Shown here piece after piece: positions 1-64,000 of a stretch of DNA of 64,000 nt. Within the stretch, counting starts at the first letter, position 1, and each line of letters opens with the position of its first letter. The stretch is taken from positions 62,001-126,000 of the forward strand of contig JAHBMJ010000146.1 of NCBI GenBank assembly GCA_018398765.1. Reading direction: 5' to 3'. The notes below the pieces were generated by a model. It worked only from the letters and a program-made list of their open reading frames with translations, was not told the DNA's origin and ran no database searches. The DNA is from Chromera velia (lineage: Eukaryota > Sar > Chromeraceae). Position numbers and translations under genes: made by a program.

Positions 1-785
1 GACAGGACGCGCCGATCATCGAACTGCGCAACATCGTCAAGCGGTTCGGCAATGTGGAAGCGCTGTCGGGCGTGTCGATGACGGTCCGCAAGGGCGAGGT
101 TCTGGGGCTTCTTGGCGACAATGGCGCGGGCAAGTCGACCCTGGTCAAGACGCTGGCCGGCGTGCACGACCCCGACGAGGGCGAGATCGTCGTCAAGGGC
201 GTGCCGCGCAAGCCGTGGACGCCGCTTGCGGCGCGCGACGCGGGCATCGAGACGGTGTTTCAGGATCGCGCGCTCGCGCCGCAGCACTCCATCGTCACCA
301 ACATCTTCATGGGCCGCGAGATCACCAACGCGGTCGGCCTGATCCGCGTGCAGCGACAGATCGACGAGGCCAACCGCCTGATGCGCGAGATCGGCTTCAC
401 CTCCAAGGTGTTCAACCCCGAAAGCACGGTCGGCCATCTCTCCGGCGGCGAGCGTCAGGGCGTCGCGATCGCCCGCGCGCTCTACAACCAGGCCGACGTG
501 ATCGTTCTCGACGAGCCGACCACGGCGCTTTCGCTGACCGAGACGCAGAAGGTGTTCCGCTTCGTGGAGGCGGTGAAGGCGTCGGGGCGGACCGTCGTCT
601 TCATCGGCCACAACATCTACCATGTCTGGGAGATCGCCGACCGCTTCTTCGTCATCGACCGCGGTCGCGAGGCCTTCGAGGGCGAGAAGGCGGCCTTCAC
701 CGGCGCCGATCACCTCATCGAGATGATGCACCAGCTCGCCGAGACCGGCAAAGCGGACACGGGCACGCTCGTGAACGCGGCATAA
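1..785 (+). CDS. Sugar ABC transporter ATP-binding protein, 5' end cut by window
   Basis: This is the ATPase of a ribose/fructose-type (CUT2) sugar importer, acting at the inner face of the membrane. The frame is open from base 3 and reads QDAPIIELRNIVKRFGNVEA before an internal GTG at 54, so the true start lies just upstream and only a few residues are missing. Visible motifs are Walker A GDNGAGKST, Q-loop VFQD, signature LSGGERQ, Walker B VIVLDEPT and the H-loop GHN. It has one nucleotide-binding domain (about 260 residues), like FrcA, not two as in RbsA/XylG. The permease follows 10 bases later. The substrate cannot be read from sequence; the binding protein is probably just outside the window. 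Confidence 0.93.
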   Translation, partial: QDAPIIELRNIVKRFGNVEALSGVSMTVRKGEVLGLLGDNGAGKSTLVKTLAGVHDPDEGEIVVKGVPRKPWTPLAARDAGIETVFQDRALAPQHSIVTNIFMGREITNAVGLIRVQRQIDEANRLMREIGFTSKVFNPESTVGHLSGGERQGVAIARALYNQADVIVLDEPTTALSLTETQKVFRFVEAVKASGRTVVFIGHNIYHVWEIADRFFVIDRGREAFEGEKAAFTGADHLIEMMHQLAETGKADTGTLVNAA

Positions 786-795
786 GGAGATAGCA

Positions 796-1851
796 ATGAG
801 CGATGCAACGCCCGCCGCCGCCAAGCCCGTCGAGGCCGTCGTGAGCGCAGTGGACAGGCGGCAGGAGCAGTCGTCCTGGTTTCGCTTCTACCGGCGCAAC
901 GGCCGCGCCCTGAACGCCTTTCTGGCGCTGGTGCTCGTCTGGGCTGTTTTCGCCGTCAACAATCCGGTGCTGTTCCTCAATCCGGTGTACTACAACGCGT
1001 TCCTGTTCACCGTGCCGGCGACGATCTTCCTGACCACTTCGCTGGTGTTCGTCATCGTGTCCGGGGAACTCGATCTCGCGTTTCCCTCGGTCGTCGGTGC
1101 GGCCGGCGGTGTCTTCATGTATCTGGTCGTTCTCGACGTGCCCGTGCTGGCGGCCTTTTTCGTCACGCTCGGCTTTGGCGCGCTGATCGGCCTCGGCATC
1201 GGCGCCATCGTCGTCTACGGCAAGATCTCCTCGCTCGTGGCGACGCTGGGCCTGAACTTCTTCATTCTCGGCTTGGTCAACCTTCTGGCCCAGGGGCGCA
1301 CCATTTCCGCTCCCGATGCGGTCGGCACGTTCGGCAACCTGCTGCTGGTCGGCAAATGGGAATTGTTCGATACCGGCCTGCAGATCCCGAACCATTTCGC
1401 CTGGGCGCTGGCCTGGACGGTCTTCTGTTACGTCTTGTTCAAGTATCACCGGTTCGGTGTGCGCGTGCAGCTCGTCGGCGACAATTCCGAGAGCGCCCGG
1501 CAGATGGGCATCAACGTCGAACGCATCCGCGTCGGCGTCTTCATCTTCTCGGGGATTGCCGCGGCGATCACCGGCGCGGTCCTCGTGCAGATGGCCAATA
1601 TGGTGTGGTTTCCGACATCGGGCAAAGCCTATCTGCTGATCGCCCTTGCGGCGCTGTTCGTCGGCGGCACGCCGACATGGGGCGGCGTCGGCACGATCTT
1701 CGGCGCCTTCTTCGGCGCGCTCACGGTGACGCTGATCCCCTCTGGCGCGGTCGGCGCGGGTTTCGCCGGGTTCTGGACGGACTTCCTGTTCGGCCTCGTG
1801 ATCATCCTGACCATGGTCGCACACAGGTTCTCGGGCGCAAGGGTGCGCTGA
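796..1851 (+). CDS. Sugar ABC transporter permease (RbsC/FrcC family)
   Basis: Membrane subunit of the importer whose ATPase precedes it. The 351-residue protein has a hydrophilic N-terminal 45 residues and then a series of hydrophobic segments typical of BPD_transp_2 permeases. The loop GDNSESARQMGINVERI followed by a glycine/alanine-rich helix is the family's ATPase-contact region. An AGGAGA Shine-Dalgarno at 785-790 supports the ATG at 796. One base separates its stop from the SDR gene downstream, so the transporter and the dehydrogenases are very likely one operon. This points to uptake plus oxidation of a sugar or sugar acid; the exact substrate is unknown. Confidence 0.93.
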   Translation: MSDATPAAAKPVEAVVSAVDRRQEQSSWFRFYRRNGRALNAFLALVLVWAVFAVNNPVLFLNPVYYNAFLFTVPATIFLTTSLVFVIVSGELDLAFPSVVGAAGGVFMYLVVLDVPVLAAFFVTLGFGALIGLGIGAIVVYGKISSLVATLGLNFFILGLVNLLAQGRTISAPDAVGTFGNLLLVGKWELFDTGLQIPNHFAWALAWTVFCYVLFKYHRFGVRVQLVGDNSESARQMGINVERIRVGVFIFSGIAAAITGAVLVQMANMVWFPTSGKAYLLIALAALFVGGTPTWGGVGTIFGAFFGALTVTLIPSGAVGAGFAGFWTDFLFGLVIILTMVAHRFSGARVR

Positions 1852-1852
1852 C

Positions 1853-2581
1853 ATGCCGGTCGCCGTCATCACCGGGGCGGCCGGGGGGATCGGCGCGGCA
1901 ACGGCGCGCATCATGGTCGAAGCCGGGTTCGAACTGGCGTTGATCGACCGGGTCGAAGCGAAGCTTCCGGGCGGCGCGACGGGGCTGGGCGTTGCCTGCG
2001 ATATCGCCGATCCCGGTTCGGTCGAGACCGCCTTTACGGCGATCGCCGAGCGGTTCGACGTCATCGACGCGCTGATCAACATCGCCGGCATCAATCACCG
2101 ATCGCCGGTCGCCGAGATGGCCGTCGCCGACTGGGATCGCATGATGGATGTCAATGTGGGCGGGATGTTCCTGACGGCCAAGTTCGGCCTGCCCTTGCTC
2201 GAGCGGGGAACGGGCAGGGCGATCGTCAACATGGCGTCGGTCTCCGGCCATGTCGCCACGGTCGACTATCCGGCTTACGTGACGACCAAGGCGGCGGTGG
2301 AGAGCTTCACCGTCGCGCTCGCCCAGGAGGCGGCGACGCGGGGCATCAGGGTCAACGCCGTCGCGCCGGGCTGGGTCAATGCCGGCTTCACCGACAAGGC
2401 GCTCGCCGAGACCGACGATCCCGACGCGCTTCACGGCGCGGCCCGCGACGCCCACCTTCTCGGCCGCATGGCCGAACCGGACGAGGTGGCACGGGCGGTG
2501 CGTTGGCTCGCGTCCGACAAGGCCTCTTTCGTCACCGGCCAGACGCTGTTCGTCGACGGCGGCTTCATGCGGAAGCACTGA
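1853..2581 (+). CDS. SDR-family NAD(P)-dependent oxidoreductase, copy 1
   Basis: Classical short-chain dehydrogenase of 242 residues, cytoplasmic. It shows the cofactor motif TGAAGGIG (residues 7-14), NIAG (76-79) and the catalytic set Ser129, Tyr142, Lys146. The C-terminal VNAVAPGW and FVDGGFMRKH are typical of the FabG-like clan. It is closely related to the next gene along its whole length (shared PGWV, HLLGRMA, ASFVTG and VDGGF segments), so the two arose by tandem duplication. Given the sugar importer upstream, it probably oxidises an imported sugar, lactone precursor or sugar acid. The substrate is inference only. Confidence 0.9.
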   Translation: MPVAVITGAAGGIGAATARIMVEAGFELALIDRVEAKLPGGATGLGVACDIADPGSVETAFTAIAERFDVIDALINIAGINHRSPVAEMAVADWDRMMDVNVGGMFLTAKFGLPLLERGTGRAIVNMASVSGHVATVDYPAYVTTKAAVESFTVALAQEAATRGIRVNAVAPGWVNAGFTDKALAETDDPDALHGAARDAHLLGRMAEPDEVARAVRWLASDKASFVTGQTLFVDGGFMRKH

Positions 2582-2582
2582 C

Positions 2583-3290
2583 ATGGCCGGCAAGGGCACC
2601 ATCGCGATCACCGGAGCGGCGGGCGGCATCGGCCTCGCTACGGTTCGGTGCGTTCAGGCGGCGGGTCTGCGGGCCGCCGCGCTCGATCTGAACCCGGTCG
2701 CGGAAGCCGGTCTCAGCCACGCGCTCGACCTTGCTGACGAGGAGGCGATCGCGCGCGCCTTCGAGGCGATCGGCCCGCTCGCCGGCCTTGTCTGCATAGC
2801 CGGCATGAACGCACGCGGCCGGGTCGAGGACCTGCCGTGGACAACCTGGCGAAGGGTCATGGCCGTCAATGTGCGCGGCACGATGCTGGCGATGAAACAT
2901 GCAGCCCCGCGTCTCGTCGGGGGCGCATCAATTGTCCTGACCTCCTCGGTGTCCGCCCATATCGGCACCGATGGCTATGTCGCCTACCACACCTCCAAGG
3001 GCGCTGTTCTTGGGCTGATGCGGGCGGCAAGCGGCGAGTTCGCCGAGCGGAGCGTGCGTGTCAACGCGGTCAGTCCGGGCTGGGTCGACACGCCGTTCAC
3101 CGACCGCGCCCTGGCCGAACTGCCCGATGGCGAAGCGATCCGCGCGTCGGCCGGAAAGGCGCATCTGCTCGGCCGCATGGCGCGTCCCGCCGAAATCGCC
3201 GAAGCGATCATGTTCCTGTTGTCGGACGAGGCAAGCTTCGTCACGGGCGCGGAACTGATCGTCGACGGCGGCTTCCTGCGCAAGCGTTAG
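2583..3290 (+). CDS. SDR-family NAD(P)-dependent oxidoreductase, copy 2
   Basis: Second SDR of the tandem pair, 235 residues. The ATG at 2583 lies one base after the previous stop; a longer frame runs upstream but only overlaps copy 1. Motifs are TGAAGGIG (10-17), IAG (72-74) and catalytic Ser122, Tyr135, Lys139. The active site and the C-terminal HLLGRMA and ASFVTGAELIVDGGF parts match copy 1, while the segment between residues 30 and 60 is shorter and different. That pattern suits two dehydrogenases for successive or alternative polyols or sugar acids in one pathway. The substrate is unknown. Confidence 0.9.
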   Translation: MAGKGTIAITGAAGGIGLATVRCVQAAGLRAAALDLNPVAEAGLSHALDLADEEAIARAFEAIGPLAGLVCIAGMNARGRVEDLPWTTWRRVMAVNVRGTMLAMKHAAPRLVGGASIVLTSSVSAHIGTDGYVAYHTSKGAVLGLMRAASGEFAERSVRVNAVSPGWVDTPFTDRALAELPDGEAIRASAGKAHLLGRMARPAEIAEAIMFLLSDEASFVTGAELIVDGGFLRKR

Positions 3291-3356
3291 CTGGACGCGA
3301 TTGTGGTCGCCCGGAAGCAGAGCGTGACACCATCAAAGCCACCGACGCCGACGGAC

Positions 3357-4541
3357 ATGGAAACCTGCGTCATCGTCGGCGCGGGCGAGTGCGGCGTGCG
3401 CGCCGCCCTGACGCTGCGCGAGGCCGGCTTTGCGGGCCGGATTCGTCTGTTCGGTGAGGAGCGGCACGCGCCCTACGAACGGCCGCCCCTGTCCAAGAGC
3501 TTTCCGCCCGAAATCAAGCCGATCGTGCCGCCGAAAGAGCTGGCCGACGCCGGTATCGAGCTCATGCTTGGCGCGCGGGCCGTCGCGCTGGATACGGCGG
3601 AAAGGCTCGTGCGCTTCGATGATGCCGACCCGGTGCGGTACGACCGGTTGCTGCTGGCGACGGGCGCAAGGGCGCGGATCCCGGCCGGCTTCGAAGGTGC
3701 CCTGGCGCTGCGGACCCTCGACGATGCACGCCGGATCGCCGATGCGATCGTCCCGGGTGCGCGCCTCGGCATCGTCGGTGGTGGCGTTCTGGGGATGGAA
3801 CTGGCCGCCACGGCGCGAAGCGGCGGTGCCGACGTGACCGTGTACGAGGCCGGCGCTGTGCTGATGGGCCGCGCGGTGCCGGAGCCGATCGCAGCGATGC
3901 TGGAAGCGCGCCACATCGAGGCGGGCGTGCGGATCGTCAAGAACGCCGATGTGACCGGTGCATCGGTGAACCAAGTCCGCACCGGTGATGGAGCGGTCAA
4001 TACCCATGATCTCGTCGTCTGCGCCATCGGTGCCGTGCCGGCCACCGATCTGGCCGAAACGGCCGGGCTGGAAGTCGACAACGGCATTGCCGTCGACGCG
4101 CATTTCAGGACGTCGGTCCGGAATGTCTTTGCCGCCGGTGACTGCTGCACCTTTCTGTGGCGTGGCGCCATGGTGCGCCTCGAAAGCTGGCGGGCGGCGC
4201 AGGACCAGGGTGCGCACGCGGCGCGCGCCATGCTTGGCGATCTTCACCCTTACGATAACGTTCCCTGGTTCTGGTCGGACCAGTACGAACTCGGGCTTCA
4301 GGTGGCTGGTCTGTGCCGGGCGGATCGGCCGTACACGCGCCGTCCGGTAGCGGCGAACGGAGTGCTGCTGCTCCAGCACGATGAGCACGGGGCCCTGGTA
4401 TCGGTCAGTGGCGTCGGCGAGGGCAATTCGGTCGCGCGGGATGTCAAGCTGGGCGAACGCCTGATCGAGCGCGACGTCAGGATCGACCCCGCGCAACTGG
4501 CCGATCCGGCGGTCGGCCTGAAGACCTTGCTGCGCCGATGA
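3357..4541 (+). CDS. FAD-dependent ferredoxin/rubredoxin-reductase-type oxidoreductase
   Basis: NAD(P)H:ferredoxin reductase-type flavoprotein of 394 residues, of the kind that feeds electrons to oxygenase ferredoxins or P450s. Visible are the FAD dinucleotide motif VGAGECG (7-13), PYERPPLSK (39-47), the NAD motif IVGGGVLGME (139-148), a late FAD motif FAAGDCC and a C-terminal reductase domain beginning near PWFWSDQYELGLQVAG. The ATG at 3357 was preferred to a GTG at 3303 because the FAD fold starts directly after it. It lies 66 bases after the second SDR and probably closes that operon. No ferredoxin or oxygenase partner is present in the window. Confidence 0.88.
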   Translation: METCVIVGAGECGVRAALTLREAGFAGRIRLFGEERHAPYERPPLSKSFPPEIKPIVPPKELADAGIELMLGARAVALDTAERLVRFDDADPVRYDRLLLATGARARIPAGFEGALALRTLDDARRIADAIVPGARLGIVGGGVLGMELAATARSGGADVTVYEAGAVLMGRAVPEPIAAMLEARHIEAGVRIVKNADVTGASVNQVRTGDGAVNTHDLVVCAIGAVPATDLAETAGLEVDNGIAVDAHFRTSVRNVFAAGDCCTFLWRGAMVRLESWRAAQDQGAHAARAMLGDLHPYDNVPWFWSDQYELGLQVAGLCRADRPYTRRPVAANGVLLLQHDEHGALVSVSGVGEGNSVARDVKLGERLIERDVRIDPAQLADPAVGLKTLLRR

Positions 4542-4581
4542 GCCGTTCCCGCCGCAGCAAGGATACGCGCGTCTGCGCCGT

Positions 4582-4887
4582 TCAGAGCGGTTCGGTCCAG
4601 ACGAACGCCGGCGGCTCGGCATATTGCGCGAAGTCCTTTGCGAGCGCCTTCATCGTGTCGCTGACCAGATCCTTGTCGAACGCCTGGGGGTCGGAGACGT
4701 CGAGGATCTCGACGTAATCATGCGGGGACGGCTTGTCGCCAACGGTGGATGCGCAGCGGTGGACCGTGAACGAGGCAACGCTGTCGAAGGCATTGACCTG
4801 GGGAATGTCGACCGTGCGCGCCCATTCCTCGTAGGCTTTCGGATCGGTTTCCGGCTTGAGCGAGAAGAATACGAGCATGCGACGCAT
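4582..4887 (-). CDS. HapK/RedY-like small protein (dimeric alpha/beta-barrel type)
   Basis: A 101-residue protein resembling the REDY/HapK family, first known from prodiginine pigment clusters, with a ferredoxin-like alpha/beta fold. Supporting features are the opening strand MLVFFSLKP, the YEEWARTVDIPQVN helix, the central DYVEILDVSD strand, TMKALAKDFAQ and a closing strand AFVWTEPL. A strong GGAGG lies just before the ATG at 4887. It is the last gene of a leftward operon after the Ldh dehydrogenase and the XRE-cupin regulator. No pigment genes are nearby, so here it is probably a small accessory or enzyme in a catabolic route. Family assignment is from memory of the motif pattern. Confidence 0.7.
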   Translation of the reverse strand: MRRMLVFFSLKPETDPKAYEEWARTVDIPQVNAFDSVASFTVHRCASTVGDKPSPHDYVEILDVSDPQAFDKDLVSDTMKALAKDFAQYAEPPAFVWTEPL

Positions 4888-4935
4888 GTTGGCCTCCGTT
4901 CGTGCTGGGGAGATCAGTTCGGTCCGGGTCGCGCC

Positions 4936-5616
4936 TCACTCGGCCAGCGCGCCCGAGACCTGCGAGCAGATCCACAGGACCGTCGCGGGTTCGTCGCCGG
5001 TCGACACCAGCGCGTGACCCATCGTGCTGTCGAAATAGCAACTGTCGCCAGGGCCGAGGCGGGCCGGTGCATAATGCTCGGTGTGCAGCGTCACCTCGCC
5101 GGACAGAACGTAGAAGAATTCCTCGCCCGCGTGGCTGATCATCGCGCTGAACGATTGGGTCGAGTGCGCCTTGATCTCGCTGAGCAGCGGGACGAACTTC
5201 TTGTTTGCAAGGTCCGTACACAGCATCTCGTAATCATAGTGGCCGGTGCTGTGCTTGATGCCCTCGCCGCGGCGCGTGATCGCCCGCCTGCCGCTGATCG
5301 CGGGCACGGACTTGCCTTCGAACAACTCGCCGACATCGACGCCGAGACCGGAGGCAAGGCTGACGATCGAATCGTAGGTCGGCGACATCTGGCCGTTCTC
5401 GATCTTCGACAGGGTCGAGGGCGCCAATGCGCTGCGCTTGGCGAGCTGATTCAGGGTCAGTCCCGCGGCCAGACGCAATTGGCGCACCGTCGTCGAGAGC
5501 GTGAGGGAGCGATTGACCGGCACTGTGTCTCCATTGTGTCGATCGACGAGGTTGCGCAGCGGGTGCTTCTCGTCGCTGGTCTGTTCGATCGAACGTGCCC
5601 GGCTTTGCTCTGTCAT
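4936..5616 (-). CDS. XRE-family transcriptional regulator with C-terminal cupin
   Basis: A 226-residue DNA-binding regulator. Residues about 43-97 form an XRE helix-turn-helix (LTLNQLAKRSALAPSTLSKI), and residues about 150-220 form a single cupin barrel (HAGEEFFYVLSGEV) that usually binds a small-molecule ligand. It sits in the middle of the leftward operon Ldh - regulator - HapK-like, facing a divergent importer/HyuAB operon. The simplest reading is a local regulator that senses the imported compound. The palindrome in the shared promoter region (about 6740-6769) is the obvious candidate binding site, but nothing in the sequence proves that link. Confidence 0.9.
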   Translation of the reverse strand: MTEQSRARSIEQTSDEKHPLRNLVDRHNGDTVPVNRSLTLSTTVRQLRLAAGLTLNQLAKRSALAPSTLSKIENGQMSPTYDSIVSLASGLGVDVGELFEGKSVPAISGRRAITRRGEGIKHSTGHYDYEMLCTDLANKKFVPLLSEIKAHSTQSFSAMISHAGEEFFYVLSGEVTLHTEHYAPARLGPGDSCYFDSTMGHALVSTGDEPATVLWICSQVSGALAE

Positions 5617-5667
5617 GGAAGTCGAATCCTGTTTCGATGCGTGGGCGCTGTGGTTTTCATCCCGTCG

Positions 5668-6702
5668 TCAGCCTTCCAGAAGCGCGTCGAGCCTGGCGCG
5701 TTCTTCCGCGCCGATGCGGATGCCTTCCCGCTCGGCACGTTTCCGATTGCGGTAGCGTCGATCAGCCGGAAGTCGCTGCACGCCTGCGGACCGCATGTCC
5801 TTGATCAATGTCTCGACCCTCTCGCCGAACGGCCGCCCGCCTGCATGTTGCGGATCTATCAGGAGCACGAACTGGCCGGTGTGCGGCGTCTGCGCGCCGT
5901 CATGGCCGGACCAGTCGAATTCGTGCGAGAAGTGCCCGCCGGTCAGGCCGGCCGCGAGCAGTTCGACCATCATCGACAAGGCCGACCCCTTGTGTCCGCC
6001 GAACGTGAGCAGGGCGCCGCCGTTCAGCACCGCGCCGGGGTTCGTGGTCGGCGCCCCGTTCGCATCGACGCCGACGCCTTGCGGCAATGGCTGGCCGGTC
6101 CTTGCGGCAATCTGAACGTCGCCGTTCGGGATCGCACTCGTCGCCATGTCGAAGACCAGTGGATCATCACCGGCTCGCGGCGCGGCGAAAGCGATCGGGT
6201 TCGTACCGAACAGCGGGCGATCGCCCCCGTGCGGCACCGTGCAGCGAAAGCTGTTGACGACGCTGAACGCGATCAGCCCGCCCCGCGCGAAGGGTTCGAC
6301 ATCCGGCCACAGCGCGCTGAGATGGTGCGAGCCGCGGATGGCGATGGCGGCGAGGCCGGTGCGGCGCGCCTTGTCGACGGAGATTTCGCGGGCCGACTCG
6401 AGTGCCGGCTGCGCGAAGCCGTTTCGTGCATCGACACGGCAGTAGGCAGGCGCCGCGTCCTCGACGGTGGGGACGGCGGTGCCGTCGACCCATCCGCAAT
6501 CGAGCGAGGACGCATAACCGGCCATGCGGAAGACGCCGTGACTCGTGCATCCGTCACGCTCGCACATCGCGCAATTGCGCGCGATGATCTCCGCCACGTG
6601 ATCGTTCGCGCCGTGCCTGACCAAGATCGTCGTCAGCAGTTCGACCAGCTGACCGAACGCGATCCGATCACCGGTCCTTGCAAGGGTGTCCGCTTGCTGC
6701 AT
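5668..6702 (-). CDS. Ldh-family NAD(P)-dependent oxidoreductase (malate/lactate/ureidoglycolate type)
   Basis: Member of the LDH2/MDHG2 family, 344 residues from the ATG at 6702; a longer in-frame extension upstream overlaps the promoter and is rejected. Motifs are SHGVFR (54-59), GSHHLSAL (124-131), PLFGTNPIAFAAP (163-175), DMATSA (185-190) and FGGHKGSALSMMVELLAAGL (214-233). The family includes lactate, malate, ureidoglycolate, delta-1-piperideine-2-carboxylate and pyrroline-2-carboxylate reductases. It leads the leftward operon and sits opposite a HyuAB/dipeptide importer operon. Ureidoglycolate or cyclic-imino-acid chemistry would therefore fit, but the substrate is not determined. Confidence 0.9.
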   Translation of the reverse strand: MQQADTLARTGDRIAFGQLVELLTTILVRHGANDHVAEIIARNCAMCERDGCTSHGVFRMAGYASSLDCGWVDGTAVPTVEDAAPAYCRVDARNGFAQPALESAREISVDKARRTGLAAIAIRGSHHLSALWPDVEPFARGGLIAFSVVNSFRCTVPHGGDRPLFGTNPIAFAAPRAGDDPLVFDMATSAIPNGDVQIAARTGQPLPQGVGVDANGAPTTNPGAVLNGGALLTFGGHKGSALSMMVELLAAGLTGGHFSHEFDWSGHDGAQTPHTGQFVLLIDPQHAGGRPFGERVETLIKDMRSAGVQRLPADRRYRNRKRAEREGIRIGAEERARLDALLEG

Positions 6703-6739
6703 CTCGATCCCGTCTTTCGTGGGCTTGGGGCGCTTCTTT

Positions 6740-6780
6740 CTTATGAGACGACATAAATTCTTATAAGAAACAATTGTCAA
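6740..6780 (-). promoter_or_regulatory. Promoter of the Ldh operon with an operator-like palindrome in its spacer
   Basis: On the minus strand TTGACA (6775-6780) and TTTATG (6752-6757) are separated by 17 bases. The last 12 bases of that spacer are a perfect palindrome TTCTTATAAGAA (6758-6769). A weaker copy, CTTATGAG (6740-6747), is centred exactly 20 bases away, two helical turns, beside the predicted transcription start. This geometry is typical of a repressor-controlled promoter. The start codon at 6702 would leave a leader of about 40 bases. Confidence 0.55.
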
Positions 6781-6929
6781 CCCGGGAGACGGCTGTCCCT
6801 CACGTTTGCGCACAAACCGATGCCGTGGCTTACCGAGAAAAGTGTTGGAGATACAGTCGACTAGAAGGCTCTCCGACTGACGATTTCCGGGAACGGGTCG
6901 TTTTTCGCCGAAAGGGTCACGTGGCAGGA

Positions 6930-6960
6930 TTGACAGTTCGCCAACGCTATGCACTATAAG
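6930..6960 (+). promoter_or_regulatory. Candidate promoter of the importer/hyuAB operon
   Basis: TTGACA (6930-6935) and TATAAG (6955-6960) with a 19-base spacer, which is long. The -10 element lies in ACTATAAGAA, resembling one half of the palindrome found in the facing promoter. The rest of the 368-base divergent intergenic stretch (6703-7070) holds no gene that I can support. It is AT-richer than its surroundings and ends with an AAGGAGGAGG ribosome-binding site at about 7056-7065. Confidence 0.4.
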
Positions 6961-7070
6961 AAAATAAATTTCCTCTCGGCCATGCTTGCCGCGGCACAGG
7001 GGAGGAGATCGGGCGGTTGCGCACCACGGCGCGGTCCCCGCCAGGGCACCGATTGAAGGAGGAGGATCCC

Positions 7071-8666
7071 ATGAGATCGCTTGAAATGAGCCGCCACCCG
7101 TTTGTCGGAGGGTTTCTGGCTGCCTGCATGTTCGCCGGTTCGGTTCCGGCGGCATTCGCCCAGGACGATGCCCTGCTGGTCAATGCTGCGGTCGCGCCCA
7201 GCACGCTCGATCCCGCCTGGGCCTGCGGCATCGAGGAGATCGCCTATATCCAGAACTTCTACGTTCGGCCGTTCCGGTATGCCGTGACCGAAGGGCGCCA
7301 TGGCGTCAACGAGATCGACTACGGCACCGTGGAGCCCTACCTGGTCGACACCTACGAAGTGAGCGAGGACGGGCTGGTCTACACGCTCGCGCTCAGGGAA
7401 GGCTTTGCCTTTGAAAGCGGCGCGCCGGTCGATGCGGCCGCCTTCAAGTACTCTTTCGAGCGCGTCCTGACGATGGGCGGCTGCGGCGCCTACTTCATCA
7501 CGGACGGCTTCCTCGATCCGGTCATCATCGAGTCCATCGAGACGCCGGACGACTACACCGTTGTCATCACGCTCAACAAACCCAATGCCAGCATGCCGAT
7601 CGTCTGGGCGACACCGGCCAGTTCGATCGTCGATCCGGCCGTCGTCGAGGCCAATGGCGGTGTGGCGGCCGGCCAGCCCAACGAGTTCATGTCCTCCAAC
7701 GTGACGGCCTCGGGCCCGTTCAAGCTGGAAGCCTATACGCCCAACCAGAGCGCCGATCTTGTGGTGAACGAAGCCTATGGCGGCGAGGCGCCGGCCTCGG
7801 ACCGGATCCGCGTCAACTGGATCAGCGCGGCGCCGACACTTCTGCTCCAGGCGCGAACCGCGCAGGCCGACATCACGATGGGCCTGTCGAAGCGCGCGGC
7901 GCGGACGCTCGAGGAAAGCGAGGGCATCCGCGTGCTGCCCTTCAGCGCGCCTTTCGCGCAGCAAATGATACTGCCCAATTCCAAGGAGCCGTGGACCAAC
8001 GTCAAGGTCCGCGAAGCGGTCCATCACGCCGTGCCCTATCAGGATATCCTCGATCGCGTGGCGTTCGGTTATGGCACCCTCTACTACGGCCCGATCATGC
8101 CGAGCCTGCCCGGCTTCAACGCCGAGATCAGCCAGCCCGTGCCGTTCGACCTCGAGCGCGCCAAGGCGCTGATGGAGGAAAGCGGCCTCGACCTTCCCGT
8201 CGATGTCGAGGTCATGATCCAGGAAGGCGACCCGACACAGCAGCAGCTTGCGACGATCCTGCAGAGCACCTGGCGCGAGATCGGCATCAACCTGTCCATC
8301 AAGGTCGCTCCCGCAGCCGAATTCCAGGAGCTCTCGCAGGGCCACAAGGTGCAGTCGCTGATGCGCCTGAACGGCCCCGGCGTGTTCGAGGTGGGTTATC
8401 TGTGGGGCTATGATGTTCTGTGCGACGTCGTGCACAACCTGACCGAGGTATGCATTCCCGAAGTCGATGAACTGACGGCGGAATTGCGACGCACCACCGA
8501 TGCCGATGAACGCCAGCGCATCATGGACGAAGCGGTCGAACTGTGGCGCGCGGCCTATCCGAAGATCCTCTTCTTCGAGGACCAGCCCGTGATCGTGCTC
8601 AGCGACGCCGTGACCTCCTACACCTACGGGCCCATCCCCGAGTTCCGCGACTGGGCCGCCAACTGA
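7071..8666 (+). CDS. Dipeptide/oligopeptide-type ABC transporter substrate-binding protein
   Basis: Periplasmic SBP_bac_5-family binding protein of 531 residues and first gene of the rightward operon. The ATG at 7071 follows a strong GGAGGAGG sequence. A signal peptide is visible (charged start, hydrophobic FVGGFLAACMFAG, AFA then QDD). The mature part shows the family pattern of PSTLDPAWACG near the start, VEPYLVDTYEVSEDG, and VREAVHHAVPYQDIL in the middle. The other importer subunits are encoded after hyuB, so the ligand is probably the HyuAB substrate or a precursor: a small amide, hydantoin, oxoproline-containing peptide or peptide-like compound. Ligand identity is inference. Confidence 0.92.
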   Translation: MRSLEMSRHPFVGGFLAACMFAGSVPAAFAQDDALLVNAAVAPSTLDPAWACGIEEIAYIQNFYVRPFRYAVTEGRHGVNEIDYGTVEPYLVDTYEVSEDGLVYTLALREGFAFESGAPVDAAAFKYSFERVLTMGGCGAYFITDGFLDPVIIESIETPDDYTVVITLNKPNASMPIVWATPASSIVDPAVVEANGGVAAGQPNEFMSSNVTASGPFKLEAYTPNQSADLVVNEAYGGEAPASDRIRVNWISAAPTLLLQARTAQADITMGLSKRAARTLEESEGIRVLPFSAPFAQQMILPNSKEPWTNVKVREAVHHAVPYQDILDRVAFGYGTLYYGPIMPSLPGFNAEISQPVPFDLERAKALMEESGLDLPVDVEVMIQEGDPTQQQLATILQSTWREIGINLSIKVAPAAEFQELSQGHKVQSLMRLNGPGVFEVGYLWGYDVLCDVVHNLTEVCIPEVDELTAELRRTTDADERQRIMDEAVELWRAAYPKILFFEDQPVIVLSDAVTSYTYGPIPEFRDWAAN

Positions 8667-8677
8667 GGCCCGACGTC

Positions 8678-8709
8678 GGCGCGGGCGGCTCCTCCCTGCC
8701 GTCCGCGCC
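8678..8709 (+). repeat. Stable intergenic hairpin between binding-protein gene and hyuA
   Basis: GGCGCGGGCGGC (8678-8689) pairs with GCCGTCCGCGCC (8698-8709), 12 base pairs with one G-U, around the loop TCCTCCCT. There is no T-run, so it is not a normal terminator. Hairpins after binding-protein genes often protect the upstream message or lower downstream expression. Confidence 0.5.
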
Positions 8710-8778
8710 TTCCTCTCCGGCCGGGCGTCATCGCGCGCGCCCGGCAAGGCTCGAACAAGACCAAGCGAAAGGCAGACC

Positions 8779-10797
8779 ATGGCAACCCGCATCGGGGTCG
8801 ATATCGGCGGCACCTTCACCGATCTTGTCTATTTCGATGAAGCGCAGGGTCGGTCCTTTGTCGGAAAGGTGCCCACCGTCCCCCACGCGCCCGAAGAGGG
8901 CGTCATCGATGCGATCACGCGGCATGTGCCGCGGTCGGTGATCGCTGATGCGCGCTTTTTCCTGCACGGGACAACGGTGGGGCTCAACGCCCTGCTGGAG
9001 CGGCGCGGCGCCAGGATCGGCCTGATCGCGACCGAGGGCTTCCGCGATGTCTTGGAGATCCGACGCGGCGACCGTGCCGAGATGTACAACCTGTTCTGGC
9101 GCCAGACACAGCCGCTCGTGCCACGCCGGCTCCGGCTCGAGGTCGGCGGCCGGATCATGGCCGATGGCAGCGAGCGGGAGCCTGTCGATCCCCGGTCGGT
9201 CGAGGCCGCCGCACAGGCGTTCATGGATGAAGGCGTCGACAGCGTGGCCGTCAGTCTGATCAACGCCTACGCCAATCCGGCCCACGAACTGGAAGTCGAG
9301 CGCCTGATGCGCGAGGCCGGCTTCACGGGCGGCATCTCGCTGTCGCACCGGATCTCGCGCGAATACCGCGAATATGAGCGGACCAGCACCACGGCCATCG
9401 ATGCGTTCGTCCGGGCGCGCATGTCGAGCTATCTGCGTCGCCTCGAAGGCCGGCTGCAGGCGCTCGGCTTTGCCGGGACGTGCCTGATCACCCGGTCGGG
9501 CAGCGGCTCGATGAGCTTCGCGGAAGCCGAGGACCGACCCTTCGAGACGATCATGTCCGGCCCGGTCGGCGGAGCCCAGGGCGCCGGCGAGATCGCCAAG
9601 GCGCTCGATATCGACACGCTGATCACGGCCGATGTGGGCGGCACGAGCTTCGACACCGCGCTGATCCTGAACGGCCAGCCGCAGGTGCTCTATGAAGGCA
9701 TGATCGACAACATGCCGATACAGACGTCCTGGGTCGACGTGCGGTCCATCGGCTCGGGCGGTGGCTCGATTGCCCATGTCGATGCCGGCAAGCTGATGCG
9801 GGTCGGTCCGAAAAGCGCGGGCGCAAGCCCCGGGCCGGCGGCCTATGGCAAGGGTGGCGTCGAACCGACCACGACCGATGCGGCCGCGTATCTGGGCATG
9901 CTCGGGCCCGGCGATCTGGCGTCGGGCATTCATCTCGATCTGGGCAGGGCGGAAGCGGCGATTGCGCCCGTCGCCGAAGCGATCGGCAAGGATGTCGAGC
10001 ATACCGCATCGGGCATCATGCGCATATCCAGCGCGGCCATGGCCAACGCCATCCGCGAAATATCGGTCGATCAGGGCCTCGATCCGCGCGGCATGACCCT
10101 TTTGCCCTTCGGCGGAGCGGGTCCGCTCATGGCGTGCCTTCTGGCCGACGAACTGGCCATGCGCCGCATCGTCGTGCCGCCGTTCGCGGGCAATTTCTCC
10201 GCATGGGGCCTGCTGGGCGCGGACATGGTGCAATCGGCCGCGCTGACGCGGATCATGGATTTCGTGCCGGCCAGCCTGCCGGCAATCGACGCGGTGATCG
10301 GCGAACTGTTCGAAACGATCGAGGGGCGCAGCGTCGGCCAGGCGGCCGATGCGGTTCGGTCGGTGCGCCTCGATCTGCGCTACAAGGGACAGGAGCACTG
10401 GCTGACCGTCGAGGCGGGGCTCGCCGGAACGGCGATCGCCGAACCGGTCGAGGCGATCCGCGCCAGGTTCGTCGACGACTATATCCAGACCTTCGGCAAG
10501 ACCATGAACGAGACCGTCGAACTGGTCTCGGTGCGCGCCAGCAAGACGCTGCCACTGCCGCGGCGCGACATCGGCGAAAAGCCGGACGCGATGCCCGGCA
10601 CCGAACGCCGACCCCTGTCGGCCTATTCGTTCGCCCGTCAACGACGCGTTCCTTTCCGTATCGTCGAGCGCGAGGCCATCGTCGAACCGGTCGCGGGGCC
10701 GGCGATCATCATAGAGGCGACGACGACGACCTATCTGGACGCTGACTGGACCGCCCGCATGGGCGCCATCGGCGAAATGATTCTCGAACGGGATTGA
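8779..10797 (+). CDS. hyuA: Hydantoinase/oxoprolinase family protein, subunit A
   Basis: HyuA-type subunit of 672 residues. The N-terminal GVDIGGTFTDLV (6-17) and the second phosphate-binding motif DVGGTSFDTALI are the actin-like ATP sites of the hydantoinase A family. HGTTVGLNALLERRGARIGL and GSGGGSIAHVD are also diagnostic. With HyuB it forms an ATP-dependent enzyme that opens a five-membered cyclic amide (5-oxoproline or N-methylhydantoin); acetone carboxylase is a related third possibility. Four bases separate it from hyuB. Its place inside a dipeptide-type importer operon supports use of an imported cyclic amide, though which one is not decidable here. Confidence 0.93.
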   Translation: MATRIGVDIGGTFTDLVYFDEAQGRSFVGKVPTVPHAPEEGVIDAITRHVPRSVIADARFFLHGTTVGLNALLERRGARIGLIATEGFRDVLEIRRGDRAEMYNLFWRQTQPLVPRRLRLEVGGRIMADGSEREPVDPRSVEAAAQAFMDEGVDSVAVSLINAYANPAHELEVERLMREAGFTGGISLSHRISREYREYERTSTTAIDAFVRARMSSYLRRLEGRLQALGFAGTCLITRSGSGSMSFAEAEDRPFETIMSGPVGGAQGAGEIAKALDIDTLITADVGGTSFDTALILNGQPQVLYEGMIDNMPIQTSWVDVRSIGSGGGSIAHVDAGKLMRVGPKSAGASPGPAAYGKGGVEPTTTDAAAYLGMLGPGDLASGIHLDLGRAEAAIAPVAEAIGKDVEHTASGIMRISSAAMANAIREISVDQGLDPRGMTLLPFGGAGPLMACLLADELAMRRIVVPPFAGNFSAWGLLGADMVQSAALTRIMDFVPASLPAIDAVIGELFETIEGRSVGQAADAVRSVRLDLRYKGQEHWLTVEAGLAGTAIAEPVEAIRARFVDDYIQTFGKTMNETVELVSVRASKTLPLPRRDIGEKPDAMPGTERRPLSAYSFARQRRVPFRIVEREAIVEPVAGPAIIIEATTTTYLDADWTARMGAIGEMILERD

Positions 10798-10801
10798 GCT
10801 C

Positions 10802-12523
10802 ATGACCCTTAAGGAACCCGTCGTTCACAAGGCAGGCCGCTTCGACAAGGTCGCTGTCGGCGATGTCGACCCGATCACGACCGAAGTCGTGCGACACGCG
10901 CTCAATTCGGCCGCCAACCAAATGAAGCGGGCGCTGGTGCGCACCGCGTTCTCGCCCATCATCTACGAGGTGCTCGACTTCGCGGTCGCCATCTATGACG
11001 ACAAGGTGCGGCTGCTGGCCCAGGCGCCGAGCCTGCCTTTGTTTATGGGAACGCTCAACTTCTGCATCGCCGAAGCGGTCCGCAACGCCGGCGGGCCCGA
11101 GGCGCTCGCGCCGGGCGATGCGCTCATCTACAACTGGCCATTCGGGACGGGATCGCATCCGCAGGACGTCGCGATCATCATGCCCGTCTTCCATGACGAT
11201 GACGAACTGATCGGCTACACCGCGATCAAGGGCCATTGGCTGGATATTGCGGCCAAGGACCCCTACTGCACCGACACGACCGACGTTTTTCAGGAAGGCA
11301 CGATCTTCCCTGGCGTGAAGATCTACAAGCGCGGCGAGCTCAACGACGACATCTTCCGAATGGTGCTCGCCAATTCGCGCGTGCCCGACATGGTGCGCGG
11401 AGATCTCGACGCCCAGGTGACCGGCTGCCGCGTCGGCGCGCGCGGTTTCAAAGAGGTGGTCGAGCGGTTCGGTCTCGAGACCTGTCGCGCCGCGGTCGAG
11501 AACATGTTCGACCACGGCGAAGCCATCGTGCGCAGCTATTTCGACAGGATTCCCGACGGCCGCTATGTCGGTCATGGGGAAATGGACGATGACGGCATTT
11601 CCGATGCATCGATCCCTTTCGAAGTGGCGCTCGAAATCTCCGGGTCCGATGTCCGGATCGATTTCTCGGCCGCGCCCGAGGCGCGCGAGGGGCCGGTCAA
11701 TTCGCCGCTGCCGTCGACGATCTCGGCGAGCCGCGTGGCGATCACCATGCTGGCCGGGTACGGCGAAGCGCCCCATGAAGGCCATTTCCGTCCCATCGAG
11801 GTCGTCACCCGACCCGGGTCGATGTTCGACCCGCTGCCGCCGGCGCCGAGCTTTCTTTACGCGTGGCCGGCGCTGCAGGCGATCGAGGTGATCTACAACG
11901 CCATCGCCAAGGCATTGCCGGAAGCGGTGCCGGCGCAAAGTGGCGGCTGTATCGGCTCGGTCGTCTGGTGGGGCACCCGCGCGGCAACCGGCGAAGCCTG
12001 GGCCGATGGCGCGCCACACCCGATGGGGCAGGGCGCCTGGCACGATGGCGACGGCGGCACGATGCTGCACATCTCGGAGTCGGCCACCCGGTTCACGCCC
12101 GTCGAGGTCTGGGAACAGCGCAACCCCTGGCTCGTACAGCGCATGGCCCTGGCGACGGATTCGGGCGGCGCCGGGCGGCATCGCGGGGGTGCAGGGATCG
12201 ATTTCGAGTTCCGGATGCTCGAGGACACCTACATCACCTCGATCTTCGAGCGCAGCAAGAACGCGCCCTGGGGGCTCGAGGGCGGCCGGGAAGGGCGGCC
12301 CAACAATGCGATCGTCATCATGCCGGACGGCACCGAACACCGCGTCGCCAAGGCCACGCGGTTCCTCGTACCCAAGGATGGTGTCGTCAGGTTGATGACC
12401 GGTGGTGGCGGCGGCTACGGCGCTCCGTCCGAGCGCCCTGCCGAGCGCGTTCACACCGATCTCGACGACGGTTACATTTCCGACGCGTTCGCCCGCACCC
12501 ACTATCCCCATGCATTCGACTGA
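10802..12523 (+). CDS. hyuB: Hydantoinase/oxoprolinase family protein, subunit B
   Basis: HyuB-type partner, 573 residues, cytoplasmic. It begins with the family signature VGDVDPITTEVVRHAL, then MKRALVRTAFSPIIYEVLDF and AIYDDKVRLLAQAPSLPLFM. The conserved metal-region segment GDALIYNWPFGTGSHPQDV and the late GGAGRHRGGAGIDFEF with a glycine-rich TGGGGGYG end are all present, so the protein is complete. Domain order and length match stand-alone HyuB rather than the fused eukaryotic 5-oxoprolinase. Functional pairing with HyuA is certain from context; the substrate is not. Confidence 0.93.
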   Translation: MTLKEPVVHKAGRFDKVAVGDVDPITTEVVRHALNSAANQMKRALVRTAFSPIIYEVLDFAVAIYDDKVRLLAQAPSLPLFMGTLNFCIAEAVRNAGGPEALAPGDALIYNWPFGTGSHPQDVAIIMPVFHDDDELIGYTAIKGHWLDIAAKDPYCTDTTDVFQEGTIFPGVKIYKRGELNDDIFRMVLANSRVPDMVRGDLDAQVTGCRVGARGFKEVVERFGLETCRAAVENMFDHGEAIVRSYFDRIPDGRYVGHGEMDDDGISDASIPFEVALEISGSDVRIDFSAAPEAREGPVNSPLPSTISASRVAITMLAGYGEAPHEGHFRPIEVVTRPGSMFDPLPPAPSFLYAWPALQAIEVIYNAIAKALPEAVPAQSGGCIGSVVWWGTRAATGEAWADGAPHPMGQGAWHDGDGGTMLHISESATRFTPVEVWEQRNPWLVQRMALATDSGGAGRHRGGAGIDFEFRMLEDTYITSIFERSKNAPWGLEGGREGRPNNAIVIMPDGTEHRVAKATRFLVPKDGVVRLMTGGGGGYGAPSERPAERVHTDLDDGYISDAFARTHYPHAFD

Positions 12524-12574
12524 CGCGCGCTTGCTCTCGATGACAGACCGCATCCACCCGACTGGCCGGACGCC

Positions 12575-13417
12575 GTGAGACAGGCGCTGACGATCATTTC
12601 CCGGGACGCCGAGCTGGCCGTTGGCGTGGGGGTCTTCACGCTGATCACCGCCATGGCGGCGTTCGGCTGGCTGCTCTGGCCGGTCGATCCCCTGCAGGTC
12701 GATGTGCTCGATTCGCTCGCCCCGCCAAGCCTTGCCCATCCCATGGGGACCGACGATGTCGGCCGTGACGTGCTGGCGCGCTTCATCCGCGGCGCACAGG
12801 TTTCCATGCTGGTCGCTTTGGCGGTCACCATACTCGGAACGCTCATCGGCGGCTTTCTGGGGCTGCTTGCGGGGCTTTGGGGCGGGTTCTTCGACACGAT
12901 CGTCTCGCGGATCATGGATGCGATCCTTGCCTTTCCGCCGCTGATCTTCGCCATGGCCGTTGCGATCGGTCTGGGCCCGGGGATCACCTCGGCCGTGATC
13001 GGCGTGGTGCTGGCGTCGATCCCCTGGTATTTCCGACTGCTGCGCAGCGAGGTGCTGCGCATCCGCACGCTGATGTATGTCGATTCCGCGCGCGCGCTGG
13101 GTGCCTCCAGCTTCCGTCTGATCCGCCGGCACATCCTGCCGCAGACGACCTCGACCATCCTGATCCAGGCATCGTCCGTGTTCAGCTTTTCGATCCTGAC
13201 GCTGGCCGCGCTGGGATTTGTCGGGCTCGGCGTCCAGCCGCCCGTGCCGGAATGGGGCACGATGATCACCGAAGGCCTTGCTTTCGCGCTCACCGGTCAG
13301 TGGTGGCTGGGCTTCTTCCCGGGCCTCGGCATCTTTCTTCTCGCCGTGTCGGCCAATCTCATCGCCGACCGGCTGCGCGACATCTATGACCCCAAATCAG
13401 CGGTCGGGGCGGGCTGA
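12575..13417 (+). CDS. Dipeptide-type ABC transporter permease (DppC-like)
   Basis: Inner-membrane permease of 280 residues starting with GTG. It has an N-terminal transmembrane helix, the typical HPMGTDDVGRDVLARFIRGA segment after the first loop, and an EAA loop VDSARALGASSFRLIRRHIL that docks on the ATPase. Residues near the end (FLLAVSANLIADRLRDIYDP) are the usual DppC terminus. It precedes its DppB-like partner, the reverse of the common B-C order. The gap after hyuB is 51 bases and includes a 12-codon frame ending in a GTGA overlap with this start. Confidence 0.92.
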   Translation: MRQALTIISRDAELAVGVGVFTLITAMAAFGWLLWPVDPLQVDVLDSLAPPSLAHPMGTDDVGRDVLARFIRGAQVSMLVALAVTILGTLIGGFLGLLAGLWGGFFDTIVSRIMDAILAFPPLIFAMAVAIGLGPGITSAVIGVVLASIPWYFRLLRSEVLRIRTLMYVDSARALGASSFRLIRRHILPQTTSTILIQASSVFSFSILTLAALGFVGLGVQPPVPEWGTMITEGLAFALTGQWWLGFFPGLGIFLLAVSANLIADRLRDIYDPKSAVGAG

Positions 13418-13419
13418 GC

Positions 13420-14421
13420 ATGGTTCGTTTTCTTTCCGAGCGCATCGCCTCTGCCGCGCTGACCGTCGTGGGCGCCTCGCTCGTCGCCTTCATCATCCTG
13501 CGCGCCGTGCCGACCAATCCCGCGCGGCTGATCGCGGGCCCCTTCGCATCCGACGATGTGATCGCCGAGGTCGAACGGGCGCTCGGCCTCGATAAGCCGA
13601 TCTATGCCCAATATGCCGACTACCTCATCGGCTTTCTGTCCGGCGACTGGGGCTTTTCCTACAGCACCGGCCAGCCGGTCTACTCACTCATCGCCGAGCG
13701 CTTTCCCGCCAGCGCCGAACTGGCCCTGTACGCCTTCCTGTTCGCGTTCGTCGGTGCCGTGCTGATGACGGTTCTGGTCAGCTTCACGCGTTCGCGCTGG
13801 CTCGACCGGTTCCTGCGCATCTTCGCGTTCGTGAATATCGGCATTCCGCCGTTCTGGGTGTCGCTGTTGTTCCTGATGCTCTTCTTCGAGCAACTCGGCT
13901 GGTTTCCGGGGCCGGTGGGGCGGGGTCCTGCGCCACTGGAGGCTGTCACCGGTTTCTACACGCTCGACTATCTGCTTGCCGGCGACGTGGGCGGCTTCTG
14001 GACGGCGCTGCGTCACCTGGCGCTTCCCGCCTTCGCCCTTGCGCTCGCGCCGATGGGATTTCTGATCAGGCTGCTGCGCGCCAATCTGCTTGACGTGACG
14101 CACGAGCCTTTCGTGACGGTTCTGCACAGCAAGGGTGTCGCGCCCCTGTCGGTGCACTTCCGGCACATTCTGCCCAACGCGTTCCTGCCCACATTGACCG
14201 CCGGGGGGCTGATCCTCGCCCAGCTTCTGGGCGGCAGCGTGCTGGTCGAGCGCATCTTCGTCTGGCCCGGCGTCGGGACGCTCGTGATCGACGGGATCCT
14301 TCGTCAGGACTATGCGGTGGTTCAGGCCTTCATCATGCTCAGCGCCTTCATCTATATCGGCGTCAACCTGTTGGTCGACATCGCCTACGGCTATGTCGAT
14401 CCGCGCGTGCGGCGGAGTTGA
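13420..14421 (+). CDS. Dipeptide-type ABC transporter permease (DppB-like)
   Basis: Inner-membrane permease, 333 residues, beginning two bases after the DppC-like stop. It shows the DppB hallmarks: a first helix followed by a periplasmic loop with [33 protein letters not shown], the ATPase-contact loop with [20 protein letters not shown], and an end reading [10 protein letters not shown]. Together with the DppC-like protein it forms the membrane channel of the importer that shares this operon with HyuAB. Confidence 0.93.
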
Positions 14422-14423
14422 CC

Positions 14424-14897
14424 ATGAACGGACCGCTGCTCGAGGTCACCGGCCTCAGAACCTCCTTTTCGACGCCGCGCGGCCGCGTACGGAGCGTCGA
14501 CGACGTCTCCTTCACGCTCGGACCGGGCGAGACCCTCGGCGTCGTCGGCGAGTCCGGTTCGGGCAAGTCGGTGACCAGCCTGTCGATCATGCGTCTGGTC
14601 GAACGCGGGGGCGGGCAGATCGACGGCGGCACCATCCGCCTGCGGCGCGGGGACGGCAGCCGCGTAGACCTGCAGTCGCTCAGCGACCGGCGCATGCGCG
14701 CCATTCGGGGCAATGACATCGCCATGGTGTTTCAGGAGCCGATGACCAGCCTTGATCCGGTCTGGACCGTCGGCGACCAGATCGGCGAGGCGGTGCGTCT
14801 TCATCAGGGCCTGACGCGTCGTCAGGCGCGCGCGCGGGCGATCGAGATGCTGCGTCTTGTCGGAATCCCCGATCCGGTGTCCCGAGCAGACGACTAT

Positions 14898-14929
<32 letters not shown>

Positions 14930-15431
14930 TGTCATGATCGCCATCGCCCTGTCGTGCCGGCCGGCATTGCTGATCGCAGACGAACCGACGACGGCGCTTG
15001 ACGTGACCGTGCAGGCGCAGATCCTCGAACTGATCAAGTCGCTGCAGGACGAGATCGGCATGTCGGTGCTGTTCATCACGCACGATCTGGGCGTGGTCGC
15101 CGAGATCGCCGACCGCGTGGCGGTGATGTATGCCGGCCAGATCGTCGAGGAAGCGCCGGTGCGCGAGATCTTCGCGCGGCCAGCCCATCCTTACACGCTC
15201 GGCCTGCAGCAATCGATCCCCGGCTCGCCGGTCAGCGGCGCCGTGAACGGCAGGCTCAAGACGATCGGCGGCACCCCGCCCGATCCTCTCTCGGTCCCGA
15301 CCGGTTGCCGCTTTGCGCCGCGCTGTCCTTTGGCCGAACCCGCATGCCGCGAGGACGGGGTCGCATTGGCCGAGGTGGGCGAATCGCACCGCGCCCGATG
15401 CCTTCGCTGGCGGGAGGTGCGGTCCCAATGA
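14424..15431 (+). CDS. Dipeptide-type ABC transporter ATP-binding protein (DppD-like)
   Basis: ATPase of 335 residues. The ATG at 14424 follows the permease stop by two bases and is preferred to a TTG two codons upstream. Motifs are Walker [10 protein letters not shown]-loop [12 protein letters not shown], signature MSGGMRQR, Walker [13 protein letters not shown] and H-loop THD. A C-terminal oligopeptide-transporter domain contains [15 protein letters not shown], whose cysteines commonly hold an iron-sulphur cluster in this family. Its stop overlaps the next ATG (ATGA), so translation of the two ATPases is coupled. Confidence 0.94.
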
Positions 15432-16459
15432 GCAGTCCGCCAGTCAAATCCGCCGCGCCGTTGCTGGAGGTGCGTGAGCTGACCAAGCGCTTTCCGGTCA
15501 AGGCCGGTTTCGGGCGACCGGTCCGGCACGTGCACGCCGTCGAGAAGGTCAGCTTCTCGATCGCCCCGGGGGAGGTCGTCGGCCTTGTGGGCGAGTCCGG
15601 CTCGGGCAAGACGACCGTCGGCCGCACCATCATGCGCCTGACCGAGCCGACCGAAGGCCAGATCCTGTTCGATGGAACCGACATCGCCCACAAGGGCGCG
15701 CGCGAGATGCTGGCGTTCCGGCGCCGGATCCAGATGGTCTTTCAGGACCCGTTCGCCAGCCTCAACCCGCGCGCCAGAATCGGCGCGCTGATCGCCGAAG
15801 GCATGGAGATCCATCGTATCGGCACCGCCCGCAAACGCGCCGAACGGGTCGCCGAACTGCTCGATCTGGTCGGCCTGCCGCCGGAAGCGGCGGGGCGCTA
15901 TCCGCACGAATTCTCCGGCGGCCAGCGCCAGCGCATCGGGATCGCCCGGGCGCTCGCGGTCTCGCCATCCTTGATCGTCGCCGACGAGCCGGTCTCCGCA
16001 TTGGACGTGTCCGTTCAGGCCCAGGTGCTGAACCTGCTTCAGGACCTGAAGGAACGGCTTGGCCTGACGATCCTGTTCATCGCCCACGATCTGGCCGTCG
16101 TTGAGCATTTCTGCGACCGCGTGATCGTGATGTATCTGGGCCGGATCATGGAAATCGCGCCGCGGCGGCGCCTTTATTCGTCGCCGCAGCATCCCTATAC
16201 CGAGGCGCTCTTGTCCGCCGCACCCGTGCCCGATCCCGACGCGAAGCGTGACCGCATCGTGCTGGAAGGCGACGTACCGAGCCCGATCGATCCGCCAAGC
16301 GGCTGCGTGCTGCGCACGCGCTGCCGGTACGCGCTGCCCGAATGCGCGCGAACCATCCCGGCGCTGCGGGAGGTGGGCCCGGACCATTACAAGGCCTGCA
16401 TCCGCGACGACATCCTGCCTAAGCGGACCCAGCACGGAGGAGAGAAGAATGCTTCTTGA
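15428..16459 (+). CDS. Dipeptide-type ABC transporter ATP-binding protein (DppF-like)
   Basis: Second ATPase of the importer, 343 residues from the ATG at 15428; the open frame extends further upstream, but only inside the previous gene. It shows GESGSGKTT, the Q-loop [16 protein letters not shown], signature [15 protein letters not shown], Walker B and D-loop [11 protein letters not shown], and H-loop AHD. The C-terminal domain has cysteines at [15 protein letters not shown]. It pairs with the DppD-like subunit as the usual heterodimer. The next gene (SDR) starts 11 bases before its stop, so the dehydrogenase belongs to the same transcript. Confidence 0.94.
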
Positions 16460-17231
16460 GAACAAATGCGCCATCGTCACGGGCGGGTCGCGCGGCATCG
16501 GCGCAGGCATCGCTGTCTCGCTTGCCCGTCAGGGCGCCGATGTGGTGATCAACTATTGGGGTGAAACAGACACCGGCTACGGCAAGGACGGCGCGGCGCA
16601 GGCGGTTATCGCCGAGATCGAGCGTCTCGGCCGCTCGGCGATCGCTCTTGAAGGGGATGTGACCGATCCGGCGACCGGCCCGGCGCTGGTCGATGCGGCG
16701 GTCGAGCGTTTCGGCAAAGTCGACATCCTCGCCGCCAATGCGGGCATCTGCCCGTTCCACGGCTTTCTCGACATGCCCGTCGATCTCATGCGCAAGGTGT
16801 TCGGCGTCAACATGGAAGGCGCATTCCTGGTCAGCCAGGCCGTTGCCAACCGGATGGTGGAACAGGGCCACGGCGGCGCGATCATCGCGACTTCGTCGAT
16901 CTCGGCGCTGGTCGGCGGCGAATTCCAGTCGCACTACACGCCGACGAAGGCCGGTGTGCATTCGCTGATGCAGTCGGTCGCGATAGCGCTGGGGCCGCAC
17001 GGGATACGCTGCAACTCGGTGATGCCGGGCGCGATCCTCACCGACATGAACCGCGAAAGCCTGTCGGATCCGGACAAGGATGCCTACTTCCGCAAGCGCA
17101 TCCCCCTTGGACGCTACGGCGAGCCCGGCGACGTCGGCGATGTGGTGGCGTTCCTTGCTTCCGACATGGCCCGGTACGTCACCGGCGCCAGCGTCATCGT
17201 CGATGGCGGGATGTACGTCAATCTTCAGTAG
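16449..17231 (+). CDS. SDR-family NAD(P)-dependent oxidoreductase, third in window
   Basis: A 260-residue short-chain dehydrogenase ending the importer/HyuAB operon, starting inside the end of the DppF-like gene behind GGAGGAG at 16437-16443. Motifs are TGGSRGIG (11-18), the NNAG-equivalent AANAGI, the active-site YTPTK segment and [15 protein letters not shown] at the end. The INYWGETD stretch after the first helices favours NADP or a sugar-dehydrogenase-like branch, but that is weak evidence. In context it may oxidise or reduce a product of the HyuAB reaction. It is not a close copy of the tandem SDRs at 1853-3290. Confidence 0.9.
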
Positions 17232-17470
17232 TCCGCGTCACAGCGGAAAAGCAGGTCCCGTAGTCGGGCATTGCCACCTGTTGCCTTGACCACGCCTTGC
17301 CGGCGCGTGAACCGCCGACGGTTCTTTGGGCCAGCGGTGGGAGTGACCTTTCATCAGAACACAGGCTCAACCGGCCCGCTCGTCCAGAAGATGAAGCGGG
17401 GGCAGGATCAAACAGCAATCGACAGGAACTGTGGTTTTCGTTGGTTGAGAGCCACCCGCAACCACCGATG
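17232..17470. other. Intergenic stretch with no supportable gene
   Basis: Short open frames exist on both strands here and continue to 17784, but none has a ribosome-binding site, a recognisable family or the codon pattern of its neighbours. The only structured element in the 553-base gap between the SDR gene and flp is the candidate sRNA described next. Base composition is lower in GC than the flanking genes. Confidence 0.5.
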
Positions 17471-17522
17471 TCGGCACCTCCGGTGCATTTCTCCTGAACC
17501 GTCCCGCAAGAGCGGTTTTTTT
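17471..17522 (+). ncRNA. Candidate trans-acting sRNA with anti-Shine-Dalgarno loops (mmgR/suhB-like?)
   Basis: Hairpin GCACC-TCC-GGTGC (17474-17486) presents a CCUCC loop. It is followed by an unpaired CTCCT (17491-17495), then a Rho-independent terminator CCGC-AAGA-GCGG with seven Ts (17504-17522). No protein gene upstream would use this terminator within 270 bases. Two CU-rich anti-Shine-Dalgarno stretches plus a terminator are typical of Hfq-bound alphaproteobacterial sRNAs. The layout recalls the mmgR (suhB, alpha-r8) family, but that is from memory and untested. The 5' end is not defined and may lie 20-40 bases upstream. Confidence 0.5.
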
Positions 17523-17784
17523 GCGTTCAAGTGTTTTGGGATACGCCTTTGCTGCGTCGCGCTTGAGTGGCCAAGCGGGGCAATCACCGTCAGCGGGTGA
17601 TATGCTTTGCCGGTCTTCTTCCCCCGTCCCGTGAACCGCTCCTTCACCATGATCGGGTTTACCATTGCGAAACCGTAATCCTTAAGCGGCTGGCAATGGG
17701 CGGCCTGTAGTTTGGCGGCACTGATCGGGGCACGCGAAGAATCCCGACAGCAGTGCTGTTTGATATCGAGTAAGGAGCTCACCA

Positions 17785-17943
17785 ATGTTTGCACGTTTTC
17801 TGAAAGACGAGTCGGGCGCCACCGCCATCGAATATGGCCTGATCGCCGCTCTGATCGCCGTCGCCATCATCGCCGGCGCGACCACGCTGGGCGAGACGCT
17901 GAACACCCAGTTCCAGGAAATCTCCGACGAGATCTCCGGCTAA
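17785..17943 (+). CDS. flp: Flp-family type IVb pilin
   Basis: A 52-residue prepilin, too short for many gene callers. The protein opens with MFARFLKDESG, then ATAIEYGLIAALIAVAIIAG, a single hydrophobic helix. The G-A junction at residues 11-12 is the prepilin peptidase site, and the Glu five residues after it (16) is the conserved one for pilin assembly. TAAGGAG precedes the ATG. Flp pilins build bundle-forming pili through the Tad/Cpa secretion system, but no tad, cpa or peptidase gene is present in the window, so this is an orphan copy. A strong terminator follows, making it a single-gene unit. Confidence 0.93.
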   Translation: MFARFLKDESGATAIEYGLIAALIAVAIIAGATTLGETLNTQFQEISDEISG

Positions 17944-17967
17944 GGCGTCGCTCGCCAAATTCCGATC

Positions 17968-17998
17968 ACGGCCCGCCCGGCAACGGACGGGCCGTTTT
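17968..17998 (+). terminator. Rho-independent terminator after flp
   Basis: ACGGCCCG (17968-17975) pairs perfectly with CGGGCCGT (17988-17995), the inner CCG/CGG adds more pairs, and TTTT follows. It ends the flp transcript 25 bases after the stop codon. Confidence 0.85.
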
Positions 17999-18095
17999 CT
18001 TTGGCGGCCGGACGAGGGTCCGCAGTGCCGCCTTGCCAGCGCGCCGGCGCGCGGGTACCGCAATGGCGCGTGCGGCCGACAGTCAGGGAGGCGAC

Positions 18096-20321
18096 ATGGG
18101 ACAGAGCGACGACGCGCTTCATGTCGTGCCCGTCATCCTGTGCGGCGGGGCCGGCTCGCGCCTGTGGCCGATGTCGCGGGACGACAGGCCCAAGCAGTTT
18201 CACGCCCTGACCGACAGCCGGAGCCTGCTCGCGGGTACGCTCGCGCGCCTGCCGCAGGGGCGCCTCGAAGACGTCGTGCTCGGCGCGCCGGTCGTCATCG
18301 GCAGTGCGGCCCAGGTCGATCTGCTCGAACGACATGTCGGCGCGGTCTCGCGCCATCGGCTGGTGCTGGAACCGGCCATCCGCGACACCGCCGCCGCCAT
18401 CGCCGCCGTCACCGCCCTGCATACGGATCAGATGCCTGAGCCTTTGCTCCTGGTCGTTCCGTCCGATGCATTGATCGACGATGACGAGGCATTCCGGGGC
18501 ACCGTCGCGCGGGCCGCGCGCATGGCGGCGCGCAGCGATGCGATCGTGACGATCGGCATCGCGCCCGACCGGCCCGAGACCCAGTACGGCTACATCGAAA
18601 AGGGTGCGCCGGCCGGGGAGGGGTTCGCCGTCCGCCGGTTCCGCGAAAAACCCGACGCGGAGACCGCGCGGGCCTATCTTGAAAGCGGCGACTTCCTCTG
18701 GAACGCGGGCATGTTCCTGTTCCGCGCCGGCCGCATGGCCGACGAGTTCCGCGCGCGACAACCGCAGATCTGGCGACAGGCTTCGCTCGCCGCCTCCGGC
18801 GCGCGGGTCGAGGGCAACAGGCTGTGGCTCGACCCGGAAAGCTTCGCGGCGGCCGACAAGGTCTCCATCGACTACGCGATCATGGAGAAGGCCGACAATA
18901 TCGGCGTGGTGCCGGCGCCGTTCGGCTGGGACGATCTGGGCTCGTGGGCGCAGCTCTACGCGCATGCGGACAAGGACGAGGCCGCCAACGCGGTCACCGG
19001 ACCGGCCATCGCGGTCGAGGCGCATGGCAATCTGGTGCGGGCGACCGATGCGGTGGTCGCCGTCGCCGGTGTCGACGATCTGGTCGTTGTCGCCGAGGAC
19101 GGCAAGGTGCTGGTGACGCGGCGCGATGCGACGCATCTCGTCAAGCAGGTGACGACCGAGTGGAAGACGGGCCTTGCCGCCACCGCGCCGCAGGGCCGTT
19201 CGAAGAAGGCGATCGGCGCCTGGCTCTTCGAGGTCTGCCTGCCGCTGTGGAGCACGACCGGTCTCGACGCCGGACGCGGCGGCGTGCACGAGGTGCTCGG
19301 CCTCGACGGCGCGGTCGGGGACTACGCCTTCAGGCGGCTGCGCGTGCTGCCGCGCCAGATCTACAGCTTCGCAAGGGCGATGGAGCTTGGCTGGACCGGC
19401 GCGCCCGAAGGGCTGCTCGAAGGGCTGTTCGACACGCTGACACGGTCCGGCTGGCATTCCGAAGGCGGCTGGATCCACCGTTTCAATCCCGACGGCACGA
19501 TCCGGGACGACCGGCGCGACGCCTACGATCAGGCCTTCGTGCTGCTGGCGCTCGCCTTCCTGCACCGGACGGGCCGGTTTTCCGAGGCCCGCGTCTGGGC
19601 CGACCGGACGCTCGCCTTCATGGACGGCGCGCTCACCGATCCCGTCCATGGCGGCTTTGTGGAGGACACCGGCGGGTCGCGGCCGCGGCGCGCCAATCCG
19701 CACATGCATTTCCTCGAGGCGATGCTCGTCTGGCACGAGGCGACCGGGGAGCCCGCGTTCCTCGATCGGGCCGACGCGGTCGTCGACCTGTTCCAGAACC
19801 ACTTTTTCGATGTGTCGACCGGCACGGTGCGCGAGGCGTTCGCGGACGACTGGTCACCGCTGACCGTGGCGGACGCAAACGACCTCGTCGAACCCGGCCA
19901 TCTCTATGAATGGGCCTGGCTGCTGATCCGCTTTGCCGGGCTGCGGCCGCGGGCAGATCTCGAGGCGCAGGCGCGCGCGCTTTTTGCAACGGCGCGCGCC
20001 TTCGGCCACCACCCGGCGACCGGGGCGCTCGCCAACACGATGCGGCCGGACGGGACCGGTCTTTCGGATGGCGCGCGGTGCTGGCCCCAGACCGAGGCCC
20101 TCAAGGCCGCCATCGCGCTCGAAGCGTGCGGCGTCACCGGCGCGGCCGGGCTGCGCGCGCAGATGATCGACGTGCTGTTCGATCACTATCTGGCAAGGCC
20201 CGTGGCGGGCGGCTGGATGGACGAGATCGACGCGGACGGTGCGCCGCGCGCCACCGACATGCCGGCCAGCACGCTCTACCATGTCGTCTGCGCGCTCGGC
20301 GAACTGCTTCAGGCGGACTGA
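18096..20321 (+). CDS. Mannose-1-phosphate guanylyltransferase fused to AGE-family epimerase/isomerase
   Basis: A 741-residue two-domain enzyme. Residues about 10-350 are a GDP-mannose pyrophosphorylase: nucleotide motif CGGAGSRLWPMSR (16-28), PKQF (32-35), VPSD (121-124), DFLWNAGMFLF (199-209), SIDYAIMEK (257-265). Residues about 370-741 are an N-acylglucosamine 2-epimerase/mannose isomerase-type alpha-barrel: NPHMHFLEA (534-542), EPGHLYEWAW (599-608), CWPQTEALKA (662-671), MPASTLYHV (722-730). The usual bifunctional GMP/PMI enzyme has a cupin isomerase instead. The fusion likely links hexose isomerisation to GDP-mannose synthesis for surface polysaccharide. GGGAGG precedes the ATG at 18096. 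Confidence 0.9.
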   Translation: MGQSDDALHVVPVILCGGAGSRLWPMSRDDRPKQFHALTDSRSLLAGTLARLPQGRLEDVVLGAPVVIGSAAQVDLLERHVGAVSRHRLVLEPAIRDTAAAIAAVTALHTDQMPEPLLLVVPSDALIDDDEAFRGTVARAARMAARSDAIVTIGIAPDRPETQYGYIEKGAPAGEGFAVRRFREKPDAETARAYLESGDFLWNAGMFLFRAGRMADEFRARQPQIWRQASLAASGARVEGNRLWLDPESFAAADKVSIDYAIMEKADNIGVVPAPFGWDDLGSWAQLYAHADKDEAANAVTGPAIAVEAHGNLVRATDAVVAVAGVDDLVVVAEDGKVLVTRRDATHLVKQVTTEWKTGLAATAPQGRSKKAIGAWLFEVCLPLWSTTGLDAGRGGVHEVLGLDGAVGDYAFRRLRVLPRQIYSFARAMELGWTGAPEGLLEGLFDTLTRSGWHSEGGWIHRFNPDGTIRDDRRDAYDQAFVLLALAFLHRTGRFSEARVWADRTLAFMDGALTDPVHGGFVEDTGGSRPRRANPHMHFLEAMLVWHEATGEPAFLDRADAVVDLFQNHFFDVSTGTVREAFADDWSPLTVADANDLVEPGHLYEWAWLLIRFAGLRPRADLEAQARALFATARAFGHHPATGALANTMRPDGTGLSDGARCWPQTEALKAAIALEACGVTGAAGLRAQMIDVLFDHYLARPVAGGWMDEIDADGAPRATDMPASTLYHVVCALGELLQAD

Positions 20322-23300
20322 CGGCCTTCGCTCTCGCCGGGGATCAGCGCGGCGGGACGGAACGCGACTGTCAGCGGCGTCTCGCTGGCGATCCGGCGTT
20401 GCAGGGCGGCCTCGGCTTCGGCGCCGAGCGTTTGTTCCCAGTCGCGAAGCGTCGCCCGGTAGGTGCCGAGCGCGTTCATCACCGCCGTCTTCTGCTCCCG
20501 TGAGGCGTGCGCCAGCATCGACACCGACAGGCACAGGACCTGTTCGACGGCCGCAAAGGAGGCGCCGGTCACCGGCACGGCGATCACCGCCTCGCGCCCG
20601 ATGAAGCCGCACGAGGGCGCGTTCGCATCGAGCGCCGCGCCGATCACGCCGATCGCCGGCCGCGGCGCGACATAGTCTGCCAGCGCATCGGGCGTTTGCG
20701 CGCCGGCAGCAAGCCGCACGGTGACGCCGTCTTCGCCCTCGTCCATGTCGAGCAGGACCGACCAGCGGATGGAGTCGATCAGGCGGGAGACCGCCGCGAG
20801 CGTCTTTCGGTTGTCGAACGACATGCGGCTGTCGGCGAGGCCCAGACTTGCGAGCGCGTCGCGAATGGTCGAGGAAAGCGCGTCCTCGGGCCGGCTGGTG
20901 CCCACGGTGACGGTCTTGGCCTGGTGGCGGATCGTGTCGACCGGGCGCGAGGTTTCCTCGAACGCCGCCTGAAGGATCGGGATCGCGGTCTCGGCGATGG
21001 CGCGCGCGTCGGTGCCCGCGCCGATCTTGCGGGCCAGAAGCGCGATCTGCGCCAGATGGCTTGCGCCAAGGCCGGAATTGAACGCGCCCAGCGCCGCCTC
21101 GTCGACGAACCGGTCGAGCGCTTGCGCCACGGCGTCGGGATCGGCCGCCGGATCGCCCTGCGCGACAAGGCCGAGATCGGCGAGGATCGGCTTGAGCTTC
21201 TGGGCGCCCTCGTCGATGGCGCGCGCCGCGTGGAAGCCGAACAGATGGCCGGCCACCGTCGCCAGAACGAAGGCGATGTCGGCCCCGACCGCGGGCAGGG
21301 CGATCACCCGTTCGGCATAGCCGGCGAACGCGTCGGCGTCGGGGCCGCGCGTTGCGAACACCACGGGTCGGCCATTGTGCGCCTTGAAGATCGCCGCTTC
21401 CTTGACGACGTCGCCGACCAGATCGCCGGGCAGGTCGTTGGCGACGACCAGCGTCAGCGGCTCGGTCGAAAGGTCGATATGCTTCTTGTCTTCGGTGTAG
21501 TCGACCGGGATCGACTTGTAGCACAGTTCGGACAGCTTGATGCGGATCTCGAGCGCGGCGACGTGGTTGACGCCCGAGCCGGTCACCGCCCAGTAGCGCG
21601 AATAGGGGGCAAGGTCGCGCGCGCAGGCGGCGATGTGCGCCTCGTCGGCCAGAACCTCGGCGATCAGGTCTGGCAGCTTTTCCAGTTCGCCCATTTCGTA
21701 GGCCAGCTCGACATCTGTCATCGCGCCCAGCTGCGCTGCCAGATAGAGCGCGGTCAGCTTGCCGGCGGCGATCTGCGAGTAGAACGCCTTGGTCGAGGCG
21801 ACCGACATCTCCACGTCCCGCCCGTCGGACGTATAGAGCACGGATTGCGCCTTGCGGACGAGATCGGAACTGCGCCGGTTGACGATCGCGTGCACGAACG
21901 CGCCACGCTCGCGGGCAAGGTCGACGGCGCGGTTGGTGTCGGTGGTCGTGCCCGACTGCGAGACCGCGATGACGAGCGCATGATTGAAGTCGTAGGCGTC
22001 GATGTCGGCCGACAGTTCCGACGAGCGCACGGCCTCGACCGGGATGCGCAGCCGCGCATCGCGCGACAGGGCCCGCTCGACGAGATGGCCGATGCCGACC
22101 GCGGCAACACCGGCCGTGCCCTGGCCGATCACGTAGACCCGCGACAGGCCCCCGCGCAACGCCTCGCGCAGATTGGCCCAGATGTCGTTGGGCAGTTCGT
22201 CGAAGGCGACGAGGCCCTTCTGCCGGCGGAAGCGGCCGCGCAGCGTCTTGGCGACGCTCGCCGGCCCGTCATGGATTTCCTTTTCCAGATAGGTGTCGAA
22301 CTCGCCGCGATAGATGTCCCGCGCCCAGATCTGGATCGGATCGAACCGAAGCTTTGCCTCCGTGCCGTCATTGACCGTGCGCATCGTCGCCGCGCCGGCG
22401 TTGGCATCGAGATGGATGACCGAGCCGCCGGCGACGGAACGGGCGAGGTTGGCGGCCTCGCGCGCCGCATTGCACAGCCCGTATACCTCGGAGGCAAACA
22501 TGAACCCGTCGGCGAGCCTGGCGGCGTAGAGCCCCTGGCCCGAGCCCTTCTGGGCGAGCAGCGCCTCGCCCGGCATCGCCGGATCGATGCAGCCGATCGC
22601 CACCGATCCGTCGAGCCGGCGGATCGCGCCGCGAAACCGTTCGAGGCGATCGCCGCCTGACCTATCGCCGAGCCGGTCGGCGAGCGGGATCACCTTGGCG
22701 TCGGTGGTGATCGCCGCATCCACCGCGCTCTGCCGGTTCGTGACCAGTTCGGTCATCAGTTCCACATGGTTGTCGACGTCGCCGTTGAGCGCATACATCG
22801 CGCCGAGGCTTGCGGCCGTGTCATCGGCGTCGTCGCCGGTCAGCGAGGGGTTGTGCGGGTGGCAGTTGGCGACCGAGATGACCCCGTGCGACGCCCAGCG
22901 CGTGTGCGACAGGATCGAAGCGCGCCGGGCGCGGCCGCCAAGGGCCCAGAGCAGATCGTCATCGCGGATGCTGCGGCGGAGCGCGGCACCGTTGTCGCCG
23001 AGCCGGCCGACGAGATTGGCCGTCTTGTAGCTGAAGGTTGCCGTGGTGCCCGCCGCGCTGCGGGGCGTGATGTAGACCGCCCGATGCCCTGCATGCGGAT
23101 CGGCCGACCGATCGGCAAGCTGGCCGGCAAGCGCGCTCGGCAGGTCGTCGACCGCATCCGCCGGCAGGTCGATCTGGATGGCGATGCCCGCCGAATCACG
23201 CCCGCGCACCTCGAGCCGGTCGATCGCCCTGAGCACATATTCGGCCGCGACCGCCACGTGCAGCGCGTGCGTCTCGCGCGGATCGGCGCCTTCGCCGACC

Positions 23301-23683
23301 AGCGACCGTGCGGCTTCGGCGTGGGCGACCAGTTCGGCGCGCACCTGCCATGCCATGTCGCGCAACGCCTCGATCAGCGGATCGAGGTCGGTGCGTCCGC
23401 GCCGCGACAGGTCGGTCAGGACCGCCTCGTGCCGGTCAAGCTGGTCGGCGATCGTCGCCAGCGTCGATCTGAGCGTTTCGTCGAGCGCGACTGCGCGCAC
23501 GAAGCCGATCGCCATCATCGCATCGAATCGCTCGCCAAGCGCGTCGACGGCCGACGACAGAGCGTCGATCGCCGCTTCGCCGGGCTCAAGTGCGGTCAGT
23601 TCTTCGGCAAGCGCGGAATGAAACCGCGCGTCCACGGCCACCGTGGAGAACGCGCCCGTGATGTAACCGGCGATGCCGCACAT
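20309..23683 (-). CDS. GlmS-like amidotransferase/double-SIS protein with large extra segments
   Basis: Built like glucosamine-fructose-6-phosphate aminotransferase but 1124 residues long against about 610. The start at 23683 places the catalytic Cys at position 2 (MCGIAGY). The LEVRGRDSAGIA motif, normally near residue 25, lies at 157-168, so about 130 residues are inserted. HTRWASHG is at 260-267 and ALNGDVDN at 298-305. SIS1 has SQSGTTTDT (575-583) and VASTKAFYSQ (628-637); SIS2 spans about 690-830. The canonical tail matches at 914-927 (VDTIRHQAKTVTV), then about 200 residues of unknown type follow. It overlaps the convergent guanylyltransferase gene by 13 bases. Substrate is unclear. Confidence 0.85.
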   Translation of the reverse strand: MCGIAGYITGAFSTVAVDARFHSALAEELTALEPGEAAIDALSSAVDALGERFDAMMAIGFVRAVALDETLRSTLATIADQLDRHEAVLTDLSRRGRTDLDPLIEALRDMAWQVRAELVAHAEAARSLVGEGADPRETHALHVAVAAEYVLRAIDRLEVRGRDSAGIAIQIDLPADAVDDLPSALAGQLADRSADPHAGHRAVYITPRSAAGTTATFSYKTANLVGRLGDNGAALRRSIRDDDLLWALGGRARRASILSHTRWASHGVISVANCHPHNPSLTGDDADDTAASLGAMYALNGDVDNHVELMTELVTNRQSAVDAAITTDAKVIPLADRLGDRSGGDRLERFRGAIRRLDGSVAIGCIDPAMPGEALLAQKGSGQGLYAARLADGFMFASEVYGLCNAAREAANLARSVAGGSVIHLDANAGAATMRTVNDGTEAKLRFDPIQIWARDIYRGEFDTYLEKEIHDGPASVAKTLRGRFRRQKGLVAFDELPNDIWANLREALRGGLSRVYVIGQGTAGVAAVGIGHLVERALSRDARLRIPVEAVRSSELSADIDAYDFNHALVIAVSQSGTTTDTNRAVDLARERGAFVHAIVNRRSSDLVRKAQSVLYTSDGRDVEMSVASTKAFYSQIAAGKLTALYLAAQLGAMTDVELAYEMGELEKLPDLIAEVLADEAHIAACARDLAPYSRYWAVTGSGVNHVAALEIRIKLSELCYKSIPVDYTEDKKHIDLSTEPLTLVVANDLPGDLVGDVVKEAAIFKAHNGRPVVFATRGPDADAFAGYAERVIALPAVGADIAFVLATVAGHLFGFHAARAIDEGAQKLKPILADLGLVAQGDPAADPDAVAQALDRFVDEAALGAFNSGLGASHLAQIALLARKIGAGTDARAIAETAIPILQAAFEETSRPVDTIRHQAKTVTVGTSRPEDALSSTIRDALASLGLADSRMSFDNRKTLAAVSRLIDSIRWSVLLDMDEGEDGVTVRLAAGAQTPDALADYVAPRPAIGVIGAALDANAPSCGFIGREAVIAVPVTGASFAAVEQVLCLSVSMLAHASREQKTAVMNALGTYRATLRDWEQTLGAEAEAALQRRIASETPLTVAFRPAALIPGESEGRQSA

Positions 23684-24004
23684 AGTTGATCCCCCTTCGG
23701 CCGCCGCCCCCGGCGGCGCAATCGTCCGAAACGCTTTGAGACCCGGACCGCGCCGGACGCAACAGCGAATCGTCATGCAAAGGTCAATTCGCGCGTCAGC
23801 ATGTAATGTCGGCGCGGGGCCATGACCTGCATGGCAAAGCACGCATAGGGCCGGTCGGCAGGGCCCGCACACGAACTATGACATTTGTGTGATTGCGTGA
23901 TTTTTGCAACAGGCTGCCAATATTTCGCCGCAAACGACATCTTAATTTACGATTAACGGCAAAACGCCGTTGTCCGGCTTAGGCCCGTCCCCCGCCGATC
24001 CGGA
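23684..24004. other. Intergenic region upstream of the GlmS-like gene
   Basis: No gene is supported. It is AT-richer around 23880-23960 and contains one small dyad AACGGC-AAAAC-GCCGTT (23955-23971). It must hold the leftward promoter of the GlmS-like gene and a rightward promoter for the sRNA candidate that follows, but I could not pick convincing -35/-10 pairs for either. Confidence 0.5.
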
Positions 24005-24088
24005 CCAGTGGCAGCCTAATCCCCCTCTCCGGGCTGCCACTTCGCTCTTGAAGCCATCATGCGTGACCTCCGCATGATGGCTTTTTTT
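24005..24088 (+). ncRNA. Candidate sRNA: C-rich-loop hairpin plus strong terminator
   Basis: Stem GTGGCAGCC/GGCTGCCAC (24008-24016 with 24032-24040, plus one A-T pair) carries a 15-base loop containing CCCCCTCTCC. Ten bases later a 13-base-pair perfect hairpin (24051-24063 with 24071-24083), with loop TGACCTC, runs into a T-tract. The T-run is only on the plus strand, while the upstream gene runs leftward, so this terminator has no protein gene to serve. Both loops are complementary to Shine-Dalgarno sequence. The family is not identified; AbcR (alpha-r15) type is one possibility. The 5' end is uncertain. Confidence 0.6.
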
Positions 24089-24173
24089 GTGCCGTGCTTG
24101 CTTTCGTTTTGACAAGCGCGCCGGCCATGCCCATCAATCGGCGCCCGCTGACCCCTGACGATGGAGCATGACG

Positions 24174-25571
24174 ATGACCGCGACCGACCTTGATCTGCAA
24201 CCGGTTCTCGAGCGCCTCGATTCGTCCGTCGACGACAGCGTCGAGCGGCTGTTCGCGCTGCTGCGGATCCGGTCGATCTCGACAGACCCGGCCTACAAGG
24301 AGGAGTGTCGTGCCGCCGCGCAATGGCTCGTCGACGATCTGACATCGATCGGGTTCGACGCCGCGGTGCGCGACACGCAGGGCCATCCGATGGTGGTCGC
24401 CCATCACGAGGGACCCGAGGGTGCGCCGCACGTGCTGTTTTACGGCCACTACGACGTTCAGCCCGTCGATCCGATCGAACTTTGGGAAGATGATCCCTTC
24501 GCGCCTGCTCTCAAGCAGCGCGACGGCACCACCGTGATCACCGGTCGGGGCGCGTCCGACGACAAGGGTCAGCTGATGACCTTCGTGGAAGCCTGCCGCG
24601 CCTACAAGGCCGTTCACGGCGCCCTGCCATGCCGGGTCACGATCCTTTTCGAGGGCGAGGAGGAAAGTGGCTCGCCCTCGCTCAAGCCGTTCCTTGAGGC
24701 CAACGCCGAGGAGTTGAAGGCCGAGGTCGCGCTGGTCTGCGACACCTCGATGTGGGACCGCCAGACGCCCGCCATCTCGGCCAGCCTGCGAGGCCTTGTC
24801 GGTGAGGAGATCACCGTCAGCGCCGCCGACCGCGACCTGCACTCGGGCCATTATGGTGGCGCTGCGGCCAATCCGATCCACATCCTGACACGCATTCTCG
24901 CCGACATGCACGACGAGACCGGACGGGTGACGATCCCGCACTTCTATGACGGGGTCGAGGAGATGCCGGCCCAGCAGCTTGAAAGCTGGAAGGCGCTCGG
25001 CATGACGGACGAGGCGTTCCTGGGCGAGATCGATCTCAAGCATCCGGCCGGAGAAAAGGGCCGCAGCGTGCTCGAACTGACATGGGCGCGGCCGACCGCC
25101 GAGGTGAACGGCATCACCGGCGGCTATACCGGCGACGGTTTCAAGACCGTCATTGCCGCCAAGGCGTCCGCGAAGGTCTCGTTCCGGCTCGTCGCCGGGC
25201 AGGAGCCGCAGGCGATCCGCGACAATTTCCGCGCCTTCGTGCGCGAACGCGTGCCGGCCGACTGTCGTGTCGACTTCGCCGAGCACGGCGCATCGCCGGC
25301 CAATATCCTGGCCGCCGATTCGCCCGCCGTTGTCGCCGCCAAGGCGGCCCTTTCGGACGAATGGCCCAAACCGGCCGCGGTGATCGGCATGGGCGGCTCG
25401 ATCCCGATCGTCGGCGATTTCAAGACGATGCTGGGCATGGATTCGCTGCTGGTCGGCTTCGCGCTGTCGGACGACCGCATCCATTCGCCCAACGAGAAGT
25501 ACGAGCTGACGTCTTTTGCCAAGGGTCAGCGCTCGTGGGCCCGCATTCTCGATGCGTTGGCGCGGCGCTGA
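24174..25571 (+). CDS. M20-family dipeptidase/metallopeptidase
   Basis: Cytoplasmic zinc peptidase of 465 residues, close to the M20 dipeptidases of the CNDP-like branch. Metal-site motifs are FYGHYDVQPVDP, RGASDDKGQLM, EGEEESGSPSL and CDTSMW, followed by a dimerisation lid (RDLHSGHYGG) and a final IHSPNEKY that supplies the last histidine ligand. Two ATGs lie six bases apart (24168 and 24174). ATGGAG at 24161-24166 is correctly spaced only for the second. It appears monocistronic: an sRNA-type terminator lies upstream and a PBP gene with its own spacing downstream. It probably cleaves dipeptides for amino-acid recovery. Confidence 0.92.
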   Translation: MTATDLDLQPVLERLDSSVDDSVERLFALLRIRSISTDPAYKEECRAAAQWLVDDLTSIGFDAAVRDTQGHPMVVAHHEGPEGAPHVLFYGHYDVQPVDPIELWEDDPFAPALKQRDGTTVITGRGASDDKGQLMTFVEACRAYKAVHGALPCRVTILFEGEEESGSPSLKPFLEANAEELKAEVALVCDTSMWDRQTPAISASLRGLVGEEITVSAADRDLHSGHYGGAAANPIHILTRILADMHDETGRVTIPHFYDGVEEMPAQQLESWKALGMTDEAFLGEIDLKHPAGEKGRSVLELTWARPTAEVNGITGGYTGDGFKTVIAAKASAKVSFRLVAGQEPQAIRDNFRAFVRERVPADCRVDFAEHGASPANILAADSPAVVAAKAALSDEWPKPAAVIGMGGSIPIVGDFKTMLGMDSLLVGFALSDDRIHSPNEKYELTSFAKGQRSWARILDALARR

Positions 25572-25720
25572 CCGGCGAGCGTCGATGGTTAACGGTTGAT
25601 GAACGCGGGCGCGATGATCGAAGTCGTGGCGGAGACGGACGATTAACCGCCCCTTAAACCGGCTGCTTTAGGTCTTGGACGACCGTTTGTTTGTTTGCAG
25701 TCACGGTTGTGCGGGCCCGC

Positions 25721-27940
25721 ATGTTCTCATCGAAAAAAAAGCGCAAGCGGCGCGTCGAGCCCCGTTTCGAAGATGGAAAGGAGCGAAGGGGCGCGGCCGA
25801 CTTCGCCGTGACCGCCGACGATCGCGCCGCCCCGCCGCCGCGCCGGTCGGCAAAATCCGGGCCGAAGCGGCGCAAGGCCGCCCCGAAGAAGAGAGCCGGC
25901 GGCAAGCGTACCTCGCGCAAGGTGGCGGCACGTGCGCGCGGCCTGTTCGGCGGGCTGGTCTACTGGGGCTTCATCGGTTGCATCTGGGGCGGCATCGCCC
26001 TTGCCGGCGTGATCGCCTGGTATGGCGCGCAACTGCCCTCGGCAAGCACCTGGGCCGTTCCGGACCGCCCGCCCAACGTCAAGATCGTCTCGGCCGGCGG
26101 CGACCTGATCACCAACCGGGGCGCGACCGGCGGGCAGGCGCTCGGCCTGCACGAGATCAGCCCCTACATCCCCAAGGCCGTGGTGGCGATCGAGGACCGG
26201 CGCTTCTTCTCGCATTTCGGGGTCGACCCGATCGGACTGGCGCGGGCGATGGCCCGCAACGTGATGGCCGGCGGCCTCGTGCAGGGCGGTTCGACGCTGA
26301 CCCAGCAGCTCGCCAAGAACCTGTTCCTGACGCCCGAGCGCACGATCGGCCGCAAGGTCCAGGAAGTGCTGCTCGCCGTCTGGCTGGAGCATGAATACTC
26401 CAAGCAGCAGATTCTCGAAATGTACCTCAACCGGGTCTATTTCGGCGCCGGCGCCTATGGCGTGGAATCGGCCGCACGGCGCTATTTCGGCAAGTCGGCG
26501 CGCGATGTCTCGCTGCCCGAAGCGGCGCTGCTGGCCGGCCTTCTGAAGGCCCCGTCGCGCCTGTCGCCGAACCGTGATCCGGAGGCGGCCGAGGGCCGCG
26601 CGCAACTGGTCCTTTCCGTCATGCGCGACCAGGGGCTCGTCTCCGACAGCGAGATGACGGCCGCGCTGGCGCAGCCAAAGACGCGCGCCAGCCGCTACTG
26701 GTCGGGCGCCCATCACTATGTCGCCGACGCGGTGATGGAGGAACTGCCTGAGCTGATCGGCAAGGTCCGGCGCGACGTGATCGTCGACACGACGATCGAT
26801 CTCGACCTGCAGAAGGCCGCCGAAGCGGCGGTCCGGGCGACGATCGCCGAACACGGCGCCGAGCGCAACGTCAGCCAGGGCGCGCTCGTCTCCATCGACA
26901 TGTCCGGTGCCGTGCGGGCGATGGTCGGCGGCGCCGACTATGAGCGCTCGCAGTTCGACCGCGCGACCGAAGCCAGACGCCAGCCCGGTTCCGCCTTCAA
27001 GCCTTTCGTCTATCTGGCCGCGCTCGAGCAGGGGATGACGCCCTCCTCGGTGCGCAACGACGCACCGATCCGGATCGGCAAATGGTCGCCGGAGAACTAT
27101 CGCGGCCAGTATCACGGGTCGGTCACACTGGAGACGGCGCTTTCGAAATCGCTCAACTCGGTCGCCGCCCAGCTCATCATGGAGACGGGACCGGCCAATG
27201 TGGCGCGGACCGCCCGCCGGATGGGGGTCGAATCGGAACTGACGGCCAATGCGTCGCTGTCGCTCGGCACCTCCGAGGTGACGCTGTTCGAACTGACCGC
27301 GGCCTATCTGCCGTTCGCGACGGGCGGCTACGGCGCCAAGCCGCACGTCATCGCCCGCGTGACGACGCTGGACGGCGAGGTCCTCTACGAGCGCAGGGCC
27401 GATCGACCGCGCGTTCTGGCGCCGGACCTTGCCGGCATGATGAACCGGATGATGAGCCAGACCGTCCGCTCCGGCACCGCCCGGGCGGCCGCCTTCAACC
27501 ACCCCGCCGCCGGCAAGACCGGCACCACGCAGAACGCGCGCGACGCCTGGTTCGTCGGCTACACGGCGCATCTGGTCACCGGCGTCTGGTTCGGCAATGA
27601 CGACGGCGCACCGATGAAGGATGTCACCGGCGGCACGCTTCCCGTGACGACGTGGCGTGCGGTGATGCAGCCGGCCCACGAGAACCTGCCGATCGCCGAT
27701 CTGCCCGGCTACATGCCCTTCAACATCATCCCCGGCCCGCGCCCCGAGCGCGGCCCGGCCGCGCCGGTGCCGCAAGCCGGCGTGCCGATGGCGTCGGGCA
27801 ACGGGGAGGGCGGCTTCGTGCCGCCGCCGCCCGACCGTACGATGACCTCGTCGACCGGCGGCCCGCGCCCTCCGGCAAGCGTCGGCGGATCGAACGATGC
27901 CGGCGGCCGCTCGGTTCTGGACGTGATCCTGGGTCGGTAG
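25721..27940 (+). CDS. Class A penicillin-binding protein (PBP1 type)
   Basis: Bifunctional peptidoglycan synthase of 739 residues anchored in the inner membrane. A very basic, Lys/Arg-rich cytoplasmic tail (1-75) precedes one transmembrane helix (about 78-100). The glycosyltransferase domain shows AIEDRRFFSHFG with catalytic Glu158 and GGSTLTQQLAKN (189-200). The transpeptidase domain has SAFK (catalytic Ser424, Lys427), SLN (477-479) and KTGTT (599-603). The C-terminal 60 residues are Pro/Gly-rich. The ATG at 25721 was chosen over a TTG ten codons earlier. It polymerises and crosslinks the wall in the periplasm. Confidence 0.94.
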   Translation: MFSSKKKRKRRVEPRFEDGKERRGAADFAVTADDRAAPPPRRSAKSGPKRRKAAPKKRAGGKRTSRKVAARARGLFGGLVYWGFIGCIWGGIALAGVIAWYGAQLPSASTWAVPDRPPNVKIVSAGGDLITNRGATGGQALGLHEISPYIPKAVVAIEDRRFFSHFGVDPIGLARAMARNVMAGGLVQGGSTLTQQLAKNLFLTPERTIGRKVQEVLLAVWLEHEYSKQQILEMYLNRVYFGAGAYGVESAARRYFGKSARDVSLPEAALLAGLLKAPSRLSPNRDPEAAEGRAQLVLSVMRDQGLVSDSEMTAALAQPKTRASRYWSGAHHYVADAVMEELPELIGKVRRDVIVDTTIDLDLQKAAEAAVRATIAEHGAERNVSQGALVSIDMSGAVRAMVGGADYERSQFDRATEARRQPGSAFKPFVYLAALEQGMTPSSVRNDAPIRIGKWSPENYRGQYHGSVTLETALSKSLNSVAAQLIMETGPANVARTARRMGVESELTANASLSLGTSEVTLFELTAAYLPFATGGYGAKPHVIARVTTLDGEVLYERRADRPRVLAPDLAGMMNRMMSQTVRSGTARAAAFNHPAAGKTGTTQNARDAWFVGYTAHLVTGVWFGNDDGAPMKDVTGGTLPVTTWRAVMQPAHENLPIADLPGYMPFNIIPGPRPERGPAAPVPQAGVPMASGNGEGGFVPPPPDRTMTSSTGGPRPPASVGGSNDAGGRSVLDVILGR

Positions 27941-28041
27941 GGTCTTGTCACGATCGAGGCCGTTCTTGGCCCCTGCGCGGCTTGCCTGCGTCGCGTCGCC
28001 CCGATAGCCTTTTTCGGCATGGCGAACAGAAGGGGTGGGCC

Positions 28042-28926
28042 ATGCGCGACAGGGCGGCGGCCGACATCGGCGGCACGGAACGGCCGGCCCTCGGGGTCGG
28101 GCTCATGGTGGCCGCCATGCTCGCCATTCCGGTTGTCGATGCCACCGCGAAACATCTGGCCGCGGACTATTCGCCGCTCTTCATAAGCTGGGCCCGTTAC
28201 GCAGTCGCCAGTGTGCTGATCGTTCCGCTGGGCCTTGCCCGTTTCGGCCTGGCCATTTTCCCGCGCCACGACCTTGGCGCGCACACGCTGAGGACCCTGT
28301 TCCTGGTCGGCGCGATGACGCTCTATTTCGTCGCGATCGCCACCGTACCGCTGGCGACGGCGATCAGCGCGTTCTTCGTGGGTCCGATCGTCGCGAGCGC
28401 GCTTGCCGTGTTCCTGCTCGGCGAGCGGTTCTCGCCGCGCAAGGCGGTCAGCGTCGTGCTCGGCTTCGCCGGCGCCCTGGTGATCGTCGATCCCACCGGC
28501 GGCGGTATCGAGCCGGGCCTGTTGCTGGCGGTTGCGAGCGGGGTGTTGTTCGGTCTCTATCTTCTGGCCACACGTCAGGCCGCGCGCCGCAGCGATCCGG
28601 TGAAGACGCTCATATTCCAGTGTGCTGTCGGCGCGCTCATCCTGACGCCGCAGGCGATCCATGCATGGGAATGGGTGGATGTGGCAGACCTTGGCTTTTT
28701 CGCGCTGCTTGGCGGCCTTTCGGTGGTCAGTCACATGCTGTCGATCAACGCCTTCCGCTTTGCCGAAGCCTCGACCCTGTCGCCGATCGTCTATGTCGAA
28801 CTGATCGGCGCGGTGATCATCGGCTATCTGGTCTTCGGAGATCTGCCCGGGCTCAATGTGTGGCTGGGCGCCGCTGCGATCGTTGCGGCGGGTCTGCTTC
28901 TGCTGCGGGCAGGCGAGCGCCGCTGA
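28042..28926 (+). CDS. DMT-superfamily EamA-type transporter
   Basis: Inner-membrane protein of 294 residues with about ten hydrophobic segments in two EamA repeats: the first from VGLMVAAMLAIPVVDATAKHL, the second from GLLLAVASGVLFGLYLLATR. The frame is open far upstream, but the ATG at 28042 has AGGGG in front and begins the first membrane helix shortly after. DMT exporters of this group move metabolites or drugs outward in exchange for protons. No substrate can be assigned. It lies between pbp and dnaK and shows no link to either. Confidence 0.9.
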   Translation: MRDRAAADIGGTERPALGVGLMVAAMLAIPVVDATAKHLAADYSPLFISWARYAVASVLIVPLGLARFGLAIFPRHDLGAHTLRTLFLVGAMTLYFVAIATVPLATAISAFFVGPIVASALAVFLLGERFSPRKAVSVVLGFAGALVIVDPTGGGIEPGLLLAVASGVLFGLYLLATRQAARRSDPVKTLIFQCAVGALILTPQAIHAWEWVDVADLGFFALLGGLSVVSHMLSINAFRFAEASTLSPIVYVELIGAVIIGYLVFGDLPGLNVWLGAAAIVAAGLLLLRAGERR

Positions 28927-28958
28927 TCCCGGTGTGCATACATTCCCCGATACCGCGC

Positions 28959-28987
28959 CTTGCAGGCAAAAACGGCCCTCCTTATAT
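28959..28987 (+). promoter_or_regulatory. Heat-shock (RpoH) promoter of dnaK
   Basis: CTTG (28959-28962), 18 bases, then CTTATAT (28981-28987). This is an exact match to the alphaproteobacterial sigma-32 consensus CTTG-N17-18-CYTATNT. It lies 125 bases upstream of the dnaK start. Confidence 0.8.
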
Positions 28988-29112
28988 ACCCGCCAGCGCG
29001 GACGGCGCGGCAAGGCGCCTCCGGAAATGAACCAATTCTGCCAATGAAAAGGGGCCGCGCTCACGAACGCCATAACGGGTCCGCGCGGTCTGCTGCACAA
29101 AAGAGGTAAGAC

Positions 29113-29931
29113 ATGGCAAAAGTAATCGGTATCGACCTGGGCACGACCAATTCGTGCGTCGCCGTCATGGACGGCAAGGATGCCAAGGTCATCGAAAATG
29201 CCGAAGGCGCGCGGACGACCCCGTCCATGGTCGCCTTCACCGACGATGGCGAGCGCCTCGTCGGCCAGCCGGCCAAGCGCCAGGCCGTAACCAATCCCGA
29301 AAACACGCTGTTCGCCGTCAAGCGCCTGATCGGCCGCCGCTACTCCGATCCGACCGTCGACAAGGACAAGTCGATGGTCCCCTACAAGATCGTCGAGGGC
29401 AAGAACGGCGACGCCTGGGTCGAGGCGGGTGGCGACAAGCGTTCGCCGGCCGAGATCTCCGCCATGGTCCTTCAGAAGATGAAGGAGACTGCCGAAGGCT
29501 ATCTGGGCGAGAAGGTCGAAAAGGCGGTGATCACCGTGCCGGCCTACTTCAACGACGCCCAGCGCCAGGCGACCAAGGACGCCGGCAAGATCGCCGGTCT
29601 CGACGTTCTGCGCATCATTAACGAGCCGACGGCGGCGGCCCTCGCCTACGGGCTCGACAAGAAGGACGGCCGCACGATCGCGGTTTATGACCTCGGCGGC
29701 GGCACCTTCGATGTGTCGATCCTGGAGATCGGCGACGGCGTGTTCGAGGTGAAGTCGACCAACGGCGACACCTTCCTGGGCGGCGAGGACTTCGACCTGC
29801 GTCTGGTCGACTATCTCGCCGACGAGTTCAAGAAGGATCAGGGCATCGATCTGAAGAACGACAAGCTCGCCCTGCAGCGGCTCAAGGAAGCCGCCGAGAA
29901 GGCCAAGATCGAGCTGTCGTCCTCGGCCCAG

Positions 29932-29963
<32 letters not shown>

Positions 29964-30516
29964 TGCGTCCGGTCCCAAGCACCTGACGATGAAGCTGACC
30001 CGCTCGAAGTTCGAGAGCCTGGTCGACGATCTGGTCAAGCGCACCGTCAAGCCGATGGAAGCCGCGCTCAAGGATGCCGGCATCAAGGCCGGCGAGATCG
30101 ACGAGGTCGTTCTGGTCGGCGGCATGACCCGCATGCCGAAGGTCCAGGAGACGGTGAAGAACTTCTTCGGCAAGGAGCCGCACAAGGGCGTCAACCCGGA
30201 CGAGGTCGTCGCCATGGGTGCTGCGATCCAGGCCGGCGTCCTGCAGGGCGACGTCAAGGATGTGCTGCTGCTCGACGTCACGCCGCTGTCGCTCGGCATC
30301 GAGACGCTGGGCGGTGTGTTCACCCGCCTGATCGACCGCAACACGACCATCCCGACCAAGAAGGGCCAGGTCTTCTCGACCGCCGAGGACAACCAGTCCG
30401 CGGTGACGATCCGGGTCTTCCAGGGCGAGCGCGAGATGGCCGCCGACAACAAGCTGCTCGGCCAGTTCGACCTGGTCGGCATTCCGCCGGCGCCGCGCGG
30501 CGTGCCGCAGATCGAG

Positions 30517-30554
<38 letters not shown>

Positions 30555-31044
30555 GCGCGCCCAGGACAAGGGCACCGGCAAGGAGCACGAGATCCGCATT
30601 CAGGCCTCGGGCGGTCTGTCGGACGACGAGATCGAGAAGATGGTCAAGGACGCCGAGGCCAACGCCGAGGTCGACAAGAAGCGTCGCGAAGCCGTCGAGG
30701 CGCGCAACCAGGCCGAGTCGCTGATCGATTCGACCGAGAAGTCGCTCGGCGAGCATGGCGACAAGATCTCCGAGGAAGACAAGAAGGCGATCGAGGACGC
30801 GGTCGCCGCGCTCAAGTCGGAGATCGAGGCCGAAACGCCCGACGCCGAAGCGATCAACGCCAAGTCGCAGGCGCTGGCCGAAGCATCGATGAAGCTAGGC
30901 CAGGCGATCTACGAGGCCAGCCAGGCCGAAGAGCAGGCCAGCGCCGAAGGCGATGCCGAAGCGGATGCTGCCCGTGACGATGTCGTCGATGCCGACTTCG
31001 AAGAGATCGACGACGACGACCAGGACCAGAAGAAGGCGTCGTAA
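29113..31044 (+). CDS. dnaK: Chaperone DnaK (Hsp70)
   Basis: Complete Hsp70 of 643 residues. The ATPase domain has [14 protein letters not shown] (5-18), [23 protein letters not shown] and [10 protein letters not shown]. The linker [19 protein letters not shown] leads into the substrate-binding domain, and the lid ends with an acidic tail. It refolds stress-damaged proteins with DnaJ and GrpE. AAGAGG precedes the ATG, and an RpoH-type promoter lies upstream. In most relatives dnaJ comes next; here a hairpin and an unrelated membrane-protein gene follow, so dnaJ must be elsewhere. Confidence 0.98.
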
Positions 31045-31055
31045 GGCTTGAATTG

Positions 31056-31098
31056 GTGACCCGGCAACGATACAGAAAATGTATCGTTGCCCCGTCAC
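31056..31098 (+). repeat. Long near-perfect inverted repeat after dnaK
   Basis: GTGAC (31056-31060) pairs with GTCAC (31094-31098). After a CC/CC internal loop, GGCAACGATACA (31063-31074) pairs perfectly with TGTATCGTTGCC (31080-31091) around a GAAAA loop, giving 17 pairs in 43 bases. There is no T-run. It lies 12 bases after the dnaK stop and 12 bases before the next start codon. Confidence 0.7.
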
Positions 31099-31110
31099 TT
31101 AAGAAGCCGC

Positions 31111-31731
31111 ATGGTTGATGATCTTCGAGAGTATTACGACGCACTCAGTTCGGTTTACAAGCTTCCGTACGTACTGGGCGAGGTCGCTATTGGCCTGATT
31201 GTCGTCTCGGTGACACTTTTTGTTCTGGTCGAAAATACATCGCGCGGGGAGACGATCATCCAGGTTTCCTGGATTGGGTGGATCGCCGCGCTCGTGGTGT
31301 TTTGGTTTTTCGGCTTGGTGATCAACTCGTTCTCGTCAAGCGTGGTCTTTCGGCTGACGGACAGGAAAATCGATCAACGCATTCTTTATGTGATCGAGGA
31401 AGGGCAGAAGGCGATCATTTCCTTCGGCGTTCTGCTTGCCTTGATCTATGCGATCCTTCTCATCGTGATCTCGATCATCCTGCAGTACACGATCAACGCG
31501 AGTCTGAACTTCCTATCGGAGAAGATCATATTCGTGATCGCTGCCATGGCATTCTGCGGCGTATGCTTCGTTATCTTTCGCACCAGCGCCGAAAAGATGC
31601 AGGACGTCAACCGGATCGACGACGACGACAGGCGTGCCGCCCTTCTAAAGGGCATCAACTTTGATGACTTGAACGATGTCATCTTCGCGTTCAAGAAGTC
31701 GAAGATCGACGGAGAGAAAGGACCTGCCTGA
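31111..31731 (+). CDS. Unrecognised four-helix membrane protein, AT-richer than its neighbours
   Basis: I do not recognise this 206-residue protein. It has four hydrophobic segments at about 20-40, 54-72, 101-125 and 138-157, short charged loops, and a hydrophilic acidic-basic C-terminal tail (VNRIDDDDRRAALLKG) predicted to be cytoplasmic. The ATG at 31111 is 12 bases after the large hairpin, with AAGAAG in front. Its GC content by eye is near 50 %, clearly below the surrounding genes, which suggests recent acquisition or a fast-evolving lineage gene. It is on the dnaK strand and could be read through from the heat-shock promoter. No function is proposed. Confidence 0.7.
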   Translation: MVDDLREYYDALSSVYKLPYVLGEVAIGLIVVSVTLFVLVENTSRGETIIQVSWIGWIAALVVFWFFGLVINSFSSSVVFRLTDRKIDQRILYVIEEGQKAIISFGVLLALIYAILLIVISIILQYTINASLNFLSEKIIFVIAAMAFCGVCFVIFRTSAEKMQDVNRIDDDDRRAALLKGINFDDLNDVIFAFKKSKIDGEKGPA

Positions 31732-31767
31732 CCGGCGGGCCTACGCAGGCGGTACGCAGTAAGTGCG

Positions 31768-32286
31768 TCAGCCGTAAACCGGCTCGGCGCCGTCGGCGGG
31801 GACGAACTTCAGCGCGACGCCATTGATGCAATGGCGCTTGCCGGTCGGTGCGGGCCCGTCGTCGAACACATGGCCCAGATGGCCGCCGCAGCGCGAGCAA
31901 TGTTCCTCGGTGCGCGGAACGAACAGCTTGTAGTCGGTCTTGTAGCCGACCTTGCCCTCGATCTCCTGCCAGAAGCTCGGCCAACCGGTTCCGCTGTCGT
32001 ACTTGGTCTCCGACAGGAACAGCTCCTGCTCGCAGCCGGCGCAATGATAGACGCCGGCGCGCTTTTCGTCGTTGAGCGGGCTCGTGAACGGACGTTCGGT
32101 GGCTTCCTCGCGCAGGACGGCGAATTGCCGCGGCGTCAGTTGCGCGCGCCATTCCTCCTCGGTCTTGACGATCTCGAAGGCGCCATCGGACGAGGCCGTT
32201 GCCGGGGCGGTGCCCCACCATTTGGCCACGGTCACGGCGGCGGCGCCGCCGATGCCGAGGCCCAGAACCGTGCGTTTGGTCAGCAT
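31768..32286 (-). CDS. msrB: Peptide-methionine (R)-S-oxide reductase, exported form
   Basis: Methionine-R-sulfoxide reductase of 172 residues that repairs oxidised protein methionines. Zinc is held by CAGC (82-85) and CSRC (130-133); GWPSFW (101-106) and RHCINGVALKF with catalytic Cys153 complete the site. The ATG at 32286 has AGGAGAA upstream. The N-terminal 32 residues (TKRTVLGLGIGGAAAVTVAK then a TAPATA region) form a signal-type segment with a Lys-Arg pair. This copy therefore probably works in the periplasm or is membrane-tethered, rather than in the cytoplasm as typical MsrB. It faces the divergent PhoX-type phosphatase. Confidence 0.93.
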   Translation of the reverse strand: MLTKRTVLGLGIGGAAAVTVAKWWGTAPATASSDGAFEIVKTEEEWRAQLTPRQFAVLREEATERPFTSPLNDEKRAGVYHCAGCEQELFLSETKYDSGTGWPSFWQEIEGKVGYKTDYKLFVPRTEEHCSRCGGHLGHVFDDGPAPTGKRHCINGVALKFVPADGAEPVYG

Positions 32287-32544
32287 GGACGTTCTCCTGT
32301 TCGACAATGAAGATAACGGTCCGACCGGCGGTTTGCATCTCACCGTCGTCCACGATTTCGTGAACGCATGATGACTGTTTCCCGGTGTGGCAATTTGCGC
32401 ATTCGGAGAATGTGGCCCCGAGGTAGGAATCCTTCCTCATCGAGACATGGCTGTCACACTGGAGTTCCAAGCAGGGATCGGTGCCGCGGCTGCGCCCAGG
32501 GCTGGACGCGCACGCAAGTCAGGAAGCACACCCGGAGAACTCCC

Positions 32545-34566
32545 ATGGACCGCAAGCAGATCATCAACGACCCCGCGCACGGCAACCGTGCCGAGGCGTT
32601 CGAGGCATTCGACGACATCCCGACCAACCCCAATCTCGGCAACACGATCGGCGATGTCATCAATCGCCGCTACGGCCGACGGGACGTCTTGCGCGGCGTG
32701 CTCGGGGTTACGGCCACCACGGCGCTCTTCGGCACATCTGCCCTGATCGCGCCCGGCCACGCCCGCGCCATGGTCGAAGGCGACCGCTTCAACTTCACCG
32801 AACTGCGCTGGGGCAACGACCAGACCCACCATGTCGCCGACGGTTTCGATGCGGACGTGCTGATCCGCTGGGGCGATCCGATCACGGCGGACGCGCCGGA
32901 CTTCGATGTCATGAACCAGTCGGCCGAAGCCCAGGCAAAACAGTTCGGCTACAACAACGACTATGTCGGCTTCGCCGAAATCGAGCCCGGCCGGGGCATG
33001 CTCTGCGTCAACCACGAATACACCAATGAAGAGGTCATGTTCCCCGGGATCGGCCGCCAGGACCGGTCCGGCTTCGAACAGATGACCAGGGAACTGGTCG
33101 ACATCGAAATGGCCGCCCATGGCGGCTCGGTCTTCGAGATCGTGCGCGGCGAGGACGGCAAATGGTCGGTGAACCGCGCCAACCCGAACAACCGCCGCAT
33201 CACCGCCGAAACGCCGATCACCTTCTCCGGTCCGGCCGCCGGCCATGACCGCCTGAAGACCAGCGCCGATCCCACCGGCATGAACGTGCTCGGCACGATC
33301 AACAACTGCGCCGGCGGCATGACGCCCTGGGGCACCTATCTGATGGCCGAGGAGAACTTTCACGGCTATTTCTGGACCGACACGCTCGACGCCGAGGGCG
33401 ATCCCGACCTGTCGGCCCAGCCCGAGGCCGCCTCGATGGAACGCTATGGCGTGCCGGGCCGCTGGTATGCATGGGGCAAGTTCCATGACCGGTTCAACAT
33501 CGACAAGGAGCCCAACGAAGCCAACCGTTTCGGCTACATCGTCGAGGTCGATCCGATGAACCCCGACGCAACGCCGATCAAGCACACCGCGCTTGGCCGG
33601 TTTCGCCACGAAGGCGCCGAAACGACGGTGGCCTCCGATGGCCGGCTGGTGATCTATTCGGGCGACGACAACCGCTTCGACTATCAGTACAAGTGGGTGT
33701 CGGCCGAGGCCGTGACCGACGAAAACTCGGTGTTCGGCTCCTCGCTCCTGTCCGAAGGCACGCTCTATGTGGCGCGTTTCAACGATGACGGCACGCTCGA
33801 CTGGCTGCCGCTGGTCCATGGCGAAGGCCCGCTGACCGCCGAGAACGGTTTCAACAGCCAGGCCGACATCGCCATCGATACGCGTATGGCAGCCGACCTT
33901 CTTGGCGCGACGCCGATGGATCGCCCGGAAGACGCCCAGCCGCGCGGCGACGGCACCGCCTACATCATGCTGACCAACAACAGCCGCCGCACGCCCGAGC
34001 AGGTCGACGCCGCCAACCCGCGTCCTGAATCCAACTTCGGTCACATCATCGAGATCAAGGAAGCCGATGGCAACCATTCGGCGACCACCGGCACATGGTC
34101 GATCCTGGTCAAGTGCGGCGATCCCTCGATCGCCGAAGTGGGCGCCCAGTGGAACCCCGAAACCTCCGAGCACGGTTGGTTCGGCTCGCCCGACAATTGC
34201 GCCATCGACGCCGACGGGCGTCTGTGGATTTCCACCGACCAGGGCTCGAACTGGGGCCTGACGGGCAAGTCGGACGGGCTCTACAGCCTCGAGACCGAGG
34301 GCGAACTGCGCGGCCACTCCAAGCTGTTCTTCCGCTGCCCGGTCGGCGGCGAACTGTGCGGACCTTACTTCACCGACGATGCCGAGACGCTCTTCCTGGC
34401 GGTCCAGCACCCGGGCACCGACGGCACCAAGGATCTGGTCGGCTTTGCCAAGGATTCGACCTTCGAGGATCCGGCGACGCGCTGGCCCGACTTCGATCGG
34501 AACATGCCGCCGCGTCCGTCGGTCGTCGTGGTGACCAGGGAAGGCGGCGGCAAGATCGCCGTCTGA
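32545..34566 (+). CDS. PhoX-family (DUF839) phosphatase, Tat-exported
   Basis: A 673-residue protein of the PhoX/DUF839 family, calcium- and iron-dependent alkaline phosphatases of the periplasm. The twin-arginine signal is internal: GRRDVLRGVLG (44-54), then a hydrophobic stretch and GHARA before residue 76. PhoX-type cytoplasmic leaders of about 40 residues are normal. Conserved parts include CVNHEYTNEE, NCAGGMTPWGTYLMAEEN, GRFRHEGAE and PDNCAIDADGRLWISTDQG. Expected role is release of phosphate from organic esters. A single CTGTCAC Pho-box half-site lies at 32451-32457, but no second half is convincing. Confidence 0.88.
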   Translation: MDRKQIINDPAHGNRAEAFEAFDDIPTNPNLGNTIGDVINRRYGRRDVLRGVLGVTATTALFGTSALIAPGHARAMVEGDRFNFTELRWGNDQTHHVADGFDADVLIRWGDPITADAPDFDVMNQSAEAQAKQFGYNNDYVGFAEIEPGRGMLCVNHEYTNEEVMFPGIGRQDRSGFEQMTRELVDIEMAAHGGSVFEIVRGEDGKWSVNRANPNNRRITAETPITFSGPAAGHDRLKTSADPTGMNVLGTINNCAGGMTPWGTYLMAEENFHGYFWTDTLDAEGDPDLSAQPEAASMERYGVPGRWYAWGKFHDRFNIDKEPNEANRFGYIVEVDPMNPDATPIKHTALGRFRHEGAETTVASDGRLVIYSGDDNRFDYQYKWVSAEAVTDENSVFGSSLLSEGTLYVARFNDDGTLDWLPLVHGEGPLTAENGFNSQADIAIDTRMAADLLGATPMDRPEDAQPRGDGTAYIMLTNNSRRTPEQVDAANPRPESNFGHIIEIKEADGNHSATTGTWSILVKCGDPSIAEVGAQWNPETSEHGWFGSPDNCAIDADGRLWISTDQGSNWGLTGKSDGLYSLETEGELRGHSKLFFRCPVGGELCGPYFTDDAETLFLAVQHPGTDGTKDLVGFAKDSTFEDPATRWPDFDRNMPPRPSVVVVTREGGGKIAV

Positions 34567-34589
34567 CGCCAACCACCGACAGGCAATGG

Positions 34590-34617
34590 GGCGCGGGTCG
34601 TCAGCCCGCGCCTTTTC
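34590..34617 (+). terminator. Rho-independent terminator after the PhoX-type gene
   Basis: GGCGCGGG (34590-34597) pairs with CCCGCGCC (34605-34612) and is followed by TTTTC. It separates the phosphatase from argB. Confidence 0.75.
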
Positions 34618-34670
34618 TTATGCGGACGAGGGGTTTATGAGGGCTCCGACCAGATTCAAGGGCGTCCGCC

Positions 34671-35576
34671 ATGGCCTCCGAAAACCTATCGAACCCCGCC
34701 ACAGAGGCGGCGATCCTCGCCGCCGCGCTGCCCTACATGCAGCGCTATGCGGGCAAGACCGTCGTCGTCAAATATGGCGGCCACGCCATGGGCGATACCG
34801 AGCTCGGCACCGCCTTCGCCCAGGACATCGCCCTTCTGAAGCAGTCCGGCGTCAACCCGGTCGTGGTTCACGGCGGCGGCCCGCAGATCGGCGCCATGCT
34901 CGACCGCATGGGCATCGAGAGCACCTTCGAGGGCGGCCTGCGCGTCACCGACGAGAAGACCGTCGAGATCGTCGAGATGGTGCTTGCCGGCTCGATCAAC
35001 AAGCAGATCGTCGCGCTGATCAACGGGCAGGGCGCCTGGGCGATCGGCCTGTGCGGCAAGGACGGCAATCTCGTCTTTGCCGAAAAGGCCCGCCGCACGG
35101 TCCGCGACGAGGACAGCAACATCGAGCGCATCATCGATCTCGGTTTCGTCGGCGAGCCGGCGCGGGTCGACCGGACGCTGCTCGACCGACTCGCCACCTC
35201 CGAGATGATCCCGGTGATCGCGCCCGTTGCGCCCGGCCGCGACGGCCACACCTACAACATCAATGCGGACACGTTCGCCGGCGCGATCGCCGGTGCGGTC
35301 TCCGCCCAGCGGCTCCTGTTCCTCACCGACGTGCCCGGCGTGCTCGACGCGAACGGCGAACTGATCAAGCAACTCACCGTGTCGGAAGCGCGCGGGCTTA
35401 TCGCCGACGGCACGATTTCGGGCGGCATGATCCCCAAGGTCGAGACCTGCATCGCCGCGCTGACGCGCGGCGTCAAAGGCGTCGTCATCCTCAATGGCAA
35501 GGTGCCGCACGCGGTCCTGCTGGAGATCTTCACCGAGCATGGCGCCGGCACGCTGATCGTCCACGATCCGGTCTGA
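34671..35576 (+). CDS. argB: Acetylglutamate kinase
   Basis: Second enzyme of arginine biosynthesis, phosphorylating N-acetyl-L-glutamate; 301 residues, typical for the family. [11 protein letters not shown] near residue 31, the [11 protein letters not shown] substrate loop, [22 protein letters not shown] and [10 protein letters not shown] are all present. The N-terminal extension of about 25 residues before the first strand is characteristic of the hexameric, arginine-inhibited form. It lies alone between the phosphatase and the MscS-type gene, with no other arg gene in the window. Confidence 0.97.
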
Positions 35577-35657
35577 GCTCGCGCCTGCGCCGCCGCCCCG
35601 GCCGGCGCATGGAACGGACGCGCCGTTCAGGCGTTGTCGGGGGTGCTTGCGAAACGG

Positions 35658-37316
35658 ATGCATCATGCGGCGCGACCGCTTTGCGCCGCGTTTCTGATCC
35701 TGATCCTGGCGGCCGCCGCGGCCGCGCAGGACGGTTCGCAGCGCTTCTTCCAAACCGATGCATTGAACGACGGACTTGGCCCGGTACCGGTGGGGATTGA
35801 TCGCGAGACGCCGCAGGCGACCGTCGAGTCCTTTCTGGACCGCGCCGCCGACGGTGACTGGCAGGGCGCAGCCCACCTGCTCGACCTCAGTGGCTATCCC
35901 GTCGCCGAACAGCCGAGCGCCGGCCCCGAACTCGCCCGGCAACTGGCGGTCATCATCGAACGCAAGGTCGTCATCGACTGGACCGATCTGCCCGACCGGC
36001 CAGACGGCCTGAACGCCCGGGCTCCCTCGGAGGCGGCGATGGCGGGCGAGCCGAGGCGGTCGATCCTTCTTTGGATGGTCGAACTGGACGACCGTCCCGT
36101 GTCGATCCGTCTCAACCGCGTCCGCCCTGCCGGCGGCGATCCGGTCTGGCTGTTCGCGGAAGCCTCGGTCGAGAACCTTCCCGCGCTCGCCGCCCGCTAC
36201 GGCCGTTCGCAGTTCGAGGCGATGCTGCCCGAGCCGCTGCACCGGGAGGTCGTGTTCGACCTGCGCCTGTGGGAGCTGTTCGCCCTGCCGCTGGCGGTGC
36301 TGCTGGCGCTCGGGCTCGGCTTCGGCACCTATGCGCTGATGTCCAGGGGCCTGTTCCGCAAGCGCCGCGACGAGGGCGGCGAATCCTTCATGCTCGCCGT
36401 GCGCGGCCCGCTCATCCTTCTGGTGATGACGGCGACGGTGAACCTGTTCACGCACGGCCTGTTCGTCTTTTCGGGCCGCATCGACGCGCTGGTCTCGCCG
36501 CTGATCGCGGTGGGCTATTTCATCGTGGCGATCTGGCTCGTCATCAACGTCGCCGACACGATCCTCAACCGGCTGATCGATTTCGACCAGGGCCAGCTCA
36601 GCCCGGTCGGCGAGGGGCAGGAGCGAAAACGCGGGCTTGCCACGAAGATCGCCGCCGCGCGGCGCCTGCTGATCGTCATCCTGGTCGTGGCGGGTGGAGG
36701 TCTTCTGCTGCGCGAGGCGAACCTTGCGCACAATCTCGGCATCTCGCTGCTCGCCTCGGCGGGCGTGCTCACGCTGATCCTTGCCTTTGCCGCGCGCAGC
36801 ATTCTCGCCAACATCCTGTCGTCGATGCAGATCGCGCTGAACCAGTCGGCCAAGATCGGCGACAAGCTGCTGTGGGGCGACTACATCTGCACCGTCGAAC
36901 GCATCCATTTCACCTTCGTCCAGCTTCGCGACTGGAGCGGCCGGCGCATCGTCGTGCCCGTCTCGGACTTCGTCGAGGAAAGCTTCGAGAACTGGACGAT
37001 GGTGGATTCCGAGATCATCCGGCGTGTCGATCTGCGTCTTGCGCACGATGCGCCGATCGACCCGTTGCGGAGAGCCTATGACGAAATTCTCGACGCGATG
37101 TCGGACCGGCTGGGTGATCTGGGCAATCGCGGGGTCTACGTGACCGGCCACGACGTGTTCGGCCAGTCGGTGATGTTTCTTGTGCCCTGCGACGATCCGA
37201 ACGCGGCGTGGCTTCTGGAATGCGAGGTCCGCGAGAAGCTGCTGGCGGCGGCCGCCGAGATCGAGGCGCGCGGCGAGGAAGTGTTCCCCGAGGCCAAGCC
37301 GGCCGAAGCGGCCTGA
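35658..37316 (+). CDS. Mechanosensitive ion channel family protein (MscS superfamily)
   Basis: A 552-residue membrane protein. From the ATG at 35658 a signal sequence is seen (PLCAAFLILILAAAAAA, then QDG), followed by a periplasmic domain of about 180 residues and several transmembrane helices. The MscS core begins around the pore helix SASVLTLILAFAARS-like region, and the beta domain follows with GDYICTVERIHFTF and a cytoplasmic end. A TTG eight codons upstream is an alternative start. Such channels open on membrane tension to release solutes on osmotic downshock; the large periplasmic N-terminus sets it apart from small MscS. Confidence 0.88.
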   Translation: MHHAARPLCAAFLILILAAAAAAQDGSQRFFQTDALNDGLGPVPVGIDRETPQATVESFLDRAADGDWQGAAHLLDLSGYPVAEQPSAGPELARQLAVIIERKVVIDWTDLPDRPDGLNARAPSEAAMAGEPRRSILLWMVELDDRPVSIRLNRVRPAGGDPVWLFAEASVENLPALAARYGRSQFEAMLPEPLHREVVFDLRLWELFALPLAVLLALGLGFGTYALMSRGLFRKRRDEGGESFMLAVRGPLILLVMTATVNLFTHGLFVFSGRIDALVSPLIAVGYFIVAIWLVINVADTILNRLIDFDQGQLSPVGEGQERKRGLATKIAAARRLLIVILVVAGGGLLLREANLAHNLGISLLASAGVLTLILAFAARSILANILSSMQIALNQSAKIGDKLLWGDYICTVERIHFTFVQLRDWSGRRIVVPVSDFVEESFENWTMVDSEIIRRVDLRLAHDAPIDPLRRAYDEILDAMSDRLGDLGNRGVYVTGHDVFGQSVMFLVPCDDPNAAWLLECEVREKLLAAAAEIEARGEEVFPEAKPAEAA

Positions 37317-37361
37317 CGTGCACGGTTTGCGGGCCCGTCCGGCCCATTGTAGGGTTTTGCC

Positions 37362-38780
37362 ATGAATGCACCGTTCAAGTCCGACGAAGACCGCATGAAG
37401 GCGCTGTTCGGGATGCAGCGCGAGGCGTTCTCGTTCGACAGCGCGCCGGGCGTGAGCGCCCGACGGATGAAACTGCGCGATCTGGTGCGCGCGATCCGCT
37501 CGCGCCGGGGCGAGATCGTCAAGGCGGTCAGCGCAGATTTCGGCAACCGCTCGGCCGACGAGACGCTGCAGGCCGAGGTCGCCGTCGCAATCCGCAGCAT
37601 CGAGCACACCTGCCGGCATCTCGATCGCTGGGCGTCGCCGACGCGCATCTTCAATCCCGGCCTCCCGGTTCCGGGCCGGACCTATATCCGTCACGAGCCC
37701 AAGGGCGTCGTCGGCGTCGTCGCGCCCTGGAACTATCCGTTCCACCTCGCCGTGCTTCCGGCCGCCCAGGCGCTGGCCGCCGGCAACCGCGTGATGATCA
37801 AGCCGTCCGAACTGAGCCCGCACACCTCGGCGTCGCTGAGCAAGCTGTTCGCCGACGTCTATGGCGAAGACGAGGTCGCGGTGGTCACAGGCGATGCGGA
37901 AATCGGCAAGGCGTTCTCGCAACTGCCGTTCGATCATCTGTTCTTCACCGGCTCGACCCGGGTCGGCCGGCTCGTGGCGATCGAGGCGGCGAAGAACCTG
38001 ACGCCGGTGACGCTGGAGCTGGGCGGCAAGAGCCCGTGCGTGATGATGCCGGACGCCGATCCGGCCGCGCATGCCCCGCTCGTCGCGTTCGGCAAGTTCT
38101 ACAGCGCCGGACAGACCTGCATCGCGCCCGACTATCTGCTCGTGCCGAAGGGCCGGGCGCGTGAATTCGCTGATGCGATCCTTGCCGAGGCGCGCCGGTC
38201 CTATCCGAGCCACGCGGCCAATCCGGCCTATACGTCGATCGCCTCGGACGGCCATTTCGAGCGGCTGACGGCATTGGTGGAGGAGGCGCGCGACGCCGGC
38301 GCCACGGTGCTGACGACCGAATGGCCCGCCGAGGACAGCCGCAAGATGCCGCCGACCATCGTGCTCGATCCGCCCCTCGACGGAGCGTTGATGCGCGAGG
38401 AGATCTTCGGGCCCGTCCTGCCCGTGATCGAATATGACGGTGTCGACGAGGCGGTGTCCTTCATCACGGCGCGCGATCATCCGCTGGCGCTCTACGCATT
38501 AGGGCGCGATGCCGGCGCCGCCGAGCGCATGGTCGCGCGCACGACATCCGGTGGCGCGATGGTCAACGGCACGATCGTTCACCTCGCGATCGACGACCTT
38601 CCGTTCGGCGGCGTCGGCCCTTCGGGCCACGGCGCTTACCATGGCAGGCGGGGCTTCGAGGAGTTCTCCCACCAGCGCTCGGTGCTGGTGCTGCCGCAAT
38701 GGCCGATGCTGCGCAAGGTGCTCACGCCGCCCTATGGCCGGCGAATGCGCTGGCTCACCGACTGGATGATCGGCCGATAG
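37362..38780 (+). CDS. Coniferyl-aldehyde-type aldehyde dehydrogenase
   Basis: NAD(P)-dependent aldehyde dehydrogenase of 472 residues, shorter than the usual 490-500 and lacking the N-terminal arm, as in the coniferyl aldehyde dehydrogenase group. Motifs are APWNYPFHL, FTGSTRVGR (cofactor), ELGGKSPCVM (general base Glu) and the nucleophile in FYSAGQTCIAPDY. A C-terminal part reads PFGGVGPSGHGAYHG, and the final basic hydrophobic segment is typical of membrane-associated members. It would oxidise long-chain or aromatic aldehydes to acids. No phenylpropanoid genes are adjacent, so the natural substrate is open. Confidence 0.88.
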   Translation: MNAPFKSDEDRMKALFGMQREAFSFDSAPGVSARRMKLRDLVRAIRSRRGEIVKAVSADFGNRSADETLQAEVAVAIRSIEHTCRHLDRWASPTRIFNPGLPVPGRTYIRHEPKGVVGVVAPWNYPFHLAVLPAAQALAAGNRVMIKPSELSPHTSASLSKLFADVYGEDEVAVVTGDAEIGKAFSQLPFDHLFFTGSTRVGRLVAIEAAKNLTPVTLELGGKSPCVMMPDADPAAHAPLVAFGKFYSAGQTCIAPDYLLVPKGRAREFADAILAEARRSYPSHAANPAYTSIASDGHFERLTALVEEARDAGATVLTTEWPAEDSRKMPPTIVLDPPLDGALMREEIFGPVLPVIEYDGVDEAVSFITARDHPLALYALGRDAGAAERMVARTTSGGAMVNGTIVHLAIDDLPFGGVGPSGHGAYHGRRGFEEFSHQRSVLVLPQWPMLRKVLTPPYGRRMRWLTDWMIGR

Positions 38781-38906
38781 AACCGGTCCGCGCGGACGTC
38801 GCGCCTGCGTCGGTGGACACAGCCATCCAAACGTCACATAAGGCAGGCATGTACCGGCCAGCGCCGTGCCGCTGATTCCTCATTCCCGTTTCCGAGAGCG
38901 CCACCG

Positions 38907-40046
38907 ATGTCGTCGCAGACCGTCCTGACCAATGCCAACATCGTGCTGGAGGACGATATCGTTCACGGCACGCTGGTCGTCGAGGACGGCATCATCGCCG
39001 AGATCGGCGAGGGCGTAAGCACGGCGGGCGAGGATGTGGGCGGCGACTACATCGTGCCCGGCCTGATCGAACTGCACACCGACCATCTCGAACAGCACTA
39101 TGCGCCGCGTCCGGGCGTGCGCTGGCCGCTGACCGCCGCGATCCAGGCGCACGATTCGCAGATCGCGGCATCGGGCATCACCACCGTGTTCGACTGTCTC
39201 CGGCTCGGATCGGACGAGGATGGCGGCTTCGAAAGGGGCGAGATGCGCGCCATGTCCGAAGCGATCCAGGAGGCGCAGGCCGAGGGACGCCTGCGCGCCG
39301 AGCATCGCATTCACCTGCGCTGCGAGGTGTCCGCGTCTGACGTGATGGACCATTTTTCCGCGTTCGAGGACGATCCCGGCGTCGGCCTGATCTCGCTGAT
39401 GGATCACGCGCCGGGCCAGCGCCAGTTCCAGACGCTCGACCAGTACGAACTCTACTACAAGACCAAGCGCGGCCTCTCCGACGAGGAATTCCGCGCCTTC
39501 GTCGAACGTCGGCAGATGCAGTCGTCGATCTATGCGCAAAAGCACCGCGAGGCACTGGCGGCGATCTGCGCTGCCCGTGGTATCGCCATCGCCAGCCATG
39601 ACGACGCCACGCTCGACCATGTCGCCGAGGCGCAGCAGTTCAACGTCTCGGTCGCCGAGTTTCCGACCACGATGGAGGCCGCGCGCGCCAGCCACGAGGC
39701 CGGCATGGGCGTTCTGATGGGCGCGCCCAACGTGGTGCGCGGCAAGTCGCATTCGGGCAACATCGCCGCGCGCACGCTGGCCCAGGAGGGCGTGCTCGAC
39801 GTGCTCTCGTCGGACTATGTGCCGTTCTCGCTGATCTACGCGCCGTTCGTGCTCGCCGACGAGATCGACCACATCTCCCTGCCGCAGGCGATCGCCATGG
39901 TCACCGCCAACCCGGCCCGGCAGGTGGGCCTGACCGATCGCGGCGCGCTCAAGCCGGGCCTGCGGGCGGATATGGTCCGCGTCGGCCGGCAGGACGGCAT
40001 TCCGGTCGTCCGGCAGGTCTGGCGCGAGGGCCAGCGGGTCGCCTGA
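38907..40046 (+). CDS. phnM: Alpha-D-ribose 1-methylphosphonate 5-triphosphate diphosphatase
   Basis: PhnM amidohydrolase of 379 residues in phosphonate breakdown; it removes pyrophosphate from the ribose-phosphonate triphosphate made by PhnGHIL. The metal motif ELHTDHLEQHYAPRPGVRW is diagnostic, and FDCLRLGSDEDGG, SLMDHAPGQRQ, ASHDDAT and FPTTMEAA follow. It ends in TGATG, so phnN starts on its last base. No other C-P lyase gene occurs nearby, which is unusual for phnM. Confidence 0.95.
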   Translation: MSSQTVLTNANIVLEDDIVHGTLVVEDGIIAEIGEGVSTAGEDVGGDYIVPGLIELHTDHLEQHYAPRPGVRWPLTAAIQAHDSQIAASGITTVFDCLRLGSDEDGGFERGEMRAMSEAIQEAQAEGRLRAEHRIHLRCEVSASDVMDHFSAFEDDPGVGLISLMDHAPGQRQFQTLDQYELYYKTKRGLSDEEFRAFVERRQMQSSIYAQKHREALAAICAARGIAIASHDDATLDHVAEAQQFNVSVAEFPTTMEAARASHEAGMGVLMGAPNVVRGKSHSGNIAARTLAQEGVLDVLSSDYVPFSLIYAPFVLADEIDHISLPQAIAMVTANPARQVGLTDRGALKPGLRADMVRVGRQDGIPVVRQVWREGQRVA

Positions 40047-40642
40047 TGTCGGCGGCCAGGGCGTCCGGCGTTCTCTTCGCGGTGGTCGGCCCCAGCGGCG
40101 CCGGCAAGGACAGCGTGATCGGGTTCGCCCGGCACGTTCTGGCGGACGATCCCCGGGTGATGTTCGTCCGGCGCGTGATCAGCCGGCCCGCCCACGGTGC
40201 GAGCGAGGATCATGAACCGGTGTCGGTTGCCGAGTTCGAGCGCCGCGCGGCGTCCGGCGCGTTCGCCGTGACATGGCAGGCGCACGGGCTTCACTACGGG
40301 CTGCCGGCCACGTCGCTGCGCCATGTCGCGGCGGGCGGGATCGCCGTCGCCAACGGCTCGCGGCAGGCGCTCGATGCTGTTTTCGAGACCTATCCGGACG
40401 TTCAGGTGGTCGAGGTGGTCGCCGCCCCGGAAATCATCGCCGGCCGGCTGGCCGCGCGCGGCCGCGAGAGCGGCGACGAGATCGTCGCCCGGCTGAAGCG
40501 ATCCGTTGCCGCCTATCGTGGTGCGGAACGGGCCGTGACGATCGACAACAGCGGCGCGCTCGATGCGGCCGGCGATGCTTTCGTCCGGCTGATCCGCGAG
40601 CGGCTCGCCTGCCATCCTTCGGCCTTGACGAAATCGGGCTGA
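40046..40642 (+). CDS. phnN: Ribose 1,5-bisphosphate phosphokinase
   Basis: PhnN, 198 residues, makes PRPP from ribose 1,5-bisphosphate using ATP, the last step recycling the ribose of phosphonate degradation. It has the guanylate-kinase-like P-loop VVGPSGAGKDSV near the start, RRVISRPAHGASEDHEPVS for substrate binding, and AVTWQAHGLHYGLP. It is translationally coupled to phnM (TGATG). It could also serve as a side route to PRPP if C-P lyase is absent. Confidence 0.94.
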   Translation: MSAARASGVLFAVVGPSGAGKDSVIGFARHVLADDPRVMFVRRVISRPAHGASEDHEPVSVAEFERRAASGAFAVTWQAHGLHYGLPATSLRHVAAGGIAVANGSRQALDAVFETYPDVQVVEVVAAPEIIAGRLAARGRESGDEIVARLKRSVAAYRGAERAVTIDNSGALDAAGDAFVRLIRERLACHPSALTKSG

Positions 40643-40685
40643 GCGCACACACCGCCGACAGGGCCGAGCGACAGGGAGAGGCGCA

Positions 40686-42323
40686 ATGGCGCGGACGGGC
40701 GGGCAATTGGTGGTCGACGCGCTGGTCGCCGACGGGGTCACGCAGGCGTTCTGCGTGCCCGGCGAGAGCTTTCTTCCGATCCTCGATGCGCTGCACGATA
40801 CGCCTTCGATCCGGCTGACGGTCGCCCGTCAGGAAGGCGGCGCGGCGATGATGGCCGACGCTCATGCCAAGCTGACCGGTCGACCCGGCATCTGCCTTGT
40901 CACGCGCGGGCCGGGCGCGGCCAACGCCTATGCCGGCGTGCATGTGGCCGCCCAGGATTCGACGCCGATGATCGTACTGGTCGGCCAGATCGCGACGGGC
41001 GACATGGATCGCGAGGCTTTCCAGGAGATCGACGTCAAGGCGATGTTCGGCGACCAGGTCAAATGGGCCGCGCAGGTCAACGAGACCGGGCGCCTGCCCG
41101 AATATCTGGCGCGCGCCTTCTCGCTGGCGCAGTCCGGCCGCCCCGGTCCGGTCGTTCTGGCGCTGCCCGAAGACGTGCTGAGCGGCACGGCGGAGACGGT
41201 GGCCGCGCCGGCGTCCGCGCCCGTCCAGGCGCATCCGTCACCCGCCGGGATGGACCGGTTCGGCGCCATGCTGCGGGCGGCCGAGCGGCCGCTTCTCATC
41301 GCCGGCGGGCCGGGCTGGGATGCCGGTCTCGTCGACCGGTTCGTCGCCTTCGCCGAGCGCTGGGCGCTGCCGGTCTCTTGCGCGTTCCGGGCCCAGGACC
41401 GGTTCCCGAACACCCATCGGAACTATGCCGGCGACGCCGGCCTCGGCATCAATCCGGCCCTTGCCGAACGGATCGGCCGATCCGATCTGGTGATCGCGCT
41501 CGGCGCCCGGCTCGGCGATTGCACGACCTCGGGCTACACGCTGTTCGACAGCCCGGTGCCGAAGCAGCCGCTCGTCCACATCCATCCCGAACCGGACGAA
41601 CTCGGCCATGTCTATCGGCCGACGCTGCCGATCGCCGCGAGCGTCGGCGCGTTCATCGAAGCGGCTGGGACGCTCGATGCGCCGGCCGATCCGGTCTGGG
41701 CGGACTGGACGAAGCAAGCGAACGCCGCCTATCGCGCCTGGAGCGACGCGGCGACGCCGATGCCCGGCGCGGTCAACTGGGGTGAAGCGGTGATCTGGCT
41801 GCGCGAGAACCTGCCCGCCGACGCGATCCTGACGAACGGGGCGGGCAACTATGCCGCCTGGCTGCACCGCTTCTATCGGCACCGGGCCTACCGGACGCAA
41901 CTGGCGCCGACCTCCGGCTCGATGGGATACGGCCTGCCGGCCGCGATCGCCGCCAAGCTGGCCGCGCCTGACCGGACGGTGATCGCGCTTGCCGGTGATG
42001 GCTGCCTGCAGATGACGGTGCAGGAACTGGGCACGCTGGCCGAGGCGGACCTCGCCATCATCGTGCTGGTCGTCAACAATTCCATGTACGGCACCATCCG
42101 CATGCATCAGGAGATGCACTATCCGGGCCGGGTCTCCGGCACGTCGCTGGTCAATCCGGACTTCGTCGCGCTGGTAAGGGCCTATGGGCTCAAGGGCGAG
42201 CGCGTGGAGACGACCGGGCAGTTCGGGCCGGCCATGCAGCGCGCGCTTGCAGCCGACAAGGCCACGCTGATCGAGATCGTCACCGATCCGCGCGCGCTCA
42301 GCCCGACACGGGTGATGGAGTAG
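40686..42323 (+). CDS. Thiamine-diphosphate-dependent enzyme, acetolactate-synthase-like
   Basis: ThDP enzyme of 545 residues with the three-domain layout of acetolactate synthase and relatives. The N-terminal pyrimidine domain has FCVPGESFLP and the activating Glu in RQEGGAAMMADAHAK. The central domain has GARLGDCTTSG. The C-terminal domain binds cofactor through GDGCLQMTVQELGTLAEAD and NNSMYG. The central region lacks a clear FAD-binding signature, so a decarboxylase or carboligase other than IlvB is likely. A GGGAGAGGCGC sequence precedes the ATG at 40686. It is 43 bases after phnN and may be cotranscribed; a role in that pathway is only suggested by position. Confidence 0.88.
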   Translation: MARTGGQLVVDALVADGVTQAFCVPGESFLPILDALHDTPSIRLTVARQEGGAAMMADAHAKLTGRPGICLVTRGPGAANAYAGVHVAAQDSTPMIVLVGQIATGDMDREAFQEIDVKAMFGDQVKWAAQVNETGRLPEYLARAFSLAQSGRPGPVVLALPEDVLSGTAETVAAPASAPVQAHPSPAGMDRFGAMLRAAERPLLIAGGPGWDAGLVDRFVAFAERWALPVSCAFRAQDRFPNTHRNYAGDAGLGINPALAERIGRSDLVIALGARLGDCTTSGYTLFDSPVPKQPLVHIHPEPDELGHVYRPTLPIAASVGAFIEAAGTLDAPADPVWADWTKQANAAYRAWSDAATPMPGAVNWGEAVIWLRENLPADAILTNGAGNYAAWLHRFYRHRAYRTQLAPTSGSMGYGLPAAIAAKLAAPDRTVIALAGDGCLQMTVQELGTLAEADLAIIVLVVNNSMYGTIRMHQEMHYPGRVSGTSLVNPDFVALVRAYGLKGERVETTGQFGPAMQRALAADKATLIEIVTDPRALSPTRVME

Positions 42324-42461
42324 AGCGCGAGCGCCGATCGACGATCACGCAAAGGCGCGGAGCGCGCGGCTCGACGAAGATCAAGGGCGTGGAGGTGAGA
42401 TGGGAAACCTCGAACCGTAACCTGAGCGCCGGGTTGGCCGGCGACGGCGCGCGTCCGGAAA

Positions 42462-42481
42462 TGGTGGAGCCAAGGGGAATC

Positions 42482-42530
<49 letters not shown>

Positions 42531-42537
42531 TGGCCCC
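42462..42537 (-). tRNA. tRNA-Ala (anticodon GGC)
   Basis: Read on the minus strand, a full cloverleaf of 76 bases with encoded CCA. The acceptor stem GGGGCCA pairs with TGGCTCC. The anticodon arm is CTTGC-ATGGCAT-GCAAG with GGC in the loop, and the T-arm contains GGTTCGATTCC. It reads GCC codons. Confidence 0.97.
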
Positions 42538-42576
42538 TAAAAGGATGGTCCGCCTCGAGGTGGCGCGGACCGGCGC

Positions 42577-42605
42577 TCGATACAATCTCGAGGCGCCCTA
42601 ATCAA
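42577..42605 (-). promoter_or_regulatory. Promoter of tRNA-Ala
   Basis: On the minus strand TTGATT (42600-42605) and TATCGA (42577-42582) with a 17-base spacer, 40 bases upstream of the tRNA. Between promoter and tRNA, GGTCCGC and GCGGACC (42548-42572) can pair as a leader hairpin. Confidence 0.55.
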
Positions 42606-42654
42606 GGCCTTTATCGCGGTCGGCGGGGGGGCCGGCCGCGGTCAGGCCCGAGCG

Positions 42655-43074
42655 TCAATCATCGTCATCGTCGTTGATGTCGACGATGCCGCTGACGTCG
42701 TCGTCATCATCGTCGTCATCGTCGGGAAGGAAGGTGTCGTCGTCGGACTCGTCCTCGTCGAGCACCTCGTCATCCTCGCTCTCGTCGAGATCGGGCAGCT
42801 TCTCGGAGGCCGGCGCGGTCTCCTCGTCGGCTTCCTCGAGCGACAGCACTTCGGGGCCCTCGGTCTCCGCATCGTCCTCGGTTTCCTTTTCGGTCGTCGC
42901 CGCTTCGGTCTCTTCGGCCTTCTCCTCGATCGGGTCCGAGCCGGGGTCTTCGAAGAAGGACAGCGGATAGCTCTTGCCCGTATAGGGCGAGACGATCGGG
43001 TCCTTGTTCAGATCGTAGAATTTGCGTCCCGTTTCCGGGCAAACGCGCTTGGTTCCAAGTTCTGGTTTCGCCAC
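42655..43074 (-). CDS. TIGR02300 family protein (FYDLNKDP motif)
   Basis: An alphaproteobacterial protein of unknown function, 139 residues from a GTG at 43074. The N-terminal domain of about 45 residues, with KRVCPETGRKFYDLNKDP and SPYTGKSYPLSFF, looks like a small zinc-ribbon-type fold. The remainder is extremely acidic (runs of Asp and Glu to the last residue) and likely disordered. A longer in-frame extension upstream is rejected because the family begins at AKPELGTKR. In relatives this gene stands next to aroA-cmk-rpsA, divergently, as here. Confidence 0.88.
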   Translation of the reverse strand: MAKPELGTKRVCPETGRKFYDLNKDPIVSPYTGKSYPLSFFEDPGSDPIEEKAEETEAATTEKETEDDAETEGPEVLSLEEADEETAPASEKLPDLDESEDDEVLDEDESDDDTFLPDDDDDDDDDVSGIVDINDDDDD

Positions 43075-43312
43075 GGCCGGGCCCCTTCGAGTCGTCGTCA
43101 AGAATCGTGGATTGCGCAGGAAGTCGATGCGCGCCTGTATGGTCAGGCCTTTCAGGGTGGACCGGTGCATAACGGCAAGCGACCACACTGTCAAAGCCAA
43201 TTCGTGACGCCAATTGGGGCCATTTCGCCAAGGCTTCAACCCCTGCGCACCGGGCTTTTGCGGCCCGTGGTTTGACGCGCCGCCCCCGCTGGCCTATGCG
43301 CGGCCGACCGCC

Positions 43313-43966
43313 ATGCGCCAGCCCAAGATGACCGCATCCGACAACCATCTCGATATCGTCCTTGCCGGCCTCGCCGCCGGCCGCACCCTGCTGCAGTCGT
43401 CCCGGTCCGGCGATCGTCCGCTGCTCGAGGCGATGGCGGCGCTCGGCGCCCGGATCGAACGGACGGACGCGGGCATCGCGGTGACCGGCGCCGGCAATGG
43501 CTGTCTGCTCGAGCCGGTGACGACGCTTGCTCTTGAAGATGCCGATGCCGCGCTTCTGGTGGCGGGCCTTGTCGCGCCCTATGACATGGCCTCGCGCATC
43601 GCCTGCCGGTCGGCCCTGCCGGACGCCGAACGTGACGCGCTTCTTGCCGCGACCGCCGCGATGGGCATTCAGGCCAGCGCACCGGACGCCGAGACCATCG
43701 TGCTCGCCGGCCAGGCCTCGGCGGTGCCGGCGCGCCATGCCTGTGCGAGCTGGAGCGAGACGGTGCTGCGGGCAATCGCGCTTGCGGCGCTGAACACGCC
43801 GGGGATCACGCGGCTCGAAGGCGAGGGCGCAGCGCCGACCGGGCTCGCCCGGCGCCTCGGTGCCTTCGGCGCGCAATGCCGGATCGACGACTGCGACGGC
43901 GGCTGGTCGCTCGCCGTGACCGGCCAGTGCGTGCTGCGTGCCGCCGAAGCGGAGAGCGCGTCATGA
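43313..43966 (+). CDS. Half-length, catalytically dead-looking EPSP-synthase-like protein at the aroA locus
   Basis: A 217-residue protein that aligns by eye with residues about 20-240 of 3-phosphoshikimate 1-carboxyvinyltransferase (AroA, about 440). Shared landmarks are [63 protein letters not shown] and a final LGAFGAQ. Active-site motifs are gone: DKSISHR is replaced by TASDNHL, NAGTG by EDADAA, and RRPM is absent. The second half of the enzyme is missing. The frame is intact, with ordinary codon use and an ATGA overlap with cmk. It is either a degrading remnant or a repurposed single lobe. The start is 43313 or 43328. Confidence 0.75.
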
Positions 43967-44598
43967 TGCCGGTGATCGCGATCGACGGTCCCGCCGCCTC
44001 GGGCAAGGGCACGCTCGCCCGGCGGATCGCCGCCCATTACGGGTTGCGGCATCTCGATACGGGGCTGACCTATCGGGCGGTCGCGCATGCGCTGCTGGCG
44101 GCCGATGCGCCGCTCGACGACGAGGCGCGTGCGATCGAGGCCGCCGAAACGCTCGACCTTGCCGCGATGGATCGCACGATCCTCGCCGATCACGGCGTCG
44201 GCGAGGCGGCTTCCCGCATCGCGGTCATGCCCGGCGTGCGGCGGGCGCTGGTCGCCCGCCAGCGCGCCTTTGCCGCGACACCGCCGGGCGCGGTGCTGGA
44301 CGGCCGCGACATCGGCACGGTCGTCTGCCCGGACGCGCCGGTGAAGCTCTACGTCACCGCCGGCGCGCCCGAACGGGCCAGACGCCGCTATCACGAGATC
44401 CTGGCAGGCGGCGGCGAGGCGGACGAGGCGGCGATCCTCGCCGACATCGAGCGGCGCGACGCGCGCGACATGGGACGCTCGGACTCGCCGCTGCGGCCGG
44501 CGAACGACGCGCACTTGCTTGACACCTCCGATATGACTATAGAAGCGGCGTTCCAGGCCGCCCGCGCGATCATAGACCGGGCGCTGGACCGTATTTGA
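43963..44598 (+). CDS. cmk: Cytidylate kinase
   Basis: Phosphorylates CMP and dCMP; 211 residues. P-loop GPAASGKGT (9-17), [11 protein letters not shown] (31-41), the [20 protein letters not shown] segment and [18 protein letters not shown] are all family signatures. The ATG at 43963 overlaps the stop of the EPSPS-like gene, so their translation is coupled, as aroA and cmk commonly are. It lies in the conserved neighbourhood ahead of rpsA. Confidence 0.96.
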
Positions 44599-44728
44599 AC
44601 CCGTCAGCGACGACCCCGCGCCGGACGGCCCGCTTGGGCCCGGATCGACCGTTGGCAGAGAAAACCCGAACCCCGGCGCCCGCGCGTGACGCGATCCGAG
44701 CAGCATCGCCCGCGCACCAGGAGCATCA

Positions 44729-46435
44729 ATGTCAGAACTGAACCCCACGCGGGAGGACTTCGCCAGCCTCCTCGAATCCTCGTTTGCCAGCCAGGATGCG
44801 GCCGAGGGACGTGTCGTCGAAGGCACGATCACGGCCATCGAGAAGGACATGGCCATCGTCGATGTCGGCCTTAAGGTCGAAGGGCGCATCGCACTCAAGG
44901 AATTCGGAGCGAAAGCCAAGGACGGCACGCTCAATGTCGGCGACACGGTCGAGGTCTATGTCGAGCGCGTCGAGAACGCGCTGGGCGAAGCCGTCCTGTC
45001 GCGCGACAAGGCCCGGCGCGAGGAAGCCTGGGTCAAGCTCGAAGCCAAGTTCAACAATGGCGAACGGGTCGAAGGCCACATCTTCAACCAGGTCAAGGGC
45101 GGCTTCACCGTCGATCTGGACGGCGCCGTGGCGTTCCTGCCGCGCTCGCAGGTCGACATCCGCCCGATCCGCGACGTCACGCCGCTGATGCACACGCCGC
45201 AGCCGTTCGAGATCCTGAAGATGGACAAGCGCCGCGGCAACATCGTCGTGTCGCGCCGCACCGTGCTCGAGGAAAGCCGCGCCGAACAGCGCTCGGAGAT
45301 CGTCCAGAACCTCGAAGAGGGCCAGGTCGTCGAGGGCGTGGTCAAGAACATCACCGACTATGGCGCGTTCGTGGACCTTGGCGGCATCGACGGGCTGCTG
45401 CACGTCACCGACATGGCATGGCGCCGGGTGAACCATCCGACCGAGATCCTGCAGATCGGCCAGACCGTGAAGGTGCAGATCATCCGCATCAACCAGGAGA
45501 CGCACCGCATCTCGCTGGGCATGAAACAGCTCGAGGCCGACCCCTGGGAAGGCATCGGTACGAAGTATCCGATGGGCGTGAAGATCACCGGCCGGGTCAC
45601 CAACATCACCGACTATGGCGCGTTCGTCGAGGTCGAGCCGGGCATCGAGGGTCTGATCCACGTCTCCGAAATGTCTTGGACCAAGAAGAACGTTCATCCG
45701 GGCAAGATCCTGTCGACCAGCCAGGAAGTCGAGGTGGTCGTGCTCGAGGTCGATCCGGACAAGCGCCGCATCTCGCTCGGCCTCAAGCAGACGCTCAACA
45801 ACCCCTGGGAAGAGTTCGCGCAGAACCATCCGGTCGGCGACGTCGTCGAGGGCGAGGTCAAGAACAAGACCGAGTTCGGCCTGTTCATCGGCCTTGATGG
45901 CGATGTCGACGGCATGGTCCACCTGTCTGATCTCGACTGGAACCGTTCCGGCGAGGACGCCATCGAGGACTATCACAAGGGCGACACGGTCAAGGCCGTG
46001 GTGCTCGACGTCGATGTCGACAAGGAGCGCATCTCGCTGGGCATCAAGCAGCTGACCAAGGATGCGATCGCCGATGCGGCCGCTTCGGGCACGCTGCGCA
46101 AGGGCGCCGTCGTCACCTGCGAAGTGACCGGCATCACCGACGGCGGTATCGAGGTCAAGCTGGTCGATCACGATCTGGACAGCTTCATCCGCCGGTCGGA
46201 CCTGTCGCGCGACCGCGACGAGCAGCGCCCCGAGCGCTTCTCGGTGGGCCAGCGTCTGGACGCCCGCGTCACCCAGTTCAACAAGAAGGACCGCCGGGTT
46301 TCGGTCTCCATCAAGGCGCTGGAAATCGCCGAGGAGAAGGAAGCGGTGGCGCAGTTCGGCTCGACCGACTCGGGCGCCTCGCTCGGCGACATTCTGGGCG
46401 CCGCGCTCAAGAAGCAGGACGAAGGCGACAATTAA
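44729..46435 (+). CDS. rpsA: 30S ribosomal protein S1
   Basis: RNA-binding ribosomal protein of 568 residues with six S1 motifs in series; examples begin at VVEGTITAIEKDMAIVDVG, VVEGVVKNITDYGAFVDLGG and VKITGRVTNITDYGAFVEVE. The last two repeats are more divergent, as usual. It helps recruit messages lacking strong Shine-Dalgarno sites. A 130-base leader separates it from cmk, with CAGGAG before the ATG, and a strong terminator follows. Confidence 0.98.
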   Translation: MSELNPTREDFASLLESSFASQDAAEGRVVEGTITAIEKDMAIVDVGLKVEGRIALKEFGAKAKDGTLNVGDTVEVYVERVENALGEAVLSRDKARREEAWVKLEAKFNNGERVEGHIFNQVKGGFTVDLDGAVAFLPRSQVDIRPIRDVTPLMHTPQPFEILKMDKRRGNIVVSRRTVLEESRAEQRSEIVQNLEEGQVVEGVVKNITDYGAFVDLGGIDGLLHVTDMAWRRVNHPTEILQIGQTVKVQIIRINQETHRISLGMKQLEADPWEGIGTKYPMGVKITGRVTNITDYGAFVEVEPGIEGLIHVSEMSWTKKNVHPGKILSTSQEVEVVVLEVDPDKRRISLGLKQTLNNPWEEFAQNHPVGDVVEGEVKNKTEFGLFIGLDGDVDGMVHLSDLDWNRSGEDAIEDYHKGDTVKAVVLDVDVDKERISLGIKQLTKDAIADAAASGTLRKGAVVTCEVTGITDGGIEVKLVDHDLDSFIRRSDLSRDRDEQRPERFSVGQRLDARVTQFNKKDRRVSVSIKALEIAEEKEAVAQFGSTDSGASLGDILGAALKKQDEGDN

Positions 46436-46464
46436 GCCGCCCCGTCCCACCACCATCCTCAGAG

Positions 46465-46495
46465 CCCGCCGGTCGCCCGACCGGCGGGTTTTTTT
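46465..46495 (+). terminator. Rho-independent terminator after rpsA
   Basis: CCCGCCGGTC (46465-46474) and GACCGGCGGG (46479-46488) form a perfect 10-base-pair stem with loop GCCC, followed by seven Ts. Confidence 0.95.
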
Positions 46496-46557
46496 CGGCC
46501 TCGACAGAGCCGGCCCGGCTGCTATTTCTCGACGGGTCGGAACGAACGGGGAGCGCC

Positions 46558-46887
46558 ATGCTCAAGGCGCCGCAACTGCGCAAGCTGGCCAATGGCGAGG
46601 CGACGATCGACGCGTTCGCCTACGAGGCGGCCCAGGAGACGGCCGCAGCGCTCGGCCGCGCCGGCAAGAAGCTGGAGGCCGCGCTCGCCGCGCTCGAGCG
46701 GCACGACGCCACGCCCGGCGCCAACCGCGACCGGACCGAGCTGGTGCAGGAGGCGGCCGATTGCGCGTGGGCGCTGTTCATCCAGCGGGACTTTCTGGGC
46801 CTGAAGTCCGACCATCACCTGACGCGGACCTATCGCATCCCCGACGAGGTGATGCGCCGCGTCGGCATCGTCAAAAGGCGGGATTAG
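46558..46887 (+). CDS. Small conserved alphaproteobacterial protein (DUF6665-like)
   Basis: A 109-residue, mostly helical soluble protein. The first 65 residues are Ala/Glu-rich helices (AAQETAAALGRAGKKLEAAL); the second part has CAWALFIQRDFLGLKSDHH and ends with YRIPDEVMRRVGIVKRR. It resembles the family I know as DUF6665, of unknown function, but the name is from memory. GGGGAGC precedes the ATG. Its stop overlaps the convergent HAD gene by four bases. Confidence 0.7.
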   Translation: MLKAPQLRKLANGEATIDAFAYEAAQETAAALGRAGKKLEAALAALERHDATPGANRDRTELVQEAADCAWALFIQRDFLGLKSDHHLTRTYRIPDEVMRRVGIVKRRD

Positions 46888-47573
46888 GCGACAAGCGCGC
46901 CAGTATTTTCCGAAAGCCAGTCGGCGAGTTCGGCATGGCTGGCGACGACCATGTCCGCGCCGGCATCGCGCAGTTGCGCGCCCGACTTGTCGGACCAGTG
47001 GCCCCCGCCGGTGAAGCCGATGACGAACTGTCCGGCCGCCCTGGCCCCGCGCACGCCGTTGGCGCTGTCCTCGACCGTGATGCAGTCGCCCGGCGAAGAC
47101 CCCATCCTGCGGGCGGCCAGTTCGAAAAGGTCCGGCGAAGGCTTGCCGTTTTCGACCATGTCGCCCGAGAAGACGTTTTCGCCGAAGAAGCGGTCCAGCC
47201 CGGCGCGCTCGAGCTTGAGCGGCAGGAACGGCATCTGCGTCGACGAGGCGACGCAGCGCGGCGCGGTCATGCGCCGAAGAAGCGCGTCGACCCCCTCGAT
47301 CGGCCGCACGTCCTCGATCACGCGGCGGCGCGACTCGCTCTTGAGCGCGACATAGTCGTCGTCGGTCAGCGGCGCGCCGGTCCTTTCGAGCAAGAGGTCC
47401 GACAATTGGCGGCGCCACTTGTCGGCCGCCAGCGCCATGAAGGCGCCGACATACCAGTCGCGGTCGACGCTGACCCCCTTGGCGGCCAGAAAGCCCAGTT
47501 CGACCTGCAGGTAGACCGCTTCGCTGTCGATGAGCACGCCATCGCAGTCGAAGATCATAAGCGGATTGTCCAT
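46884..47573 (-). CDS. HAD-superfamily phosphatase (phosphoglycolate phosphatase-like, subfamily IA)
   Basis: A 229-residue HAD hydrolase. The nucleophile motif FDCDGVLIDSE (8-18) is followed by a helical cap, the second motif in VASSTQMPF, the Lys in ENGKPSPDLF and the metal-binding VEDSANGVRGA. The pattern is that of beta-phosphoglucomutase/phosphoglycolate phosphatase relatives that act on small sugar phosphates. Substrate is undetermined. It lies 11 bases downstream of the RNase D-like gene on the same strand, so both are probably one transcript. Confidence 0.9.
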   Translation of the reverse strand: MDNPLMIFDCDGVLIDSEAVYLQVELGFLAAKGVSVDRDWYVGAFMALAADKWRRQLSDLLLERTGAPLTDDDYVALKSESRRRVIEDVRPIEGVDALLRRMTAPRCVASSTQMPFLPLKLERAGLDRFFGENVFSGDMVENGKPSPDLFELAARRMGSSPGDCITVEDSANGVRGARAAGQFVIGFTGGGHWSDKSGAQLRDAGADMVVASHAELADWLSENTGALVA

Positions 47574-47584
47574 CGAAGAACGCC

Positions 47585-48238
47585 TCAGCTGTGCGCGAAG
47601 ATGTCCTCGTCGGGCCAGCCCATCAGATCGAGCCGGGCGCGGGTGGGCAGGAAGCGGAAGCAGGCGTCAGCCTCGCGGGTGCGTCCTTCCCGTTCGAGCC
47701 GGAACACCAGCGCGTCCATCAGCGCGTGCAGGTGCAGCACATCGCTCGCCGCGTAGGCGAGTTGCGCGTCGGTGAGCGTCCCGGCCGCCCAGTCGGACGA
47801 TTGCTGCTGCTTGGAGATCTCGACATCGAGCAGTTCGCGGACCAGATCCTTGAGCCCGTGCCGGTCGGTATAGGTGCGGGTCAGCTTGGAGGCGATCTTG
47901 GTGCAGAAGACCGGCTGGGTCGACACGCCGAAGGCCTTTTCGAGCACGGCGATGTCGAACCGGCCGAAGTGGAAGATCTTGGTCCTCTTGCGGTCGCGCA
48001 GGAGCCGGACGAGGTTGGGGGCGCGCTTCTGGCCGCTGGCGATCTGGATCACGTCGGCGGTGCCGTCGCCGGGCGAAAGCTGGACCACGCACAGACGGTC
48101 GCGGTGCGGATTGAGCCCGAGCGTTTCGGTGTCGATGGCGATCCGGTCGCCGTAGCGCGCGACCGCGTCCTCGCTCAGATCGCCCCTGTGCAGCCTGATC
48201 GCCCCGCTCGCACCGCCACTTGCCCCACCACTTGCCAT
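47585..48238 (-). CDS. RNase D-like 3'-5' exonuclease (DEDDy, no HRDC domain)
   Basis: A 217-residue exonuclease of the DEDDy type. Motif I is IDTETLGLNPHRDRLCVVQL, motif II HFGRFDIAVLEKAFG, and motif III YAASDVLHLHALMDAL with the catalytic Tyr. Unlike E. coli Rnd (about 375 residues) it stops after the nuclease domain, a form common in alphaproteobacteria and expected to trim structured RNA ends. The ATG at 48238 with AAGGGGA upstream is chosen; a longer frame exists. Confidence 0.9.
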   Translation of the reverse strand: MASGGASGGASGAIRLHRGDLSEDAVARYGDRIAIDTETLGLNPHRDRLCVVQLSPGDGTADVIQIASGQKRAPNLVRLLRDRKRTKIFHFGRFDIAVLEKAFGVSTQPVFCTKIASKLTRTYTDRHGLKDLVRELLDVEISKQQQSSDWAAGTLTDAQLAYAASDVLHLHALMDALVFRLEREGRTREADACFRFLPTRARLDLMGWPDEDIFAHS

Positions 48239-48264
48239 GACCGTCCCCTTGTTCGCGTGCGCCG

Positions 48265-48293
48265 CTTGTATGAGCCGCCGCCGCAAAGCTCAA
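48265..48293 (-). promoter_or_regulatory. Candidate promoter of the RNase D-like/HAD operon
   Basis: On the minus strand TTGAGC (48288-48293) and TACAAG (48265-48270) with a 17-base spacer, about 27 bases upstream of the start codon. Confidence 0.5.
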
Positions 48294-48401
48294 GGCGCGA
48301 TCGCCGCGGGAAAGGGGTGTCCGATGGCCGAGGCACCTCAGCGCCGATCCTACGCGGGCGGGGCGAAGCATCAGCGATCCGGCGCGAATGGAAGTCGCCG
48401 G

Positions 48402-49352
48402 CTACGCGAAGACGATCCGGGGCAGGTAGAACGAGACCACCCAGTTGGGCGCGTCGACGATCTCGGAGATCCGCAGGTCACCGCACACCGAGCACAAGAC
48501 ATAGGCGTCCTCGGGCGGCATTTGCCGCCAGGCGCCGAGATGATCGATCATGCCGGATACCGCATCGCGCGCAGCGGCCATCAGGTCCGGGCCGATTCCG
48601 GTGGTCACCTCGTAGCCGGCACCGTCCAGATGGCGGGTCACCGGGCCGGGCGTCGAAAAGCGCGGAAAGCGCGGCGCGGCGTCCTTGATCAGGTCGACCC
48701 TGACCGTCAGATCCATGGCGCTCTCGATCGCCGTGCCGCACACCTCGCCATCGCCCTGCGCGGCATGGGTGTCGCCGGCCGAAAACAGCGCGCCCGCCAC
48801 CTCGACCGGGAGGATCAGCTCGGTGCCGGCGGCCAGATCGCGCACGTCCATGTTGCCGCCGACACGGCGCGGCGGGATGATGGCGTGCCGGCCGGGCGCG
48901 GCAGGGGCGAGGCCGATCGTGCCGACGAAGGGCTTGAGCGGCACGCGCGCATGGGCGCCGAGCAGGGCCGGCTCGCGCGCGGCGCGGTCATGGTCCCAGA
49001 GCTGCAGATGCGGGTCGGGGAACTGGTCGGCGAGCAGGCCGAAGCCCGGAATCAGCGCGCTCCAGCCGAAGCCGGACGGGGCGAGATCGACGATCGTCAC
49101 CTTCAGCGCGTCGCCCGGCTCGGCCCCGTCGACGTGAAGCGGCCCGGTAACCGGATTGACCGCATCGGCGTCCATCGTCGCGATGTCGGCGGCCGTGCTC
49201 TGCGGCGTGTAATGGCCGCCGGCCGCATCGAGGCATTCGAGCGTGATCGTTTTGCCCGGCGCGATGCGGGCGACCGGTTCGATCGCATTGTCCCAGCCGC
49301 AATGGTGATGGGCGCTGTGGATGGTGCGCCAAGGGCCGCCGTGATCAGCCAT
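48402..49352 (-). CDS. Acetamidase/formamidase family protein
   Basis: A 316-residue amidase of the FmdA/AmdA family, which frees ammonia from formamide, acetamide or similar short amides. Typical segments are HHHCGWDNAIEPV, VTGPLHVDGAEPGDALKV, ARVPLKPFVGTIGLAP, PPRRVGGNMDVRDL and FSAGDTHAAQGDGEVCGTAIE, which contribute the metal site. It is the last gene of the leftward importer operon and starts eight bases inside the end of the regulator gene. The import system upstream probably delivers its substrate or a precursor. Confidence 0.9.
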   Translation of the reverse strand: MADHGGPWRTIHSAHHHCGWDNAIEPVARIAPGKTITLECLDAAGGHYTPQSTAADIATMDADAVNPVTGPLHVDGAEPGDALKVTIVDLAPSGFGWSALIPGFGLLADQFPDPHLQLWDHDRAAREPALLGAHARVPLKPFVGTIGLAPAAPGRHAIIPPRRVGGNMDVRDLAAGTELILPVEVAGALFSAGDTHAAQGDGEVCGTAIESAMDLTVRVDLIKDAAPRFPRFSTPGPVTRHLDGAGYEVTTGIGPDLMAAARDAVSGMIDHLGAWRQMPPEDAYVLCSVCGDLRISEIVDAPNWVVSFYLPRIVFA

Positions 49353-50139
49353 TGTCGCTCCGCCCCGGCCGCGCGCGCATCGCGGCCCGTTCGAGCATAT
49401 ACTGTTCGGCCTCGACCATGTGCTCGTGCATGATCGCGCGGGCGGCGTCGACGTCGCGCGCCCGGATCGCGCGCAGAAGGCGGACCTGATAGTGCAGGCC
49501 GGCCTCGCGCAGGCCCGGATTGGGCTGCTGGTAGATCTGCCGGCACACCGTCATGTCGCGCAGAAGGCCGAGCATCAGAAAGGCGATCAGGCCGAACAGC
49601 CGGTTGGACGAGGTGCGCGCAAGTTCGGCGTGGAAGTCGAGTTCGGCGAGCCGCTGGCGGTATTCCTCCTCGGCCGAGGCCGGTTCGCGCTCGTAGAGCC
49701 GCACGGTGGCCCGCAGCGCCTCGAAGGCCGTCTCGGCAATGCCGGTCCGGGCGGCTTCGGCGGCGATCGCCGGTTCGATCATCTTGCGCACCGCATAGAT
49801 GTCGGCGATCGAGGGCGGATCGAACACGAACAGATTGTTGAGCATGCCGAGCGCGTGGTTCTCCTCGACCGCGCTGACGAAGGCGCCGCCGCCGGGGCCG
49901 GTGCGGGTGGCGATCAGGCCCTGGAACTCGAGGATCTTCATCGCCTCGCGCAGCGTGCCGCGCGAGGCGCGCAGAGCCTCGTCGGCGAGCCATTCGGTCG
50001 GCACGCGCTCGCCGGGCTGAAGGTCCGACTGCATGATCTTGTCGCGGATGGCGTCGGCGATCATGTCGGGCCGCTTGCGCCGGCGCGTCGGCGCGGGCGG
50101 CGGCGGCAGGTCGAGCGGCCCGGTGGCGTTGCCCGTCAT
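49345..50139 (-). CDS. GntR-family regulator with FCD ligand domain
   Basis: A 264-residue regulator. An N-terminal winged helix (about 25-88: IADAIRDKIMQSDLQPGERV, SRGTLREAMKILEFQGLI) is followed by an all-helical FCD ligand-binding domain with FHAELARTSSNRLFGLI and a C-terminal EHMVEAEQYML helix. The ATG at 50139 overlaps the ATPase stop (ATGA), which fixes the start. Lying inside the importer-amidase operon, it is likely the local autoregulator. A palindromic candidate site lies upstream of the operon at 55760-55781. Confidence 0.92.
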   Translation of the reverse strand: MTGNATGPLDLPPPPAPTRRRKRPDMIADAIRDKIMQSDLQPGERVPTEWLADEALRASRGTLREAMKILEFQGLIATRTGPGGGAFVSAVEENHALGMLNNLFVFDPPSIADIYAVRKMIEPAIAAEAARTGIAETAFEALRATVRLYEREPASAEEEYRQRLAELDFHAELARTSSNRLFGLIAFLMLGLLRDMTVCRQIYQQPNPGLREAGLHYQVRLLRAIRARDVDAARAIMHEHMVEAEQYMLERAAMRARPGRSDNG

Positions 50140-51125
50140 GCGGCCGCGTCCCCGTGCGGGTGATAGCATGCAGCGCGGTGGCGAGCGTCATCGGGCGCTG
50201 CCTCGAGCGGCGGCATGGCCGAGGTGCAGATTTCGGTGCCGCGCGGACAGCGCGCGAAGAAGGGGCAGCCCGGCGGCGGGTTGTAGGGGTCGGGCAGTTC
50301 GGTCTCGGCGTCCTCGGGGATCAGCGACTTGCGGCCGGGCGCGGGGGCCGAATTGAGCAGCAGGTGCGTATAGGGATGGCGCGGCCGGCCGAACACGGCG
50401 CGGGCCGCCCCGACCTCGACGATCCGGCCGAAATACATCACCGCGACCCGGTCGGAAACGCTTTCGACCACCGACAAATCGTGGCTGATGAAGACGTAGG
50501 TCAGACCGAACCGGTCCTTGAGATCGTCGAGGATGTTGAGCACCTGCGCCTGCACCGACACGTCGAGCGCAGAGACCGGCTCGTCGAGCACGATCAGCCT
50601 GGGATCGGCGGCGAGCGCCCGCGCGATGCCGATGCGCTGCGCCTGTCCGCCGGAGAATTCGTGCGGATAGCGATCGAGGAATCCCGGCGCCAGATTGACC
50701 GCGTCCATCAGTTCCTCGAGCCGTTCTTCGCGCCCCTGCGCATCGAGATCGGTCAGGTGCTTCAGCGGCGCTTCGAGGATGGTGCGGATGGTCTTGCGCG
50801 GATTGAGCGAGGCGACCGGGTCCTGGAACACGTACTGCACGTCACGCGACAGGCGCCTGAGATCGCGGCCTGCCTCGGCGGCCAGATCACGGCCATCGAA
50901 CGTGATACGGCCGCCGGTCGGCCGGTCGAGGCCGACGATCATGCGCGCGAGGGTGGACTTGCCGCAGCCCGATTCGCCGACGACGCCGAGCGTCTCGCCG
51001 GGCCGGACGTCGAGCGAGACGTCCTGGACGGCGTGGACGGCGGGCCGTTCGCCGCCAAGCAGGGTGCGTCCGCCGCCGAAGGTCTTGTCGACGCCCTCGA
51101 TGGTCAGAAGCGCGGCTTCAGACAT
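50136..51125 (-). CDS. Dipeptide-type ABC transporter ATP-binding protein (DppF-like), second importer
   Basis: ATPase of 329 residues: Walker A GESGCGKST, Q-loop YVFQDPVASLNPRKTI, signature [15 protein letters not shown], Walker [13 protein letters not shown]-loop SHD, then a C-terminal oligopeptide-transporter domain with GCPFFARCPRGTEIC. It overlaps the fused permease-ATPase by eight bases and pairs with the ATPase half of that protein. Its neighbours downstream are the GntR regulator and the amidase. Confidence 0.93.
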   Translation of the reverse strand: MSEAALLTIEGVDKTFGGGRTLLGGERPAVHAVQDVSLDVRPGETLGVVGESGCGKSTLARMIVGLDRPTGGRITFDGRDLAAEAGRDLRRLSRDVQYVFQDPVASLNPRKTIRTILEAPLKHLTDLDAQGREERLEELMDAVNLAPGFLDRYPHEFSGGQAQRIGIARALAADPRLIVLDEPVSALDVSVQAQVLNILDDLKDRFGLTYVFISHDLSVVESVSDRVAVMYFGRIVEVGAARAVFGRPRHPYTHLLLNSAPAPGRKSLIPEDAETELPDPYNPPPGCPFFARCPRGTEICTSAMPPLEAAPDDARHRAACYHPHGDAAA

Positions 51126-53058
51126 CGCGGTCGTCCCCGGTCAGCGGGTGGATGCAGCGCACCGTGCGGCCTTCGCCCAGTTCGGTCAGCCCGATCGGCG
51201 CGGCGCGGCAGTCGGCCTGCGCGCGCGGGCAGCGCGGCGCAAACGCGCAGCCCTCGGGCAGATCGTTGACCATGGGCGGGCGGCCCTCGATCGCGTCGAG
51301 CCGGCGGTCGGACTCGCCCAGCACCGGCACGCAGTCGATCAGCTTGGCCGTATAGGGGTGGGCTGGAGCGGAGAGGATTTCCTCGGTCGTGCCGGTCTCG
51401 ACGAACTGGCCGGCATACATGACGGCGACGCGATCGCAGATGGCCGAAACGACGCCGAAATCGTGGGTGATGAACAGGATGCCCGTGTCGCGTTCGGCGC
51501 GCAGCGTGTCGAGCAGCGACAGCACCTGCGCCTGCACCGTGACGTCGAGCGCGGTGGTCGGCTCGTCGGCGATGATCACCTTGGCATCGTGGGCGAGCGC
51601 CATGGCGATGCACACGCGCTGGCGCATGCCGCCGGACAGTTCGTGCGGATAGGCCTTCATGCGCTCGGCAGGGTTCGGAATGCGCACGATGCGGAGCAGT
51701 TCGACGGCCTTGCGGCCGGCGTCGGCCTTCGAAAGCGGACCGTGCGCCCGGATCGCCTCGACGAGCTGGTCGCCCACGGTGAACAAAGGATGCAGCGTCG
51801 ACAGCGGGTCCTGGAAGACGTGGCTGACCGCCGAGCCGCGCAATTGCCGGATGCGCGCGTCGGACGCCGAGAACAGGTCTTCGCCCTCGAGCAGCGCCAC
51901 GCCGCCGGTGATGCGGCCGGGCGGGCTCGGCACAAGGCCCATGATCGACATGGCCGAGACCGACTTGCCCGAGCCGCTCTCGCCGACGATGCCGAGGCAC
52001 TCGCCCCTGCCGACGCGCATGTCGACGCCGCCGACGGCCCTGTAGACATCGCCGCCGAGCCGGAACTGGGTGTTCAGGTCGCGCACGTCGAGCACCGCGT
52101 CGGGATCGGGCGCGACATCGGGCACGAGGCCCTCGCGCATCACCGCGGTTCGGGCGACGGGCCGCGACAGCGCGCCGGACTTCAGGCGCGGGTCGAGCAC
52201 GTCGCGCACGCCGTCGCCGAGCAGGTTGATGCTCATGACGAGCACGAAGATCATAAGGCCGGGAATGATCGAGACGTGCGGCGCGGTGAACAGGATCTTG
52301 CGGCCGTCGCCGAGCATCGAACCGAGGTCCGCCTGCGGCGGCTGTGCGCCAAGGCCGAGGAACGAAAGGCCGGCCGTCTCGAGGATCATCCAGCCGACGG
52401 TGGTCGACATGGTGATCACGATCACCGGCAGCACGTTCGGCAGCACCTCGATGAACAGGATCTGCGCGTGGCTCTTGCCCGAAAGGCGGGCCGCGTCGAC
52501 GAATTCGCGCCGGGCGAGGCCGAGCGTGATGCCGCGAATGTTGCGCGCGAAGAAGGGGATGTTGACGACGGCGATGGCGTAGAGCGCGTTCAGAAGGCCC
52601 GGCCCGAGCACCGCGACGATCGCCAATGCAAGAAGGATGTAGGGAAAGGCCATGACCATGTCGATGCCGCGCATCAGCACCGTATCGACGCGGCCGCCCG
52701 CATAGCCGGCGACCAGGCCGATCAGCGAGCCGAAGAAGGCGGCGATCAGCGTCGCCGAGATGCCGACGGCGACGCTGACGCGGGTGCCCCAGATCAGCCG
52801 GGAGAGGATGTCGCGGCCGAGCGCATCGGTGCCGAGCAGATGGCCGTCGGCAAGCGGGCGGAGCAGGCGGTTGGCGGGCGCCGTGGCATCGGGGTCGGCG
52901 AGCGGCAGGATCGGCGCGGCGAGCGCGATCAGCACGATCGCGGCAAGGACCACGAGCCCGGCGGTGGCGAGCGTGTTGTTGAGCAAAAGGCGGGTGGCGC
53001 TCGGTCGGCCGGAGGGCTTTCTGGCGGGCTGGATCGGGGCGCTTTCGACGGCGGTCAT
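51118..53058 (-). CDS. Fused DppC-type permease and DppD-type ATPase
   Basis: A single 646-residue chain holding two importer subunits. Residues about 1-300 form a permease ([20 protein letters not shown], the EAA loop [20 protein letters not shown], end VRDVLDPRL). Residues about 315-646 form an ATPase (Walker [10 protein letters not shown]-loop [12 protein letters not shown], signature [15 protein letters not shown], Walker [13 protein letters not shown]-terminal [15 protein letters not shown]). The ATG at 53058 shares a base with the DppB-like stop (TGATG). No stop or frameshift lies between the halves, and this fusion is known in some dipeptide/nickel importers. Confidence 0.92.
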
Positions 53059-54002
53059 CAGCGCAGCCTCGGATCGAGGATGGTCTGAACCACATCGGCG
53101 GCCAGGTTGAACAGCACGTAGGCGGCGGCGACGACGAGGACGCCGCCCTGCACCAGCAGGAGGTCGCGCGTCGAGATGGCGGTGACCAGCATCGAGCCGA
53201 TGCCGGGCCACTGGAAGACGGTCTCGATATAGACCGCGCCGCCGAGCACGAAGCCCGCCTGGATGCCGATCACCGGTATGACGGTGACGAGCGCGGCCTT
53301 GAAGGCGTGCTTGTAGATGACGTTGCGCTCGCTCAGCCCCTTGGCGCGGGCGGTACGGATGAAGTCCTGGCGCAGCACTTCGAGCATGGCGGTGCGCGTC
53401 AGGCGGGCGATGACGCCGGTGGCGACCACGGCGAGCGTCAGCGCGGGCAGGAACAGATGATGCAGCAGGTCGGGCAGATCACCGCCGCCGAAGATCGAAT
53501 ACATGCCCGAGGCGGGGAACCAGCGCAGATTGACGGCGAAGACCAGGATCAGCAGCAGGCCGAGCCAGAAGGAGGGGATCGAGATGCCGATCAGGACGAT
53601 GAAGGTGATCGCCTTGTCGGCCCAGCCATACTGGCGCACGGCGGAGATGACGCCGGCGATCAGGCCGAGCACCGAGCACAGGACGAGCGCGGTGCCGGCG
53701 AGGATCAGCGTGGCGTTGAAACGCTCGAGCACGATGTCGAGCACGGGCCGGTTCTGCATGTAGGAGCGGCCGAGATCGCCCTGGAACAGGTTGCCCAGCC
53801 AGATGAAGTATTGCTGGACCAGCGGCTTGTCGAGGCCGAGGTCGCGATTGAGCTTTTCGACGTTCTCGGGGGTGGCGAAATTGCCCAGGATCGCCTGGGC
53901 CGGATCGCCGGGGATCAGCGCCATGATGGCGAAGACGATGATGGTCAGCCCGAACAGGACGGGAATCGCGGCGAGCAGACGCTTGGCGATGTAGGCGATC
54001 AT
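53058..54002 (-). CDS. Dipeptide-type ABC transporter permease (DppB-like), second importer
   Basis: Inner-membrane permease of 314 residues. It opens IAKRLLAAIPVLFGLTIIVF, has LGLDKPLVQQYFIWLGNL and GDLGRSYMQNRPV in the periplasmic loop, the ATPase-contact loop FIRTARAKGLSERNVIYKHA, and ends VVQTILDPRLR. It is coupled by TGATG to the fused gene. The 138-base gap to the binding-protein gene upstream holds a pair of palindromic repeats. Confidence 0.93.
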   Translation of the reverse strand: MIAYIAKRLLAAIPVLFGLTIIVFAIMALIPGDPAQAILGNFATPENVEKLNRDLGLDKPLVQQYFIWLGNLFQGDLGRSYMQNRPVLDIVLERFNATLILAGTALVLCSVLGLIAGVISAVRQYGWADKAITFIVLIGISIPSFWLGLLLILVFAVNLRWFPASGMYSIFGGGDLPDLLHHLFLPALTLAVVATGVIARLTRTAMLEVLRQDFIRTARAKGLSERNVIYKHAFKAALVTVIPVIGIQAGFVLGGAVYIETVFQWPGIGSMLVTAISTRDLLLVQGGVLVVAAAYVLFNLAADVVQTILDPRLR

Positions 54003-54020
54003 GCTGGCTTACCCCGCGCC

Positions 54021-54093
54021 GTCATCCCGGGGCTCGGCCCCGGGATCCATGCTGGTTGCGGCCTGACTGAGTTCCGGGGACAAGCCCCGGAAC
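54021..54093. repeat. Paired palindromic intergenic repeat (REP-like)
   Basis: ATCCCGGGGC-TCG-GCCCCGGGAT (54024-54046) and GTTCCGGGG-ACAAG-CCCCGGAAC (54071-54093), 24 bases apart. The flanking GTCAT and GGATCC context is of the kind often seen as dispersed repeats in alphaproteobacterial genomes. It sits between the binding-protein and permease genes, where it may lower downstream expression. Confidence 0.75.
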
Positions 54094-54140
54094 GAGGTCC
54101 GCGTTCGGGCGGATATCGCCGCATGAGGCGTCCCCGGCGC

Positions 54141-55700
54141 CTATTGCGGCTTGGCGACGTCCTGCAGCATCAGGAAGAAGGACGGCTGCAGCTTGAAGTC
54201 CTCGACCGCCGCCGTGGTCACCGCGTTCTGCTTCCAGTTGGCGACGAACACCCAGGGCGCGTCCTCCTGCACGATCTCCTGCATCTGCTTGTAGAGCTCG
54301 GCGCGTTCGTCCTGATCGGTGGCGCGGCGCGCCTGTTCGAGCAGGGCGTCGACCTCGGGGTTGGAATAGTAGCCCGAGTTGAAGCCGCCCTCCTCGGGCC
54401 AGGCCTCGGTGCGCAGCGCCAGGAAGGGCAGCGTGTCCGGATCGTTGGTCATCCACGCCATCTCGGCCATGTCCGCCTTGCCCTCGAGGCCCGGGTTCAC
54501 GCGTCCAAGGAAGGTGTTCCACTCATAGGTCTCGATCTCGACATCCATGCCGACCGCCTCAAGGTCCGCCTGGATCGCGGTGCCCATGGCGACCGGATCG
54601 AGCATGCCCGAGCCGCCCTCGGTGACGTAGAAGGTGACCGTCTCGCCGTCATAGCCGGCCTCTTCGAGCAGTTCGCGGGCGCGGTCGGGATCGTGCGGAT
54701 AGGGCTCGAGTTCCTCGTTGTAGGCCCAGGCGAAGGCCGGCGGGGTCGGGCCGGCGGCCACTTCGGCGGTGCCCTGCAGGATGTTCTCGACGATCGCCGT
54801 CTTGTCGATGGCGTAGTTGGCGGCCTGGCGCACCGCCTTTTCGGCGAACGGGCCTTCCTTCATGTTCAGGATCAGGAACCACACGTGCGGGCCGGCCTGT
54901 TCGTAGACATTGAAGTCGCCGCCGTCGCGGAACTGGGCGAGGCTGTCCGGCGGCACCTCGACCATCACGTCGATGCCGCCCGACAGCATCTCGGCGATGC
55001 GCGTGTTGGCGTCGGTGATCGGCCGGTAGACGATGCCTTCGAGATCGGGCGCCCCGTCCCACCAGTCGGCGTTGCGCTGGATGGTGACCTGGGTGTTGGG
55101 CTCCCACTCGACGAAGGAATAGGCGCCGGTGCCGGAGGGGTTGCGGCCGAAATCGGCGCCATGCTCCATCACCGCCGCCGGCGAGACGATCAGGCCGGTC
55201 GGATAGGCGAGGTTGGACAGGAACGGCGCATAGGGCTCGCCGAGCCGGAACTCGACGGTGAACTCGTCGATCACCGTGACCTCCTCGACGGCCGAGAAGT
55301 AGAAGGCCAGCGGGAACGGTCCGGTGTCGTGATAGGGGTGGTCCTCGTCGAGCATGCGGTCGAAGTTGAACTTGACCGCCTCGGCGTTGAAGGGCGTGCC
55401 GTCATGGAAGGTCACGTCCTGGCGCAGGGAGAAGGTGTAGACGGTGCCGTCGTCGGACACTTCCCAGCTTTCGGCGAGCGAGGGTTCGGGCTCCAGCGTG
55501 CCGTCCCTGTAGCGCGTCAGCCCGTCATAGAGGTTCACCAGGATGCGGAAATCGTTGACCGCCGTGACCGCGTGCGGGTCCAGCGACTTGGGTTCGGCGA
55601 TCTGGCCCACCACCAGGACGTTGGGCGGGGTCTGGGCGACGGCGGGCGCCGATATCGCCAGCGCCGCCGCGGTGAGCGCCGCAGCCAGGAAATGCTTCAT
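54141..55700 (-). CDS. Dipeptide-type ABC transporter substrate-binding protein, second importer
   Basis: Periplasmic SBP_bac_5 protein of 519 residues and first gene of the leftward operon. The ATG at 55700 follows AAGGGAG. The signal peptide KHFLAAALTAAALAISAPAVA ends before QTPPN. Then come PKSLDPHAVTAVNDFRILVN, LAESWEVSDDGTVYTFSLRQ, GTPFNAEAVKFNFDRML and SGTGAYSFVEWEPN, the standard family landmarks. The importer feeds an operon that ends with an amidase, and it faces an AmaB-type amidohydrolase gene, so small peptides, amides or carbamoyl compounds are plausible ligands. Confidence 0.93.
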   Translation of the reverse strand: MKHFLAAALTAAALAISAPAVAQTPPNVLVVGQIAEPKSLDPHAVTAVNDFRILVNLYDGLTRYRDGTLEPEPSLAESWEVSDDGTVYTFSLRQDVTFHDGTPFNAEAVKFNFDRMLDEDHPYHDTGPFPLAFYFSAVEEVTVIDEFTVEFRLGEPYAPFLSNLAYPTGLIVSPAAVMEHGADFGRNPSGTGAYSFVEWEPNTQVTIQRNADWWDGAPDLEGIVYRPITDANTRIAEMLSGGIDVMVEVPPDSLAQFRDGGDFNVYEQAGPHVWFLILNMKEGPFAEKAVRQAANYAIDKTAIVENILQGTAEVAAGPTPPAFAWAYNEELEPYPHDPDRARELLEEAGYDGETVTFYVTEGGSGMLDPVAMGTAIQADLEAVGMDVEIETYEWNTFLGRVNPGLEGKADMAEMAWMTNDPDTLPFLALRTEAWPEEGGFNSGYYSNPEVDALLEQARRATDQDERAELYKQMQEIVQEDAPWVFVANWKQNAVTTAAVEDFKLQPSFFLMLQDVAKPQ

Positions 55701-55728
55701 GACGGTCTCCCTTTCTGAACTGCCCGCA

Positions 55729-55781
55729 ATTAATCCGCAAAATTTGCCCGTTGGCAAGGATTTATCATGACAAATATTTGT
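55729..55781 (-). promoter_or_regulatory. Promoter of the second importer operon and overlapping palindromes
   Basis: On the minus strand TTGCCA (55752-55757) and ATTAAT (55729-55734) with a 17-base spacer. Directly upstream are a 16-base near-palindrome (55760-55775, one mismatched pair, centre TCATGA) and a perfect ACAAATATTTGT (55770-55781). They lie between this promoter and the divergent amidohydrolase gene and are good candidate sites for the GntR/FCD regulator of the operon. Confidence 0.5.
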
Positions 55782-55833
55782 GCATTGATAGCGGTGGAGA
55801 CGGGACCATGCATGCAATGACGACGGCAAACCG

Positions 55834-57075
55834 ATGACGGGCGGCCATCCGGCCATCGACAAGGGGCGCCTTGCGCGCCTGCTCGACGCGATCAACGGCT
55901 TCGGCCGCGATCCGGCGACGGGCGGGTTCAACCGGATCGGCTATTCGGACGCGGACATGGCGGTGCGGCGCTGGTTCGCCGAGGCGATGACCGGGCACGG
56001 GCTCGATGTGCGCACCGATGCGGTCGGGAACGTGTTCGGCCGGTTCGGGCTGTCAAAGGGGCCGTGCGTCATGGCCGGATCGCATCTGGACACCGTGCCG
56101 GACGGCGGCGCGTTCGACGGGGCGCTCGGGGTCGCGGTGGCGCTCGAATGCGTGCTGGCGATGAAGGATGCCGGGCTGACGCCGCGAACGGCGATCGAGG
56201 TGGTCGCCACGGCCGAGGAGGAGGGACGGTTCGGCGGCATGCTCGGCTCGCAGGCGATCGCCGGCGTCGTCGATCCGGACTGGCTGGATGCCGCCACCGA
56301 CAATGACGGCATCCGGCTCGTCGACGCGATGGCGGCGCAGGGCCTCGATCCGACGCGGGTGAGCGAGGCGGCATGGCGGCCGGGCGCCGTCGCTGCGTTC
56401 CTCGAACTGCACATCGAGCAGGGTCCGGTGCTGGAAGGCGCCGGCGTGCCTGTCGGCATCACCTCGGCGGTGTCGGGCGTCTGCAATCTGGAGATCACGT
56501 TCGAAGGCCAGGCCAACCATTCGGGCACCACGCCGATGAACATGCGCGCTGACGCGTTCGCCGGGCTGGCCGAGGTCGGCGCGGCGGTGCCACAGCTTAT
56601 CGCCGCTCACGGCACCGACCAGAGCCGCGTGACGATCGGCAAGGTCGAACTCTCGCCCAACCATGCGCACACGATCGCCGGCCGGGCGGTGTTCTCGGTG
56701 ATCATCCGCGACACCGACGAAACGGTGATGGTCGCCCTGCGCGACCGGTTCCTTTCGATCGTCGCCGAGACGGCCGGCCGGCACGGCCTTTCGTTCGCTC
56801 ATGACGAGAAGAGCTGGCTGGCGCCTGTCGAACTTGACGGGGGGCTGCGCGACCTTCTGGCCGGTCAGGCCGCAGCGCTCGGCCTGCCGGCGCTCGAGAT
56901 GCCGTCGGGGGCGGGCCATGACGCGCAGACCATGCAGGCGCTGTGTCCGTCGGCGCTGGTGTTCGTGCCGAGCCGGGGCGGGGTCAGCCACGCGCCGGAC
57001 GAATGGACCGAGTGGGCCGACATCGAAAAGGGCGCGGCGCTGATGCTTGCCGCGCTCGTGCAATTGGCAGGCTAG
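55834..57075 (+). CDS. Zn-dependent amidohydrolase of the AmaB/allantoate-amidohydrolase type (M20)
   Basis: A 413-residue enzyme related to N-carbamoyl-L-amino-acid hydrolase, beta-ureidopropionase and allantoate amidohydrolase. Metal ligands are visible in AGSHLDTVPDGGAFDG (His84, Asp95), AEEEGRF (Glu128-130 region) and LELHIEQGPVLE. The dimer-domain substrate loop is GQANHSGTTPMNMRADA, and the final ligand lies in GAGHDAQTM. It is divergent from the second importer, which suggests a shared regulon that opens or deformylates imported ureido or amide compounds. The exact substrate is not determined. Confidence 0.9.
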   Translation: MTGGHPAIDKGRLARLLDAINGFGRDPATGGFNRIGYSDADMAVRRWFAEAMTGHGLDVRTDAVGNVFGRFGLSKGPCVMAGSHLDTVPDGGAFDGALGVAVALECVLAMKDAGLTPRTAIEVVATAEEEGRFGGMLGSQAIAGVVDPDWLDAATDNDGIRLVDAMAAQGLDPTRVSEAAWRPGAVAAFLELHIEQGPVLEGAGVPVGITSAVSGVCNLEITFEGQANHSGTTPMNMRADAFAGLAEVGAAVPQLIAAHGTDQSRVTIGKVELSPNHAHTIAGRAVFSVIIRDTDETVMVALRDRFLSIVAETAGRHGLSFAHDEKSWLAPVELDGGLRDLLAGQAAALGLPALEMPSGAGHDAQTMQALCPSALVFVPSRGGVSHAPDEWTEWADIEKGAALMLAALVQLAG

Positions 57076-57100
57076 AGTATCCTCCTGGTCTCGCCGCCGC

Positions 57101-58276
57101 TCAGTGGTGCTGCTGCTCCTCGAGTTCGTCATCCTCGATGTCCGGCGACAGGTCCTGCGCGGCTTCGGCCAGCGGCTGGCGGGTGAAGCCCTTCACATCG
57201 CCGCTCTCGGCGAAGTCGCGCTTGATGTTGACCGGGCTGGTCGCATAGGCGGTGATCAGTTCGGCGAGCGATCGCAACGCATGGGTGTGGATGCGCTCAT
57301 AGCCGTGGCTGGCATCGACGCCGAAGGTGATCAGCGCGGTGCGCACATCGTGCCCGGCTTCGATGGCGCTGGCCGAGTCCGAGCGGTAATAACGGAAGAC
57401 ATCCTTCTGGTAGCGGATGTCGTTCTCCCCACACAGGTCGACCAGCTTCTTGGTCAGGTGGAAGTCGAACGGGCCGGTCTGGTCGGCCATGCCGACGGTC
57501 ACACCGAACTCGTCCGAGTTCTGGCCCGGCGCGGTGGTGCCGTTGTCGACGGTGACCATGGAGGCGACATTGTGCGTCAGGATCGACGAGGCGCCCACGC
57601 CCACCTCCTCGGCGATCGTGAACAGCCAGTGGATGTCGACCGGCGTCTCGACGCCGTCGTCCTGCATCGCCTTGAGCGCGGCGAGCATGACGGCGACGCC
57701 GGCCTTGTTGTCGAGGTGGCGCGAGATGATGAAGCCGTTGTCGAGGAATTCGGGCTGCGGGTCGATCGCCACGATGTCGCCGATCCCGACGCCGAGCCGC
57801 TCGATGTCCTCGCGATTGCGGGCGAGCGCGTCGATGCGGAACTCGACATAGGGCCAGCCCACCGGCAGGCTGTCGACCTCGTCGTTGAAGGTGTGGCCGG
57901 ATGCCTTCAGCGGCAGGATGGTGCCGCGATAGGCGCCGTCGCCGGCGAAGACGGTCGCCCGCGCGCCCTCGGCGAAGCGCGCCGACCAGTGGCCGATCGG
58001 GACCAGTTCGAGCCGGCCGTCGTCCTTGATCATCTTGACCTGGGCGCCGAGCGTGTCGAGGTGGGAGACGATGGCACGGGCGCCGCGTTCCTCGACACCG
58101 GGCCGGATGGCGCGGATCGCGCCGCGCCGCGTCAGTTCGACCGCAAGGCCGAACTTGCCCAGTTCGCCCGACACGTATCGGACGATCATGTCGGTGTAGC
58201 CGGTGGGACTGGGTATGGCGAGCAACGCCCTGAGGATCTCGAGCAGATAGTCGTGATCGATATGCAGGCGTGTCAT
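57101..58276 (-). CDS. M42-family peptidase of the NAGGN osmolyte cluster
   Basis: A 391-residue co-catalytic metallopeptidase of the M42 (glutamyl aminopeptidase) family in the subtype found beside asnO and ngg. Metal-site segments are SHLDTLGAQVKM, RHLDNKAGVAVML and TIAEEVGVGASS; VDNGTTAPGQNSDEF and the late SHGYERIHTHAL complete the fold. The C-terminus is acidic and ends in histidines. It starts on the last base of ngg (TGATG). It may degrade N-acetylglutaminylglutamine amide or recycle its precursors when osmotic stress ends; that role is inferred from context. Confidence 0.9.
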   Translation of the reverse strand: MTRLHIDHDYLLEILRALLAIPSPTGYTDMIVRYVSGELGKFGLAVELTRRGAIRAIRPGVEERGARAIVSHLDTLGAQVKMIKDDGRLELVPIGHWSARFAEGARATVFAGDGAYRGTILPLKASGHTFNDEVDSLPVGWPYVEFRIDALARNREDIERLGVGIGDIVAIDPQPEFLDNGFIISRHLDNKAGVAVMLAALKAMQDDGVETPVDIHWLFTIAEEVGVGASSILTHNVASMVTVDNGTTAPGQNSDEFGVTVGMADQTGPFDFHLTKKLVDLCGENDIRYQKDVFRYYRSDSASAIEAGHDVRTALITFGVDASHGYERIHTHALRSLAELITAYATSPVNIKRDFAESGDVKGFTRQPLAEAAQDLSPDIEDDELEEQQHH

Positions 58277-60105
58277 CAGCCTCTCTCCCCCGATTGTCTT
58301 ACCGATTGGCGAACGGCCTGAGGTACCGACAGGGGGAAGAGCAAGTCAACAAAGCGTTCGGCCGTCGGCTGGGGTTCGTGGTTGGCGAGCCCCGGCCGTT
58401 CGTTGGCCTCGATGAAGGCATAGTCGGCCGATCGCGGTGATTTCACCATCAGGTCGATCCCGGTGACCGGAATGTCGATGGCGCGCGCGGCCTTGATGGC
58501 GGCGTCGACGAGGGCCGGGTTCACGATGTCGGTGACGTCGTGGATCGTCCCGCCCGTGTGCAGGTTGGCCGTCTTGCGCACGGCGATCGAGGTCTCGGCG
58601 GGCGGCGTGTCGTCGAGGCCGTAGCCCGCCTCGGCGAGGGTGCGTTCGGTCTCCGCGTCGAGCGGAATGCGCGACTCGCCGCCGGTGGCGGCGGACCGGC
58701 GCCGGCTCTGGCGCTCGATCAGTTCGCGCACCGTGCGCGTTCCGTCGCCGACGATCACCGGCGGGCGGCGCACGGCGGCGGCGACGACGCGGAAATTGAT
58801 GACGATCAGGCGCAGATCCTCACCCTCGATGTATTCCTCCAGAAGCACCACGTCGGAGACGGTTCGCGCCGCCTTTATCGCCGCATCGACATCGTCGTTC
58901 GCCGAAAGCCCGACCGAGATGCCGCGCCCCTGTTCGCCGCGCGCAGGCTTGACGACGACGCGCCCGGCGCGGGCGACGAATTCGGCGATCTCGTCGGGAC
59001 TGGCGTCGGCGGAAAGCTGTTCGGGCACGCGCACGCCCGCCGCGCTGACGATGCGGCGCGTCACCGTCTTGTCGTCGCAGATCGACATGGCCACGGCCGT
59101 CGTCAGTTCGGACAGGCTTTCGCGGCACAGGATCGACCGGCCGCCATGGGTCAGCCGGAAGAAGCCCCCCTCGGCGTCGACCACCTCGACGTGGATGCCT
59201 CGCCGGCGCGCCTCGTGCGTGATGATCCGCGCATAGGGGTTGAGCGCCTCGTCGGGCTCGGGACCGGTGAACAGCGTCTCGTTGATCGGGTTCTTGCGCT
59301 TGACCGAAAAGAAGGCGACGCGCTCGAAGCCGAGCTTCTCGTAGAGCGCGATGGCCTGGTCGTTGTCGTGCAGCACCGAAAGGTCGAGAAAGGCGGCGCC
59401 GCGCGTGGCGAAATATTCGGCCAGCCGGCGCACCAGCGTCTCGCCGATGCCCGGATGGCGCGCGGCCGGATCGACGGCGAGGCACCACAGCGACGAACCC
59501 TTTTCAAGATCGCCGAACGCGTGGCCGTGATCGACGCCGGTGACAGTGCCGATCACCTCGCCGGTCTCGTTGTCCTCGGCGACGAAATAGGTGATCGCGC
59601 GGGCGTCGCGCTGCGACCAGAAGAACTCGGGCGGCACGGGCACCATGGATCGGGCCGCATAGATGCGGTTGATCGCCTCGGCGTCCGCCTGCGAGGTCAG
59701 CCGCCGGATGAAATAGCCCGTCGGGCCGCGACGCGACGGACGGTAGCGCGACAGGTCGAGCCGGTAGGTGTGCGAGGGATCGAGGAACAGTTCCTGCGGG
59801 GCGTTGGCCAGCAGCACGTGCGGGTTACGGACATAGATGGCGATGTCGCGCTGGTCGGGCTGTTCGCCGCGCAGGGCGGCGATCAGCGGCTGGGCGGCCT
59901 CGAAAGTCTGGGCGAAGACCAGCCGGCCCCAGCCGCAGTCGAGCGCGTACTCGGACTTCATCCGGTCGGTCTCGTCACCGTGCGGGGCGATGGGCGGTTT
60001 CAGCCCGCGTTCGCGCATCCGCTTGAGCCGGTGCGCGTAGGCGTCACTTGTCTGCCGCTCCCTGGGATTGGGATGGGTGCGGGATGTATCCTTGTCCTTG
60101 CCCAT
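58276..60105 (-). CDS. ngg: N-acetylglutaminylglutamine synthetase (GNAT plus ATP-grasp)
   Basis: A 609-residue two-domain enzyme. Residues about 130-270 form a GNAT acetyltransferase with acetyl-CoA motif VDPAARHPGIGETLVRRL. Residues about 320-600 form an ATP-grasp ligase (VVVKPARGEQGRGISVG, EEYIEGEDLRLIV, and a final GIDLMVKSP plus EANERPGL). The family acetylates glutamine and joins a second glutamine, giving the osmolyte precursor. It lies nine bases after asnO and overlaps the M42 gene, as in other NAGGN clusters. Confidence 0.94.
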   Translation of the reverse strand: MGKDKDTSRTHPNPRERQTSDAYAHRLKRMRERGLKPPIAPHGDETDRMKSEYALDCGWGRLVFAQTFEAAQPLIAALRGEQPDQRDIAIYVRNPHVLLANAPQELFLDPSHTYRLDLSRYRPSRRGPTGYFIRRLTSQADAEAINRIYAARSMVPVPPEFFWSQRDARAITYFVAEDNETGEVIGTVTGVDHGHAFGDLEKGSSLWCLAVDPAARHPGIGETLVRRLAEYFATRGAAFLDLSVLHDNDQAIALYEKLGFERVAFFSVKRKNPINETLFTGPEPDEALNPYARIITHEARRRGIHVEVVDAEGGFFRLTHGGRSILCRESLSELTTAVAMSICDDKTVTRRIVSAAGVRVPEQLSADASPDEIAEFVARAGRVVVKPARGEQGRGISVGLSANDDVDAAIKAARTVSDVVLLEEYIEGEDLRLIVINFRVVAAAVRRPPVIVGDGTRTVRELIERQSRRRSAATGGESRIPLDAETERTLAEAGYGLDDTPPAETSIAVRKTANLHTGGTIHDVTDIVNPALVDAAIKAARAIDIPVTGIDLMVKSPRSADYAFIEANERPGLANHEPQPTAERFVDLLFPLSVPQAVRQSVRQSGERG

Positions 60106-60114
60106 GGCCGGACC

Positions 60115-61890
60115 TCATATCCGCTGCGTCTGCAGCCACATTTCCAGAAGCGCGATCTGCCACAGTTCCGACCCGCGCAGCGGCGTGATGTGGTCGGCGG
60201 GGCTTTCGAAAAGCGCGTCGAGATAATCGTCGCGGAACAGGCCGCGTTCCCTGGCCGGCTGCGAGGTGAGCGCGTCGCGCACCATGTCGAGGAACGGACC
60301 CTGGATGTATTTGAGCTGCGGCACCGGGAAATATCCCTTCGGCCGGTCGATGACGTCGGCGGGCACGACCTTGCGGGCGGCCTCCTTCAGAACGCCCTTG
60401 CCGCCATGGGCGAGCTTGTGCTCGGGCGGGATCGTGGCGGCAAGTTCGACCAGCTCGTGGTCGAGGAACGGCACGCGCGCTTCCAGACCCCAGGCCATGG
60501 TCATGTTGTCGACGCGCTTGACCGGATCGTCGACCAGCATGACGTGGCTGTCGAGCCTGAGCGCCCGGTCGACCGGCGTCGCCGCCCCCTGCGCCATCAG
60601 ATGGTCGCGGACCAGTTCGAAGCTGACATCGCGGTCGGCAAGCCATTCGGGCGCAAGATGCTCGGCAAGGCGGACATGGCTGCGGTCGAAGAAGACCTTC
60701 GCATAGTCGCTCGCGACATCGTTGGAATTGGCGAGCGGCGGATACCAGTGGTAGCCGCCGAACACCTCGTCGGCGCCCTGGCCGGACTGGACGACCTTGA
60801 TGTGTCTGGACACTTCGCGGCTGAGCAGGAAGAAGCCGATATTGTCGTAGGACACCATCGGCTCGGACATCGCCGCGATCGCTTCGGGCAGATGCGTCAT
60901 CATGTCGGCGCCGGGCACGAAGATCTTGTGGTGGTCGGTGCCGAACCGCTCGGCGATCAGGTCCGAATAGACGAACTCGTCGCCCTTTTCGCCGTGCGCT
61001 TCCTCAAAGCCGATCGAGAAGGTCATCAGGTCCTTCTGGCCCTGTTCGGCGAGAAGTCCGACGATCATCGAGGAATCGACGCCGCCCGACAGCAGCACGC
61101 CGACCGGCACGTCGGCGACCATGCGCCGGCGCACGGCCAGGCGCAGCGCGTCGAGCACCCGGTCGCGCCAGTCCTCGGCCGTCAGGCCGCTGTCCTCGGC
61201 GCGGCGCTCATAGGGCGGGGACCAGTAGAGCCGGTCGCGCACCGTGCCGTCGGCTTCGATGGTCCGGGTGGTCGCCGGCGGCAGCTTGCGGATGCCCTTG
61301 ATGATCGTGCGCGGCGGCGGCACGACCGCGTGAAACGTCATGTAGGTGTGCAGCGCCTCGCGGTCGATCTCGGTGTCGATGTCGCCGGCCTTCAGCAGGG
61401 CGGGCAGGGTCGAGGCGAACCGAAGCGCCTTGCCGGTCTCGGCATAGTAGAGCGGCTTGATGCCGAACCGGTCGCGCGCCAGCATCAGCCTTCCCGTGTC
61501 GCGCTGGTGGATCGCGAAGGCGAACATGCCGTGGAAGCGCTCGACGCACGCCTCGCCCCATTTGTGGAACGCCTTGAGCACGACCTCGGTGTCGCCGGTC
61601 GAAAAGAAACGGTAGCCGGCGGCTTCCAGTTCATCGCGCAGTTCGGGGTAGTTGTAGATGCAGCCGTTGAAGACGATCGTCAGACCGAGTTCGGGATCGA
61701 CCATCGGCTGGCCGGCCTTTTCGGACAGGTCGATGATCTTCAGCCGCCGGTGGCCGAAGGCCGCGCGCCCCTGCGCGACGAGACCTGCGCCGTCCGGCCC
61801 CCTCGGCGCCATCGCGGCGGTCATCCGGGCCACGGTCTGGGTGTCTGCGAACTGGTCGTCGAGGCGGAATTCGCCGGCTATGCCACACAT
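60115..61890 (-). CDS. asnO: N-acetylglutaminylglutamine amidotransferase
   Basis: Asparagine-synthetase-like enzyme of 591 residues that converts the dipeptide carboxylate to the amide, yielding NAGGN. The N-terminal glutaminase has Cys2 in MCGIAGEF, GPDGAGLVAQGRAAFGHRRL and FNGCIYNYPELR. The C-terminal synthetase has the PP-loop LLSGGVDSSMIVGL, SIGFEEAHGEKGDE and SGQGADEVFGGYHWY. It is the first gene of the cluster. A leader palindrome TGCCCCG-T-CGGGGCA lies at 61933-61947. Confidence 0.94.
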   Translation of the reverse strand: MCGIAGEFRLDDQFADTQTVARMTAAMAPRGPDGAGLVAQGRAAFGHRRLKIIDLSEKAGQPMVDPELGLTIVFNGCIYNYPELRDELEAAGYRFFSTGDTEVVLKAFHKWGEACVERFHGMFAFAIHQRDTGRLMLARDRFGIKPLYYAETGKALRFASTLPALLKAGDIDTEIDREALHTYMTFHAVVPPPRTIIKGIRKLPPATTRTIEADGTVRDRLYWSPPYERRAEDSGLTAEDWRDRVLDALRLAVRRRMVADVPVGVLLSGGVDSSMIVGLLAEQGQKDLMTFSIGFEEAHGEKGDEFVYSDLIAERFGTDHHKIFVPGADMMTHLPEAIAAMSEPMVSYDNIGFFLLSREVSRHIKVVQSGQGADEVFGGYHWYPPLANSNDVASDYAKVFFDRSHVRLAEHLAPEWLADRDVSFELVRDHLMAQGAATPVDRALRLDSHVMLVDDPVKRVDNMTMAWGLEARVPFLDHELVELAATIPPEHKLAHGGKGVLKEAARKVVPADVIDRPKGYFPVPQLKYIQGPFLDMVRDALTSQPARERGLFRDDYLDALFESPADHITPLRGSELWQIALLEMWLQTQRI

Positions 61891-61932
61891 GCTCTGTTGG
61901 GTGCTCCTTGTGGATTGAAGATATTGGCCCGA

Positions 61933-61947
61933 TGCCCCGTCGGGGCA
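61933..61947. repeat. Short perfect palindrome in the asnO leader
   Basis: TGCCCCG-T-CGGGGCA lies 43-57 bases upstream of the asnO start, in the 240-base gap shared with purU. It could be an mRNA hairpin or a protein site. No other element in that gap is clear enough to call. Confidence 0.4.
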
Positions 61948-62130
61948 CCGGCTCTAACGCGGTCGTTGATCGGATGGATGTCGGTCATGGTTGTAGCGAT
62001 GTGACGGGCGAATGCAAATTCGCGCCGCCGTCGGCGTGATGATGCGGCATGTCGGCTTTGGCACTATCGGGAGGTGGCCGGGTCGGCTAAGCGCGCATTC
62101 ATCGTTCGTCCCGTCAACTTCCCGCCCCCA

Positions 62131-63018
62131 ATGAGCATCATCATCACCATCGCCTGCCCCGACCGGATTGGGATCGTCGCCAAGCTCTCGGGCGCCCTGA
62201 GCGCCCATGGCTATACCATTCTGGACAGCTCGCAGTTCTACGAGCCTTCCCCCGGCGCGCGCCGCGAGTCCGGCGAGGGCCGCTTCTTCATGCGCGTCGA
62301 ATGCGCCCAGACCGCCGACGGCGACCGCGCCGGGGATAACGCGCGCGCGCTCGAAACGTTCCTTGACGAGTTCGCCACCGCCTTCGAGGCCCGGGTGACG
62401 GTCGCCGAGAAGGATCGCGCCGTGCCGGCGATCATCATGGTGTCGAAGTTCGACCATTGCCTGCAGGACATCTGGTACCGGGTGCGCACGAAATCACTGC
62501 CGATCGACATCCGCGCGATCGTCTCCAACCATGCCGACTCGCAGGCCGATGCCGAGCGCTGGGGCATCCCCTTCCACCTGTTGCCGGTGACGCCCGACAA
62601 CAAGGCCGAGCAGGAAGACCGGCTCGAGGAACTGGTGGCCGAGACCGGCGCCGAACTGATCGTGCTGGCCCGCTACATGCAGATCCTGTCGGACGGATTC
62701 TCCAAGCGCCACTTCGGCCGGATCATCAACATCCACCACTCGTTCCTGCCCGCCTTCAAGGGCGCCAAGCCCTATCACCGGGCCTGGGACCGGGGCGTCA
62801 AGCATATCGGCGCGACCGCCCATTACGTCACGCCGGACCTCGACGAGGGGCCGATCATCGAGCAGGACACCGAGCGCGTCAGCCACACCTCCGACCCCGA
62901 CGATCTGGTCATGCGCGGCCGCGACATCGAGGCGCGCGTGCTGTCGCGGGCGATCCGGCTGCACGCGCAGGGCCGGGTGTTCATCAATGGCAGCCGGACG
63001 GTGGTGTTCCAGCCCTGA
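62131..63018 (+). CDS. purU: Formyltetrahydrofolate deformylase
   Basis: A 295-residue enzyme that hydrolyses 10-formyl-THF to formate and THF. Residues 1-80 are an ACT-type regulatory domain (SIIITIACPDRIGIVAKLSG). Residues about 90-285 are the formyltransferase-like domain with VSKFDHCLQDIWYR, ARYMQILSDGF, NIHHSFLPAFKGAKPYHRAW and GATAHYVTPDLDEGPII, including the catalytic Asn-His-Asp set. The ATG at 62131 is chosen because the ACT strand begins immediately; the frame is open 57 bases further upstream. Confidence 0.95.
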   Translation: MSIIITIACPDRIGIVAKLSGALSAHGYTILDSSQFYEPSPGARRESGEGRFFMRVECAQTADGDRAGDNARALETFLDEFATAFEARVTVAEKDRAVPAIIMVSKFDHCLQDIWYRVRTKSLPIDIRAIVSNHADSQADAERWGIPFHLLPVTPDNKAEQEDRLEELVAETGAELIVLARYMQILSDGFSKRHFGRIINIHHSFLPAFKGAKPYHRAWDRGVKHIGATAHYVTPDLDEGPIIEQDTERVSHTSDPDDLVMRGRDIEARVLSRAIRLHAQGRVFINGSRTVVFQP

Positions 63019-63022
63019 AATT

Positions 63023-63991
63023 TCAGACAATGAACAGCTTCACCGCGACGACGGCCATCGCAAGCAGAAGCGCGGTCTCGGCGACGATCAGCACGATGTA
63101 GCCGGCGCCGAGATCGGCCATCTGCTTGAGCGCGGTCTTGATGCCGAGCGCGGCGATGGCGGTGATCAGCAGGATACGCGAGGCGGTCTCGGCGACCGAG
63201 GCGACCGGGGCGGGGATCGCACCGAAGCTGTTGAGCGCGGCGAGCGCGACGAACGCGACTAGGAACGAGGGCAGGCCGACCGTGCCGCCGCCGCCTTCGG
63301 CCCTTCGCGAAAAGGCGACCATCACCGCGACCAGCACGACCGGCAGAAGCGCCACGCGCATCAGCTTGATCATAACGGCGGCATCGCCCGCTTCCTGGCT
63401 GACCGAATAGCCCGCGCCGACGACCTGGGCGACATCGTGGATCGTCGCGCCGATCAGCATGCCGGTCTGCGCATCGGTCGCATCGAGCAGGGCGAACAGC
63501 AGCGGATAGGCGACCATGGCGATCGTCGAAAGGGTCGTCACGGCAACGACCGTGAACAGCGTGTCGCGTTCGAGCCGGCCATCGCGCGGCAGCACCGAGG
63601 CGAGCGCCAGCGCCGCGGACGCACCGCAGATGGCGACCGATCCGGCGGTCAGCACGCCCAGCCGCGCGCCCCGGCCCATCAGGCGCGCGAGTGCGATGCC
63701 GGCAAGAATGGTCACCGCGACGAGACTGACGACGGCGATCACCGGCACCGGTCCGAGCGCCTCGAAATCGGCCCATGACAGCCGCACGCCGAGCAGGGCG
63801 ACGCCGAGCCTCAGGCACACGCTGGCGGCGAAATCGACGCCGGGCCGGATCGCCGGATCGTCGACGAGGAAGTTGAACGCCATGCCGATCAGCAGCGCGA
63901 AAAGCATCGCGGGCGCGCCATAGTGGGCGCCGAGGAAAGCGGCGGCCGCGGCGACGGTCAGCGCCAGACCCAGCCCGCGAACGAGCCGCAT
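63023..63991 (-). CDS. YeiH/UPF0324-family putative sulfate exporter
   Basis: A polytopic membrane protein of 322 residues with about ten hydrophobic helices. Family landmarks are LLIGMAFNF, FAASVCLRLGVALLGVRLS, LTAGSVAICGASAALALASV, TLSTIAMVAYPLL and GATIHDVAQVVGAGYSVS. YeiH-type proteins are linked to export of sulfate or related anions, mainly by context in other genomes. The start at 63991 is nine bases from the window edge, so a slightly longer N-terminus is possible. It converges on purU with a four-base gap. Confidence 0.88.
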   Translation of the reverse strand: MRLVRGLGLALTVAAAAAFLGAHYGAPAMLFALLIGMAFNFLVDDPAIRPGVDFAASVCLRLGVALLGVRLSWADFEALGPVPVIAVVSLVAVTILAGIALARLMGRGARLGVLTAGSVAICGASAALALASVLPRDGRLERDTLFTVVAVTTLSTIAMVAYPLLFALLDATDAQTGMLIGATIHDVAQVVGAGYSVSQEAGDAAVMIKLMRVALLPVVLVAVMVAFSRRAEGGGGTVGLPSFLVAFVALAALNSFGAIPAPVASVAETASRILLITAIAALGIKTALKQMADLGAGYIVLIVAETALLLAMAVVAVKLFIV

Positions 63992-64000
63992 TGCGTCAGC

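Follow-up and report, generated by a model that had tools for sequence, protein, structure and literature searches.

A selected single lobe of EPSPS in the aroA position of a small alphaproteobacterial group appears to be reused beyond catalysis

Between a TIGR02300-type gene and cmk, the window (the whole stretch of 64,000 nucleotides analysed here) carries a gene for one lobe of EPSPS, the AroA enzyme. EPSPS, like MurA, is a textbook example of a two-lobe enzyme; its active site is situated between the lobes. The lone lobe is domain II, spanning CP4 residues about 27-238, of the class II AroA (CP4-type) that ancestrally stood at this locus, and it has been kept by purifying selection since before the genus radiated; for its identity and its selection taken together, we see little room for doubt. 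Judging from sequences and a predicted fold, a small alphaproteobacterial group appears to have put half of an essential enzyme to a use beyond catalysis. The features of the locus are as follows:

42655..43074, minus strand: TIGR02300 / FYDLN_acid gene, divergent left neighbour (TIGR02300, E=8.3e-31)
43167..43194, minus strand: probable promoter of the divergent TIGR02300 gene (TTGACA ... TATGCA, read by eye; conserved CTGTCAAAGCCA block, likely the -35 region)
43272..43300, plus strand: candidate promoter of lobe-cmk(-rpsA) (TTGACG, 17-nt spacer, TATGCG; consensus match only)
43328..43966, plus strand: single-lobe EPSPS (AroA domain II) gene, 212 aa (ATG conserved in 6/6 genomes; CP4 profile match; AlphaFold model with CP4 structural match)
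43963..44598, plus strand: cmk, (d)CMP kinase (Pfam Cytidylate_kin, E=4e-53; start overlaps the lobe stop in ATGA)
44729..46435, plus strand: rpsA, ribosomal protein S1 (82% DNA identity to an rpsA-annotated region of Sinorhizobium)

Farther left, a tRNA-Ala (GGC) gene lies at 42462-42537 on the minus strand, between the gene of a thiamine-pyrophosphate-type enzyme (40686-42323, by eye) and the TIGR02300 gene.

In relatives, the ancestral gene order is TIGR02300, aroA, cmk, rpsA. Class II aroA adjoined the TIGR02300 gene in all 38 relative loci examined, with cmk directly behind it in most, and therefore the lone lobe occupies the ancestral aroA slot. The neighbour matches and these loci thus bear out the original prediction, which had placed the gene in the exact locus of aroA with TIGR02300 on one side and cmk-rpsA on the other. 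The ATGA overlap with cmk, likewise part of that prediction, was found in the window and in five relatives. A Shine-Dalgarno-like GGAG of cmk is situated within the lobe gene at 43951-43954; it reads GGAGG in G001, G002 and G175, and GGAG or GGAGG is present in most of the six genomes. Upstream of the lobe gene, the TTTGAC and TATGC columns are invariant across the six-genome alignment.

The open reading frame at 43313-43966 (plus strand) comprises 217 codons and is intact, as originally described. Its length as a gene has to be revised, however. The in-frame ATG at 43313, which would yield 217 aa, is shared only by the window and its closest relative, whereas the ATG at 43328 is invariant in the alignment of upstream DNA from six genomes; because of this, the gene probably starts at 43328 and encodes 212 aa. 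The six orthologues measure about 212-228 aa each and all have intact frames. A sequencing or assembly error hiding a full aroA, which had been named as a possible objection, is ruled out by the five further, independent genomes with the identical arrangement.

The lone lobe was found in all five species of the genus represented in the genome collection (282-358 bits) in addition to the window, and in each of them the TIGR02300 gene and cmk flank it; it is not a pseudogene of a single strain. Two of the carriers are Phyllobacteriaceae bacterium bin.32 and Roseitalea sp. HXMU1422-4 (NCBI taxonomy places Roseitalea in Ahrensiaceae, Hyphomicrobiales). The closest relative of the window, G101, shares 97.0% identity with it across 3.6 kb. 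Among the 297 genomes of a family sample, none but these five scored above the normal AroA level. Profile searches for further lone lobes in 61 relatives, 397 genomes of the order and 385 genomes of the class yielded none. A single scan of genome contigs is not exhaustive; it recovered just two of the five lone lobes. The other profile matches had open frames mostly of about 450 aa and scored at most about 125 bits, as expected of full-length class II AroA.

The window itself (G000:C4039:62001-126000) is a Roseitalea-like bacterial contig inside a 178-Mb assembly of 4040 contigs and eukaryotic look; the bacterium may be an associate or a contaminant. PF00275 matches in this assembly were confined to contig C954, in separated pieces like exons, and the AroA and MurA of the bacterium were not found; the rest of its genome is apparently absent from the assembly.

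Homology to AroA can be recognized from a single sequence. The lone lobe matches TIGR01356 over residues 15-169 (E=4.9e-5) with 22.3 bits, below the enzyme threshold set by the curated cut-off of 287.25; a Pfam search with the window protein gave no match at E<=1. A profile built from the six orthologues matched CP4 EPSPS at residues 31-234 (E=1.3e-27). The alignment with AroA residues about 20-240 that had been noticed from the sequence is thus beyond chance.

The fold points to the same identity. The AlphaFold2 model (five sequences) has a mean pLDDT of 86.6 and a pTM of 0.87; confidence is low at the two termini alone. Among solved structures, CP4 EPSPS comes nearest (2gg6, chain range 21-240; Z 28.0, rmsd 2.4 A over 212 residues), and it was also matched in Foldseek (E=2e-16). 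Isolated N-lobes of EPSPS from E. coli (1p88) and Vibrio (3ti2) match the model too, and since these were solved alone, such a unit can fold by itself. The model covers only the CP4 chain range 21-240, without the two-lobe architecture; what belongs to domain I (about residues 1-26 and everything past about 240) is gone. Truncation points coincide with both domain crossovers, leaving essentially domain II. Structure prediction and structural alignment therefore agree with the proposal of one complete EPSPS lobe, and the protein is predicted to have a complete lobe fold.

What the lobe has lost was assessed by comparing the six orthologues with 32 sister class II AroAs. Within the lobe span, 111 positions are at least 95% conserved in AroA; all six lobes retain 28 of them, and 50 are retained by no lobe. 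K28, R33, R104, R128, Q175, K177 and R200 (CP4 numbering) are absent from all six. Five of these (K28, R33, R128, Q175, R200), each present in at least 95% of the sister AroAs, we take from established knowledge plus conservation to be EPSPS domain-II ligand residues for S3P/PEP. Four of the six lobes still have S29, and five still have S173. This comparison confirmed the claimed absence of the active-site motifs. Because key domain-II ligand residues are lost in six orthologues, the further claim that the lobe is catalytically dead is upheld as far as residues can tell: it would be a catalyst by no known mechanism.

The invariant positions of the lobe (n=46) fall into two kinds: i) 33 inherited from AroA, for the most part structural residues (G, A, L, P), and ii) 13 derived ones that differ from AroA and are all nonpolar. 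K28A, R33L, R104L, R200P and T203L are derived and identical in all six lobes, which places the loss of charge before the radiation of the genus; the ligand face would thus have been de-charged early and then held in that state. Nonpolar residues make up 64% of all lobe residues, and thirteen nonpolar sites out of thirteen would have a probability of about 0.003 under independence; this is no more than suggestive. The de-charged face would fit a surface for protein-protein contact or self-association, and it would fit selection for stability alone equally well, so that here, too, the pattern is only suggestive. No new conserved polar constellation was found, and hence nothing points to a specific new ligand site.

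Selection on the lobe was estimated with codon models. For three moderately diverged pairs, pairwise omega was 0.19-0.22, with an LRT against omega=1 of 50-64; the nearest pair gave 0.33 (LRT 7.8). In the same three pairs, omega was 0.04-0.06 for cmk and 0.07-0.12 for the TIGR02300 gene. On the six-sequence tree, values of 0.22, 0.05 and 0.09 were obtained for the lobe, cmk and TIGR02300, respectively, and fixing omega at 1 for the lobe cost 84 log-likelihood units (2dlnL about 169). The lobe is under weaker selection than cmk, its omega being about four times higher. Between the window and G287, dS of the lobe is about 3, near synonymous saturation, and the lobe must therefore have been retained for long. 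The original prediction had offered two outcomes, a remnant kept for a new role or one decaying without frameshifts; with omega about 0.2, far from 1, and retention throughout the genus, being kept stands and decay is rejected. Constraint from an overlapping antisense frame was also considered. Long antisense open reading frames do exist, yet most substitutions are at third positions when the codons are read in the frame of the lobe, and this source of constraint was discarded.

All five relatives encode elsewhere a complete AroA of a different type. Its motifs are all present (GSKSITNR, NAGTATR, RPI, SSQYVS, QMQD, LRVKE, DHRI), and compared with the G002 copy, those of the other four species show 78-90% identity. 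The suggestion that aroA was replaced by another copy in the genome thus proved right for these five relatives, each having a full-length second AroA with catalytic motifs. This second type occurs in 64 of the 297 genomes of the family sample. Fourteen of these genomes contain both AroA types and represent a transitional state, and about 45 have the second type without a class II match. Fifteen of the latter were inspected at the cmk locus. In 11, the TIGR02300 gene and cmk lie 190-411 bp apart, which amounts to a clean deletion of aroA; of the other four, two have an unrelated gene between TIGR02300 and cmk and two have unrelated DNA beside cmk. No lone lobe was present at any of these 15 loci of lineages that had lost class II aroA. 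Among the lineages sampled, others with the second AroA lost the old copy by deletion or overwriting, and a lobe was kept in this genus alone.

Some further observations concern these gene families. Next to cmk at loci L081 (760-1410), L087 (821-1462), L080 and L086, after loss of class II aroA, we found a small membrane-like protein, a PaiB-like one (by eye) and unrelated open reading frames. Genome G233 contains two equal-scoring copies of the second AroA type (G233:C11:969473-970726 and G233:C16:203402-204655) besides a class II match. At L009 (G001:C26), L046 (G101) and L047 (G175), a second MurA-like gene of full length was detected; it was not found in G002 and G287. In G001, this extra gene is grouped with genes that by eye are those of a GntR-type regulator, an N-acetylglucosamine-kinase-like protein and a MurQ-like protein.

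To explain these findings, we propose the following course of events. Acquisition of the second AroA would have made the old class II AroA redundant, and after a loss that removed domain I, domain II, which folds independently, would have remained in frame ahead of cmk. The former active-site face would then have lost its charges and turned hydrophobic. At present, the lobe may serve as a non-catalytic binding or self-associating module that acts through this face, its gene being transcribed from the former promoter of aroA along with cmk, perhaps also rpsA, and its translation being coupled with that of cmk. For the explanation as a whole (ancestral domain II, selected and reused as a non-catalytic module), we put the chances at about even. 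The binding-module role by itself is tentative and somewhat short of an even chance. One elaboration would have the lobe self-associate via the de-charged face, so that two lobes rebuild an EPSPS-like clamshell and the dimer binds or tunes Cmk or S1; this is a long shot, but if it were true, half an essential enzyme would have become a regulator that acts on the neighbour in its operon.

The chief competing explanation treats the lobe as a translated spacer: it would have no function of its own, ribosomes would have to pass through it to start cmk at the ATGA, and the product, being strongly translated, would only have to stay folded and soluble. One would then expect a conserved core and unconserved ligand residues, and the invariant sites are indeed chiefly structural G, A and L from AroA. 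The overlap in all six genomes and the conserved promoter directly upstream are in keeping with a spacer as well, and selection for folding would also lower omega. However, cmk has its own Shine-Dalgarno sequence in most of the six, the 11 related genomes with a clean deletion have cmk only 190-411 bp from TIGR02300, and coupling alone predicts omega near 1, not the 0.2 seen. We consider the spacer unlikely, though worth keeping in mind.

Alternatively, the lobe could be a regulatory or auxiliary subunit of the shikimate pathway, binding either to the second AroA or to a different enzyme of that pathway. The common ancestry of the fold would suit such a partnership, and within the genus the lobe always co-occurs with the second AroA. 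Yet 59 other genomes of the family sample have the second AroA with no lone lobe seen, and the S3P-binding residues are lost, which makes such a subunit improbable. An aroA pseudogene decaying slowly without frameshifts would account for the loss of the active site and domain I and for the faster evolution of the lobe relative to its neighbours; it is very hard to reconcile with six intact genomes despite saturated synonymous divergence, with the same derived residues in every species and with the rejection of omega=1, and we discard it on the intact frame in six genomes and the omega of 0.22. Finally, one half of a split EPSPS, which the absence of exactly domain I might suggest, is hardly conceivable and is likewise out, the lobe's own active-site residues being gone and PF00275 searches in the genomes of the five relatives having revealed no lone domain I and, besides the lobe, only full-length AroA and MurA-type genes.

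The relatives show both the intermediate stage, with the two AroA types side by side, and the usual outcome, in which the old copy is deleted. A course in which a displaced essential enzyme is trimmed at its domain borders and then reused thereby becomes testable. To our knowledge, isolated lobes of EPSPS or MurA were previously known only as laboratory constructs. A literature search on truncated or single-domain EPSPS, with subscription papers mostly outside its reach, returned nothing relevant. By sequence and predicted fold, the lone lobe is a piece of a known family, and we did not find a natural, selected single lobe described.

Among known systems, the lone lobe is closest to CP4-type (class II) EPSPS AroA (2gg4, 2gg6, 2ggd), with which it shares the fold of domain II (Z 28), 27-28% identity across 212 residues and the chromosomal locus that class II aroA has in relatives. 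It differs from CP4 EPSPS in having 212 instead of about 450 aa, in lacking domain I and in lacking K28, R33, R128, Q175 and R200. As a self-folding lone lobe, it resembles the laboratory-made N-terminal EPSPS domains of E. coli (1p88, 1p89) and Vibrio (3ti2), with Z 21-24 against the model. The title of 1p88 calls that domain substrate-responsive. Those constructs, however, are pieces of active enzymes with their ligand residues kept, while the present lobe comes from a natural gene under selection and has lost the ligand site. With pseudoenzymes in general it has in common a selected enzyme fold without catalytic residues, known here from sequence and a predicted fold; unlike them, it is also without half of the fold, having been cut at both domain crossovers. 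Such a compact natural single lobe offers material for studying the assembly of the EPSPS/MurA fold.
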